In this document: piece after piece, positions 1 through 47,034 of the stretch
How the letters are laid out: the number at the start of each line of letters is the position of its first letter
How positions within the stretch are numbered: position 1 is the first letter of the stretch
From: Synergistaceae bacterium
GTDB taxonomy: Bacteria > Synergistota > Synergistia > Synergistales > Aminobacteriaceae
Direction: 5' to 3'
DNA: 47,034 nucleotides
Assembly: GCA_017444345.1 (NCBI GenBank)
Contig: JAFSWW010000135.1
Span: 1-47,034, forward strand
Translations under genes and position numbers: made by a program
The notes under the pieces: generated by a model
What the model was told of the DNA's origin: nothing
The model's input: the letters and a program-made list of their open reading frames with translations, nothing else
Database searches by the model: none

Positions 1-15
1 AGAGATTTTGCGCGG

Positions 16-876
16 ATGACTCACTTAAATTTTATAGCGGCCGGGCTTGCTGCTCTGGGAATTGCGGCGAATTTACTGCAAGTTTTTATTAATATCCCGT
101 TTATAAATTATGCTGCTTTGATAGATATTATAAATTTAATTCTTAATGGCGAAATGCTTTCACAGTTGACGGGAGATTTTGACATGATAGCGGGATTTAT
201 TTTCCTTGTGAGCATTCCCGTTATTGCTTTAGCCGGGCTTATAATGTCATTAATCAAGAAAAAAGGTTATATATTTCTCGCAGTAAGTGCGATTTTGAGC
301 GCGTCATTTGCTTTGTATCTAAAATTTGTCGTGTCAGGCCTTGAAATAAAACTAGCGACTGAAGCTGAAATTATCCCGAATACTATAATAATTTATTGGC
401 TGGCTCCGTGTTTATGGGCAGTGATTTATTTTCTTGCTTGTGTGTGCAGTTATGTATCATGCAAAAATTTAAATATTATTCCCGGTAAAATTTTTAATAG
501 ACATTCAAGAATTCCCGAAAAGAAGACGCAAAATATACAGCCTGTTACGCAAAAGAGTCAAGCAAGTACTATAAATTATGAAGCTCTCTCACTTAAAGAA
601 ATGCTCACAGAAGGATTTAACGCCCTGAAACTTTCAGATTTTAACAAGGCAGACGAATATTTTACACACGCACTTATACGCAAGCCAAATAGCTCGAATG
701 CTTTAATCGGGAAGTTAATGGCAAAATATAAAGCTCGCACGGCAAATGAATTAGTTAGTGCTCCTGTATTGCTTGAGACTGAAGAGTTTTTCCAGAAGGC
801 TTTATTATCAGCAAGTCCCATGATGAAAGATGCTCTAAATAAATATATTCGCGTTAATAGAGCTAAAAGGGGTTAA
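16..876 (+). CDS. Multi-pass membrane protein with C-terminal TPR-like region
   Basis: Function not recognised. The first ~155 residues hold about four hydrophobic segments (near residues 5-40, 58-82, 84-112 and 123-147). A linker follows, then a soluble tail (about 190-286) with a TPR-like helix pair (GFNALKLSDFNKADEYFTHAL), suggesting a membrane-anchored scaffold. The frame stays open to the left window edge and no good ribosome binding site precedes the ATG at 16, so the true start may lie outside the window. It ends 3 nt before the Sel1-repeat gene, so the two are probably co-transcribed, and both have repeat-type interaction domains plus membrane anchoring. Confidence 0.6.
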   Translation: MTHLNFIAAGLAALGIAANLLQVFINIPFINYAALIDIINLILNGEMLSQLTGDFDMIAGFIFLVSIPVIALAGLIMSLIKKKGYIFLAVSAILSASFALYLKFVVSGLEIKLATEAEIIPNTIIIYWLAPCLWAVIYFLACVCSYVSCKNLNIIPGKIFNRHSRIPEKKTQNIQPVTQKSQASTINYEALSLKEMLTEGFNALKLSDFNKADEYFTHALIRKPNSSNALIGKLMAKYKARTANELVSAPVLLETEEFFQKALLSASPMMKDALNKYIRVNRAKRG

Positions 877-879
877 TTT

Positions 880-2031
880 ATGGCAGAAAATAGCGTAAAC
901 TTGCAAGATCTATTAATGAACGCTCAAAGGGGAGATCCAAGCTCACAATACCGGCTGGGAGTTATATTCAATGACGGGAAATTTTTAGAGCGCGATTACA
1001 CTCAGGCCGCGAAATGGTACGCACTCGCAGCAAATCAGGGACATGTTAAGGCACAATTATATTTGGGCTTATTATTTCAGAACGGGCAGGGGGTCAAGCA
1101 AAATTTTGAGAAGGCCGCAAAATGTTATTCACGAGCAGCAGAAGGGGGAGACTCTAAGGCACAATATTATTTAGGCTTGCTATATCTAGCAGGTAAGGGA
1201 GTCAAGCAAGACAATGACGAGGCACAAAAATTTTTCAAGTTATCAGCAATGCAGGGCAATCAAGACGCTATAAAGATTTTAGGGAGATTCATTCAGATTG
1301 ACGAGCCGGAGAATTTATTAAACTATGAAGAAGATTTTACAGATGATGATGACTATAATGATATTTTTATTGATGATGTCAGCGATTTATTAAGAATTTC
1401 AGAAGAAGAGCAGCTAATAAGAGAATCACACAAGAAAGTACGAGCCATTAACACGAAAACTAAATCAAGACGAGTCAAAATTTTTGCAGCAAGTTTATTT
1501 ATAGCCCTAATTGCCGGAGCTTTGTTAATATTCATGAACTCAAGCGAAAATAATAATCAAGAAATTTTTACGGGTTTACAAGAAATCTCACAGGGTAATA
1601 ATATAATTCCGCCTCATACAGAAATCACGATTGATGAACCTCTTGCGCCCCCTGTTAATGTTAATCCGCCTATTTCTCAAGATAATATAATAATTTCGCG
1701 TGATAATAATAAGAATGAAAAATTTACTATCAAGACAGTACAGCAGGCCGTAAAAGATAAAAAAATTCCCGGCTATATTTTCGAACGGGGGAGATTCACA
1801 ATTAATCCATACGCAAAAAAAATTATGATTACCGGCGACGGAGTTAGATTCAGGTCAGAGCCAAGCACTCAATCAAGAATATTATCGAAAATGTCAAAAG
1901 GTTTCATTACTGAATATTGCGGTGAATGGGTCAGTCCTAAAAATGAACGTTGGATATTAAGCATTCAGGACAAGAAAAAAAATATTTATGGATGGATATT
2001 TGCTAAATACACGCAGTTAATGAAAGACTGA
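880..2031 (+). CDS. Sel1-repeat protein with one TM helix and C-terminal SH3-like domain
   Basis: 383 residues. Residues ~17-130 form three to four Sel1-like repeats (AAKWYALAANQGHVKAQLYL, AAKCYSRAAEGGDSKAQYYL). An acidic stretch follows (about 150-175), then one hydrophobic helix near 200-220 (FAASLFIALIAGALLIF). The C-terminal ~70 residues look like a bacterial SH3 domain (GDGVRFRSEPSTQSRILSKM ... YGWIFAKYTQL). Known Sel1 proteins are scaffolds, and bacterial SH3 domains often bind peptidoglycan or peptides. A cytoplasmic scaffold coupled across the membrane to the envelope is an inference. It follows the TPR membrane gene by 3 nt. Confidence 0.75.
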   Translation: MAENSVNLQDLLMNAQRGDPSSQYRLGVIFNDGKFLERDYTQAAKWYALAANQGHVKAQLYLGLLFQNGQGVKQNFEKAAKCYSRAAEGGDSKAQYYLGLLYLAGKGVKQDNDEAQKFFKLSAMQGNQDAIKILGRFIQIDEPENLLNYEEDFTDDDDYNDIFIDDVSDLLRISEEEQLIRESHKKVRAINTKTKSRRVKIFAASLFIALIAGALLIFMNSSENNNQEIFTGLQEISQGNNIIPPHTEITIDEPLAPPVNVNPPISQDNIIISRDNNKNEKFTIKTVQQAVKDKKIPGYIFERGRFTINPYAKKIMITGDGVRFRSEPSTQSRILSKMSKGFITEYCGEWVSPKNERWILSIQDKKKNIYGWIFAKYTQLMKD

Positions 2032-2080
2032 ATCATGATATAATCTCATGCAAATAATTAATAAATACTTAATAAGGAGG

Positions 2081-2110
2081 TTGACAGAATTGCAAAAATG
2101 CGCGTATAAG
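2081..2110 (+). promoter_or_regulatory. Sigma70-like promoter upstream of the glycosyltransferase gene
   Basis: TTGACA at 2081-2086, an 18-bp spacer, then TATAAG at 2105-2110. It lies in the 186-bp gap before the gene starting at 2218 and would give a leader of about 100 nt. An AAGGAGG at 2074-2080 abuts the -35 box, but only an 11-codon TTG frame follows it. Confidence 0.55.
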
Positions 2111-2217
2111 TTCGCAGTTCGCTAATTTTATTCTCTTAACACAGACAACTCTAATATTATCCCGTAATAAAATATTCTTTCATGATTATAGTCATGCACT
2201 GAAGGGAGCCGCTTATA

Positions 2218-4041
2218 ATGAAGCAGCGTAATTATTTCTGGGAGATTTCAGCGGCTTTTCTTGTATGTGCTGCTATACATGTTATACTTCATTTCACAAT
2301 TTTTAACTTTCCGCGGGCTATAAGAATTTCACCTGATGAGTTGAGATATTATGATATTGCCCGGACTTTATTTCATGGTCAGGGTTTGGAGCTTCGGGGA
2401 CTTCCTACAACTTTTCAAAAGATAGGTTATTCTTTAGTAATTGCTCCGTTTTTTGCGATTAGTGATGCAGTGTTGAGGCTCAAAATTATCGGTGTTGCAA
2501 ATATATTTATTATGAGTCTCTCTGTTATATTTGCCGGATTAATTGCCAGGGAGTTAAAACTTGGCCGCAAATCAAGTATATTTCTTGTGATTATTACAGC
2601 GATATGGCCTGATATGATGTATGCAATGACTTACATGAGTGAGACTCTTTACTGGCCGCTATATTTATTGTTTATTTATTTATGGATGGTCAATGAGCGC
2701 AAGAAATCTTATACACTAGCAATTTTTGAGGGTATATTATGCTATTTTGCTTATCTCACAAAGGAAATCGCGCTGGCCTTTATTCTTGCATGTATAGCAT
2801 ATGAGATAATTTACCCGGTTATAAATAAATTTGTGATGAAGGTCAAAATTTTTTACGAGAGAAAGCGAATTTATTTATTGCTGGCGTTTATAGCTGCGTT
2901 TGGGATTTGTTTTATTGCTATGAAGTTGACACTTTTCAGGGGACTCGGGAATTCTTATAATCAAATGGGAATCAGTGCGGTTTTATCAGCGTATAATTTT
3001 GCTTATATGATTTATGCTGTATTTTATTATATTGCTGCGGTTCTTGTCGGAGCTTTAATAATTCCGGTTATATGGCCGTTGATAAATTTTCGAGAAATGA
3101 ATGAGACTGCGAGAAAACTTTTTGTATATATGATCTTGCTTGCTTTGATTACTATTATGACAATAGCTTATACAGTGTCTATTCGGTGTGATTTAGGAGA
3201 AATAACACCTTCGATTCATTATAGATATTGCGGGGCGTTATTTATTATATTTCTTGCGTTATTCTTGAGTTCTTTGCAAGCGGTTAGACTTGATAAAAAA
3301 TTTGCTTGTCTAATAAATTTTATAGCTGTGATTTATGCATGTTTCATGTTTAGGGGACTAGTCAGCATGACAAGCGCAGACCAGTATTTATTATTATGGT
3401 ATATGGCGATAGAAAAATTTACGGGAATTTTGCTGCCTCCTGCTGGTAAATATCAAGTTATATATCCTGCGGCAATTATAGCGGGTTTATTATTAATAAT
3501 TCTTGCTGCAATATTTTATTATATTTACACGAGAAAAAGCGCGACTCAGGCCAAGAAATTTTTTGCTTGCGTAATGCTCATTATGTGCGTCGGGTTGAAT
3601 TTAGCAGCCGGAAAAGTTATCGATTATGCGTATCACGTAGACTCTGAGTCAGTAAATCAAATTGTCAGGATAAATAATTTTTTAGCAAGCCAGCCGGACT
3701 CAAAGACTCTATATATAACACAGGGCGACTCTTCAAAACGTTATGACAGATTCGGACGCTATGCAGATACTTATATAGAGAACAGGAGAAATTTTTATTT
3801 TGTGCAAGATACTAGCCTTCCGGATTCAGATAATATTAATCTCGCAGGAATAAATCTCAAGTCAGAACTTGCTAACGGAGATTATTATATTAACGGCGTG
3901 AATTATATAATGCTTGAGAGTGTTACAGATTTTGGGACAAAGAAATTATCAAATATTGAACTCGTCCCGGACATGCAAGGCGAACACTTTGTATTATATA
4001 AAAATTTGAGTCCTGATATTCTCATGTTCACGAGTAAATAA
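2218..4041 (+). CDS. GT-C type membrane glycosyltransferase (ArnT/PMT-like)
   Basis: 607 residues with about 11-12 hydrophobic segments and a soluble C-terminal domain (about 480-607). After TM1 the loop carries SPDELRYYDIAR (D40, E41), the acidic pair expected of GT-C enzymes that use polyprenyl-phosphate sugars; WPDMMYAMTYMSETLYWPLY is also typical of ArnT/PMT-like proteins. The likely role is sugar transfer on the outer face of the inner membrane. The acceptor cannot be told from sequence. The ATG follows a GGGAG-type ribosome binding site. It appears monocistronic behind the promoter at 2081 and is followed by the G-rich tract before mutL. Confidence 0.65.
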   Translation: MKQRNYFWEISAAFLVCAAIHVILHFTIFNFPRAIRISPDELRYYDIARTLFHGQGLELRGLPTTFQKIGYSLVIAPFFAISDAVLRLKIIGVANIFIMSLSVIFAGLIARELKLGRKSSIFLVIITAIWPDMMYAMTYMSETLYWPLYLLFIYLWMVNERKKSYTLAIFEGILCYFAYLTKEIALAFILACIAYEIIYPVINKFVMKVKIFYERKRIYLLLAFIAAFGICFIAMKLTLFRGLGNSYNQMGISAVLSAYNFAYMIYAVFYYIAAVLVGALIIPVIWPLINFREMNETARKLFVYMILLALITIMTIAYTVSIRCDLGEITPSIHYRYCGALFIIFLALFLSSLQAVRLDKKFACLINFIAVIYACFMFRGLVSMTSADQYLLLWYMAIEKFTGILLPPAGKYQVIYPAAIIAGLLLIILAAIFYYIYTRKSATQAKKFFACVMLIMCVGLNLAAGKVIDYAYHVDSESVNQIVRINNFLASQPDSKTLYITQGDSSKRYDRFGRYADTYIENRRNFYFVQDTSLPDSDNINLAGINLKSELANGDYYINGVNYIMLESVTDFGTKKLSNIELVPDMQGEHFVLYKNLSPDILMFTSK

Positions 4042-4072
4042 TTTTCCGTTGCGGCGTAGTAAAAATTATCTT

Positions 4073-4091
4073 GGGCGGGCGGGTGGGCGGG
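4073..4091 (+). other. G-quadruplex-capable tract upstream of mutL
   Basis: GGGCGGGCGGGTGGGCGGG: five GGG runs separated by single nucleotides, meeting the tightest G4 pattern and leaving one spare run. It lies in the 126-bp gap between the glycosyltransferase stop and mutL, on the coding strand, in an otherwise AT-rich region. AT-rich -10-like sequences (TATAAT at 4117 and 4129) follow, so the G4 would probably sit just upstream of the mutL transcription start. Folding in vivo is inferred. Confidence 0.7.
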
Positions 4092-4167
4092 ACGAACTTT
4101 GCGCGGACGATAAATTTATAATGCGTATTATAATATAAGCAATTTTTGAGCTCATAAAGGAGTCAAT

Positions 4168-5880
4168 ATGTCCGAAATTAAAGCATTGCCCGAAAGTATT
4201 TGGCTAAGAATAGCGGCCGGTGAAGTTGTAGAACGTCCCGCTTCAGCAGTTAAGGAACTTGTCGAGAATTCACTAGATGCAGGGGCGAGTCAAATTCGCG
4301 TGAAATTATTTGACGGCGGCAGATTGAGAATCATAGTTGAAGACAACGGGAAGGGAATAGAATTTCAAGATTTGCCGTTAGCTTTGCAGTATCATGCAAC
4401 AAGTAAAATTAACTCGCTCGAAGATTTAGAAGCAATTAATACTCTGGGTTATAGAGGTGAGGCACTCGCGAGTCTCTCTGCGGCTGCTGATGTTGAAATC
4501 AGAAGTAAATACAAGAATTCAGATTCAGGCGGCTTGATTCGGACTCATGACGCAAAAATTATCGAACACGTTAAAATCAATTGCCCATATGGGACTCGCG
4601 TTCAGATTGAAAATTTATTTTCCGGACTCCCTGCTCGGCGTAAATTTTTGAAGAGTGCTTCAGGAGAATTGCGGCGTGCTGCTGTTTTCCTGCGTGAATA
4701 TTCCGTGTGTCATCCCGAAATAGCTTTTACACTCGAACATGACGGCAAAGAAATTTTTAATACAGACGGATCGGGCAGCAAAAAAAGAGTCCTCGCTAAA
4801 ATCTGGGACAATTGCGCAGAAATACAAAATATTGAAGTCTCAGCAGGTCATGTAAAATTAGAATGCTGGTATCAAGCAAGACCGGGCCGAATTGATATAA
4901 TTTCTTTTGTGAATGGCCGTACAGTTAGCGATCCCGTTATAAAATCTGCTGTGAATTCGAACGCGCGCGACTTAATGGGTAATTTCGCATTATTCTTTAC
5001 TCTTGAGCCGTCATTAATTGATGTAAATATTCACCCCGCAAAATCTGAAGTCAGATTCAGATACCCGGCAGAAATTTATCAAGCGGTAAAAATGGCCGTA
5101 AATAATTTAGGGAGTCCGATTATCGAGTCAAGTTTTATAGAGTCAAAGCCTGTAATAAATTATTCATTCAACCCAGCTCAAGAATCACGGGAATCACGCG
5201 TAAATTACTCAAGAATGCCCGCCCCTCCGCTCAAAATCCCGGAATTAAATCCTGAATCACAACAGGACTCGCAAATCTTTCTTGATGATTTCAATTTACA
5301 GCCGGAAATTTCACAGCCTGAAATTATTTACATGGGTCAGACTTCAGGGGGCTATTTGATTTATGACACGAGCGGGAAAATTATAATAATGGATCCTCAC
5401 GCAGCCCACGAACGAATCAATTACGAGAAAATAAAATCTCTTGCTGATGAGTCAAAAAATGTGCAGAAATTATTAATTCCCGTTTTATTGCACCCGACTT
5501 TAGCACTTGAAGCCAACGAATATAATAAAGAATTACAGGCAAACGGCTTTGAACTTGCTGACACGATAAAAGGCGTAGAATTACGGGCGATTCCTGCTCT
5601 TCCTGACTGCGAATTTGAGCCTGAAACTTTATTGCGTGCCTCACTGGGAGCTTTAAAGAATAATCATGACGGGAATCCTCAAAATATTTTATGGCGGACA
5701 TGGGCGACAATGGCCTGTAAAGCGTCGATAAAATTAACAAATAAAATCACTCGTGAAGAGGCCTTAACTTTATGGGCGAATCTCCACGAATGCAAGCAGC
5801 CTTTTGTGTGTCCTCATGGGCGGCCGGTAATGATAGAAATCTCTAATCAGGATTTAACAAAACAATTCGGGCGCGAGTAA
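4168..5880 (+). CDS. mutL: DNA mismatch repair protein MutL (endonuclease type)
   Basis: 570 residues. The N-terminal GHKL ATPase has IAAGEVVERPASAVKELVEN, then DNGKGI and the LGYRGEAL motif; FVNGR marks the transducer domain. A variable linker spans about 315-385. The C-terminal domain carries DPHAAHERINYE (from ~409), corresponding to the DQHA(X)2E(X)4E metal-binding endonuclease motif with Q changed to P, plus ACKASIK and CPHGRP. It is therefore probably a nicking MutL, as in bacteria without MutH. It starts at ATG after AAAGGAG. mutS is not in this window. The gene converges with the WG-repeat gene, leaving only 5 nt between stops. Confidence 0.97.
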   Translation: MSEIKALPESIWLRIAAGEVVERPASAVKELVENSLDAGASQIRVKLFDGGRLRIIVEDNGKGIEFQDLPLALQYHATSKINSLEDLEAINTLGYRGEALASLSAAADVEIRSKYKNSDSGGLIRTHDAKIIEHVKINCPYGTRVQIENLFSGLPARRKFLKSASGELRRAAVFLREYSVCHPEIAFTLEHDGKEIFNTDGSGSKKRVLAKIWDNCAEIQNIEVSAGHVKLECWYQARPGRIDIISFVNGRTVSDPVIKSAVNSNARDLMGNFALFFTLEPSLIDVNIHPAKSEVRFRYPAEIYQAVKMAVNNLGSPIIESSFIESKPVINYSFNPAQESRESRVNYSRMPAPPLKIPELNPESQQDSQIFLDDFNLQPEISQPEIIYMGQTSGGYLIYDTSGKIIIMDPHAAHERINYEKIKSLADESKNVQKLLIPVLLHPTLALEANEYNKELQANGFELADTIKGVELRAIPALPDCEFEPETLLRASLGALKNNHDGNPQNILWRTWATMACKASIKLTNKITREEALTLWANLHECKQPFVCPHGRPVMIEISNQDLTKQFGRE

Positions 5881-5885
5881 ATTTT

Positions 5886-6827
5886 TTATTGCCTGATATA
5901 TCCCCATTTGCCATTTTGCTTTACTGCTGCGAGTCCTTCACTGAATGGCCGGGCGTCGTCAAATTGAGGCGCGATCTCCCAGTCCCCCCGAACGTTTATA
6001 TATCCCCAGCGTGAATCTGCTGCAACAGGCGCGAGTCCTTCACTGAAATTTTTTGCGTTATTATAGCGTCTTGGAATCGCGAATCTATTTCTAGGACTGA
6101 TAAAGCCCCAGCCCCGATAAGTCGTGCGTGTTCTGACAGGTGCAAGCCCGAACGAGAAATCACCGGCCTCAAAATATTTATTGCGTATCACTATATCGCC
6201 GGAAGTGTTTATAAAGCCTCGTCTGCCATTGAGATTAACGCTTGCTTTGCCCTCGTTAAATCTTCCTGCTTTGATAAATTTATGCGGAATTATTAATTTT
6301 CCGTGTAAATCTATATAGCCCCAGTGCCCGTTTTTCCTGACAGCCGCGAGTCCTTCACTGTATGAGTCTGCACGTTCAAATCTCGGAGCAATCGCAAAAT
6401 TTCCGGATAAATCAATGAAGCCCCATTCGCCTCCCATTTGAATAGCCGCGAGTCCCTGCGAGAATGGCAGCCCGTTCGCAAAAAATCTTTCTTGAGTCAA
6501 TCCCGTATCAGGATCGACTCGTGAAAATGCCGCGTTGCCCTGCGTGTCTATATAGTGATCTCCTACAAATGCAAAACCTTCGGAGAAATCCCCCGCTTCT
6601 GGAGTCCTATATACAAACGGAATCGCAACCCGGCCAAGATTATCTATATAGCCCCATCTGTCATCTTTCTTGACGGCCGCGAGTCCCTCGTGAAAGTCTT
6701 TAGCTTCCTGATATTCGTACTCAATCGCTACATAAACGGGATTAGTCAATGCTCCATAAGAAATAGAAATATTATTTATTAACGCGAGCAAAAATATTAC
6801 ACATGCAAAAATTTTCGCCCTCTTCAT
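5886..6827 (-). CDS. Secreted WG-repeat protein
   Basis: 313 residues. An N-terminal signal peptide (KIFACVIFLLALINNISISY, ending near GA) is followed almost entirely by WG repeats of ~40-45 residues (xGxWGYIDxxGxxxIPxxFxxAxxFSEGLAAV), about six to seven copies. WG repeats build beta-rich binding surfaces; no catalytic residues are visible. Export to the periplasm or cell surface is inferred. GGAGG precedes the ATG by 8 nt, and the start is 3 nt downstream of the typA stop, so it is the second gene of a typA operon although no functional link is known. Confidence 0.8.
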   Translation of the reverse strand: MKRAKIFACVIFLLALINNISISYGALTNPVYVAIEYEYQEAKDFHEGLAAVKKDDRWGYIDNLGRVAIPFVYRTPEAGDFSEGFAFVGDHYIDTQGNAAFSRVDPDTGLTQERFFANGLPFSQGLAAIQMGGEWGFIDLSGNFAIAPRFERADSYSEGLAAVRKNGHWGYIDLHGKLIIPHKFIKAGRFNEGKASVNLNGRRGFINTSGDIVIRNKYFEAGDFSFGLAPVRTRTTYRGWGFISPRNRFAIPRRYNNAKNFSEGLAPVAADSRWGYINVRGDWEIAPQFDDARPFSEGLAAVKQNGKWGYIRQ

Positions 6828-6830
6828 AAT

Positions 6831-8705
6831 TTATGCCTCCTGCGGTGTTCGTCTTTGTGCTTTGCGCCGTTCGAGTTCGTCAAGAATTGCTTTTCTGAGT
6901 CTTATAGACTGCGGAGTAACTTCTACAAGCTCATCTACTTCTATCCATTCCATAGCTTTCTCTAATGACATTCTGCGGGGAACGTCTAATTTTGTCGTTA
7001 ATTCTTTCGTTGCTGAACGGTGATTCGTCTGCTGTTTCTTTTTCGTGGGATTGCAGGGAATATCGCCCGGTCTTGAATTCTCGCCTATGATCATGCCGTT
7101 ATAAACAGGTTCCAACGGTGAAATAAATAACACGCCTCTATCTTGCAAATTTTCGAGCTGATATGCTGTAGCTTCTCCCGTGTCAACGCTGACAAGTGAG
7201 CCCCTGTTACGAGTAATTAAATCTCCCGCCCATTCTTTATAACCGCTGAAACAATTTGACATAATGCCGAGTCCCCTCGTATCAGTCAAGAATTCACCGC
7301 GATAACCTATTAAGCCGCGAGTCGGGATTTCTATTTCAATGCGTAATAACCCCCTGTCAGGATTATCAATATTTAAGACTTTTCCTTTACGCCTTGACAT
7401 TTTCTCGAAAACTATTCCCTGATATTCTTCGGGAACATCAATAGTAACGAGTTCATAAGGTTCGCATTTGACGCCGTCCTTATATTCGATAATTACTTCA
7501 GGTTTAGAGATGCAGAATTCCATACCTTCACGGCGCATTTCTTCAATTAAGATTCCTAGCTGTAACTCGCCCCGCCCTGAAACTTTCACACCGTCCGGCC
7601 TTCCTAAATCTTCCATTCTGAGAGAGACATTTACATGCATTTCTCGCTGCAGCCGAGCTTTTAACTGCCTTAACGTAACTGCCTGACCCTCACGACCTGC
7701 AAACGGTCCCGAATTCACAAGAAAGAACATTGACACTGTAGGCTCCTCAATTGAAAGAGGCTTCAAAGGTTTATCGGCTATTAATTCATTCGCAAAAGTG
7801 TCGCCTATATCTATTTCACTTGGCCCGGTAAGCCAAACAATATCGCCCGCGCTGACCTCGTTAACTTCTACTCTTTCAAGCCCGCGAGTTACCCATAATT
7901 GAGCGACTTTCGCATTCTCCCGGCCCGTTATCTGCCAGTCATCGCCAGTGTGATCCGTTGAGTTCCATTTAGTAGAAACTCTTGTGAAAGACTCACCCTT
8001 TTTTATATGACCTTGCAAAATTTTGCCGCAGCCTATTCTCCCTACGTATTCATTCCAAGCGAGTGTGCTTACCTGCATTAAGAAAGGCTTTGACGGGTCA
8101 ACATCAGGAGCAGGGACGTAATCAATTATAGCCTGAAATAAATCGTCCATGTTATCGCGTCTTGTATCGCTCAAATCTTTAACAGCCCAGCCGTTAAGTC
8201 CTGAGCCGTAAAGAACGGGAAAATCTGCCTGTTCATCACTTGCTCCGAGTTCAAAGAATAGATCAAAAGTTTGATTTAATGCGCGGTTAGGGTCTGCTCC
8301 TTCTCTGTCGACTTTATTAATGAAAACTAGCGGCTTCATTCCGATTGAGAGTGCGTGCTGTAAGACATAACGAGTCTGAGGCATGGGCCCTTCATTAGCG
8401 TCAACTATTAATATTACGGAGTCGACAGTTGATAAAATTCGCTCGACTTCTCCGGAAAAATCAGCGTGTCCGGGCGTGTCAATTATATTAATTAGATAGC
8501 CTTTCCACTCGACTGTGCAGGGCTTAGATCTTATTGTGATACCTCTTTCGCGTTCTAATGGGTTATTGTCCATAACTCTTTCAGCAACTTGAGTGTGTGC
8601 TGCAAAAGTCTGTGCGGCCCTAAAAATTGAATCTATTAGAGTCGTCTTGCCGTGATCTATGTGTGCTACGATTGCGAGATTGCGAATATTTTTTGCGTCT
8701 TGCAT
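6831..8705 (-). CDS. typA: Ribosome-associated translational GTPase TypA/BipA
   Basis: 624 residues, full length. The GTPase domain has G1 [10 protein letters not shown], a switch region with ERERGITI, G3 DTPGHADF and G4 NKVD. EF-G-like domains III and V follow, then the BipA-specific C-terminal domain ([32 protein letters not shown], lysine/arginine-rich end). TypA acts in 50S subunit assembly and stress or cold adaptation. The ATG at 8705 has only a weak AGGA upstream. The preceding terminator (8769-8800) separates it from the amidohydrolase operon. Confidence 0.97.
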
Positions 8706-8768
8706 AAATTATAATCATTCCTGTTAAAAAAATTTTCATGAGAGATTTTAACATATATTACAATAACT

Positions 8769-8800
8769 AAAAAAGGGAGACTCGAAAACTCGAATCCCCC
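8769..8800 (-). terminator. Rho-independent terminator of the DUF5058/M20 operon
   Basis: Read on the minus strand: GGGGGATTCGA, loop GTTT, TCGAGTCTCCC, then TTTTTT. The 11-bp stem pairs fully with two G-U wobbles. It lies 25 nt past the amidohydrolase stop and before typA. Confidence 0.85.
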
Positions 8801-8824
8801 CGTGTAAATCTAAATCAATAAATA

Positions 8825-10000
8825 CTATTTCAAGAACTCCGACGCGATTTTAACGAATATTGCCGAGCCCTTCCATAAAACGTCCTCGTCGATATTAAAT
8901 ACTGGGTTATGATGAGGGTAATCTGATTTCTTTTCCGGGTTCGCTGAACTCAAGAACATAAACGCACCGGGAGCTTCAGCAAGATAGAACGCAAAATCTT
9001 CTCCGCCCATGTTAGGAGCCTTCACACGAGTTATAACATTTTCCTCGCCTAAGACTTCAATAGCGCATTTGCCGGCAAAGTCCGCCATCTCGTTATTATT
9101 CACAACAGGAGGCGCGCCCCAGTCCATAAAGAAATCTGCATCTCCACCGAACGCCTTAGCAGTAAATTTCGCAACTTCTTCTATACGCTTGGCCATTTTC
9201 TGGCGATTCTCTTCTTTGAATGCTCGAGTCGTGCCTTCAATTACGACTGTTCCGGGAATGATATTATATTGAGCTCCGCCCTGAATTTTGCCGATAGTTA
9301 TTACAACGGGTTCATTTGCGTTAAATTCGCGCGCTACGATTCCCTCAAGCCCTAATACAACGTGAGCGGCTATATTAATCGGGTCTACTCCTTTTTCAGG
9401 CGTTGAACCGTGGCAGCCAGTGCCGTTAATAGTTACTACGAATCTATCAAATGAAGCCATAACAGGGCCGGGACAAACAATAAATGTTCCTGCGGGGATT
9501 GTCCTGTCTAAAATTGTCCCGATGTGAGTCCCGAATACCGCATTAACTCCCTCCATAGCCTTATTCTTAATCATGACAGGAGCGCCTTTTGCAAGCTCTT
9601 CACCGGTTTGGAAAATTAAACGCACTTCACCTTTTAATTCGTCCTTATGCTCATTAAGAATCTTTGCCGTTCCCAGTAACATAGAAGTATGGGCATCATG
9701 TCCGCAAGCGTGCATTTTACCGTCATGAGTCGAGCAGTATTCTACGCCGGTTTCTTCTTTTATGGGCAATGCGTCCATGTCAGCACGTAATGCTATAACC
9801 TTCCCCGGTTTGCCCTTATTGATATAAGCGATTATTCCCGAGTCGCCCTCGTTATCGCGGTATTCAATGCCGTATTCTTTGAGCTTGTCAGTTACGTATT
9901 TATGAGTCAAAGGCAGGTCGAGTCCTAACTCCGGAATCTTATGCAAATCCCTGCGCATTCTTACAAGTTCAGCTTGTAAATCCTTGCATTTCTTGTACAT
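8825..10000 (-). CDS. M20-family amidohydrolase (aminoacylase/hippurate-hydrolase type)
   Basis: 391 residues, typical of M20D enzymes that cleave N-acyl or N-carbamoyl groups or small peptides. Metal-site motifs are present: ALRADMDALPI, HACGHDAHTSMLLG, QTGEELAKGA, a GTHI histidine and MGGEDFAFYL near the C-terminus. The dimerisation domain lies about 185-300. No signal peptide, so cytoplasmic. AGGAGG precedes the ATG. It follows the 223-residue membrane gene by 16 nt, as last gene of a three-gene operon. Substrate unknown; coupling to two membrane proteins suggests import followed by hydrolysis, which is inference. Confidence 0.9.
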   Translation of the reverse strand: MYKKCKDLQAELVRMRRDLHKIPELGLDLPLTHKYVTDKLKEYGIEYRDNEGDSGIIAYINKGKPGKVIALRADMDALPIKEETGVEYCSTHDGKMHACGHDAHTSMLLGTAKILNEHKDELKGEVRLIFQTGEELAKGAPVMIKNKAMEGVNAVFGTHIGTILDRTIPAGTFIVCPGPVMASFDRFVVTINGTGCHGSTPEKGVDPINIAAHVVLGLEGIVAREFNANEPVVITIGKIQGGAQYNIIPGTVVIEGTTRAFKEENRQKMAKRIEEVAKFTAKAFGGDADFFMDWGAPPVVNNNEMADFAGKCAIEVLGEENVITRVKAPNMGGEDFAFYLAEAPGAFMFLSSANPEKKSDYPHHNPVFNIDEDVLWKGSAIFVKIASEFLK

Positions 10001-10016
10001 TTTCCGAGCCTCCTAA

Positions 10017-10688
10017 TTATTTATTCTCTGCTTTATAGAATAAACGGGCAATAAATACAGTCCCGAAAACTGACAGCACGATAATCAGCCACGCCTGAAG
10101 CCCGATATAACTCTGCATAACTTTACAAATTAACGGAATTCCCAAGCCAAATACTGCGAGTTTAGGCTGCTTTAATGCGAAATTCCCGAATGTTGCCCCG
10201 AAAATTGCCGCCGATGCATAAGTCTGCAAGCCCACTTTTACCATTTGAGGCAGAACTGAAACAATAGCAGTCCCTATAAATGCCGCTAAAGTTGTCGCGA
10301 TTAAATTTGTTACGATTGATCCGCAAATTGCCATAGTTGACACGACTTCGGCCTGAATTGTACCGGGCTGACTCTCTGTAACGTCAAGAGCTAATGCAGC
10401 ACAGGGGACTCTCATATTTCCTATATTGCCCGATAAAAAACTTAAATAAGTTCCTGACATTCCCAGTGAAGCATAATAAGAAAGCGGCTCAACAACATAG
10501 AAAGCTCCGAAACTTATAACTGTAAGCAGCCAAGCCGACGCAATCAAAGAGAGACTCGGCCAGCAATCATAAGTCATGCATAAATACACAACGGGAATAA
10601 ACGCCGTAGCAGCCGCTAAAAGATTCGTGGGTGCTCCGATTTTGATACATGATTTTTTCCATGCGTCCATTGATTGTTTTTCGTTCAT
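10017..10688 (-). CDS. Multi-pass membrane protein, partner of DUF5058-like protein
   Basis: 223 residues from the ATG at 10688, chosen because AAGGAGG lies 8 nt upstream; the in-frame TTG at 10694 is only 2 nt from it. About six hydrophobic segments. The repeated AAxxFGATFGNFALKQPKLAVFGLGIPL region near residues 160-190 resembles the C-terminal half of the neighbouring DUF5058-like protein (VVPKHPKLAEYSLGIAM), suggesting the two are paralogous halves of one complex. No known family assigned. It lies between the DUF5058-like gene and the M20 hydrolase, so it is probably a transporter subunit. Confidence 0.6.
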   Translation of the reverse strand: MNEKQSMDAWKKSCIKIGAPTNLLAAATAFIPVVYLCMTYDCWPSLSLIASAWLLTVISFGAFYVVEPLSYYASLGMSGTYLSFLSGNIGNMRVPCAALALDVTESQPGTIQAEVVSTMAICGSIVTNLIATTLAAFIGTAIVSVLPQMVKVGLQTYASAAIFGATFGNFALKQPKLAVFGLGIPLICKVMQSYIGLQAWLIIVLSVFGTVFIARLFYKAENK

Positions 10689-10709
10689 GGTCAAGACCTC
10701 CTTAATATC

Positions 10710-11429
10710 TTAAAACATAGTGTCGTGAACTATTCCGGCAATAATTCCGATTATCATAGCGATTCCAAGTGAATATTCAGCGAGTTTAGGATGTTTAGGA
10801 ACTACAAACTTCCCTAGTGCCATCATTCCTATAGCACCGCCTAATACTGCACAAGTTACTCCGGTGTTAATAGTCGGGCCCTTAGCTATCATTGAATTTG
10901 CGTTCAAATATCCAAATATACCAATTGAACACGCCGCAGACATTACACCGAGCCACTTAATATCGCCGCCGGAAACTTTTGCGCGTAAATCTTCGAGTAA
11001 TGGCGTAAATAATCCCGTCGAAACAAGCCAGCCCGCTCCGTTTAGTGCCATTGCGAACCATGAGACAGCAAGAATCGTTAACGTATAGCCCTCACCGCCG
11101 AATTTTACGCCCGCAGCAGTAGCTCCGTTTGTAGCCGCAGCAAGTTCTGTAGCAGCAGCTCCGATAATTGAAAGCCTCAGCCAGCTCATAGGACTCCCGA
11201 TCGCAGCCATTAATCCCACCATTACAATAAATACTCCGAGTGCAGGGCCTATTGCGGTAATCAAACCGATTCGGAACGCCTTTCGTGGTATAGCGGGGTC
11301 AAGGTTTACTGAGTCTGAAGTTCTCCGAGCTAAACGAATGAAAAAATATGCTTGGATCGCGGCAATAAAAACTGTGATACCGCAAAGCCACCATATTATA
11401 GGTTGGTTGGAAATCTGTAGATAATCCAT
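10710..11429 (-). CDS. DUF5058-like membrane protein
   Basis: 239 residues. The start is the ATG at 11429 (MDYLQISNQ), 6 nt after AAGGAGG; an upstream in-frame ATG at 11474 lacks a ribosome binding site. About six to seven TM segments. The pattern of an N-terminal TM helix, RKAFRIGLITAIGPALGVFIVM, then GSPMSWLRLSIIGAAATELAAA matches my recollection of the DUF5058 family. Function is not established. It is the first gene of an operon with a second small membrane protein and an M20 hydrolase, so transport of the hydrolase substrate is a reasonable guess. Confidence 0.65.
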   Translation of the reverse strand: MDYLQISNQPIIWWLCGITVFIAAIQAYFFIRLARRTSDSVNLDPAIPRKAFRIGLITAIGPALGVFIVMVGLMAAIGSPMSWLRLSIIGAAATELAAATNGATAAGVKFGGEGYTLTILAVSWFAMALNGAGWLVSTGLFTPLLEDLRAKVSGGDIKWLGVMSAACSIGIFGYLNANSMIAKGPTINTGVTCAVLGGAIGMMALGKFVVPKHPKLAEYSLGIAMIIGIIAGIVHDTMF

Positions 11430-11619
11430 AATGGGCCTCCTTGTAATATGAGATAATACAAAAAAGTATTTCACGATAATAATATAAATTATAAATTTGA
11501 GCTACTTTTTTGAATGTAAAGATTATATCATGCAATAAATTTTTAATGCCTCGTAATAAATTCTGATATTGCGATAAAATAATAAAAATTTATATTCATA
11601 CACGGAGTCAAATATAAAC

Positions 11620-12705
11620 ATGAACGAAAATATTTTGAATTATGAAACTGTCTCGCTTGATGATAAAGAGTCCGTGCTGGTAATTCTTGATCAAACGAGA
11701 TTACCAAATGAGATAAAAATTTTGCACCTGAAGACTCAATCTGAAATTTGGCAGGCCATCTATAAATTACAAGTAAGGGGAGCTCCTGCAATCGGAGTCG
11801 CCGCTGGATTCGGGTTATATCTTGCTGCAAAAAATATTAACACAAATAATTACGACTCATTCATTAAGCAGCTTCACGAGGCTAAAGAATATCTAAACTC
11901 TTCACGGCCTACTGCTGTTAATTTATCATGGGCGTTAAACAGGCTCGAAAAAATTGCACTCAACAACGCAAATAAAAGCATTCCCGAAATAAAAAATTTA
12001 TTGCTTGCTGAATCAATTGCTATCAAAAATGAAGATATTGACACTTGCAAGAAAATCGGCGAATACGGGCTATCACTCTTGAAAGGCGGCGAGGGAATTT
12101 TGACTCACTGTAACGCGGGGCAACTCGCGACTTCAAAATATGGGACTGCCCTAGCTCCTATACATTTAGGACGTGAAAGAGGCTTAAATTTTCGAGTCTT
12201 TTGCGACGAGACAAGGCCGTTATTACAGGGTGCGAGACTCTCAACTTTTGAATTACTTGCTGACGGAGTAGATACGATCCTAATATGCGATAATATGGCC
12301 TCTCAAGTAATGAAAAACGGATGGATCGATTTTATTTTTACCGGCTGTGATAGAGTCGCTGCGAACGGGGACTCATGCAACAAAATCGGGACTTCAGGAC
12401 TCGCAATTCTAGCAAAACATTACGGGATTCCATTTTATATACTTGGCCCGACTTCTACTATAGACATGAATATTAAAACGGGACGAGATATTATTATAGA
12501 AGAACGCCCCGAATCAGAAATCACAGAATTATGGTATCAAAAGCGCATGGCACCTGAAGACGTAAAAGTTTATAATCCTGCTTTTGACGTTACCGACAAT
12601 GAATTAATCACAGGAATAATTACGGAATTCGGGATCGCACGACCGCCCTATAATGAGAGTTTACAGAAAATTTTTGAGCAGAAAAATGCAGGTCTCTCAC
12701 GCTAA
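11620..12705 (+). CDS. mtnA: S-methyl-5-thioribose-1-phosphate isomerase
   Basis: 361 residues of the eIF2B-like sugar-phosphate isomerase family. [22 protein letters not shown] (catalytic Cys, residue 164) and [11 protein letters not shown] (Asp 244) are the MtnA signature; [13 protein letters not shown] and [10 protein letters not shown] follow. It converts methylthioribose-1-phosphate to methylthioribulose-1-phosphate in methionine salvage. No other mtn gene is adjacent, so it may serve a partial or alternative pathway such as a 5-deoxyribose or DHAP-shunt type route. Related ribose-1,5-bisphosphate isomerases are the alternative, but the motifs favour MtnA. CGGAG precedes the ATG. Confidence 0.93.
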
Positions 12706-12727
12706 AATAAGAAACCTGCACGAAATT
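12687..12727. terminator. Bidirectional terminator between mtnA and trpB-like gene
   Basis: TGCAGGT (12687-12693) pairs with ACCTGCA (12714-12720) across a 20-nt loop. It is followed by ATTTTTT on the plus strand and by TTTTT on the minus strand. It overlaps the 3' end of mtnA and serves two convergent genes. Confidence 0.7.
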
Positions 12728-12729
12728 TT

Positions 12730-14109
12730 TTATAGATTCACATTCGGAATCGTCGCAAAGCCCTTCGCTAAATCGTCATCAGTGGGAATATAGTCCGTCA
12801 TTGTGTGATTATTATATTGCTCGTAAGCTGTCATATCAAAATATCCCGTGCCTGTGAGTCCAAATATAATAGTCTTCTCCTCTCCTGTTTCCTTGCATTT
12901 AAGAGCCTCATCAATTGCTGCTCTTATTGCGTGGCTTGACTCAGGAGCCGGCAGAATTCCTTCAACTCTTGCGAACATCTCGGCGGCCTCAAAAACTTTT
13001 GTCTGCTCAACTGAACAGGCTTCCATTAATTTATCGTGATATAACTGCGATAAAATGCTGCTCATTCCGTGATAACGCAAACCTCCGGCGTGATTTGCAC
13101 TCGGTATAAAATCATGTCCAAGCGTGTACATTTTTGCCATAGGGCAGACTTTTCCAGTGTCGCAGAAGTCATAAGCAAATTTTCCGCGAGTAAAACTCGG
13201 ACAGCTCGCAGGCTCAACGGCTATAATTTTGTAGTCAGCTTCACCGCGCAATTTTTCACCCATGAAAGGAGAAATTAACCCGCCTAAATTCGAACCTCCG
13301 CCAGCACAACCGATTATAATATCAGGCTTAATATTATATTTGTCGCATGCTGCCTTTGTCTCAAGTCCTATTATAGATTGATGCAGTAAAACTTGATTCA
13401 ACACGCTGCCGAGCACATATCTATAACCTTCTGTAGTTACTGCTGCCTCGACTGCTTCAGAAATTGCACAGCCTAATGATCCAGTCGTTCCGGGGTGAGC
13501 TGCGTTAATTTTCCGTCCTGCTTCAGTGTCCATTGAGGGCGAGGGAGTTACACTTGCTCCATAAGTCCGCATTACTTCACGTCTAAAAGGTTTCTGCTCG
13601 TAAGAAACTTTAACCATGAAGACTTTGCAGTCAAGATCAAAGAATGAACACGCCATAGCTAAGGCCGTCCCCCATTGTCCTGCTCCTGTCTCTGTAGTAA
13701 CGCCCTTGAGTCCTTGTTTCTTTGCGTAATAGGCTTGAGCGATTGCAGAATTTAATTTGTGAGAACCTGAAGTATTATTACCCTCAAATTTATAGAAAAT
13801 ATGCGCCGGAGTCTCTAATAAATTTTCAAGAAATACTGCGTGAACGAGCGGCGAGGGTCTATACATCTTGTAGAAATTATAAATCTCGTCAGGAATCTTA
13901 ATATATGCTGTGTCGTTGTCGAGTTCCTGCTTAATTAATTCTTCGCAGAAAACAGGGCGCATGTCGTCTAATGTCATGGGCTTGAGTGTTTCCGGGTGGA
14001 TTAAGGGCGCGGGCTTTGTCTTCATGTCTGCTCTTACATTGTACCAAGATGAGGGGATTTCCTTCTCGTCAAGATAAATTTTATAGGGCACGTCAAATTT
14101 TTTGCTCAT
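12730..14109 (-). CDS. trpB: TrpB2-type tryptophan synthase beta-like PLP enzyme
   Basis: 459 residues from the ATG at 14109 (MSKKFDVPYK); AGAAGGAG precedes it, while the longer ORF start has none. The N-terminal extension, RPSPLVHA, SGSHKLNSA (PLP lysine, residue 118), ETGAGQWGTALA and CAGGGSNLGGL loops match the longer TrpB2 group rather than canonical TrpB1. It would condense indole with serine, or O-phosphoserine in some relatives, to give tryptophan. No trpA or other trp gene is next to it, so indole salvage or another beta-substitution is likely. The repeat array lies just upstream. Confidence 0.88.
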   Translation of the reverse strand: MSKKFDVPYKIYLDEKEIPSSWYNVRADMKTKPAPLIHPETLKPMTLDDMRPVFCEELIKQELDNDTAYIKIPDEIYNFYKMYRPSPLVHAVFLENLLETPAHIFYKFEGNNTSGSHKLNSAIAQAYYAKKQGLKGVTTETGAGQWGTALAMACSFFDLDCKVFMVKVSYEQKPFRREVMRTYGASVTPSPSMDTEAGRKINAAHPGTTGSLGCAISEAVEAAVTTEGYRYVLGSVLNQVLLHQSIIGLETKAACDKYNIKPDIIIGCAGGGSNLGGLISPFMGEKLRGEADYKIIAVEPASCPSFTRGKFAYDFCDTGKVCPMAKMYTLGHDFIPSANHAGGLRYHGMSSILSQLYHDKLMEACSVEQTKVFEAAEMFARVEGILPAPESSHAIRAAIDEALKCKETGEEKTIIFGLTGTGYFDMTAYEQYNNHTMTDYIPTDDDLAKGFATIPNVNL

Positions 14110-14379
14110 AAATAAATCACTCCTTCTAAAACTTGCAGATATTATAATGCAGAGTAAAAATTTATTAGCGTACATTTTTGATATATATTAAATTTTTTCA
14201 GGGAATCAGGCGTGAAAGAGTTATAATTTATTTGCAAATTTCAGCTAGTAAACAAAAGTATATAGATACAATTTTTACTAATACTTTTACTAATACAAGA
14301 ATATAATATAATCATAGTAATATAAAATATTTATAACGCAATAAATAAAAGTTTCATGCAAAAATTTTTACGCGGATTT

Positions 14380-14960
14380 TTTCGGGAATAAAGCACAAAA
14401 AGATTTCTCGCACTTGATAGGCGAATCATTAGGCAATAATAAAATTTTCACGCGGACTCTTTCACGATAAATAATAAAAAATTTCACGCATTGAATAAGT
14501 GAATCATTAAAAAATTTCTCGTAAAATCCTGCCCGTTTTGCTATAAATTTTTGCATTCATGATAAAGTCCCGCATAATTCGCCCTGTGAATCATTAAAAA
14601 TTTTGCCCGTAAAGTCCGCCCGTTTTGAAATAAATTTTTGCGTTCATGATAAAGTCCCGCATAATTCGCCCTGTAATCATCAAAAAATTTTCTCGTAAAG
14701 TCCCGCCCGTTTTGCGATAAAAATATTTCATGATAAAGTCCCGCGTGATTCGTCCTGTAATCGTTAAAAAATTTTCCCGTCAAGCCCTGCCTGTTTTGCT
14801 ATAAATTTTTGCCTTAATGATAAAGTCCCGCATAATTCGCCCTGTGAATCATTAAAAATTTTCTCGTCAAATCCCGCTTATTATTGCGATAAATCATATA
14901 AATTTTTGCGCTGAAAATGTTTTGTGATAAAATCTCACGTAATTACGCCCTGTAATAGTT
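14380..14960. repeat. Degenerate tandem repeat array, ~87-bp unit, upstream of tig
   Basis: The 894-bp gap 14110-15003 has no convincing gene. It holds at least four good units; GATAAAGTCCCGC starts at 14561, 14648, 14732 and 14819 (spacing 87, 84, 87), followed in each by ATAATTCGCCCTGT-like sequence, AATCATTAAAAATTTT and a second AAGTCCCGC half. Diverged copies flank it: about 14380-14556 on the left, and 14926 (GATAAAATCTCACG) on the right, which abuts tig. Three units carry TTG(C/A)(T/A)A, exactly 17 bp, then GATAAA; the third has a 14-bp gap. The array could be iterated promoters. A minus-strand frame is open across much of it but is repeat-derived. The left part, 14110-14380, is AT-rich with no assignable feature. 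Confidence 0.85.
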
Positions 14961-15003
14961 CAGGGCAATTTTGCAATTTTCACAAAGGAGTCCTGAATAT
15001 ATA

Positions 15004-16392
15004 ATGAGAACAGAATTGCTGGGACAAGAAAAAAATATCGTCAAAATCAAGCTAGAAATCGAGGCCAGCGAGTTCACTAAAGCACTTAACCGAGCACTTA
15101 ACGAATTGGCTATGCAGATCAATATTCCCGGATTCAGAAAAGGCAAGGCACCTCGCAAAGTCCTTGAAATGAGATTCGGACGCGACGCAATTTATAATGA
15201 AGCACTCGAAAAATTAATGCCCGATGAGATTCGCAAAATCGTTGAAGATTACGAGCTTGAACCCATTGAAGCACCTTCACTCAATTTAACTGAGAAAATA
15301 GAAGAGGGCAAGAATGTATTTTGTGAATTAGTCTTTGAGGTCCGCCCTGAAGTCGAATTACCGGAAATTGACGGCCTAGAAATCGAAAAAGTTACCGGCG
15401 AAGTAACTGATGAGGCAGTTGACAATCTCGCAAAACGAATCAGAATCCAGCTCGCTGACATTAAGCCCGCCGAACGAGCTATACAAGACGGCGATTTAGT
15501 TGACCTCGAACTCACAATCAAAGTAATTAACCCCGACGGTACAGAAGCAGCCGAACAGCCCAAGCCCGAACCCTCACACGAAAAAATTAATTTATCCGAT
15601 GAGACTATCAGGCCGCAGGTTAGAGAGGCTTTAATAGGCAAGTCAAAAGGTGATGAAGTATCAGCAGAGTTTGACGTTGAAGAGAATCACTCTGACAGAC
15701 CTTTAGCGGGCAAACATGTTAAATACTTAATGAAAATTGAGGGCGTTTCTGAGTATATTTTGCCGGAACTCAACGAACAATTTTATAAGGACGTTTTCGG
15801 GCAGAATACGGAAATTAAAGACGAGTCAGCATTTAGAGCAAAACTCCGCGAAGATATTACAAATGAAGTAAACGAGACAAGCAAGACGGATTTACAAAAT
15901 CGCGCAGTAGAATTAATTGCAAGTAAATCTAAAGTAGAGATTCCGGAAAAATTTATAGCTCGTCAAGTTCATTCAATGAGGCATGATGACGAACACTGGG
16001 CAAAAGATAACGGGCTCGAATTAAAACAGGTTTACGCGCTTGACACTGAAGAGGGCCGCAAAGGTTACGAGAAACTTTTAAGGGATCGCGCAGAAATTGC
16101 CGTGAAAAATGTTCTTGTTATGGACGAATGCGCTAAAAAGTATGATGTCCGCTTAGAACAGGAAGATCTCAACGCAGAATTTGAACGCCGGGCCAAGCAA
16201 TTAAACGTAAGCAAGGCATTTATCGCAAAATTCTTTAACGAGAATCAACAGCAGTTAGACAGACTCACTGACGAATTACGCTGGAACAAAATTGCCGATG
16301 TCCTTATTTCTCATATGAACGTAAAGGAAGTAAAGGAACTCTCAAAGCCTGAAGCTAATCAAGAAAATCAATCTCAATCACAGGAGAATTAA
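15004..16392 (+). CDS. tig: Trigger factor
   Basis: 462 residues, usual for the family. The N-terminal ribosome-binding domain has the FRKGKAPRKVLEMRFG signature; a central FKBP-like PPIase domain (about 150-240) and a helical C-terminal chaperone domain follow. It is a ribosome-bound folding chaperone and peptidyl-prolyl isomerase. The start is the ATG at 15004, 13 nt after AAAGGAG, a slightly long spacing; the in-frame upstream TTG at 14971 is N-terminal to the conserved region and unlikely. Leads the tig-clpP-clpX-engB operon. The nearest promoter-like box is the last repeat copy (GATAAAAT at 14926). Confidence 0.96.
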   Translation: MRTELLGQEKNIVKIKLEIEASEFTKALNRALNELAMQINIPGFRKGKAPRKVLEMRFGRDAIYNEALEKLMPDEIRKIVEDYELEPIEAPSLNLTEKIEEGKNVFCELVFEVRPEVELPEIDGLEIEKVTGEVTDEAVDNLAKRIRIQLADIKPAERAIQDGDLVDLELTIKVINPDGTEAAEQPKPEPSHEKINLSDETIRPQVREALIGKSKGDEVSAEFDVEENHSDRPLAGKHVKYLMKIEGVSEYILPELNEQFYKDVFGQNTEIKDESAFRAKLREDITNEVNETSKTDLQNRAVELIASKSKVEIPEKFIARQVHSMRHDDEHWAKDNGLELKQVYALDTEEGRKGYEKLLRDRAEIAVKNVLVMDECAKKYDVRLEQEDLNAEFERRAKQLNVSKAFIAKFFNENQQQLDRLTDELRWNKIADVLISHMNVKEVKELSKPEANQENQSQSQEN

Positions 16393-16395
16393 TTA

Positions 16396-16980
16396 ATGTC
16401 GTATTATATTCCATATGTAATAGAACAAACCGGGCGCGGTGAAAGAAGTTACGATATTTATAGCCGGCTCTTGAAAGATAGAATTATTTTTCTGGGCTCT
16501 GAAATAGTTGACGACGTAGCAAATTCAATCGTTGCGCAATTATTATTTCTTGAGAGTGAAGACCCTGACAAGGATATTAATATTTATATAAACAGTCCCG
16601 GCGGAAGTGTAAGCGCAGGACTCGCAATCTATGACACTATGCAGTATATAAAGCCTCAAGTTTCTACGATTTGCGTGGGACTCGCTGCAAGTATGGCCGC
16701 AGTGTTGTTAGCCGGCGGGGCAAAAGATAAACGATTCGCACTTCCTAATGCTGAAATGATGATTCACCAGCCTTTAGGGGGCGCAAGAGGTCAGGCAAGC
16801 GATATAGAGATTCAGGCGCGCAATATTTTACGCACAAAAGAACGCATGAATAAAATTTTAGCCTCTCACACTGGTCAAAATATAAAAACTATCGCTAAAG
16901 ACACTGACAGGGATAATTACATGACAGCCGATGAAGCTTTAAAATATGGCCTTATCGATAAAATAATTGAGGCAAGATAA
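16396..16980 (+). CDS. clpP: ATP-dependent Clp protease proteolytic subunit
   Basis: 194 residues. The Ser-His-Asp triad is visible: S99 in GLAASMA, H124 in [10 protein letters not shown]173 in [26 protein letters not shown] is the family's substrate-groove signature. ClpP forms a tetradecameric barrel fed by ClpX, whose gene follows 4 nt later. A short N-terminal propeptide ([20 protein letters not shown]) is typical. It starts 3 nt after the tig stop, within one operon. Confidence 0.98.
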
Positions 16981-16984
16981 GATT

Positions 16985-18337
16985 ATGCCCGACATTTTTA
17001 AGACAAAACATGACAGGTGCTCATTTTGCGGGAAGTCTCGCGCCGAAGTTGAAAACATGTTCGACGGCCCTAATGGTAATGTCAGAATTTGCGATCAATG
17101 TATTGCAGTATGTAATTTAATGATTGCTACTGACAACAACGGAGAAGATAAGCCGAAACCTAAATTAAATATTTTTGACGAGATGGCAATTTCTGAAGCT
17201 AAGGCCAAGAAAACAAGCAAAGTAGACGTAACACACGCTTATAGAACGAGCACTAAAATCGGCGATGAGATTAAACCAAAGGATTTAAGCAGCTTTCTTG
17301 ATCAATACGTAATAGGCCAAGCCCGCGCAAAAAAAGTCGTCTCCGTTGCTGTTCATAATCATTATCAGAGAGTCCGCAATAATCTTGAAGGCAGGACAGA
17401 TCCCGACGTTGAACTGCAAAAAAGTAACGTGCTTTTACTCGGACCGACGGGTTCGGGCAAAACTTTAATTGCTCAGACAATCGCGAAAAAATTAAATGTT
17501 CCCTTTGCTATTGCAGACGCTACAACTTTGACAGAAGCGGGCTATGTCGGTGAGGACGTAGAAAATATTTTAGTGCGTTTATTGCAGGCAGCTGACGGAG
17601 ATTTACAAGCGGCAGAAAGAGGCATTATTTATCTTGATGAGGTTGACAAGATTGCGCGAAAATCTGAATCTGTCTCTATCACCCGCGATGTATCAGGAGA
17701 AGGAGTCCAGCAGGCATTATTAAAGATTCTTGAGGGTACACTCTCAAATATTCCCCCTAAAGGCGGCCGTAAACACCCGCAGCAGGAATTTGTACAGATT
17801 AATACGCAGAATATTTTATTTATCTGCGGCGGAGCATTTGACGGACTAGAACCCATTATAGCGCGCAGAGAATTACAGAAATCTATGGGATTCGGGAGCG
17901 AATTGGCGCAAAAATCAGGCTCTCATGAAATTCTAAGCAAAGTACAGCCTGAAGATTTAGTAACTTATGGATTTATTCCGGAACTGGTCGGACGTATTCC
18001 CGTTTTAGTCGCTCTTGATGACTTAGACAAGGAAGCATTTATTAAAATTTTGCAGGAACCTAAAAACGCACTCGTCAAGCAATATACAAAAATTTTAGAG
18101 ATGGACGGAGTCAATCTTGAATTTACGCCGGAAGCTCTTGAGTTAATTGCAGAACTCGCAGTAAATAAGAAAACCGGCGCGCGCGGTCTACGTTCAATCA
18201 TGGAAAATTTAATGCTTGATTTAGAGTACGAGCTCCCATCAATGCCAGAATCACAAAAACGAGGCAAGAAATTAATTATCACGCCTGAATTTGTGAGAAA
18301 TAATCACATCCCATTAGATAATTTATTACATGAATAA
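16985..18337 (+). CDS. clpX: ClpX unfoldase subunit of ClpXP
   Basis: 450 residues from the ATG at 16985; an in-frame TTG at 16967 lies inside clpP. The N-terminal C4 zinc-binding domain (CSFCGK ... CDQCIAVC) recognises adaptors and substrates. The AAA+ module has Walker A GPTGSGKT near residue 153, the pore loop GYVGEDV, Walker [11 protein letters not shown] and sensor II GARGLRS. The IGF-type loop that docks to ClpP is probably MGFGS near residue 305. It unfolds substrates for ClpP. Its last 8 nt overlap engB, a classic arrangement. Confidence 0.98.
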
Positions 18338-18938
18338 TAATATCTTCACAAAATCCCGGCTTGAGGCTGCATGTTTCACGCCGGGACAGCTTTTACAGCA
18401 AGAAAAAAATTTACCGGAAATTGCCATAGCCGGCCGCTCAAACGTGGGCAAGTCGTCATTAATTAATGCATTACTCGGCACAAGACTCGCTAAAACGGGT
18501 CAGACTCCGGGCAAAACTCGCAGTATAAATTTTTATAGAGTCGAGACAAGAGAAAATTTTGTGTTAAGACTCGTAGATTTACCCGGTTACGGCTATGCAG
18601 CAAGAAGCAAGACCGAGCGCAATGACTGGCAAAAACTCGTCTCAGCTTACATGAATAATAGAGAAACTCTAAAACTTGTCTGTCATTTGGTAGACTTTAG
18701 GCACGGGCTGTTAAATAACGATAAAGAATTACAGGAATATATTAATTTATCGGGGCAAAATATTTTTGTAGTCTTCACTAAGGCCGACAAGATAGCGCGC
18801 GGCAAATGGAAATCTACACGAGATAATTATATACGTGAGGGCTTATACTCTGTTGACGTTCCCGCAATAACTTCATCGGAAAAGGGAGCAGGCATTAATG
18901 AATTAATAAACTTTCTTGTAAATTTCTTGAGTAAATAG
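18330..18938 (+). CDS. engB: Ribosome biogenesis GTPase EngB/YsxC/YihA
   Basis: 202 residues, family length. G1 [15 protein letters not shown], the G2 [11 protein letters not shown] region, G3 DLPGYGYA and G4 TKADKI are all intact. It assists late 50S assembly. Translation starts inside the clpX 3' end (8-nt overlap), so expression is probably coupled. tig-clpP-clpX-engB (often with lon) is a conserved order in many bacteria; lon is not present here. Confidence 0.96.
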
Positions 18939-18968
18939 CAAAAATTTTTATTGAAGGAGTGCGGTATT

Positions 18969-20906
18969 TTGCGAAAATTTTATACAGGCTTGTTATTGCT
19001 GCTCGTATTATGCTCGTCTTGTCATGCAAATATTAATCGAGTCTCTAATATTCCTAATTATCAGTGGCAAAAAGTTGCGAACTTCCCGGACTGGCTTGGG
19101 CGGGTTGATGACACTTTAGCAATAAATAATATGACGGGATTTTATTTCTATCATGGGCAGGGACAAATTTATATGACGGTCTCAAAGCAGGTCAAAAATT
19201 TTAATTTATTCATTAACGGAGTCAGATTCAACACTTCAGAATGCAATAACGGCGGAAATTTCTTAATAGATTTCTCGAATACAGCGCGCGACGGAGTCAA
19301 TAATATACAAGTTTCTAATATAGTCCCGTCTGATTTAAAGAATGCCGTAAAAATTTTTGTGCCTTATCCTGTGATACTTGACGGGAATATTAACGAGTCC
19401 GGCATAAATCCCAAAACTTTAGAGCTAATATCTGATATTATTTCCTGTGATGTTGCGCACGGATTCCCAAGTGCCCAGCTCGCAATAATACGAAATGGGC
19501 GGCTAGTTTATGCTAATTCATGGGGCAAAATTAACTCATACAATCAGGACGGCACCCGGAAAAACAGCCCTGACACAAATATAAATACTCTTTACGATTT
19601 AGCTTCAGTTACAAAAATGTTCACGATAAATTATGCCGTTCAAAAATTAGTCAGCGAGGGCAAATTAAATATTGATTCAAGAATTATAGATATACTTGGC
19701 CGGGATTTTGCAGATAAAACTATCAGAATAAATTACGCAGGCTATAATATTCCCGATATTAACACTCTCAAAAAATGGAAGTCTTTAATCACAGTGAGGG
19801 ATGTATTATGTCATCAAGCCGGATTTCCTGCAGATACTCAATATCACAATAAAAATTTTGACGCAGCTAAACAAGAATATAACCCTAATGCGAATAATAT
19901 TTTATATGCAGGCGACCGCGAGTCAGGACTCAAAGCAATTTACAAGACTCCTTTAATGTATAAGCCCGGAAGTAAGACTCTATATTCAGACGTCGATTAT
20001 ATTTTGATGACGTTCATAATCGAGAAAATCACGGGGACAAAATTAGATATTTACTTACAAAAAAATTTCTGGCGGCCCATGGGACTCACTCGAATAGCTT
20101 ACAATCCGTTAAAAAATGGCTTTAATGCGAATGACTGCGCAGCGACTGAATTAATAGGCAACACTTACGGAAATAATATAAATTTTCCGGGAATCCGCAA
20201 ATATACTTTACAGGGAGAAGTCCACGACGGCAAAGCATTTTACGTAATGGCAGGAGTCGCAGGCCACGCGGGATTATTTGCAAATGCTGTCGATATAGCA
20301 AAATTAGCTTCTGTTATGTTGACCGGGGGATATGGCAGTAATAAATTTTTTCCGCGCAATATAATAGACTCCTTCACAGCTCCTAAAAATTTTAATGATT
20401 CACACTGGGGAATAGGCTGGTACAGACAAGGCGAGGACAAAAGAGTTTATTATTTCGGGAGCGACTCGCAAACTAACACAATCGGCCATCAAGGGTGGAC
20501 GGGGACTCTCGTAATGATTGACCCAGTCAAAAATTTAGTAATTGCTTATCTCACAAATAAAATAAATTCGCCCGTTCTGAAACCTTTTAACAAGCGCAAA
20601 ATTTTCACCGGAAATTATTTTACAGCCGCGACTCTGGGATTTGTCCCGCAGTTAATTTATATGGGACTCGACAACGATAATAATAATATTTCTGAAAGAT
20701 TAGCACTGACTCTTGCTGACATGGCTCAAGAAAGCATTAAATTAATCCCTCAAAATGCAGCCTCAAATCATCCATATATAATAAACGCTAAAAGCAAAAT
20801 ATTTTTACTGAGAGATTATAACAATCGCGGCAAGACGGGAATAATAAATCAATATTTGCCCATAATCGAGAAAAGTTTTACAGAGAAATTATCACGCAAG
20901 AAATAA
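18969..20906 (+). CDS. Exported serine beta-lactamase-like hydrolase
   Basis: 645 residues from a TTG at 18969, 9 nt after GAAGGAG (an earlier in-frame TTG overlaps that site). The signal peptide KFYTGLLLLLVLCSSCHA has cysteines but no clean lipobox. An N-terminal beta region (about 25-140) precedes a class-C-like beta-lactamase/PBP domain with SVTK (nucleophile Ser in ASVTKMF), YSDVDY and HQGWTG. Such proteins act as DD-peptidases, esterases or D-amino-acid hydrolases, not usually true beta-lactamases. Its HPEMGFT-like specifics are absent, so the substrate is unknown. It follows engB by 30 nt and may be read from the same transcript. Confidence 0.83.
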   Translation: MRKFYTGLLLLLVLCSSCHANINRVSNIPNYQWQKVANFPDWLGRVDDTLAINNMTGFYFYHGQGQIYMTVSKQVKNFNLFINGVRFNTSECNNGGNFLIDFSNTARDGVNNIQVSNIVPSDLKNAVKIFVPYPVILDGNINESGINPKTLELISDIISCDVAHGFPSAQLAIIRNGRLVYANSWGKINSYNQDGTRKNSPDTNINTLYDLASVTKMFTINYAVQKLVSEGKLNIDSRIIDILGRDFADKTIRINYAGYNIPDINTLKKWKSLITVRDVLCHQAGFPADTQYHNKNFDAAKQEYNPNANNILYAGDRESGLKAIYKTPLMYKPGSKTLYSDVDYILMTFIIEKITGTKLDIYLQKNFWRPMGLTRIAYNPLKNGFNANDCAATELIGNTYGNNINFPGIRKYTLQGEVHDGKAFYVMAGVAGHAGLFANAVDIAKLASVMLTGGYGSNKFFPRNIIDSFTAPKNFNDSHWGIGWYRQGEDKRVYYFGSDSQTNTIGHQGWTGTLVMIDPVKNLVIAYLTNKINSPVLKPFNKRKIFTGNYFTAATLGFVPQLIYMGLDNDNNNISERLALTLADMAQESIKLIPQNAASNHPYIINAKSKIFLLRDYNNRGKTGIINQYLPIIEKSFTEKLSRKK

Positions 20907-20944
20907 AAAAATTTCCGGGAGACTCTCTATATAGAATCTTCCGG
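20903..20944 (-). terminator. Terminator downstream of flgC
   Basis: On the minus strand CCGGAAGATTC ... GAGTCTCCCGG forms an 11-bp stem (one mismatch, one wobble) around an 8-nt AT loop, then AAATTTTTTTA. The T run lies only on the minus-strand side, so it mainly ends the flgB-flgC transcript. It overlaps the last codons of the serine hydrolase gene. Confidence 0.75.
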
Positions 20945-20955
20945 GAATAAAAATT

Positions 20956-21375
20956 TTAGCCTCTTATGACTTCTAATGCGCTGTTCCACATATCGCGGCC
21001 GGTTGTAACAACGCTCAAATTTGCCTCATATGCCCGGCTTGCTACTAACATATCAGTCATTTCACGAACTAAATTTACATTTGGATATGCGACATAACCC
21101 TGTTCGTTTGCGTCAGGGTGATCTGGCTGATAGGTCATTCTCGGAGCGTTATTGTCTTCAGTTATGCCTATGACTCTGACTCCGCCTATATCGTGATAAC
21201 CGTCAAGAGTCTCGTCAAGCATTTCCGCAAAAACCGGCACGCGGCGTTTATAGGGCCCTCCTGCTTTAGTTCGTGTTGTATTGATATTCGCTAAATTCGA
21301 TGAAATTGTATCCATCCAAAGTCTATGAGCAGTTAAAGAACTTCCGGCGATTTCCATACTGTCAAAAATTTTCAT
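20956..21375 (-). CDS. flgC: Flagellar basal-body rod protein FlgC
   Basis: 139 residues. The N-terminal rod/hook motif NLANINTTRTKAGGPYKRRV and the C-terminal VNLVREMTDMLVASRAYEANLSVV are diagnostic. FlgC is a proximal rod subunit exported by the flagellar type III system; both terminal coiled-coil segments are intact. AAAGGAG precedes the ATG. It is the second gene after flgB (15-nt gap). A terminator follows directly, so fliE, which often comes next, is not in this operon. Confidence 0.96.
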   Translation of the reverse strand: MKIFDSMEIAGSSLTAHRLWMDTISSNLANINTTRTKAGGPYKRRVPVFAEMLDETLDGYHDIGGVRVIGITEDNNAPRMTYQPDHPDANEQGYVAYPNVNLVREMTDMLVASRAYEANLSVVTTGRDMWNSALEVIRG

Positions 21376-21390
21376 GATTTATTACTCCTT

Positions 21391-21792
21391 TTATCTGCCA
21401 GCTATGACACTTCTTAAAGTAGCGTTTTTCGTTGCTGCAATTCTCATAAAAGCACTATACATCATGCGTGTTTCTGCTAATATAGCCATTTCTCTTTCAG
21501 GGTCGACGTTATTCAAATCGAGTCTATATTGTTCGTCCATGATTTTAAAGTCTGCCGCGTGAACGTCGCTGATCTTTAACGGTGCTGAAGGTATATGAGC
21601 CTCATCTGTTACTGTCATGTGTAAATGTTTATCCTGCTCCATAACTTTGCGGAGTTGATCCTCAAATGAGACATTATGACGCGCATAACCGGGTGTATTA
21701 GCGTTTGCTATATTTTTTGTTACAGCGTTGAATCTTTTCGCGAGGGATTCAGACTCTTTTGATATTACGTCCCATGTGTAATCGCTCAACAT
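21391..21792 (-). CDS. flgB: Flagellar basal-body rod protein FlgB
   Basis: 133 residues, usual size. The N-terminal NAVTKNIANANTPGYARHNV motif and the C-terminal NNVDPEREMAILAETRMMYSAFMR helix match FlgB. It forms the proximal rod next to the MS ring. GGGAGTGAG precedes the ATG. Upstream, on the same strand, lies the tail of the broken glycosyltransferase gene, with TATAAT and TATAAA boxes in the 48-bp gap that could be its promoter. Confidence 0.96.
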   Translation of the reverse strand: MLSDYTWDVISKESESLAKRFNAVTKNIANANTPGYARHNVSFEDQLRKVMEQDKHLHMTVTDEAHIPSAPLKISDVHAADFKIMDEQYRLDLNNVDPEREMAILAETRMMYSAFMRIAATKNATLRSVIAGR

Positions 21793-21840
21793 GATTTAAT
21801 TCTCACTCCCTGAATTTGAATTTATACGAGTAATTATACA

Positions 21841-23028
21841 CTATATCGGCGAGTCATAGACTTTCAATAAATTATTTATGTAATCATGTGTCGAGGACTC
21901 ATCAAAATTTTTGTAAATCTCGATTGAAATTTGCTTTATGTCCTGAGAGTTTACGCGCCTGATTAAATTTTCGAGTTCATTCAATGAGTGATAAAGAAAT
22001 GTGCTGTTGTCGCTTGCTGCCGTACAGTCTGAGGCAATAACGGGGATTCCATAGGCCTGAACTTCCAGCGGAGCAAGTCCGAGCGTTTCATACCATACAG
22101 ACGGGAAAATCAGACATCATCTTGAAATTTTTAGCCATTCTCTAATTTGAGATTTATCAAGCCAGCCGGTAAATTTTATATTGTTATATTGCGTCTGTAG
22201 TTCGTCTTTAATATCTCCGTCGCCGATGACAACGCCCTAAACGCCCGTATTATTAACAGCTCTGCAGAAATTTCTGACTCCCTTTTCTTCAGATAAGCGG
22301 CCTATATACAAGAATATTTTATTATTCTCGGCTTCAATTCTGAATCTGTCAGCAAAATAAATCGGATTCTGCACTAAAAATTGATTCTTAGGAGCTGGCA
22401 TTCTCCGTAAAAGCTGCTTTCTTGAGAACTCGGAGATAAATATATAGCCGATTTTATCAAAATTTTTGAATATCACTCTATTCTGCACGAAATTTCTAAT
22501 AACGCGCCAAATTTTATGGTAATAATTTCTCTTGTCGCAATTACATAAAATACACTTCAGGGATAACGGCTGTCTCTCACAAATATGATTCTCTACAAAG
22601 TCATAGAAGCCTCCATTTGGACAAGACAAGAAATAATCATGAACTGTTACAAAAATTTTTATGCCGGACTCAAATGCTGCCTTGAAAATCGAACTTGATA
22701 AAACTTTTGTCCATGAATGAATATGTATAATAGTTTCGTCTTTATTGAGAGTGCTTAAGAGTTTAGCGAATTCCCTGCGTGCCTTGAAATTATAAATCCC
22801 CTGAAAAGCTGCCACTAACTTATTAGGATTATGTATTAAATCATATTGATTCAAGTTAGTTATAAATATATTGCTGTGAATTAATTTTTTGTCAGGTTCT
22901 CCGCCCCCGGCAAAGAAATAAATTTTATAGCCCCTTTCAGCAAGCATTGAGGCCGTATTAACTGCAACATCAGCAGCTCCTCCGTTAATGTCTGCATTGT
23001 CAGATACTATTACGATATTTTTTAGCAT
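21841..23028 (-). pseudogene. Glycosyltransferase family 4-like gene with two in-frame stops
   Basis: Read from ATG 23028 (after GGGGAG), the frame encodes a GT4-type glycosyltransferase. The N-terminal domain has SDNADINGGAADVAVNTASM, HIHSWTK, VTVHDYFLSCPNGG and a cysteine-rich insert (CERQPLSLKCILCNCDK). LYIGRLSEEKGV opens the GT-B C-terminal domain, then TAG at 22237-22239 interrupts. The same frame continues as GVVIGDGDIKDELQ and FTGWLDKSQI, meets TGA at 22117-22119, and resumes as CLIFPSVWYETLGLAPLEVQ and AYGIPVIASDC to a TAG at 21841. No frameshift is needed: two nonsense codons in ~396 codons. The N-terminal part alone lacks the sugar-nucleotide site, so it is most likely inactive. Both stops could be C-to-T changes of CAG and CGA. 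Confidence 0.85.
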
Positions 23029-23078
23029 GAATCGCACTCCCCGAAAAATTTTATAATTAATTATACATGCTAATAAAT

Positions 23079-23122
23079 AAAAAAATTTCCCGATCCTGAA
23101 AAATTTTCATTCAAGACCGAGA
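23079..23122 (-). terminator. Terminator of the gpmA-aminotransferase operon
   Basis: On the minus strand TCTCGGTCTTGAA pairs with TTCAGGATCGGGA (13 bp with three G-U wobbles) across a 9-nt loop, followed by AATTTTTTTA. It lies just past the aminotransferase stop. Confidence 0.85.
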
Positions 23123-23144
23123 AAAATTTATTATTTAATTCACG

Positions 23145-24356
23145 TTATGCCTTTATTGCTTCAATTCGTCCGGGATATGCTGCGATTGCCTGTTTAAGAA
23201 TATTTAAGGCCTTCTCCAAATCTTCTTTCTTGAGGACATAAGCGATTCTCATTTCGTTAATGCCTTGTTCGGGGTTCGCGTAAAATCCATTGCCCGGAGC
23301 TGCCATAGTTGTTTCGCCGTTAATGTCGAAATTCTGAAGCATCCAGATAATAAATTTCTCTGAACTGTCTAACATCGGGAATTTTACCATTGTGTAAAAC
23401 GCGCCTTCAGGTTCGTGGCAAATAGTCCCGTCAATTGCCTTGAGTCCCTGATACAAGACATCGCGCCTAGTTTTATATTCTTTGTTGACTTCTTCAAGAT
23501 AAGATTTAGGAGTCTTATATAATTCAGTAGCTGCAACTTGTTCGACTGATGAGACACTCAAACGCCCCTGACATAATTTCATGGCCTCAGCAAGAAAATC
23601 TTTATTCTTAATTGCAATACAGCCAATTCTCGCACCGCACGCGCTGTAACGTTTAGAAACTGAATCGACCATTATGACTCTGTCTTGAGCGTCCTTAATT
23701 GAGCCGAAACTCACAAAATCGCCGTCATTATATCTGAATTCGCGGTAAACCTCGTCGGCAATGATAAAAATATCGTGCTTTTTCGCGAGCCTGCAAATCA
23801 TTCCTATTTCGTCAGGAGTATACATTACTCCGGTCGGGTTGCAAGGGTGAGACATCCATATAGCGCGGGTCTTTGACGTGATTAAATTCTCGATTACATT
23901 TTCGGGCGGTAAGTGATAGCCGTTTTCTGCATTTGTAGGAATCGGCCTTAATTTAGCGAGCGCACAATTTGCGAAAGTATTATAATTCGCGTAAAAAGGT
24001 TCGGGAACAAGAATCTCATCGCCTGCGTCACATAAAATCATTACAGCGAAAGAAAGTGCCTCACTCCCTCCGCAAGTTACGTAAATATCGTTTCTATCAT
24101 ATGGAACTCCTATACCGTGATAATATGCGCTCATTGCGTCGCGTAATTCGGGGATTCCCTGTGAAGTTGCATAGGCGACCGTTGCCGGGTGATAATTTTG
24201 TAACGCCTTGAAATATCCATCAGGAGTCTTTATATCGGGCTGGCCTATATTCAAGTGATAAACTTTTTTGCCCTGTGCTTTGACCTCGTCAGAATATGGA
24301 ATTAATCTCCTGATGGGTGAGAATCTCAAAGCCTTTATTCTGTCTGAGAAATGCAT
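23145..24356 (-). CDS. Class I/II PLP-dependent aminotransferase
   Basis: 403 residues, fold-type I. NIGQPDIKTPDG and YATSQGIPELRDAM near the N-terminus, HPCNPTGVMY, ADEVYREFRY and SVSKRYSACGARIG (PLP lysine) are the landmarks; the C-terminal arginine lies in EMRIAYV. It resembles aspartate/aromatic aminotransferases; the amino donor cannot be fixed. AAGGAGG precedes the ATG. It follows gpmA by 24 nt in an operon ended by the hairpin at 23079. Confidence 0.92.
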   Translation of the reverse strand: MHFSDRIKALRFSPIRRLIPYSDEVKAQGKKVYHLNIGQPDIKTPDGYFKALQNYHPATVAYATSQGIPELRDAMSAYYHGIGVPYDRNDIYVTCGGSEALSFAVMILCDAGDEILVPEPFYANYNTFANCALAKLRPIPTNAENGYHLPPENVIENLITSKTRAIWMSHPCNPTGVMYTPDEIGMICRLAKKHDIFIIADEVYREFRYNDGDFVSFGSIKDAQDRVIMVDSVSKRYSACGARIGCIAIKNKDFLAEAMKLCQGRLSVSSVEQVAATELYKTPKSYLEEVNKEYKTRRDVLYQGLKAIDGTICHEPEGAFYTMVKFPMLDSSEKFIIWMLQNFDINGETTMAAPGNGFYANPEQGINEMRIAYVLKKEDLEKALNILKQAIAAYPGRIEAIKA

Positions 24357-24380
24357 AAATTTACGCCTCCTTAAAAAATT

Positions 24381-25127
24381 TTATTTTGCCTTGCCCTGAT
24401 TAGCGACTGCTGCCTGAGCCTTTGCTATAGCCTCAGCATCTCCCAAATATCTGTGTGATTTCGGGGTCATGTCGTCATTAAGTTCGTAAAGCAGGGGGAC
24501 TCCGGTCGGTATATTTAGCTCAAGAATATCTTTTTCTGAAACGTTATCGAGATATTTAACTAGTGCCCTTAATGAATTACCATGAGCAGCAATAATTATT
24601 TTTTTGCCCGATTTAATTTCAGGAACGATTGAATCCTGCCAGAAAGGAACGACTCTCGCTACTGTATCAGCAAGGCATTCAGTCAAAGGCAATTCTGACT
24701 CGCTCAAGCCCTTATATCTGGGATCATGGCCGGGGTATCTCTCGTCTGACTTCTCAAGAACAGGCGGCGGAACATCATAACTTCTGCGCCAAATTTTAAC
24801 TTGAGCATCACCGAATTTTGCGGCCGTGTCTGCTTTATTGAGTCCCTGTAATGCTCCGTAGTGACGCTCGTTTAATTTCCATGAGTGCTGAATCGGAATC
24901 CACATTAAATCCATCTCTTCAAGAACTAGCCAAAGAGTCTTAATCGCCCTCTTTAACACTGAAGTAAACGCGTAATCAAATTTGAATCCTTCAGCTTTTA
25001 ACAATTTACCGGCCTCGCGAGCTTCATTAATGCCCTTCTCTGACAAGGGGACATCTGTCCAGCCCGTGAATCTGTTTTCTTTATTCCATGCGCTTTCACC
25101 GTGTCGAATTAATACGATCTGATACAT
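24381..25127 (-). CDS. gpmA: 2,3-bisphosphoglycerate-dependent phosphoglycerate mutase
   Basis: 248 residues. [10 protein letters not shown] (phospho-acceptor His 9), [29 protein letters not shown] and [14 protein letters not shown] (second His) are the family motifs. It interconverts 3- and 2-phosphoglycerate in glycolysis and gluconeogenesis. GAAGGAGG lies upstream of the ATG. It is the first gene of a two-gene operon with the aminotransferase; glycolytic PTS genes lie nearby on the other strand. Confidence 0.96.
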
Positions 25128-25282
25128 GAAAAAATTTTCCTCCTTCTCATAAATAATAATTCTTGTGCGCTAGATTATCAGAAAGTTTAAAATTTTTAAA
25201 GCCCCGTGCTATATATTATCTTGAAAATGTTGACTTAATGAAGGCAGAACGCAATAAAAGCAGGTTATACCGCATTCATAAT

Positions 25283-25321
25283 AACAACAAAGCCCCCGAC
25301 TATATAAATCAGGAGCTTTTA
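25283..25321. terminator. Terminator downstream of the CAU tRNA
   Basis: AGCCCCCGA (25291-25299) pairs with TCAGGAGCT (25309-25317) using wobbles. TTGTTGTTATT follows on the minus strand, which ends the tRNA transcript; TTTT follows on the plus strand. The rest of the 25128-25290 gap is AT-rich and probably holds the gpmA promoter (GATAAT box near 25220 on the minus strand). Confidence 0.65.
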
Positions 25322-25326
25322 CTGCA

Positions 25327-25400
25327 TGGGCCTACTTGGACTCGAACCAAGAACCTTCCGGTTATGAGCCGGTGGCTCTGACCACTTGAGCTATAGGCCC
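25327..25400 (-). tRNA. tRNA with CAU anticodon (Met or lysidine-modified Ile2)
   Basis: On the minus strand, GGGCCTA ... TAGGCCC forms a perfect 7-bp acceptor stem with discriminator A. TAGCTCAAGTGGTCAGAGC is the D arm, CCGGCTCATAACCGG the anticodon arm (loop CTCATAA, anticodon CAT), and CTTGGTTCGAGTCCAAG the T arm. CCA is not encoded (TGC follows). It is not an initiator. The anticodon-arm sequence GGCTCATAACC resembles bacterial tRNA-Ile2, in which TilS converts C34 to lysidine, as much as elongator tRNA-Met; sequence alone does not settle it. Confidence 0.95.
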
Positions 25401-25417
25401 TCTTGAATGACTAATGA

Positions 25418-25446
25418 ATTTTACACGACGAAATATTTTGCGTCAA
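25418..25446 (-). promoter_or_regulatory. tRNA promoter
   Basis: On the minus strand TTGACG (25441-25446), a 17-bp spacer, then TAAAAT (25418-25423), 17 nt before the mature tRNA 5' end at 25400. Near-consensus sigma70-type boxes at ideal spacing. Confidence 0.75.
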
Positions 25447-25546
25447 GAGAAAATTTTATAAATCAGTGCGAAATTTTGAGATTCTATATTATAATTTGCT
25501 GTAACACCATTAAAATTTTACTCAGTACGAAAGGAAGTAACACGCT

Positions 25547-25804
25547 ATGAAAGAATTTAAGTATGTTATCACTGATCCAGTAGGTATTCACGCACGCCCC
25601 GCAGGTTTACTTGTGAAGGAAGCAAAGAATTTCAAGAGCACAGCTACATTCATTAAAGGCGACAAGAGCGCAAAAGCAACTTCCCTGATGAAATTAATGG
25701 GAATGGGAATCGTTCAGGGCGATGAAGTTACAGTAAGAGTCGAGGGTGAAGACGAGGAAACATGCGCCGCCGCAATCGAGAAATTCCTTAAGGAGAACTT
25801 CTAA
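25547..25804 (+). CDS. ptsH: Phosphocarrier protein HPr
   Basis: 85 residues. The catalytic histidine His15 is in GIHARPAGLLVKEA. Ser46 in SAKATSLMKLM matches the HPr-kinase regulatory site of Firmicute-type HPr, so catabolite control through HprK is possible although hprK is not in the window. It relays phosphate from EI to EII sugar permeases. GAAAGGAAG precedes the ATG; TATTATAAT near 25487 is the likely -10. ptsI follows after 2 nt. Confidence 0.96.
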   Translation: MKEFKYVITDPVGIHARPAGLLVKEAKNFKSTATFIKGDKSAKATSLMKLMGMGIVQGDEVTVRVEGEDEETCAAAIEKFLKENF

Positions 25805-25806
25805 TT

Positions 25807-27510
25807 ATGCAAGTCTTCAAAGGCATAAAAATTGTAAACGGTATCGCAATAGGAAAAATAAAGATTTACAAGGTACCAGTTTACGAGATTAACGAGGGTG
25901 CGCCCGCTGATGTTAATGCAGAGTTAGAGAAATTTGAGTCAGCCCGCGTTAAAGTTCAGGAACAGCAAAACGCCCTATACGACAAGGAAATCAAAGAAGG
26001 CCATAAAGACACAGCAGGAATCTTTGAAGCTCATGCGTTAATGCTTGATGATGATGATTTAATTGACTCGTGCAAAGAAATTATCTCGGACGGACACACA
26101 GCAGAGTTCGCAGTTAGAGACGGATTCGAGGCAGCCGCTGAAATGTTCAGAAATATGGACGATCCCTATTTTCAAGCAAGAAGCGCGGACGTTATTGATC
26201 TAAAAAATTCTATGCTTGATGTCTTATTCGGCAATGATTCAGAAAGTTTACAGGGTACAGAGCCTTCTATATTAGTCGCTGAAGATATGGCACCTTCTGA
26301 AACTGTAAAACTTGATAAATCTTTATTGCTCGGTCTTGTAACTCGTCAGGGAAGTTCTAACAGTCATACGGCAATCTTAGCACGCAGCATGAATTTACCC
26401 ACTTTGATTCAATGTAAAGAGATTGCGGACGACTGGGACGGAAAATTTGCGATTCTTGACGGCTATAATGCTTGTATCTATATCGAGCCCGAACAGAAAA
26501 TTATCGACGAGTTATCAGCAAAACAGGCCGAAGACAGAAAGAAAGAAGCCGAGTTGCAGGAACTCAAAGGCAAGCCCAGCCAGACAAAAGACGGCCAAAA
26601 AGTTAGAGTTTACGCTAATATAGGCGGCCCTAAAGATATTGACTCAGTTATCGAGAATGACGCAGAGGGAGTCGGACTGTTCAGATCTGAATTTGTTTAT
26701 CTCAACAGCAAGACAGACCCGACAGAAGACGAACAATTTGCGGCTTATAAAAAAGTTCTTGAAGCACTTGCTCCCCGTCTAGTAATAATCAGAACTTGCG
26801 ATATAGGAGCGGACAAGACTATTGATTATATGAATCTCGACAAGGAAGACAACCCCGCATTAGGTTTCAGGGCTGTACGTATTTGTCTCAAGAGGCCGGA
26901 ATTTTTCAAGCGTCAATTACGTGCTTTATTACGGGCTTCAGCATTCGGCAATCTCGGAATAATGTTCCCTATGATTATAAGCCGCTGGGAGGTCTTGAGC
27001 TGCAAAAAACTTTTGGAAGAGTGCAGGAAAGAACTCGAATACGAGGGAGTCAAAGTCGGTAATTATGAAATCGGCATAATGATAGAGACTCCGGCTGCTG
27101 CTCTGTGTGCTGATGATTTAGCCCCTGAAGTTGACTTTTTCTCGCTCGGAACTAATGACTTGACTCAATATACCTGCGCAATTGACAGACAAAGCGCGAA
27201 TCTTGAAGATTTTGCAGATACCCATCACCCGGCAGTATTGAGACTGATACGCGAGACAATAGAGGCCGGCCATCGTCATAATACATGGGTAGGAATTTGC
27301 GGCGAACTCGGAGCAGACCCGACTTTAACAGAAGAATTCTTAAAAATGGGAGTCGATGAGCTTTCAGTGAATCCCAAGAGCGTTTTACCCTTAAGAGGCA
27401 ACATCAGAAATACTGATTTGTCAGAATTCAGGAAAGAACAAGCAAAAGAATCTATGGCACAAGATCCAAGACAGCAAGTGCCGGGATTCTGGGGGAGGTT
27501 ATTCAAATAA
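25807..27510 (+). CDS. ptsI: PEP-protein phosphotransferase (enzyme I of the PTS)
   Basis: 567 residues, full length. An N-terminal HPr-binding helical domain is followed by the phosphohistidine domain (GSSNSHTAILAR, His ~187) and the PEP-binding TIM barrel (GVGLFRSEFVY, CDIGADKTIDYMNL, GIMIETPAAAL, FSLGTNDLTQY, GICGELGADP). It transfers phosphate from PEP to HPr. It ends with the overlap TAATG into the ROK kinase gene, so the three genes form one operon. No EII gene is visible. Confidence 0.97.
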   Translation: MQVFKGIKIVNGIAIGKIKIYKVPVYEINEGAPADVNAELEKFESARVKVQEQQNALYDKEIKEGHKDTAGIFEAHALMLDDDDLIDSCKEIISDGHTAEFAVRDGFEAAAEMFRNMDDPYFQARSADVIDLKNSMLDVLFGNDSESLQGTEPSILVAEDMAPSETVKLDKSLLLGLVTRQGSSNSHTAILARSMNLPTLIQCKEIADDWDGKFAILDGYNACIYIEPEQKIIDELSAKQAEDRKKEAELQELKGKPSQTKDGQKVRVYANIGGPKDIDSVIENDAEGVGLFRSEFVYLNSKTDPTEDEQFAAYKKVLEALAPRLVIIRTCDIGADKTIDYMNLDKEDNPALGFRAVRICLKRPEFFKRQLRALLRASAFGNLGIMFPMIISRWEVLSCKKLLEECRKELEYEGVKVGNYEIGIMIETPAAALCADDLAPEVDFFSLGTNDLTQYTCAIDRQSANLEDFADTHHPAVLRLIRETIEAGHRHNTWVGICGELGADPTLTEEFLKMGVDELSVNPKSVLPLRGNIRNTDLSEFRKEQAKESMAQDPRQQVPGFWGRLFK

Positions 27511-28415
27511 TGTTATATGGAGCATTAGAGACCGGCGGCAGTAGAACAATTTGTGCAGTCGGCGACGAAAGCGGGCAGGTACTGGAGAAAGAAGTAATTA
27601 TAACAAGTACACCCGATGAGACTATGGCAAAAGTTTTAGAATATTTCCGGGCAAAATTAGAAGTCCCAGAAGGTGAAGAGGCAATTTGCGCGCTCGGTGT
27701 AGGAAGTTTCGGCCCCGTTGATGTAAGAAAGCACTCAAAAACTTATGGAAATGTCTTAAACACGCCTAAAATCGCATGGAGAAATTATCCAATTGTGCAG
27801 ACTCTTAAGGACGCTTTAAATATTCCCGTCGGACTTGATACGGACGTAAACGCTGCTCTTCTCGGTGAAGTCGTCTGGGGAGCTGCAAAGGGTTTATCTG
27901 ACGCAGTATATATCAAAATCGGCGCAGGTATAGGAATGGGCGCAATGAGCGGCGGGCATTTGATTCACGGAATGCTGCACCCTGAAATCGGCCATATTAA
28001 AATGGTAAGAGTCGAGGGCGATACTTATAAAGGCCATTGTCCAAATCACGGCGCATGTTTTGAGGGTATGGCTTGCGGTCCTGCAATTCATGACCGATGG
28101 GGGAAGTCTCCGAAAGAATTAGCGGATAATGCCCAAGTCTGGGAATTTGAAGCGCGTTATATCTCTCAGGCTCTCACAGCAGTAACGTTAATGCTCAGTC
28201 CGCAAAAAATTATTCTCGGCGGAGGAGTCATGCATCAGGCCAAATTATTCCCGTTAATCCGCAAATATCTGCTTGAAGAAATTAATAATTATATCGACAC
28301 GAAAGAATTGCGCAATATTGACAGCTATGTAGTCCCGGCTGCGTTAAATGACAATCAAGGCATTATGGGAGCTTTGAAACTCGCAGAAATAGCCGCCACT
28401 GACGCAGCAAAATAG
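27510..28415 (+). CDS. ROK-family sugar kinase (fructokinase-like)
   Basis: 301 residues. The ATP-binding GALETGGSRTICAVGD opens the protein; VGLDTDVNAALLGE, GIGMGAMSGG and the zinc motif with H, CPNHGACFEGMACG are ROK hallmarks. The lack of the usual DGGT in the first loop (ETGGS instead) and the overall layout match GmuE/ScrK-like fructokinases. It phosphorylates an imported hexose. Start and ptsI stop overlap by one nucleotide. Pairing with EI and HPr suggests coordinated entry of sugars; the exact substrate is inferred. Confidence 0.88.
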   Translation: MLYGALETGGSRTICAVGDESGQVLEKEVIITSTPDETMAKVLEYFRAKLEVPEGEEAICALGVGSFGPVDVRKHSKTYGNVLNTPKIAWRNYPIVQTLKDALNIPVGLDTDVNAALLGEVVWGAAKGLSDAVYIKIGAGIGMGAMSGGHLIHGMLHPEIGHIKMVRVEGDTYKGHCPNHGACFEGMACGPAIHDRWGKSPKELADNAQVWEFEARYISQALTAVTLMLSPQKIILGGGVMHQAKLFPLIRKYLLEEINNYIDTKELRNIDSYVVPAALNDNQGIMGALKLAEIAATDAAK

Positions 28416-28427
28416 AATATAATAATA

Positions 28428-28475
28428 TCTGCCTCGTTAAAATGAGTGATATATAATAGCGGGGCAGATTAATTT
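28428..28475 (+). terminator. Probable terminator after the pts operon
   Basis: ATCTGCCTCG (28428-28437) pairs with CGGGGCAGAT (28461-28470), one wobble, then TAATTT. The 23-nt loop is long and contains TATATAAT (28451-28458), which may be the -10 of the cheW promoter, so the element may do double duty. The T run is weak. Confidence 0.45.
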
Positions 28476-28507
28476 ACGAGAAAAAACGGAAAAAGAGGTA
28501 GAATTTT

Positions 28508-29038
28508 TTGGCAGAGATTCAAACATTAGACGCTCAACGTAAAGCAGTAGATCAAGATTTCAGAGATTTAGACGTTGAAGCACTCGGAGAAGAACATATA
28601 AATCTAGTCTTCACACTTGGCCGGGAGAATTTCGGCGTTGATGTTAATTTAGTACGTGAAATAGTTAGAGTTCCTTCATTCATTACAAGAGTTCCAAATG
28701 CACCGGCTTATATTCGCGGAGTCATAAATTTGCGCGGTACTATTGTGCCGGTTTTCGATATGCACCTGAAAATCGGAATGGCCGGGCAGCCTCTCACTGA
28801 CGAAGCAAGAATAGTTGTTATTACAATAAATGATGTAACATTCGGAATGATTGTAAATTCAGTGCGTGAAGTCCTGACTATTTATGACTCGCAATTAGAA
28901 GTCGCTACAAAATTATCGTCTTCGATTGATAGGCGTTATGTCTTATGGGTGGCAAAACCTGCGGACGATCGGCTTATATTGCTGCTTGATGTCTCTAGTC
29001 TGTTCGAACTTGATCAGATTTTAGAAGATAGCGAATAA
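28508..29038 (+). CDS. cheW: Chemotaxis coupling protein CheW
   Basis: 176 residues, with a short N-terminal extension. The CheW fold motifs LVFTLGRENFGVDVNLVREIV, FITRVPNAPAYIRGVINLRG and the C-terminal LLLLDVSSLF are present. It couples chemoreceptors to CheA. The start is a TTG at 28508 after AGAGGTAG. It heads a seven-gene run otherwise made of envelope and housekeeping genes; no cheA is nearby. A CheW-like standalone adaptor is the only sensible alternative. Confidence 0.92.
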   Translation: MAEIQTLDAQRKAVDQDFRDLDVEALGEEHINLVFTLGRENFGVDVNLVREIVRVPSFITRVPNAPAYIRGVINLRGTIVPVFDMHLKIGMAGQPLTDEARIVVITINDVTFGMIVNSVREVLTIYDSQLEVATKLSSSIDRRYVLWVAKPADDRLILLLDVSSLFELDQILEDSE

Positions 29039-29042
29039 TTTT

Positions 29043-31013
29043 ATGCGCAAGTTTTTATTATTTGCGTTATTTATCGTGTTGATATTTGCTTCTCTTGCAT
29101 GGGGCGACGCTTCATTGTACAGGGGGGCAATTTCTATCGGAGCAGTAAGGACTATTGAATCGGGCTCAAATTTTCTAGTTTCTGTTCAGGATGTTGCGAG
29201 ATTATTCGGCTTTACATGGACGAAAAGGGGCGACGAGTTAATTTTGACTCGCAGCAACACGCAATTAAGAGTCATAGCAAATTCTGCCGCAGCTTGGAGA
29301 GGCTTTACACTTGTTCCCTTATCGTCTTCACCGGTTGACAGGGACGGAAGTTTTTGGGTCGATACACAAAGCGCAATCGCAATATTTCAACCTTCAGCAG
29401 GTCAGGGCGCAAATAATAGACTCAGATTCAGCCGTTCAACAGGGAATTATATGGCCTCGACTATTGCGAATCCTTCAAGACGTGATTTAGAGTTCGGAAA
29501 ATTTGACGAGCCTGCACCACCCCCGCCGCCTCCTGCTCCTGTTCAAGTTCCTAGACAAGCCCCGGCTCCGAGTCCAGTTCCGAGTCCCGCGCCTGTTCGT
29601 GAAAATAAACAGGAATTTATTACGATTCCAGAGCCAGAGCCTATATTTATTCCGCCTGTACCTGTAAAGCCTGCAACGCCTGTAACTCCTGCTCAGAATC
29701 AGAATCCCGCGCCAGTCATACAACCTGCGAATATTCCAGCAAAACCGGCAAAATATGAAACTTTCAGACCTGAAGACTCAGAGAGGCCAAGAGGTGAATT
29801 TTATCACGGTGCAATAAAGTCAATTCGTTGGAGCGGTCATAAGACTTCTAAGAGAATCCGCGCAGTCATTGACACTGAAGAAGGCTCAACACCTCAAGTT
29901 TATTTATTAAGCGGGACTATACACGCATTATTTGAGTCAGCTCCTGAAAATATCGAGGGCATAAATTCGCCGTATTCAAATATTCAGGTGAAAATTTCGC
30001 GAGTCGCTCAGGGAGTTGATTTGATGTTCACTGCTCCGGGATTTATCAAGATTGATAGATTATTTCTTGACAAGCCGCGCAGATTAGTATTTGATTTCTT
30101 CTTCCCTGAACAAATGCAGCTGGTCAGAAATACACCGGAAAATTTAATAACTCAGACTCCGAGTCCGAGTCCAGCTCCTATTATTACAACGCCTGCAAAA
30201 CCTGTTACGCCTCAACCCGTTAAAATTCCCGATCCCGTTATAAATGACAGGCCGCAGCAAAAATTAATAATTCCCACGACTCCAGCTCCGAGTCCTGTTA
30301 TACCAGTTATGCCGACTCCGACTCCCAGAAAAATAACGGGCAAGAAAACTATAGTAATAGATCCCGGTCATGGCGGAAAAGATCCCGGCGCGTCAGATAA
30401 TGGAGTAGTTGAGAAAAATGTAAATCTCTCTGTAGGTCTTGAACTTGAGAAGGCACTACTTGCAAGAGGCTTTAATGTGATAATGACTCGCCGCACCGAT
30501 GTATATTTGAAATTACAGGAACGCACCGACATAGCAAATGCAGTAAACGCCGATTTATTTGTGAGTATTCACGTCAACGCACTCCCGCAAAAAAAATCAA
30601 TGACGGGATTTGAGATTTATATAATGGCTCTTCCCACTGATAAAGACGCTATGAATCTCGCAAAAGTCGAAAATCGCGAATATGTCGAGGGCAAGGGAGT
30701 CGATACTGCTAATGTTGATAAACGAACAGAAATGTTATTAAGAATTCTAGGAGATATGCAGCAAAATAATAAAATTAGTGAAAGCACCGATTTTGCCTCA
30801 GCCTTACACCGCGCAGGAGTCAGAAGCGGACTCCCTATGAGAAGAGTCGCACAAGCCCCGTTTTTCGTGTTGAGAGGTGCAGGAATGCCGGCCGTATTGC
30901 TTGAATTAGGATTTGTTACGAATGCAATCGAGTCTCAATTATTGACAAGAAAGGACTATCAACAGAAAATAGCTCAGGCAATGACAGAAGGAATTACTAA
31001 TTATTTGCGATAA
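29043..31013 (+). CDS. AMIN-domain N-acetylmuramoyl-L-alanine amidase
   Basis: 656 residues. A signal peptide (KFLLFALFIVLIFASLAWG) precedes a copper-amine-oxidase-N-like domain (about 20-125), a long proline-rich linker with PAP/SPV repeats, an AMIN domain (about 255-360), a second Pro-rich linker, and an Amidase_3 catalytic domain from ~435: VIDPGHGGKDPGA (Zn His), EKNVNLSVGLE (Zn Glu), SIHVNAL (Zn His) and LLELGFVTN (catalytic Glu). It cleaves the amide between MurNAc and the peptide in peptidoglycan, probably at the septum. AMIN usually targets the protein to the envelope. It starts 4 nt after cheW. Confidence 0.93.
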   Translation: MRKFLLFALFIVLIFASLAWGDASLYRGAISIGAVRTIESGSNFLVSVQDVARLFGFTWTKRGDELILTRSNTQLRVIANSAAAWRGFTLVPLSSSPVDRDGSFWVDTQSAIAIFQPSAGQGANNRLRFSRSTGNYMASTIANPSRRDLEFGKFDEPAPPPPPPAPVQVPRQAPAPSPVPSPAPVRENKQEFITIPEPEPIFIPPVPVKPATPVTPAQNQNPAPVIQPANIPAKPAKYETFRPEDSERPRGEFYHGAIKSIRWSGHKTSKRIRAVIDTEEGSTPQVYLLSGTIHALFESAPENIEGINSPYSNIQVKISRVAQGVDLMFTAPGFIKIDRLFLDKPRRLVFDFFFPEQMQLVRNTPENLITQTPSPSPAPIITTPAKPVTPQPVKIPDPVINDRPQQKLIIPTTPAPSPVIPVMPTPTPRKITGKKTIVIDPGHGGKDPGASDNGVVEKNVNLSVGLELEKALLARGFNVIMTRRTDVYLKLQERTDIANAVNADLFVSIHVNALPQKKSMTGFEIYIMALPTDKDAMNLAKVENREYVEGKGVDTANVDKRTEMLLRILGDMQQNNKISESTDFASALHRAGVRSGLPMRRVAQAPFFVLRGAGMPAVLLELGFVTNAIESQLLTRKDYQQKIAQAMTEGITNYLR

Positions 31014-31043
31014 TATAAATAATGAAGGAAGGAGAATAACAAA

Positions 31044-31757
31044 TTGCCGCCAGTTAGACGCACTTATAATACAAATGACAGAATGCCGTCACGTCCTGCA
31101 GCACGAAGAAGGCCGCCGGTTCGGACAACTCCACGCGCAAGACCTGAAGAGAAAAGCACGCCGCTATTACTGCGAATATTATCGTGGCTGGGAATATTAT
31201 TATTATTCTTTGTGCTGGGCTATCTCGGTACATCATGGGTAGTGAATATCTTAGACAGAAAATTATTCTTGAAACCTGAAAATAGAGTCGAGAATCAGGA
31301 AGATTTATCACACTTGCAAGAGTCAAGGCGTTCACAGGCCGCAAATATCCCGTCAAGTAACGCGCCTCAAATTTCGTTAAATCTTTATCACGTAATGAAT
31401 GACTCAATAGCTCAGACGACCCGAAATTTTTCAAAGAAGGTTACAGAAGATAATATTTCAGATGTTATCAACGCAATTATTTCATTAAGTGATCTTAAGA
31501 ACTCGAATAAAATCAAGCTGCTTCACGTGTTTAGAGATGCTGATACTGCATTTCTTGACATGTCGGGGCAGTTTGCTTCGTCTTTAGCAAGTGCAGGAAA
31601 ACGCAAGACTCTATTATTATTAACTGGTATAGTACGCACAATGACTGAAAATTTTCCGCCGGTTACACAAGTAAGATTCTTGATTGACTCAAAGACTCCA
31701 GCTCCTAAGGCAGCCGGTGAAGTGGATCTCGGAGTCGCTTGGAAGATGCCGAAATGA
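31044..31757 (+). CDS. Membrane-anchored GerMN-domain protein
   Basis: 237 residues from a TTG at 31044, 9 nt after AAGGAAGGAG. The N-terminal ~38 residues are Arg/Pro-rich, followed by one TM helix (ISWLGILLLFFVLGYLGTSW region, ~46-66) and a GerMN-like domain (about 105-215: LNLYHVMNDS, LLHVFRDADTAFLDMSGQF, LTGIVRTMTENFPPVTQVRF). GerMN domains occur in germination proteins and in envelope proteins of non-sporulators. The position directly after the amidase suggests a cell-wall role. It ends overlapping rdgB (ATGA). Confidence 0.82.
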   Translation: MPPVRRTYNTNDRMPSRPAARRRPPVRTTPRARPEEKSTPLLLRILSWLGILLLFFVLGYLGTSWVVNILDRKLFLKPENRVENQEDLSHLQESRRSQAANIPSSNAPQISLNLYHVMNDSIAQTTRNFSKKVTEDNISDVINAIISLSDLKNSNKIKLLHVFRDADTAFLDMSGQFASSLASAGKRKTLLLLTGIVRTMTENFPPVTQVRFLIDSKTPAPKAAGEVDLGVAWKMPK

Positions 31758-32332
31758 TAAATAAATTAGTGATAGCAACAGGGAATCCGGGCAAATTTCA
31801 AGAATTCAAGAAAATGGCTCAAAATTTTGCGAGTGAAATAATATACGCTCCCGAAATAGCAAAATTAATCGTAGAAGAGACCGGCCGGACTTATTCAGAA
31901 AATGCTATGTTGAAGGCTCAAGCATGGGCAGGAAAAGTAAAATTGCCTTGTTTAGCTGATGACAGCGGACTTGAAGTTGACGCGCTTGACGGAGCACCGG
32001 GCATTTATTCAGCAAGAGTCGTTAATGGCTCAGACAATAAAAAAATTTCTTGGCTGTTATCGAGTCTCAAGGGCGAAAATAATCGTAATGCGAGATTTGC
32101 GGCGGCTTTGGCTTTGTGCGTTCCTGAAGATTATATTTTTATAGGGATGGGCTATTGTTACGGAAAAATTGCGGACTCCCCTGCAGGTTCTAACGGATTC
32201 GGCTATGACCCTGTATTTATTCCCGACGGGTATAATTTGACATTTGCGGAACTTGACTCGAGCGTAAAGAATTCAATTTCACACAGATATAACGCCTTCA
32301 AAAAAATAAATTCATGTCTCATGACGAAATAA
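31754..32332 (+). CDS. rdgB: XTP/dITP diphosphatase (RdgB/HAM1)
   Basis: 192 residues from the ATG at 31754, which overlaps the gerMN stop by 4 nt. ATGNPGKFQEFK, ETGRTYSENAMLKAQ, ADDSGLEVDALDGAPGIYSA, GSNGFGYDPVFIP and SHRYNAF are the family's nucleotide- and metal-binding motifs. It hydrolyses non-canonical purine triphosphates to monophosphate and pyrophosphate, keeping them out of DNA. Coupled translation with both neighbours is likely. Confidence 0.96.
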   Translation: MINKLVIATGNPGKFQEFKKMAQNFASEIIYAPEIAKLIVEETGRTYSENAMLKAQAWAGKVKLPCLADDSGLEVDALDGAPGIYSARVVNGSDNKKISWLLSSLKGENNRNARFAAALALCVPEDYIFIGMGYCYGKIADSPAGSNGFGYDPVFIPDGYNLTFAELDSSVKNSISHRYNAFKKINSCLMTK

Positions 32333-33057
32333 TAAATAGTGAAATAACTTGCGACGAAATTTTTAGCGGTAATTTAAGAATATTTCAGCCTGTGAACGGC
32401 CCTCGCGTAAATCTTGATACTATTTTATTAGCAAACTGGGTGAAATATAGAGCCGGCAAAAATAAATTTCTTGAGGCCGGGTGTGCTTCCGGTGCGATCT
32501 CGTTAATTCTCGCTTTGAGATTCAAGAATGTAAATATAACGGGACTCGATATTCAGGAAAATTTGATAGAACTCGCAAAATTAAACGCAGCAAATAATAA
32601 TTTAGACTCACGGGTTAAATTTATCGCGGGAGATTTGAGGGACAAGAATTTATTAATGCGTGAATCTTATGACTCAGTAATTATTAATCCGCCTTATGAA
32701 TCACTCACACGAGGCCGGACGAGTAAAATTTTATCGCGTTCAGTAGCAAGACTCGAATTATCCTGCAGTCCTGAAGATGTCGCCGAAATGTCATCGCGTG
32801 TCTTAAAGAGTAAAGGCCGGTTATTTGCTATATTCACAAGTGAGAGGCTGCCAATTTTTATAAATTCCATGCTCGCACATAAATTAATGCCTAAAAGATT
32901 GAGACCTGTTTACCCGTCAATAAATAATAATTCGGGCGTTTTCCTGATAGAATGCATAAAGGACGGCGGAGAAGGTTTGAATCTTTTGCCCCCGTTGATA
33001 GTTCGTGATGAGTCAGGAAATTATACACCTGAAATTCTGCGGGCTTATGAGCTTTAA
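32314..33057 (+). CDS. TrmN6/YfiC-like SAM-dependent adenine-N6 methyltransferase
   Basis: 247 residues. A Rossmann-fold methyltransferase with a SAM motif (FLEAGCASGAISLILALRF), acidic loop GLDIQENLIELAK, and the NPPYE motif typical of N6-adenine or glutamine methyltransferases. The QPVNGPRVNLDTILLANWV start matches the TrmN6 (tRNA1-Val A37) group. The start at 32314 overlaps rdgB by 19 nt in a different frame. Substrate assignment is by resemblance only. The downstream phosphoesterase starts within its last codons. Confidence 0.85.
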   Translation: MSHDEIINSEITCDEIFSGNLRIFQPVNGPRVNLDTILLANWVKYRAGKNKFLEAGCASGAISLILALRFKNVNITGLDIQENLIELAKLNAANNNLDSRVKFIAGDLRDKNLLMRESYDSVIINPPYESLTRGRTSKILSRSVARLELSCSPEDVAEMSSRVLKSKGRLFAIFTSERLPIFINSMLAHKLMPKRLRPVYPSINNNSGVFLIECIKDGGEGLNLLPPLIVRDESGNYTPEILRAYEL

Positions 33058-34153
33058 AATATTAGGAGAGCGAAAAATTTTGTCATTAGCTTTATGGTTT
33101 ATATCTATATTTCTTGAATATTATATTTATAAGAAATTGACTCAGGCGGGAATAAGTTTATTTGCTAGAAATTTATTCATGTGCTGGGCTGTGATTTGCT
33201 TTTATGAATTTCTTTATGCGGGATATATTGCGAAATTATTTGCTTCTCGCCGGCTGGGTGAAATTCTCGGCGGACTGGGAATAACATGGATAATTATAGT
33301 ATTGCTTGCGTTTCTTGCTTTCATGATTGTGAATATTTTAACGGGATTTAAGCCTTTCACAAAAAATAAAGTTTATTGCGCTGTGATTCTTGCATTCATG
33401 GGCGTTATATATTGCTTGTGCGAGGCCTATTTTGTGCAGGAAAGAAATATAATTATTAAGACTCGCAAATTACCCGAAAATATAAATAAAATCCGAATCA
33501 CTTATTTAACAGATTTGCATTTAGGCGGAATTTATACGACGGCACATTTTAATCGAGTCATGAAAATAGTAGAAGACTCTAGTCCTGATATATTTATTTT
33601 GTGCGGAGATATTTTTGACGGCGATATGTCGTACTGGACTGAAGAAATTTCGCGGCTATCTAAGGCAGCTAAACGGGCACCACTGGGAGCTTTTGCAGTA
33701 AACGGAAATCATGAATATAATCACTGGTACACGGACGATTATGATACACTCACGAGGGAATCAGGCTTTAATTTATTAAATGACGAACGGGCGGAGACAG
33801 CCGGACTCGTTATACTGGGAATCGATGACAGAAAAAATGAATTTCACAGCTGGCTGAATTTCCTGCGAAAACCTGAAGACTCAAATAAATTCGTGTTAAT
33901 CATAAAGCACCGGCCATATCTAGCGCAGGACTCACAGGGAAATTTTGACCTGCAATTATCCGGACACACTCACGGCGGGCAGTACTGGCCATTGAGATAT
34001 TTTAAGACTTGGCAGGAAGGCGGAATCCCTCAAGGACTTTCACAGCAAGCGGGCGGACTTGTTTACGTCAGCAACGGAGCAGGATATAACGGACCTTGTA
34101 TGAGATTATTTGCACCTCCTGAAGTTACAGTAATTGATTTAGTGAGGGAATAA
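33047..34153 (+). CDS. Membrane-anchored metallophosphoesterase (YkuE/YaeI-like)
   Basis: 368 residues from the ATG at 33047; a TTG at 33080 with AGGAG upstream is an alternative start and would remove 11 residues. The N-terminal ~125 residues contain about four TM helices. The calcineurin-like domain has YLTDLHLGG, ILCGDIFDGD, GNHEYNH, IKHRPYL and LSGHTHGGQYWPL, a complete di-metal site. Such proteins cleave phosphodiesters or pyrophosphates, some on lipids (LpxH-like UDP-diacylglucosamine or phosphatidyl substrates). It overlaps the methyltransferase gene by 11 nt. Confidence 0.9.
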   Translation: MSFKILGERKILSLALWFISIFLEYYIYKKLTQAGISLFARNLFMCWAVICFYEFLYAGYIAKLFASRRLGEILGGLGITWIIIVLLAFLAFMIVNILTGFKPFTKNKVYCAVILAFMGVIYCLCEAYFVQERNIIIKTRKLPENINKIRITYLTDLHLGGIYTTAHFNRVMKIVEDSSPDIFILCGDIFDGDMSYWTEEISRLSKAAKRAPLGAFAVNGNHEYNHWYTDDYDTLTRESGFNLLNDERAETAGLVILGIDDRKNEFHSWLNFLRKPEDSNKFVLIIKHRPYLAQDSQGNFDLQLSGHTHGGQYWPLRYFKTWQEGGIPQGLSQQAGGLVYVSNGAGYNGPCMRLFAPPEVTVIDLVRE

Positions 34154-34157
34154 ATAA

Positions 34158-34955
34158 ATGCCTTTAACACTTGTGCCGACCCCGATCGGAAATCTTGAAG
34201 ATATAACACTTAGGGCGTTAAAAGTTTTGCGTGAGGCTGATTTGATAGCTTGCGAAGATACACGAACATCAAGTATATTATTAAAGCATTATGATATTCA
34301 CAAAAATTTGACTTCTTTTCACTTGCATAATGAGAACGAAAAATTACCGGTATTGCTGCAAAAATTACGGGAGGGCGCAAAAATTGCCGTTATATCAGAC
34401 GCGGGGACTCCGGGAATATCTGATCCGGGATTTATTTTATTAAAACGTGCCATTGAAGAAAATATACGAGTTGATGTTTTGCCCGGTGCGAGTGCCTTAT
34501 TACCTGCTCTATTATTATCGGGACTCCAGCCTCAGCCGTTTATATTTTTAGGATTCCCGCCGGAAAAATCAGGAGAACGCGCTAAATTATTTGACTCGAT
34601 TAATGAACTCGATATGACTCTATGCTTTTATTTGTCGCCTCATAAAGCAGTCAAGCAATTAACGGACATGATTAATATTTTAGGTGATAGGAGCGCGGCA
34701 CTAGTTCGAGAGATCAGCAAAATTTTCCAGGAAGTAATACGCGGCAATTTGAGCGAGATTTTAGAACGAGTCAAGAATGGCATTAAGGGCGAACTTGTAT
34801 TAATTATAGAAGGCAATAAATTAAATAATAATAAATGGCAGTCTGAAGCACTCTCAATGAAAGCAAACGGCGCAAGTGTAAGAGATATAGTAAATGAGAT
34901 TTCAGCAAAATATAATGTCTCAAGGAATGCAATCAAGCAGGAAATAATTTCATGA
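34158..34955 (+). CDS. rsmI: 16S rRNA (cytidine1402-2'-O)-methyltransferase
   Basis: 265 residues, usual length. PTPIGNLEDITLRAL, CEDTRTSSILLKHY, ISDAGTPGISDPG and PGASALLPAL are the tetrapyrrole-methylase-fold motifs of RsmI. It 2'-O-methylates C1402 in the ribosomal P site. The last ~40 residues resemble a helix-turn-helix-like tail (MKANGASVRDIVNEISAKYN). It starts 4 nt after the phosphoesterase and closes the seven-gene run; peptide cassette A begins immediately downstream. Confidence 0.96.
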   Translation: MPLTLVPTPIGNLEDITLRALKVLREADLIACEDTRTSSILLKHYDIHKNLTSFHLHNENEKLPVLLQKLREGAKIAVISDAGTPGISDPGFILLKRAIEENIRVDVLPGASALLPALLLSGLQPQPFIFLGFPPEKSGERAKLFDSINELDMTLCFYLSPHKAVKQLTDMINILGDRSAALVREISKIFQEVIRGNLSEILERVKNGIKGELVLIIEGNKLNNNKWQSEALSMKANGASVRDIVNEISAKYNVSRNAIKQEIIS

Positions 34956-35079
34956 TACAACATGATAAAATAATGCACGGAGGGGCGTTCTAGTTTTCGT
35001 TTTCTCAAGAGAGCTGGACGAGACTCGCCGGGGATACTCCTTGTGCGGTCTATATTGGCCGAAAGGAGGTGAAGCCAGA

Positions 35080-35187
35080 GTGAAGGATCTTCTCGACAGA
35101 ATCATAGAACTGCTACAGTACATTTCTATATCCGCAACAGTTCTAGAATTAATTCTTAGGGTGATTCGATGGCTTTTCACCCACTAA
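35080..35187 (+). CDS. 35-residue amphipathic/hydrophobic peptide (cassette A)
   Basis: GTG start 10 nt after GGAGG within AAAGGAGGTG. The product starts MKDLLDRIIELLQYISISAT and ends VLELILRVIRWLFTH. Charged residues (D3, D6, R7, E10, E23, R27, R30) fall on one helical face, the rest being Ile/Leu/Val/Trp/Phe, so a membrane-active or membrane-bound helix is likely. It has the same length, start codon and second residue as the peptide of cassette B. No family recognised. Confidence 0.55.
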   Translation: MKDLLDRIIELLQYISISATVLELILRVIRWLFTH

Positions 35188-35218
35188 AGATAAAGCGTCT
35201 TTTACTTAAGATGTAAGT

Positions 35219-35260
35219 CCTGAGTGGGGTTGCAGTCCCCGCTTAGGCAGTCTTTGTTTT
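35219..35260 (+). terminator. Hairpin terminator of cassette A
   Basis: CCTGAGTGGGG, loop TTGCAGT, CCCCGCTTAGG: an 11-bp stem with two wobbles, followed by CAGTCTTTGTTTT. It ends the peptide transcript 31 nt after its stop. The T run is interrupted. Confidence 0.65.
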
Positions 35261-35397
35261 CCGCAATTTGTCCGACCCTTCCCGGCCAGATTGCAATTAT
35301 TATACATCATTCAAGATTTTATTCAGTCAGGAATTTAGCGCAAATAATATTTACAGGTTATAATAAATATAATTATTTATGACGGAGGATTAATATT

Positions 35398-36453
35398 TTG
35401 TCTCTGAGAAAAGGCCTAATAATATTTATATTGCTTGCGTTCGGAGTGTCTGCAATAATAATTTTCAAGAGCGTTGATGATCAGACTATACACTCATTAT
35501 TACATGCGAATAAATTTAAATTATTGCTTGCTTTATGTGTCGTCTTTCTTGCTTGGATATGTGACGCGGGGCGATTTTGTTCACTTGCATTTGCTGCTCA
35601 AGAAAAAGTCTCTTTCTCGCTGGGAATTGTCTTAACATGGCTAAATTATTTCGGCAGTGCTGTAACTCCCATGCAGAGCGGCGGCGGCCCCTTTCAAGTT
35701 TACGCGTTATACAAAAAGGGAATCCCTATGGGTAAGGGCATCGCAATAACTCTTATAAGAACTATGCTGACTGTTTTAATATTGACTCTAGCTGTTCCCG
35801 GAGTCTTAATGCTTGATCCTGAAATTTTAGAAGGCAGCCCATTTCTTAAAGGTTTAGTATTTTATGTTTTCGCCGTGATATTAGCAACATGGGCATTTAT
35901 AGCGTTTACTATTATTAAGCCTGAGATTGTCAAGAAATTAATACGAGTCTTTATCATGTGGCTTAGAAGATTTAATTTCATGCGCTCAAATCGTACAGTT
36001 ATAAAAATTATTCAATGGCTTGATAAGGAAGTAGATAATTACATAATAAATTTTAGACTCACGTTTAAAACTGGTAAATTATGGCTCGTTCTCGCAGTGA
36101 TTTTATCAGTCTTGCATTTGCTTGCTTTATTCAGTGTTTTGCCCGTCTTAATGAGTGCGGTGGGATTGCCTTTCAGATATACTCAAACAATAGCAGTTCA
36201 GGCCGTATTCATGTTTATATTATATTTTGTGCCTACTCCGGGGGCCAGCGGAGTCGCTGAAGGGGGCGGGGCGTTGCTTTATTCTGTCTTAATGCCTGAA
36301 AATATGGCCGGGGTAATGTCGATTATATGCAGATTCTTCACGGATTATATTTCGATTTTTATGGGAGTCGTAGTAGTTATTAGAATGCTCGGCTGGGGAG
36401 TCACTGAAAATTTACACAAGGGAGCAGCAATTGATGAGGCCGATAATAAATAA
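35398..36453 (+). CDS. Flippase-like/UPF0104 membrane protein (LPG-synthase TM family)
   Basis: 351 residues with about 8 TM segments. The WLNYFGSAVTPMQSGGGPFQVYALYKKGI region and the C-terminal VPTPGASGVAEGGGALLY motif define the lysylphosphatidylglycerol-synthase TM/flippase-like family (DUF318/UPF0104). Members are thought to handle lipids across the membrane; no C-terminal aminoacyltransferase domain is present, so it is not a full MprF. Start is a TTG after GGAGG (10-nt spacing). First gene of a three-gene cluster ended at 37749. Confidence 0.85.
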   Translation: MSLRKGLIIFILLAFGVSAIIIFKSVDDQTIHSLLHANKFKLLLALCVVFLAWICDAGRFCSLAFAAQEKVSFSLGIVLTWLNYFGSAVTPMQSGGGPFQVYALYKKGIPMGKGIAITLIRTMLTVLILTLAVPGVLMLDPEILEGSPFLKGLVFYVFAVILATWAFIAFTIIKPEIVKKLIRVFIMWLRRFNFMRSNRTVIKIIQWLDKEVDNYIINFRLTFKTGKLWLVLAVILSVLHLLALFSVLPVLMSAVGLPFRYTQTIAVQAVFMFILYFVPTPGASGVAEGGGALLYSVLMPENMAGVMSIICRFFTDYISIFMGVVVVIRMLGWGVTENLHKGAAIDEADNK

Positions 36454-36487
36454 CGTGCGGGAATAAAATTTTTTGTAAATATATATA

Positions 36488-37072
36488 GTGATGACAATGG
36501 AAAAATTTAGCGAATTTATATTTAGAATGCGCGGGGGACTTTGGACTCTTTTATTTGTGCTGATATTAATAACTGCATACGGGAATGAATCAAGCTCAAT
36601 GCAAATATATATCTCGCTTGTAATTATAATATCCGGTCAAATTTGGCGGTGCTGGGCGGCCGGCTTTATAGGCTTATACAGGGGCGAAAACGTGAAAGCT
36701 CAAAAACTTGCACAGACTGGGCCGTATGCTTTAATGCGCAACCCTTTATATTTCGGAAATTTCTTAATCGGTCTCGGCTGGAGCATAATAGCAGGCTTTT
36801 ATGCAGTGATTATATTTATAGCTAGCTTTTATTTATTGTATATTCTCGTGATAATTCCGCATGAAGAAAATTTTTTACTCGGCAAATTCGGCGATGAGTA
36901 TATTAATTATTGCGGACGTGTTAAAAGATTCCGGCCGGTCTTGAAAAAATTTAAATTTAGCGATTTAACCGGAGATTTTGACTCAAAAATTTTATTGCGC
37001 AGTGAAATTCATACTATAATAACGACTGTAATAGGCACACTAATAATTATTGCTGTAACGTGTTATACTTAA
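36488..37072 (+). CDS. Isoprenylcysteine-methyltransferase-like membrane methyltransferase
   Basis: 194 residues. Four to five TM segments with GPYALMRNPLYFGNFLIGLGWS and the PHEENFLLGKFGDEYINYCGRVKRF C-terminal helix, the SAM-binding signature of the ICMT/PEMT superfamily. In bacteria these methylate membrane-associated small molecules or lipids; the substrate is not known. The start (GTG 36488, ATG 36491 or ATG 36497) is unclear because no strong ribosome binding site is seen. It follows the flippase-like gene by 34 nt. Confidence 0.82.
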   Translation: MMTMEKFSEFIFRMRGGLWTLLFVLILITAYGNESSSMQIYISLVIIISGQIWRCWAAGFIGLYRGENVKAQKLAQTGPYALMRNPLYFGNFLIGLGWSIIAGFYAVIIFIASFYLLYILVIIPHEENFLLGKFGDEYINYCGRVKRFRPVLKKFKFSDLTGDFDSKILLRSEIHTIITTVIGTLIIIAVTCYT

Positions 37073-37099
37073 TTGCTTTATTTAAAGGAGGCGGAATTA

Positions 37100-37741
37100 A
37101 TGCCCAGAAAATATATGATAAATAATGAGCCGGTAACAGAACGCAAAATTATAACAACGCAGGAACTTTTAGACGCAATCACAGAAACTGAATATCCCGA
37201 TTATGTGCTTGAAATTGTCGCGATTTTCCGGGAATGGATGCATGACTCAATTGAAGCTCCTGACACAGTTTATAACGGACAGAATGTTTTTGACGCTATG
37301 TTGAGCCAATTTTTTGACGAGGAAGCAGTAGGAGTTATGAATCTTTATGAGAGTTTAAGCAAATTTGAAGATATTGCCGATCTCATACCCGGACACAAGA
37401 AACCTGAGGGCAAACCTGATACTATAGTTGTGAGTGTGAATCCTCCTGACTGTGAAAACGGACTCCACGCGGCTATAGATTACGCAGCAGTCTTTAACAG
37501 GCCGGAATGTAAAAGAATCTGGATAATCTCGAATACTTATATATATGACGACATGATGAGATATGCGAATCATATTGATGCACTGGCAAAACAGGGCATA
37601 AAGACAAGATTTATTCTAGTAAACGCGTGGGGATGGGTTGAGCTTCCATTAAGTTCAGCTAATGCAACAAAGCAGCAATTTATATTAAACACTGACACGC
37701 CAAAACATACACGCACAATAAGACGAAAGAAGACAATATAA
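37100..37741 (+). CDS. Conserved-looking soluble protein of unknown function
   Basis: 213 residues from the ATG at 37100, 10 nt after AAAGGAGG (the longer TTG frame from 37073 covers that site). I do not recognise the family. The N-terminal half is acidic and helical; the C-terminal half (about 105-190) looks alpha/beta: DTIVVSVNPPD, KRIWIISNTYIYDDMMRYAN, TRFILVNAWGWVELPL. The tail is Arg/Lys-rich (TRTIRRKKTI). No signal peptide. It ends the flippase-methyltransferase cluster and is followed by a strong terminator. Confidence 0.6.
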   Translation: MPRKYMINNEPVTERKIITTQELLDAITETEYPDYVLEIVAIFREWMHDSIEAPDTVYNGQNVFDAMLSQFFDEEAVGVMNLYESLSKFEDIADLIPGHKKPEGKPDTIVVSVNPPDCENGLHAAIDYAAVFNRPECKRIWIISNTYIYDDMMRYANHIDALAKQGIKTRFILVNAWGWVELPLSSANATKQQFILNTDTPKHTRTIRRKKTI

Positions 37742-37748
37742 AATTTTA

Positions 37749-37783
37749 ACAGGTCTCATGAGGGTGTGAGGCCTGTTTTTTTT
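37749..37783 (+). terminator. Rho-independent terminator
   Basis: ACAGGTCTC ... GAGGCCTGT (one internal mismatch) followed by TTTTTTTT. It lies 8 nt after the stop of the unknown gene and also faces the antiporter gene on the minus strand. Confidence 0.88.
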
Positions 37784-37789
37784 GCGCAA

Positions 37790-39742
37790 TTATAGCATTA
37801 AGAAAGCAATCACGAATAAAAGCCCGACGGCAAATGTCATTAAACCGTATGCAAGACTTGACGGCAAAAGAGTCCCTACTGTCTCATTTTTTGACTCGTC
37901 GTGATAGAATCCGAAATCTGTATCTTCAGGCGGCTTAATAAATTTAATTCTCGACATGTTAGACAATGCCAAAGTAACCGGCCCCGCTGTGAATAAATCT
38001 AAAATTTTCGCAAATAATGACCCGATAAACGGCAATATTACACCGATTACTGGTCTAAATAAGAAATTTTCTATATTGAGCCATGCAGGCCACTTGTCAT
38101 AATAATCGTAATTTTCGCGGCTGATTAAGAATTTTTTTATGAACAAGAAATATACTATTATCCCGATTGAGATAGAAATTATTGAGCCTTCAAGATTTGC
38201 AAAGGTGAAATAATTTATAATATGATGATGTTCGGGGGCATTCATGAAAGCCGAGCCGAGTACGCTGATTTTATCGCCGGTGTCATATGGCAGCATTCCT
38301 ATTAATGGCAGCAGCAAAGCCGAGAAAGTCAATAATGCCGCGTTTACTCCTGAAATATATTTTTCTTTAACGTGCATATTTTTATCAGGCCGGGCAATAA
38401 ATAACGCTACAAATAATTTTATTACATAAGCAGTAGTTAAGCCGCCGGAAATCAAGAAAAGCCATTCACATATATTAAATAAAAATTTTTCACTTGACAG
38501 GCTCATAAATGCAAGAGTCCCCGCCGTGTGATGTATATGTTCTACAATGCTTTCATGTATTAAAGTCTTGCCTAAATATCCATTCCATAAAGGCGCACCC
38601 ATGAGTCCGAGTCCTCCCATTATGAAAGCAAACATAAAAATTTTTCGCCCGCGTCCGAACCCTTTTATGTCATTCAAGTTTAATTTATGAGTATTCATGT
38701 GAACTACACCGGCGCAAAGAAATAATACCAGTTTTATTAACGAGTGCCCGACCATATATAAAATAGTCCCTCTTACTGCTAGATCATTTTCTTGACCTAG
38801 AAAGCACTGCATTGCGATACCCGTTAAAATAAATCCTAATTGCGACATTGACGAACATGCAAGAGTCCGCTTAATATTCACGGAAAATACAGCGAGAACA
38901 GCTCCGAGTGTCATTGTTATAATTGCGAGTATCAAGAGCAGAAATCCCCATATAGAATCATGCAAGAATACTCCGGCGGATAATATAATAATCCCGAATA
39001 GTCCCGATTTAGTGAGCAGTCCCGACAATAAAGCACTTGAGGGAGCAGGTGCAGCAGTATGAGCAGTGGGCAGCCATATATGAGACGGAAATATAGCAGC
39101 CTTTGCAGCAAATCCCGTAAAAATTAACACGCCTGAAATATATAGCTCGCTCTTGTCCATTTTGAGCCGTGATAGTGAGTCAATATCAAGAGTCCCCGTT
39201 TTCGCGTAAAATAAAATTAGTCCCGTCAAAGTTACAAGCCCGCCTATAATTGCAATTGCTAAATAAGTCTGTGCTGCCCTTTGTGCGTCCCTTGTCTCGT
39301 CCTGAACTACCATTACATAAGAAAATAGCGACATCATCTCGAAAAATATAAATGTAGTGTATAAATCGCCCGACAAAAATACTCCCATAATCGAGCCCAG
39401 AGTCATTAACACGTACAAATAATAGCGATTTCTATTTCTGTGATGAGTCAAATATTCGCGTGAAAATATCGTAGTTACTGCCCACATGAAAGCAATTATT
39501 ACAGCATAAATATATCTGAAGCCGTCAAGACAAAATTTTATGCCCAGTCCGCAGACTCCGGGAGCTTTGAACTCAGACCCGATAAATTTATAAGCGTAAA
39601 GAGTTACAGCAAGCTCAATTAAGCAGACAAGATCAGCCGTATAATCGCGGAATTTCCTATCTTTCTTGCCGACAAAGTAAGACACAAGCCCGCCTATCAT
39701 TGGCCATAACACTAAGAATAATAATAAAAAATTGCCTTCCAT
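37790..39742 (-). CDS. Complex-I-like proton/Na+ antiporter subunit (MrpA/D, NuoL/N type)
   Basis: 650 residues, ~14-16 TM segments. FIFFEMMSLFSYVMV carries the conserved TM5 Glu; GFAAKAAIFPSHIWLPTAHTAAPAPSSALLSG carries the TM7 Lys and the PSALLSG-like family motif; LLTKSGLFGIIIL and the discontinuous TM12 region follow. It would translocate protons or sodium. Unlike typical members it is alone, convergent to a terminator, with no Mrp, Rnf, hydrogenase or NADH dehydrogenase genes around. The C-terminus after the antiporter core (about 500-650) is unusual in carrying extra TM and soluble segments. It starts at ATG after GGGGT. Confidence 0.85.
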   Translation of the reverse strand: MEGNFLLLFLVLWPMIGGLVSYFVGKKDRKFRDYTADLVCLIELAVTLYAYKFIGSEFKAPGVCGLGIKFCLDGFRYIYAVIIAFMWAVTTIFSREYLTHHRNRNRYYLYVLMTLGSIMGVFLSGDLYTTFIFFEMMSLFSYVMVVQDETRDAQRAAQTYLAIAIIGGLVTLTGLILFYAKTGTLDIDSLSRLKMDKSELYISGVLIFTGFAAKAAIFPSHIWLPTAHTAAPAPSSALLSGLLTKSGLFGIIILSAGVFLHDSIWGFLLLILAIITMTLGAVLAVFSVNIKRTLACSSMSQLGFILTGIAMQCFLGQENDLAVRGTILYMVGHSLIKLVLFLCAGVVHMNTHKLNLNDIKGFGRGRKIFMFAFIMGGLGLMGAPLWNGYLGKTLIHESIVEHIHHTAGTLAFMSLSSEKFLFNICEWLFLISGGLTTAYVIKLFVALFIARPDKNMHVKEKYISGVNAALLTFSALLLPLIGMLPYDTGDKISVLGSAFMNAPEHHHIINYFTFANLEGSIISISIGIIVYFLFIKKFLISRENYDYYDKWPAWLNIENFLFRPVIGVILPFIGSLFAKILDLFTAGPVTLALSNMSRIKFIKPPEDTDFGFYHDESKNETVGTLLPSSLAYGLMTFAVGLLFVIAFLML

Positions 39743-39849
39743 CTATAAATTACCCCTTTTTTGAGAACGCCGAGATTCAAATTTTTGTAATTGTGAAAAT
39801 ATGATTTTGCTTTGATTATAGCATGAGTGAAGATTTATAGAATCCGTAA

Positions 39850-40226
39850 AATTTCATGTGATAGAATAATAGACAGTTTGTGAAGTTCTGCAAATTAGGA
39901 GGACCCTAGCTTGAGAAACCCAGTTCGCTGGGCGGCAATTCAGGCGGGGGGTTGCCGCTAAAGGAAATTTGTTTCTTGTTCTCTTCCCGCCCGCAGAGGA
40001 AAGGAGGGAGTGCTGTGAAGACCCTCGTGGAATTCTTGAAAGCTCTTGCATCAGTATTTAAATACTTTGCTGAAGCGATCAAAGCACTAACGGAATTTCT
40101 CCGTTTGATCCGAAATAAATAACGCGCCTTTAACCATTCTTGTTATTACTCTTGTCGGTTAAGGTGGCAGCCTTAGCCGGCATTCAAGTTTTTTGTCCGT
40201 TGTCCTCCCGGACGTTCTTATTATAA
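39850..40226 (+). ncRNA. Structured RNA cassette B carrying a 35-residue peptide gene
   Basis: The gap 39743-40246 holds no long gene. Its left 107 bp are AT-rich. The rest contains TAGAAT (39860-39865, possible -10), a leader with hairpin CCCAG-TTCG-CTGGG at 39918-39931 and GGCAA...TTGCC, the peptide frame 40015-40122, then CCTTTAACC ... GGTTAAGG and GTCCG ... CGGAC hairpins. TTGTCCG...CCTCCCGG near 40194-40212 matches cassette A. On the minus strand TATAAT (40220-40225) stands just before that motif, a possible antisense start. It lies directly upstream of the Cdc48-RluD gene. Confidence 0.5.
40015..40122 (+). CDS. 35-residue amphipathic peptide (cassette B)
   Basis: GTG start 7 nt after GGAGG within AAAGGAGGGA. 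The product is MKTLVEFLKALASVFKYFAE followed by AIKALTEFLRLIRNK. Lys/Glu/Arg recur every 3-4 residues opposite Leu/Phe/Ile/Val/Ala, an amphipathic cationic helix. It has no close sequence match to the cassette A peptide beyond the MK start, identical length (35) and helix pattern. No known family assigned. Confidence 0.55.
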   Translation: MKTLVEFLKALASVFKYFAEAIKALTEFLRLIRNK

Positions 40227-40246
40227 CACGGAGGATTCATAATAGT

Positions 40247-43200
40247 ATGATTAAATCTTTTAAGGTCTTAGAGGCTTATTCGGGCGACGCTATGAAGGGA
40301 CTTGCAAGGATTCACCCTGATGATATGAAAGAATTAAATTTGTCAGAAGGTGATTTAATAGAGTTAACCGGCCGGACTGTTACACCAGCAAGAATCAGAG
40401 CAGGCGACAAAGAAACAGGCACGGGAATAATTCAGATTGACGGGCTTATACGAGAAAACGCCGGAGTCTCACTTGACGATAATATAAATCTTGAGACAAG
40501 CATAATTTATCACTTTGCAGGCAGTATAACTCTTCAGCCGCTGGGAGACGTAAAATTATCTGATAGAGAGAAGGACGAGCATTATATACTTTCACTCTTA
40601 GAAGGCCAAGCAGTCAGGGCCGGTGATAGAATCCGAGTTAATTTATTCGGGACTCGTATCTGCGACTTTCAAGTTACAGCAGCAACCCCCGATGGCACTG
40701 TCATAATTAATAAATCTACATATTTAAATTTGCTTAAGCCTTTAGAAATAAAGCACTCTCACAAAATTTCTTATGAAGATATAGGCGGTCTTAGTTCACA
40801 AATTCGCAAAGTCCGTGAAATGATAGAGCTTCCCTTGAGATTTCCGCAAGTTTTTGAGCGTCTAGGAATTCAGCCCCCGCGCGGAGTGTTGTTATACGGC
40901 CCTCCCGGAACTGGTAAAACAGTAATCGCCCGTGCTGTAGCAAATGAGACTGACGCATGGTTTACGCATATATCAGGCCCGGAAATAATCGGCAAATTCT
41001 ACGGTGAAAGCGAAGAGAGACTCCGCAAAATTTTTGAAGAGGCTCAAGACCGCGCACCCTCGATTATATTTATAGACGAGATTGACGCAATTGCACCTAA
41101 ACGCGCAGAAATGGGCGGAGAAAAACAGGTAGAACGCCGAGTAGTTGCCCAGTTATTAGCACTAATGGACGGCCTAAAATCACGCGGACAGTTAATAGTA
41201 ATAGCAGCTACAAATATTCCCAATTCTTTAGATCCTGCTTTGAGAAGGCCGGGAAGATTTGACCGTGAAATTTCGATTCCTATTCCTGACAGAAACGGGC
41301 GGCTTGAAATCTTAAAGATTCATACTCGCGGAATGCCTTTATCTCAAGACGTTGATTTAATGAAAATTGCTGATTTATCACACGGTTATGTCGGTGCAGA
41401 CTTGGAAGAACTTGCGAAAGAGGCCGCTATGTCATGCGTTAGAGATATTTTGCCGATGATTAATTTTACCACTCAAGAGATCCCATATGAGAAAATTTCA
41501 AAACTTGAAGTTACTCAGCAGCATTTTATTAACGCATTACTTGAGACAAACCCCTCGGCTACACGTGAATTCTTTGTTGAAGTCCCTGATACTAAATTCA
41601 GCGATATAGCAGGACTTGACGACATAAAGCAGCAACTAATTAACGCAGTAAGACAGCCATTAGAACACGCAGATTTATTCACGAAATATAAATTAACTCC
41701 CATTAAGAGCATATTATTATATGGAGCACAGGGAACCGGCAAGACTTCACTAGCTAAGGCACTGGCTCATGAAAGCGGCCTAAATTTTATAAACGTTCAG
41801 AGCGCAAATTTATTATTACGTTATCAGGGAGATTCTGAACGCGCCCTAAAAAATATCTTCCGTGCAGCAAAACAGGCGGCACCCTCAATTATATTCTTTG
41901 ACGGAATTGACTCGATATTCCCCGATAAAAATCCTCCGTCACAAACTTTGCGGGGACAATTTTTTGCGGAACTCAACGGGATCGAAGAACTCAACGGCGT
42001 TACTGTCTTGGCCGCAACTGATAACCCGCGGGGCTTGGACAAGGCTTTATTTTCTCCGACAGTCTTTAATTTGCGCGTCAAAATGCCCATCCCTGAAGAG
42101 AATGACCGAGCAGAAATTTTTAAACTTGAACTCGCTGATAAACCTTTAGATAATAATATTGATTTTACCGAACTAGCACAATCAACTGAAGGACTTAACG
42201 GCGGAGATATAAATTTTATTTGCAGGAGTGCCATAATGCAGGCTTTAAACGAGAACACAGAAAATTTTATTATAAAGCGTGAAAATTTTGACGAGGCTAT
42301 AGACTCATTCAGTGAATTAATAGCAAAGAGACAAGAGTCAAACGAGCAGGAAAAATTACAGGAAAATGCAATAGAGATTACAGCAGAAGCAAGTTATTCA
42401 AGGCTTGATGTTTTCTTAGCTGAAAAGTTAAATATAACCCGCTCGCAAATTCAGAGAATGCTCAAAACCGGCCTAGTGTCAATAAACGGAGTCAAGCATT
42501 TAAAGCAGGCTCAAAAAGTGAATAAGGGCGATAAAATTATTGCGATAGTCCCAGAGTCAGAAAATATAACGGCTCTTGTCGGTGAAGATGATGTACCATT
42601 TGACGTAATTTATGAAGACGATCATTTAATCGTAGTAAACAAGCCCGCCGGAATAATCGTTCACCCCGCCCCCGGTAAAATGCACGGGACATTGATTCAA
42701 GGGCTCGTTCAGCGTTACCCGGAATTAAAGGAAATGGACGGATTTATGCGCCCCGGTATAGTCAGCCGCTTAGATATGGGAACATCGGGACTCTTAGTTG
42801 TTGCTAGAAATCAAGAGTCTTATAATTTATTACAAAAAATGTTCGCTTCTCGTGAAATCAATAAATATTATTTAGCACTGGTACACGGTCATTTGCCTCA
42901 GCCTGAAGGAATCTTATCCGGTCCGATTGATAAAGACCCTAAAGACTCGACTCACTCTATAATAGTCGAAGGTGGCAAGCCATCAATAACCGGCTACAAA
43001 GTCATAAAAGAAAGCGCAAAATATTCACTTGTTGAGTGCAAATTATATACTGGGAGGACTCATCAAATTAGAGTTCACATGTCGGCGGCCGGGTGTCCAT
43101 TATACGGGGATTATGCTTATGGAGCGCCGGAAAAATTTATGAATCGAGTATTTTTGCATTCGTGGAAGTTGTCATTTATTCACCCTATAACGGGCAAAGA

Positions 43201-43270
43201 ATTATCATTCAGGCAATTTATACCGGAAGAGTTTACTAATTTGTTATATGTCTTGAATCACGAGAATTAA
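40247..43270 (+). CDS. Cdc48/VCP-like AAA+ ATPase fused to RluD-type pseudouridine synthase
   Basis: 1007 residues from the ATG at 40247, 12 nt after GGAGG. Residues 1-165: Cdc48 N domains (double-psi barrel with GLARIHPDD, then QAVRAGDRIRVNLFG). D1 (~180-440): Walker A GPPGTGKT at 218, Walker B FIDEID at 277, arginine fingers in RRPGRFDR near 334-337, all intact. D2 (~455-700): Walker A GAQGTGKT at 493, but Walker B is FFDGID (Gly 553 for Glu) and the arginine-finger segment reads LFSPTVFN. After residue ~710 come an S4 domain (RLDVFLAEKL, GLVSINGV) and a pseudouridine synthase with HPAPG and RLDMGTSG (catalytic Asp 843), TGRTHQIRVHM. One uninterrupted frame; no internal start for a separate RluD. 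The fusion suggests coupling of remodelling to 23S rRNA modification, which is inference. Confidence 0.92.
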   Translation: MIKSFKVLEAYSGDAMKGLARIHPDDMKELNLSEGDLIELTGRTVTPARIRAGDKETGTGIIQIDGLIRENAGVSLDDNINLETSIIYHFAGSITLQPLGDVKLSDREKDEHYILSLLEGQAVRAGDRIRVNLFGTRICDFQVTAATPDGTVIINKSTYLNLLKPLEIKHSHKISYEDIGGLSSQIRKVREMIELPLRFPQVFERLGIQPPRGVLLYGPPGTGKTVIARAVANETDAWFTHISGPEIIGKFYGESEERLRKIFEEAQDRAPSIIFIDEIDAIAPKRAEMGGEKQVERRVVAQLLALMDGLKSRGQLIVIAATNIPNSLDPALRRPGRFDREISIPIPDRNGRLEILKIHTRGMPLSQDVDLMKIADLSHGYVGADLEELAKEAAMSCVRDILPMINFTTQEIPYEKISKLEVTQQHFINALLETNPSATREFFVEVPDTKFSDIAGLDDIKQQLINAVRQPLEHADLFTKYKLTPIKSILLYGAQGTGKTSLAKALAHESGLNFINVQSANLLLRYQGDSERALKNIFRAAKQAAPSIIFFDGIDSIFPDKNPPSQTLRGQFFAELNGIEELNGVTVLAATDNPRGLDKALFSPTVFNLRVKMPIPEENDRAEIFKLELADKPLDNNIDFTELAQSTEGLNGGDINFICRSAIMQALNENTENFIIKRENFDEAIDSFSELIAKRQESNEQEKLQENAIEITAEASYSRLDVFLAEKLNITRSQIQRMLKTGLVSINGVKHLKQAQKVNKGDKIIAIVPESENITALVGEDDVPFDVIYEDDHLIVVNKPAGIIVHPAPGKMHGTLIQGLVQRYPELKEMDGFMRPGIVSRLDMGTSGLLVVARNQESYNLLQKMFASREINKYYLALVHGHLPQPEGILSGPIDKDPKDSTHSIIVEGGKPSITGYKVIKESAKYSLVECKLYTGRTHQIRVHMSAAGCPLYGDYAYGAPEKFMNRVFLHSWKLSFIHPITGKELSFRQFIPEEFTNLLYVLNHEN

Positions 43271-43286
43271 TTTATCACAAAAATAT

Positions 43287-43327
43287 GCGGTGCTGCCATA
43301 TAACACAACACCGCGCAAAATTTTTTT
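43287..43327. terminator. Bidirectional terminator between the Cdc48-RluD and YjfF genes
   Basis: GCGGTG (43287-43292) pairs with CACCGC (43309-43314). ATTTTTTT follows on the plus strand; ATATTTTTG follows on the minus strand. It separates two convergent transcripts. Confidence 0.75.
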
Positions 43328-44354
43328 ATTTCCTGCCCGCTGAAGTAGTTATGACTCTTTGAATGCAGATAAATACAAGCAATAATAACCCCGTCGCAAT
43401 CTTGCCCCACCATGATAATAAATTGCCGTTGAATGTAATCAGAGCCGGAATTATTGATTTTAACAGAACCCCGAAAAGAGTCCCCGCCATATAGCCGACT
43501 CCGCCGGTTAAAAGAGTCCCGCCTATTACTGCGCAGGTTATTACTTCGAGTTCTCCGCCCTGTAGTGATAAATTCCAGCCGCTTTTTACGTAGAGTGCGT
43601 AACTTATTCCAGCTAAGACCGAGCATAACCCGTTAAAGCCGTAAACTAAAATTTTAGTCCGTCCGACCGGGAGTCCCATTAAGGCCGCTGATTGTTCATT
43701 GCCTCCGATTGCGTAAATATTCCGCCCGAATCGTGTTCGCTGTAAAATAAACGCCCCGATTAATATCACGATTAAGAATAATATCACGTTGAAATTTATA
43801 AATGCTATGGGCTTGATTCTTACCCACTTACCATCAGCGAATTTCATTAAATAAATTTTCCAGCCTGCCAACGAGTCAATCATGGGATGATGTATATCAA
43901 TTGATTCACGGCTTATCAGTGAACACACCCCGCGAGCTAAAAACATTCCTGTCAAAGTCGTTATAAACGGCGGGACGTTCAAATAATGAATTACCCAGCC
44001 CATTATAAGGCCAAGCCCGACTCCCATGACTACAGCCGCCGCAATGCAAATTAACGGGTGAAGATTCAAAACTGTAGTCCCATATGCTATAAACATTCCA
44101 GTAAGAGACGCTACAGCACCGACTGATAAGTCAATTCCGCCCGTGATTAATACCATAGTCATTCCGACTGCTGAAATTCCGAAATATGCATTGTCTATAA
44201 ATAAATTTACAAATGTTCTCACAGTTAAGAAACCCTTATCCCCGTAAAGTGCCGCGCCGATTGCATAAATAACAAGAAATATTCCGATTGTTGCATAGAC
44301 CATTATATATTTAGGATTCGTTATTCTAGTAAAAAATGTCTGTCTATTTCTCAT
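43326..44354 (-). CDS. yjfF: Sugar ABC transporter permease, YjfF-like
   Basis: 342 residues, ~8-10 TM helices. VGMTMVLITGGIDLSVGAVASLTGMF is the BPD_transp_2 signature of ribose/galactofuranose-type permeases; the EGGELEVI-like coupling region reads LQGGELEVITCAVIGGTLLTGGVG. It is the second permease in a YtfQRT-YjfF-type galactofuranose importer. The start overlaps the upstream permease stop by one nt (TAATG), with GGAGG upstream. The specific sugar is inferred from gene order. Confidence 0.85.
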   Translation of the reverse strand: MRNRQTFFTRITNPKYIMVYATIGIFLVIYAIGAALYGDKGFLTVRTFVNLFIDNAYFGISAVGMTMVLITGGIDLSVGAVASLTGMFIAYGTTVLNLHPLICIAAAVVMGVGLGLIMGWVIHYLNVPPFITTLTGMFLARGVCSLISRESIDIHHPMIDSLAGWKIYLMKFADGKWVRIKPIAFINFNVILFLIVILIGAFILQRTRFGRNIYAIGGNEQSAALMGLPVGRTKILVYGFNGLCSVLAGISYALYVKSGWNLSLQGGELEVITCAVIGGTLLTGGVGYMAGTLFGVLLKSIIPALITFNGNLLSWWGKIATGLLLLVFICIQRVITTSAGRK

Positions 44355-45415
44355 TATTTAGCACCTCCCTGACGCTTTGCCGCACGTTTAGCGAAATATT
44401 TTCTTACCGGTTCAGACTGTAAAACTATAACAACAGCGATAATTAACGCCTTAAATGCCATAGTCGCCTCTGCAACAATCCCGAAATAATATACAAATGT
44501 TACGATTGTGCGAATTATTAACGAGCCTACTACAGTCCCCGCAAGACTGAATCTCCCGCCCGACATGTTTGTCCCGCCTATTACTACAGCTAAAATCGCG
44601 TCCATCTCAAAATTTAGTCCGGCATTATTTGAGTCATTTGACATTATGCGGCTCGAATAAATTAATCCCGCTATTCCTGATAATAAGCCAGTAATCATAA
44701 AGACTAATAAAATTACTTGGCCGGCCTTGATTCCTGAAAGTCTGCTGGCACTGGGATTAACTCCGACTGACTCGACAAATGCCCCGAACGCTGTTTTACG
44801 GGTAAATAAGGCAACTGCAGCGACTACTATAATAGTTATTATTATTGGCATGGGTAAACACAAAAAACTCCCCTGTCCTATAACTCTAAAAGGCGAATAT
44901 CCAGTTGTAAATTGCTTCCCGTCCGTCAAAATTTGAGCGATCCCACGCCCGCAGACCATTAATATTAAAGTCGCGATAATCGGCTGCATTCCGCCTTTAG
45001 CAACAAGAAAACCGTTAAACAGTCCCATTAAAGCGCAGACTATCAAAGGCACTCCGAGAACTAAAATATACGGATAAACTGTATAATCTCCGGGAGTCGT
45101 ATATGTCAGAACATCCCAGCGCAAAAATTTTAAAGCAATAGCCCCCGCAACTGCAACGAGCGCACCTACTGACAAATCAGTCCCGCCCAGTGCAATAACA
45201 AGAGTCATTCCCATTGAAATAATCGTAATTTCTGCCGAGCGATTTATAATATCTATCAAGCTCCCGTAAAGCATTCCAGTTGAAGGCTGATAACTTATGC
45301 TGAAGAAGTCAGGCCGAATCACAAAGCAGACCAGCAAAATTAACGCCTCAGCAATTACTGCCCATGTTACTTTTGACTGCATGAGTCCGGAAATATCAAA
45401 TTTTTTCGCTGACAT
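44354..45415 (-). CDS. ytfT: Sugar ABC transporter permease, YtfT-like
   Basis: 353 residues with the same family signature (ISMGMTLVIALGGTDLSVGALVAVAG) and coupling helix (NFEMDAILAVVIGGTNMSGG). YtfT-type first permease; a heterodimer with YjfF is expected. It starts directly after the ATPase gene stop and ends overlapping yjfF. A short basic C-terminus (FAKRAAKRQGGAK). Confidence 0.86.
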   Translation of the reverse strand: MSAKKFDISGLMQSKVTWAVIAEALILLVCFVIRPDFFSISYQPSTGMLYGSLIDIINRSAEITIISMGMTLVIALGGTDLSVGALVAVAGAIALKFLRWDVLTYTTPGDYTVYPYILVLGVPLIVCALMGLFNGFLVAKGGMQPIIATLILMVCGRGIAQILTDGKQFTTGYSPFRVIGQGSFLCLPMPIIITIIVVAAVALFTRKTAFGAFVESVGVNPSASRLSGIKAGQVILLVFMITGLLSGIAGLIYSSRIMSNDSNNAGLNFEMDAILAVVIGGTNMSGGRFSLAGTVVGSLIIRTIVTFVYYFGIVAEATMAFKALIIAVVIVLQSEPVRKYFAKRAAKRQGGAK

Positions 45416-46915
45416 TTAAGCCGCCCCCTCCGCTATGATTCTTAATATATCATGTTGAGTGCATGAAGAGCCTTCAACTTCCGCAACTTTTTCACGATCC
45501 CGCATTATTATAATCCTGTTTGAGCAGCGTATAATCTCGTCAAGTTCGGAACTTATAAATATTAACGAGACTCCATCTTTGCACATTTCGAGCATTAATC
45601 TTTGAATCTCTGCTTTAGCTCCTATATCGATTCCACGTGTAGGCTCATCAAGAATTAAAATTTTTGGATTTGCTGCCATCCACCGAGCTAATATAACTTT
45701 CTGCTGATTGCCCCCTGATAGTTCACCGGCTTTTTTCTCGCAATCGGGCGTGGCTATTCCTAAAAGTTTTATATATTTATTAGCGAGTTCTTCCTGTTCC
45801 TGCCGAGTCATGGGCCGCATGAAACCTTTTCGGGACTGTACAGCTAACATTATATTTTCTCGAATGCTCAAATCTCCTATAATTCCGTCGCGCTTTCTAT
45901 CTTCAGGACAAAAGGCAATTTCTGATTTTATTGCGTCAAATGGCTGCTTGATTTCTACTTTTTCGCCGTCAATAAAAATATTGCCCCGTGAAATTTTTTC
46001 AGCTCCGAATAACATTTCTGCTGTCTCAGTCCGTCCGCTGCCTAAGAGTCCAGCAAAACCGATTAATTCACCTTTTCGCAACTCTAAAGAAATATCATTT
46101 ATTTGCGAGTCCCCGATGTGTTCAGCCTTTAATATTATATCCGCGCCGTCCTGAACTTCCGCACGTTTCAAGCTGAATATCACGTCCATATCCTTCCCGA
46201 CCATTTTTGTAACAAGCTCAAATTTTCCGAGTTCGTTAATTTCATAAGTCCCGATTAAATGACCATTGCGCAAAATTGTCATTCTGTCTGATACGGCGTA
46301 AATTTGATCGAGAAAGTGCGTTATAAATATTATTCCCATTCCTGAAGATTTTAACTCGCGCATGACACTGAATAATAATTGTACTTCGTTCTCGTCTAGT
46401 GAGCTTGTAGGCTCGTCAAGAATCAAAATTTTTGCTTGAATATCAACGGCTCGTGCTATAGAAGTCATTTGCTGTATTGCTGTCGAATAATAAGAAAGCG
46501 GGCGGGTTACGTCAATATCCAAGTGAAAGCGGGACATTAAATTTTCTGCTCTCTTGTTAATTTCTGCCCAGTCGATTTGGCCGTGCTTCATGGGCTGGCG
46601 GCCTACGAAAATATTTTCAGCGACGCTCAGATTTGGACATAAATTTATTTCCTGAAAGACTGCCGATATACCTAATTCTATAGCATTGCCCGGCCCGGTC
46701 GGGTGAATCTCTTGACCGTCGAGAATAATTTGTCCTGAATCCATTTGATTAACGCCTGTTAGACATTTTATGAGAGTCGACTTTCCTGCGCCGTTCTCGC
46801 CTAAGAGTGAATGAATCTCGCCAGCTCTCAACGAGAAATTAACGCCGTCAAGTGCCTTGACTCCCGGAAATTGCATAGTGATTCCCTTCATCTCAAGAAT
46901 ATTTTTTCCTGACAA
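45416..46915 (-). CDS. ytfR: Sugar ABC transporter ATP-binding protein, YtfR-like
   Basis: 499 residues, a tandem ABC protein. The first cassette has GENGAGKST, then a degenerate signature (YYSTAIQQM) and ILDEPTSSLDE; the second has GLLGSGRTE, LSGGNQQKVILARW and ILDEPTRGIDIG. This unequal pairing is typical of RbsA/MglA/YtfR. It starts with TTG, 8 nt after AAGGAGG. The periplasmic binding protein gene (ytfQ-like) is expected upstream of the window edge, and is not seen. Confidence 0.9.
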   Translation of the reverse strand: MSGKNILEMKGITMQFPGVKALDGVNFSLRAGEIHSLLGENGAGKSTLIKCLTGVNQMDSGQIILDGQEIHPTGPGNAIELGISAVFQEINLCPNLSVAENIFVGRQPMKHGQIDWAEINKRAENLMSRFHLDIDVTRPLSYYSTAIQQMTSIARAVDIQAKILILDEPTSSLDENEVQLLFSVMRELKSSGMGIIFITHFLDQIYAVSDRMTILRNGHLIGTYEINELGKFELVTKMVGKDMDVIFSLKRAEVQDGADIILKAEHIGDSQINDISLELRKGELIGFAGLLGSGRTETAEMLFGAEKISRGNIFIDGEKVEIKQPFDAIKSEIAFCPEDRKRDGIIGDLSIRENIMLAVQSRKGFMRPMTRQEQEELANKYIKLLGIATPDCEKKAGELSGGNQQKVILARWMAANPKILILDEPTRGIDIGAKAEIQRLMLEMCKDGVSLIFISSELDEIIRCSNRIIIMRDREKVAEVEGSSCTQHDILRIIAEGAA

Positions 46916-46974
46916 ATTGAGTCCCTCCTTATTGAATAATATATATGCTCACAAAAAATTTTTATGCGTGAATG

Positions 46975-47034
46975 CGGGAGCACCCCGTACCCGTTCGGCC
47001 TTGTCCTCTGGTGTGGCGTCGTTCTGCCGGTAGA
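46975..47034. other. GC-rich sequence at the window end, unassigned
   Basis: The last ~60 bases are much richer in G and C than the rest of the window, and no ribosome binding site or recognised motif appears. One minus-strand frame could encode the C-terminal end of an unseen gene stopping near 46950, but I do not recognise it. Confidence 0.4.

Follow-up and report, generated by a model that had tools for sequence, protein, structure and literature searches.

A many-copy family of small amphipathic peptide cassettes in rumen Synergistaceae with the predicted layout of type I toxin-antitoxin modules

The window studied here (47,034 nt, a 47-kb contig of a 2.3-Mb Synergistaceae genome) contains two short cassettes which are members of one previously undescribed, many-copy family of rumen Synergistaceae. 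The cassettes are not due to chance, since homologues exist elsewhere in the same genome as well as in most genomes of the genus. We consider it probable that each cassette is a compact type I toxin-antitoxin module with convergent transcription of its two strands; transcription and toxicity are both inferred. An initial annotation had put forward the type I reading beside that of a secreted or regulatory peptide family, and independent support for it comes from a covarying pairing between the 5' and 3' ends of the mRNA, sequestration of the Shine-Dalgarno sequence, a motif for an antisense promoter and, in subtypes B and C, an antisense terminator that lies within the ORF. The module would work like a type I system, yet belongs to no named family.

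Both annotated frames of 35 residues were recovered, each with a GTG start: the ORF at 35080-35187 (element 1) translates to MKDLLDRIIELLQYISISATVLELILRVIRWLFTH and the ORF at 40015-40122 (element 2) to MKTLVEFLKALASVFKYFAEAIKALTEFLRLIRNK. A GGAGG precedes each start, as had been claimed, at a distance of 10 nt in element 1 and 7 nt in element 2. The leaders, described as exceeding 100 nt, are indeed about 100 nt or longer if measured from the conserved -10 boxes (34963-34971 and 39859-39867). The 3' hairpins and the common TTGTCCG..TCCCGG motif were also found, and the latter turned out to be a rho-independent terminator whose loop is engaged in a conserved pairing. The features of element 1, of subtype B, are:

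34963..34971, + strand: sense extended -10 TGATAAAAT, a TGnTARAAT-type site
34979..34985, + strand: 5' arm GGAGGGG of the long-distance pairing, supported by family-wide covariation; pairs with CCCTTCC at 35276-35282 over 7 bp including one G-U
35037..35069, + strand: hairpin CTCCTT...AAGGAGG, able to sequester the Shine-Dalgarno sequence as judged from sequence and computed accessibility
35080..35187, + strand: ORF of the 35-aa amphipathic peptide, putative toxin, with the subtype B coding signature (pN/pS ~0.41)
35106..35144, - strand: antisense terminator-like hairpin within the ORF, with a 15-bp stem and a weak U tract
35219..35247, + strand: 3' UTR hairpin
35263..35294, + strand: sense terminator, its loop (35276-35282) being the 3' arm of the long-distance pairing
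35299..35309, - strand: -10 of the inferred antisense promoter (ATTATACATCA in reverse complement), carrying the ATTATA-CA motif of 62/67 copies
35100..35292, - strand: predicted antisense RNA of ~190 nt from the promoter to the in-ORF terminator, inferred and with approximate ends

Those of element 2, of subtype A, and its neighbour are:

39859..39867, + strand: sense extended -10 TGATAGAAT, with TG before it
39898..39904, + strand: 5' arm GGAGGAC of the long-distance pairing, the perfect 7-bp complement of GTCCTCC at 40202-40208
39933..39957, + strand: leader hairpin CGGCAA...TTGCCG with a G-rich loop
39983..40010, + strand: segment predicted to fold onto the Shine-Dalgarno sequence and sequester it
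40015..40122, + strand: ORF of the 35-aa amphipathic peptide, putative toxin (pN/pS 0.26-0.54 in the subtype A sets)
40154..40181, + strand: 3' UTR hairpin, covarying, with G-U pairs on the sense strand
40195..40213, + strand: sense terminator hairpin, its loop (40202-40208) being the 3' arm of the long-distance pairing
40220..40228, - strand: antisense extended -10 TGTTATAAT (reverse complement of ATTATAACA)
40247..43270, + strand: gene for a CDC48-like AAA+ ATPase fused to an S4/RluD pseudouridine synthase, a neighbour outside the module

Family members were collected by scanning loci for a short frame led by a Shine-Dalgarno sequence and followed by a terminator or an antisense -10. The search rule partly used these motifs, so counts of them are not fully independent. 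Upon removal of spurious frames the family comprises 67 distinct copies with peptides of 24-38 aa; the length of exactly 35 residues that the initial annotation had emphasized is a coincidence between the two elements. The unit measures about 300 nt, is bounded by the sense extended -10 TRTGATARAAT and the antisense extended -10 TGNTATAAT, and consists of a leader with sequestered Shine-Dalgarno sequence, the amphipathic ORF, a 3' hairpin and a terminator, in that order. Three peptide groups were identified: subtype A, with pattern KALA..AEVIRALTELIRSIKK, includes element 2; subtype B, with pattern LLDRIIELLQ.ISVSATVLEILLRVIRWWFTH, includes element 1; and subtype C, with pattern KLVQALTELVRALTDLIR, bridges the other two.

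A covariance model of the 3' part was seeded with 17 subtype A copies. It matches 30 of 43 genomes of the genus (E<=0.01), this sample being the genomes returned by the search. Most relatives that carry a name are Synergistaceae of the rumen or foregut. Among 188 genomes of the phylum (E<=1e-3) it matches the genus and two other genera of the same family. The model, although seeded with subtype A only, also reaches some B and C copies with marginal E-values of ~1e-3 to 1e-2, which supports common ancestry. The shared origin of the two cassettes, formerly argued mainly from layout and the 3' motif, hence stands as membership of one family but is no longer based on layout alone, given the subtype C bridge and the cross-matches of the model. 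Neither of the outcomes that would have refuted the annotation materialized: in related genomes the peptide frames are conserved, and so is the RNA structure.

Used as DNA queries, the two elements identified homologues in many genomes of the same genus and also in their own genome, where contig 94 has a tandem pair upstream of a uvrB-like gene and contig 62 has a copy truncated at its 5' end. Tandem arrangement is frequent, with at least nine copies in genome G017 and ten model matches in G013. A pattern scan of 84,980 species retrieved mainly Synergistaceae contigs and five matches outside. Three of the five were weak with the model (15-24 bits), two of which were read and considered generic terminators without the peptide module; the remaining two had no covariance-model match.

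That the ORFs are coding follows from comparison of the copies. Substitutions favour third codon positions (818, 357 and 1206 at positions 1-3 in subtype B) and pN/pS ranges from 0.26 to 0.54 across ungapped peptide sets. Since pN/pS was not corrected and the sequences are related, these values demonstrate constraint without giving its precise strength. Hydrophobic moments exceed those of shuffled versions of the same peptides (mean z 1.8-2.8). Net charge varies from 0 to +7 and is mostly positive. The peptides carry more charge than typical type I toxins do, an observation that counts against the type I reading. A type I system is expected to include a gene for a small (<60 aa) helical peptide under selection, and this expectation is met. 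The strong covariation at the RNA level might also be explained by a family of structured non-coding RNAs that contain the ORF merely by accident, an idea we find scarcely credible in the face of a Shine-Dalgarno sequence, start codon and open frame in 67 copies, the third-position bias, pN/pS below 0.55 and amphipathic periodicity.

A sense TGnTARAAT-type site is located ~90-150 nt 5' of the start codon in 62 of the 67 copies. A -35 box upstream of it is not conserved, nor is any upstream regulator site. The 3' hairpin and terminator stem show compensatory changes, many of the intermediates being G-U on the sense strand, which indicates that the fold belongs to the mRNA. A 7-mer close to the 5' end of the mRNA forms base pairs with the sense terminator loop, and at least nine compensatory versions of this pairing occur (leader/loop): GGGAAGC/GCTTCCC, GGAGAGC/GCTCTCC, GGAGGAC/GTCCTCC (element 2), GGAGAAC/GTTCTCC, GGGAGAC/GTCTCCC, GGAAGGT/ACCTTCC, GGATGAC/GTCATCC, GGAGAGG/CCTCTCC and GAAGAGG/CCTCTTC, element 1 having GGAGGGG/CCCTTCC with one G-U. 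The longest complement between a leader and its own terminator averages 6.72, as compared to 5.81 for permuted partners, with a permuted maximum of 6.21 in 10,000 permutations (p<1e-4). A test restricted to the loop and allowing G-U was significant within subtypes A (p<1e-4) and C (p=5e-4). Within subtype B it did not rise above permutation, which we attribute to the 7-mer hardly varying there; several B terminators remained unparsed. In this pairing, too, the intermediates are G-U on the sense strand. Sense promoter motif, terminator and 5'-3' pairing are in this way shown by comparison among copies.

The unpaired probability of the Shine-Dalgarno sequence is 0.16 versus 0.34 with shuffled leader when only the leader is folded, and 0.17 versus 0.25 for the full transcript; in the full predicted transcript of element 2 it is 0.05. 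The mRNA fold of element 2 reaches only z = -1.5, which counts against the type I reading. A toxin mRNA fold that blocks translation, as type I systems have, is met by comparison and prediction, without probing data.

Conservation ends on the 3' side at ATTATANCA in subtype A and at an ATTATACAcCA-like sequence in B and C. The reverse complement of the subtype A boundary is TGNTATAAT, an extended -10 on the opposite strand. ATTATA(N)CA occurs at most 35 nt from the terminator arm in 62/67 copies, against 1.1 expected from dinucleotide shuffles. ATTATA belonged to the admission rule for some copies; the following CA did not. This CA, one base past ATTATA, is invariant in 28/28 cdc48-linked and 9/9 other subtype A copies (37/37), and the subtype A sequence beyond it is near background conservation. 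We strongly infer that the elements contain an antisense promoter. Its -10 is a better match than the sense -10, from which a greater strength may be inferred by a consensus argument only.

On the antisense strand of subtypes B and C a hairpin of ~10-15 bp followed by a TTTTATTAT-like sequence is found inside the ORF. None of 40 synonymous recodings scored as well in 13 of 14 true subtype B copies and in 8 of 15 subtype C copies (L071m322 and L106p953 were mistyped in the recoding set and later reassigned); for element 1 the score is 29.1 versus a recoded mean of 9.1, again with 0/40 recodings as good. As recoding destroys the terminator, the codons for KLLQ...ATV and LVQALTELVRAL are doubly constrained. 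Comparison thus shows that an intrinsic terminator of antisense transcription is laid down in the codon choice of B and C ORFs. For subtype A we rejected an in-ORF antisense terminator, the mean score being 8.0 as observed and 8.3 after recoding; none of the other candidates in this subtype was convincing on its own, and the antisense 3' end remains unresolved. As to the antisense RNA that a type I system should have, the indications are the promoter motif in 62/67 copies and the B/C in-ORF terminator, the transcript itself being predicted only. The antisense RNAs predicted for elements 1 and 2 fold no better than shuffles. This result, the missing subtype A terminator and the weak U tract of element 1 all count against the type I reading.

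In the mechanism we propose, the sense promoter would yield an mRNA of ~300 nt that encodes a short helical peptide, amphipathic and mostly cationic, which probably acts on the cell's own membrane, a target that is inferred only. The new mRNA would be silenced in two ways, by the local hairpin that locks the Shine-Dalgarno sequence and by pairing of the 5' leader with its own terminator loop, and the full-length mRNA would remain inert until its 3' end is trimmed or refolded. The extended -10 on the opposite strand, just past the sense terminator, would drive an antisense RNA that spans the whole 3' UTR and, in B and C, stops at its own terminator within the toxin ORF. The first stem-loop of this RNA would mirror the toxin terminator loop, and such complementary loops are a natural kissing site by established principle. 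Kissing may then lead to a duplex and to cleavage by a double-strand RNase, presumably RNase III, all of which is inference.

The same peptides might be secreted or surface-active helices, similar to delta-haemolysin, phenol-soluble modulins or bacteriocins, that act against other cells, in which case antisense RNA and mRNA structure would only tune the dose. Their size of 24-38 aa, strong amphipathicity and multi-copy tandem arrays agree with this, and S. aureus SprG1 is an example of a type I toxin that is also secreted (PMC6563280). However, hard silencing by 5'-3' pairing, Shine-Dalgarno lock and cis antisense is typical of self-toxic genes, and the flanking genes listed, different from copy to copy, include none that we recognised as an exporter or immunity gene; exporters could be elsewhere. 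A secreted role is considered unlikely, albeit not excluded.

The type I module has several partial counterparts. In hok/Sok, from E. coli plasmid R1 and relatives, 3' trimming is the activation step and the antisense RNA is encoded in cis, both of which have predicted parallels in our family. Full-length hok mRNA likewise shows 5'-3' pairing (PMC6733600), but there is no sequence similarity, the 3' partner in our family is the terminator loop, the predicted antisense covers the 3' part rather than the 5' leader and no mok-like overlapping frame was identified. aapA/IsoA of Helicobacter pylori is likewise a multi-copy chromosomal family with a small helical toxin, 5'-3' pairing, hairpins that mask the Shine-Dalgarno sequence and a codon under constraint from RNA structure, and for aapA1 and aapA3 the pairing with activation through 3' trimming has been established (PMC6733600). 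It differs in that the Synergistaceae family has its inferred antisense promoter and overlap at the 3' end, and there is no sequence similarity. bsrG/SR4, txpA/RatA and yonT/SR6 of Bacillus subtilis are convergent genes with overlapping 3' ends, as predicted for our family; overlap with RNase III decay is described for bsrG/SR4 and yonT/SR6, and an extended -10 box is present in the promoter of yonT as well as in that of SR6 (PMC5848175). Several of these B. subtilis systems are prophage-borne, whereas the Synergistaceae family has no viral, phage or plasmid match, nor sequence similarity to them. TisB of E. coli tisB/istR-1 is a 29-aa amphipathic membrane helix with a comparable hydrophobic moment; IstR-1, in contrast, is divergently encoded in trans. 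msoT1/msoA1 of Microcystis is also a type I candidate outside the classic phyla, although from another phylum and without evident relation (PMC12390103).

Peptide searches of Pfam, NCBIfam, PHROG, PADLOC and PDB gave no meaningful match. No match to hok/Sok, aapA/IsoA, bsrG, Fst/Ldr or tisB was obtained with Pfam/NCBIfam, which leaves membership of a named family unmet, and the elements did not match viral contigs, phages or plasmids. Rfam gave no match at gathering score for the window, nor for either element at relaxed thresholds, other than one of element 2 to SAM-IV (21.7 bits, gathering score 38; the sole match at E<=2), which was absent from 20 relatives and which we judged spurious. A BsrG match in one relative, at 17.6 bits versus a gathering score of 55, was taken as chance.

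Prior to the cyanobacterial candidate, type I systems were known only from Proteobacteria, Firmicutes and Tenericutes according to a 2025 paper (PMC12390103), a review being similarly restrictive as to phyla (PMC8309996), and our search of the literature, limited to open-licence papers, found no type I toxin-antitoxin system in Synergistetes. With a large multi-copy family in Synergistota the class would reach a further phylum, and searches based on covariation would prove able to detect type I modules whose relation to known ones is not detectable. It would join Hok/AapA-like 5'-3' inhibition with BsrG/SR4-like 3' antisense geometry, with the antitoxin terminator of B and C written into toxin codons. 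Its dozens of natural compensatory variants could serve to test how neighbouring copies set cognate specificity.

Most subtype A copies adjoin a downstream CDC48-like AAA+ gene, an association that is unexplained: 28 copies are directly upstream of and codirectional with this gene, the preceding genes being different, and cdc48 often starts only ~20-60 nt past the terminator without an obvious sense promoter in between. Other copies adjoin what we take, from reading the sequences, to be uvrB-, rsmI-, glmS-, cheW-like and other genes. The codirectional copies with their short gaps and lack of an intervening promoter would suit a regulatory leader, with the ORF as leader peptide and the terminator as attenuator of the downstream gene, notably cdc48 for subtype A. 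Yet such a role requires a codirectional gene at every copy, and at ~14 copies the downstream gene is on the opposite strand; a leader-peptide or attenuator role therefore cannot be general, and a simple attenuator was rejected for the family as a whole. The flanking genes, which are diverse and in many cases convergent, speak for the type I module. Moreover, 6 of 30 inspected cdc48 loci have neither element nor remnant, attenuation offers no role for the antisense promoter or the in-ORF antisense terminator, and every tandem copy retains its terminator. We regard a regulatory leader as quite improbable.

In a speculative reading that we hold to be unlikely, the subtype A switch might also gate cdc48 through read-through of the terminator that pairs by its loop with the leader, and the unfoldase might extract or clear the membrane-active peptide. 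If true, this coupling would provide the toxin-antitoxin module with a recovery machine of its own. Two of the 30 inspected cdc48 loci, in G016 and G030, carry clear deletion remnants of the element, and the ORF at the cdc48 locus of G004 is frameshifted, although a MAG error is not excluded there. Such decayed copies, with deletions or a frameshift, fit the expectation for a dispensable module.

The counterpart of element 2, the window's subtype A copy of the module, has shrunk by an internal deletion in the closest relative (locus L154, genome G016, contig C8, upstream of 4795), where only the sense promoter, a leader stub and the antisense -10 remain. Judged from sequence, this locus is a natural knock-out, in which cdc48 is left immediately behind the predicted promoter of the putative toxin. 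In the window, the gene neighbouring element 2 is the following:

40247-43270, plus strand, CDC48-like AAA+ ATPase with C-terminal S4 and RluD-type pseudouridine synthase fusion

Its product carries CDC48_N, CDC48_2 and two AAA domains, followed by S4 and the synthase. Since the cdc48 open frame spans ~1018-1035 aa in four genomes (the window's own, G000, together with G016, G033 and G017) and mostly ~680-770 aa in the remaining ones, the fusion looks clade-specific.

A truncated subtype B relic lacking the 5' part (L003) is present elsewhere in the window's genome:

G000:C62 40273-40449, minus strand, subtype B relic

It retains the 3' half of the ORF, the 3' hairpin, the terminator and the predicted antisense promoter.

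At L030, L033, L024, L044, L090, L098, L106, L114 and L117 the module is arrayed in tandem, one copy every ~320-400 nt. The loop 7-mer, the terminator-loop arm that pairs with the leader, may govern cognate specificity among tandem neighbours. Adjacent copies may have a common or a different 7-mer.

A uvrB-like gene repeatedly adjoins subtype B/C copies in several genomes (L002 on G000:C94, L106 and L112).
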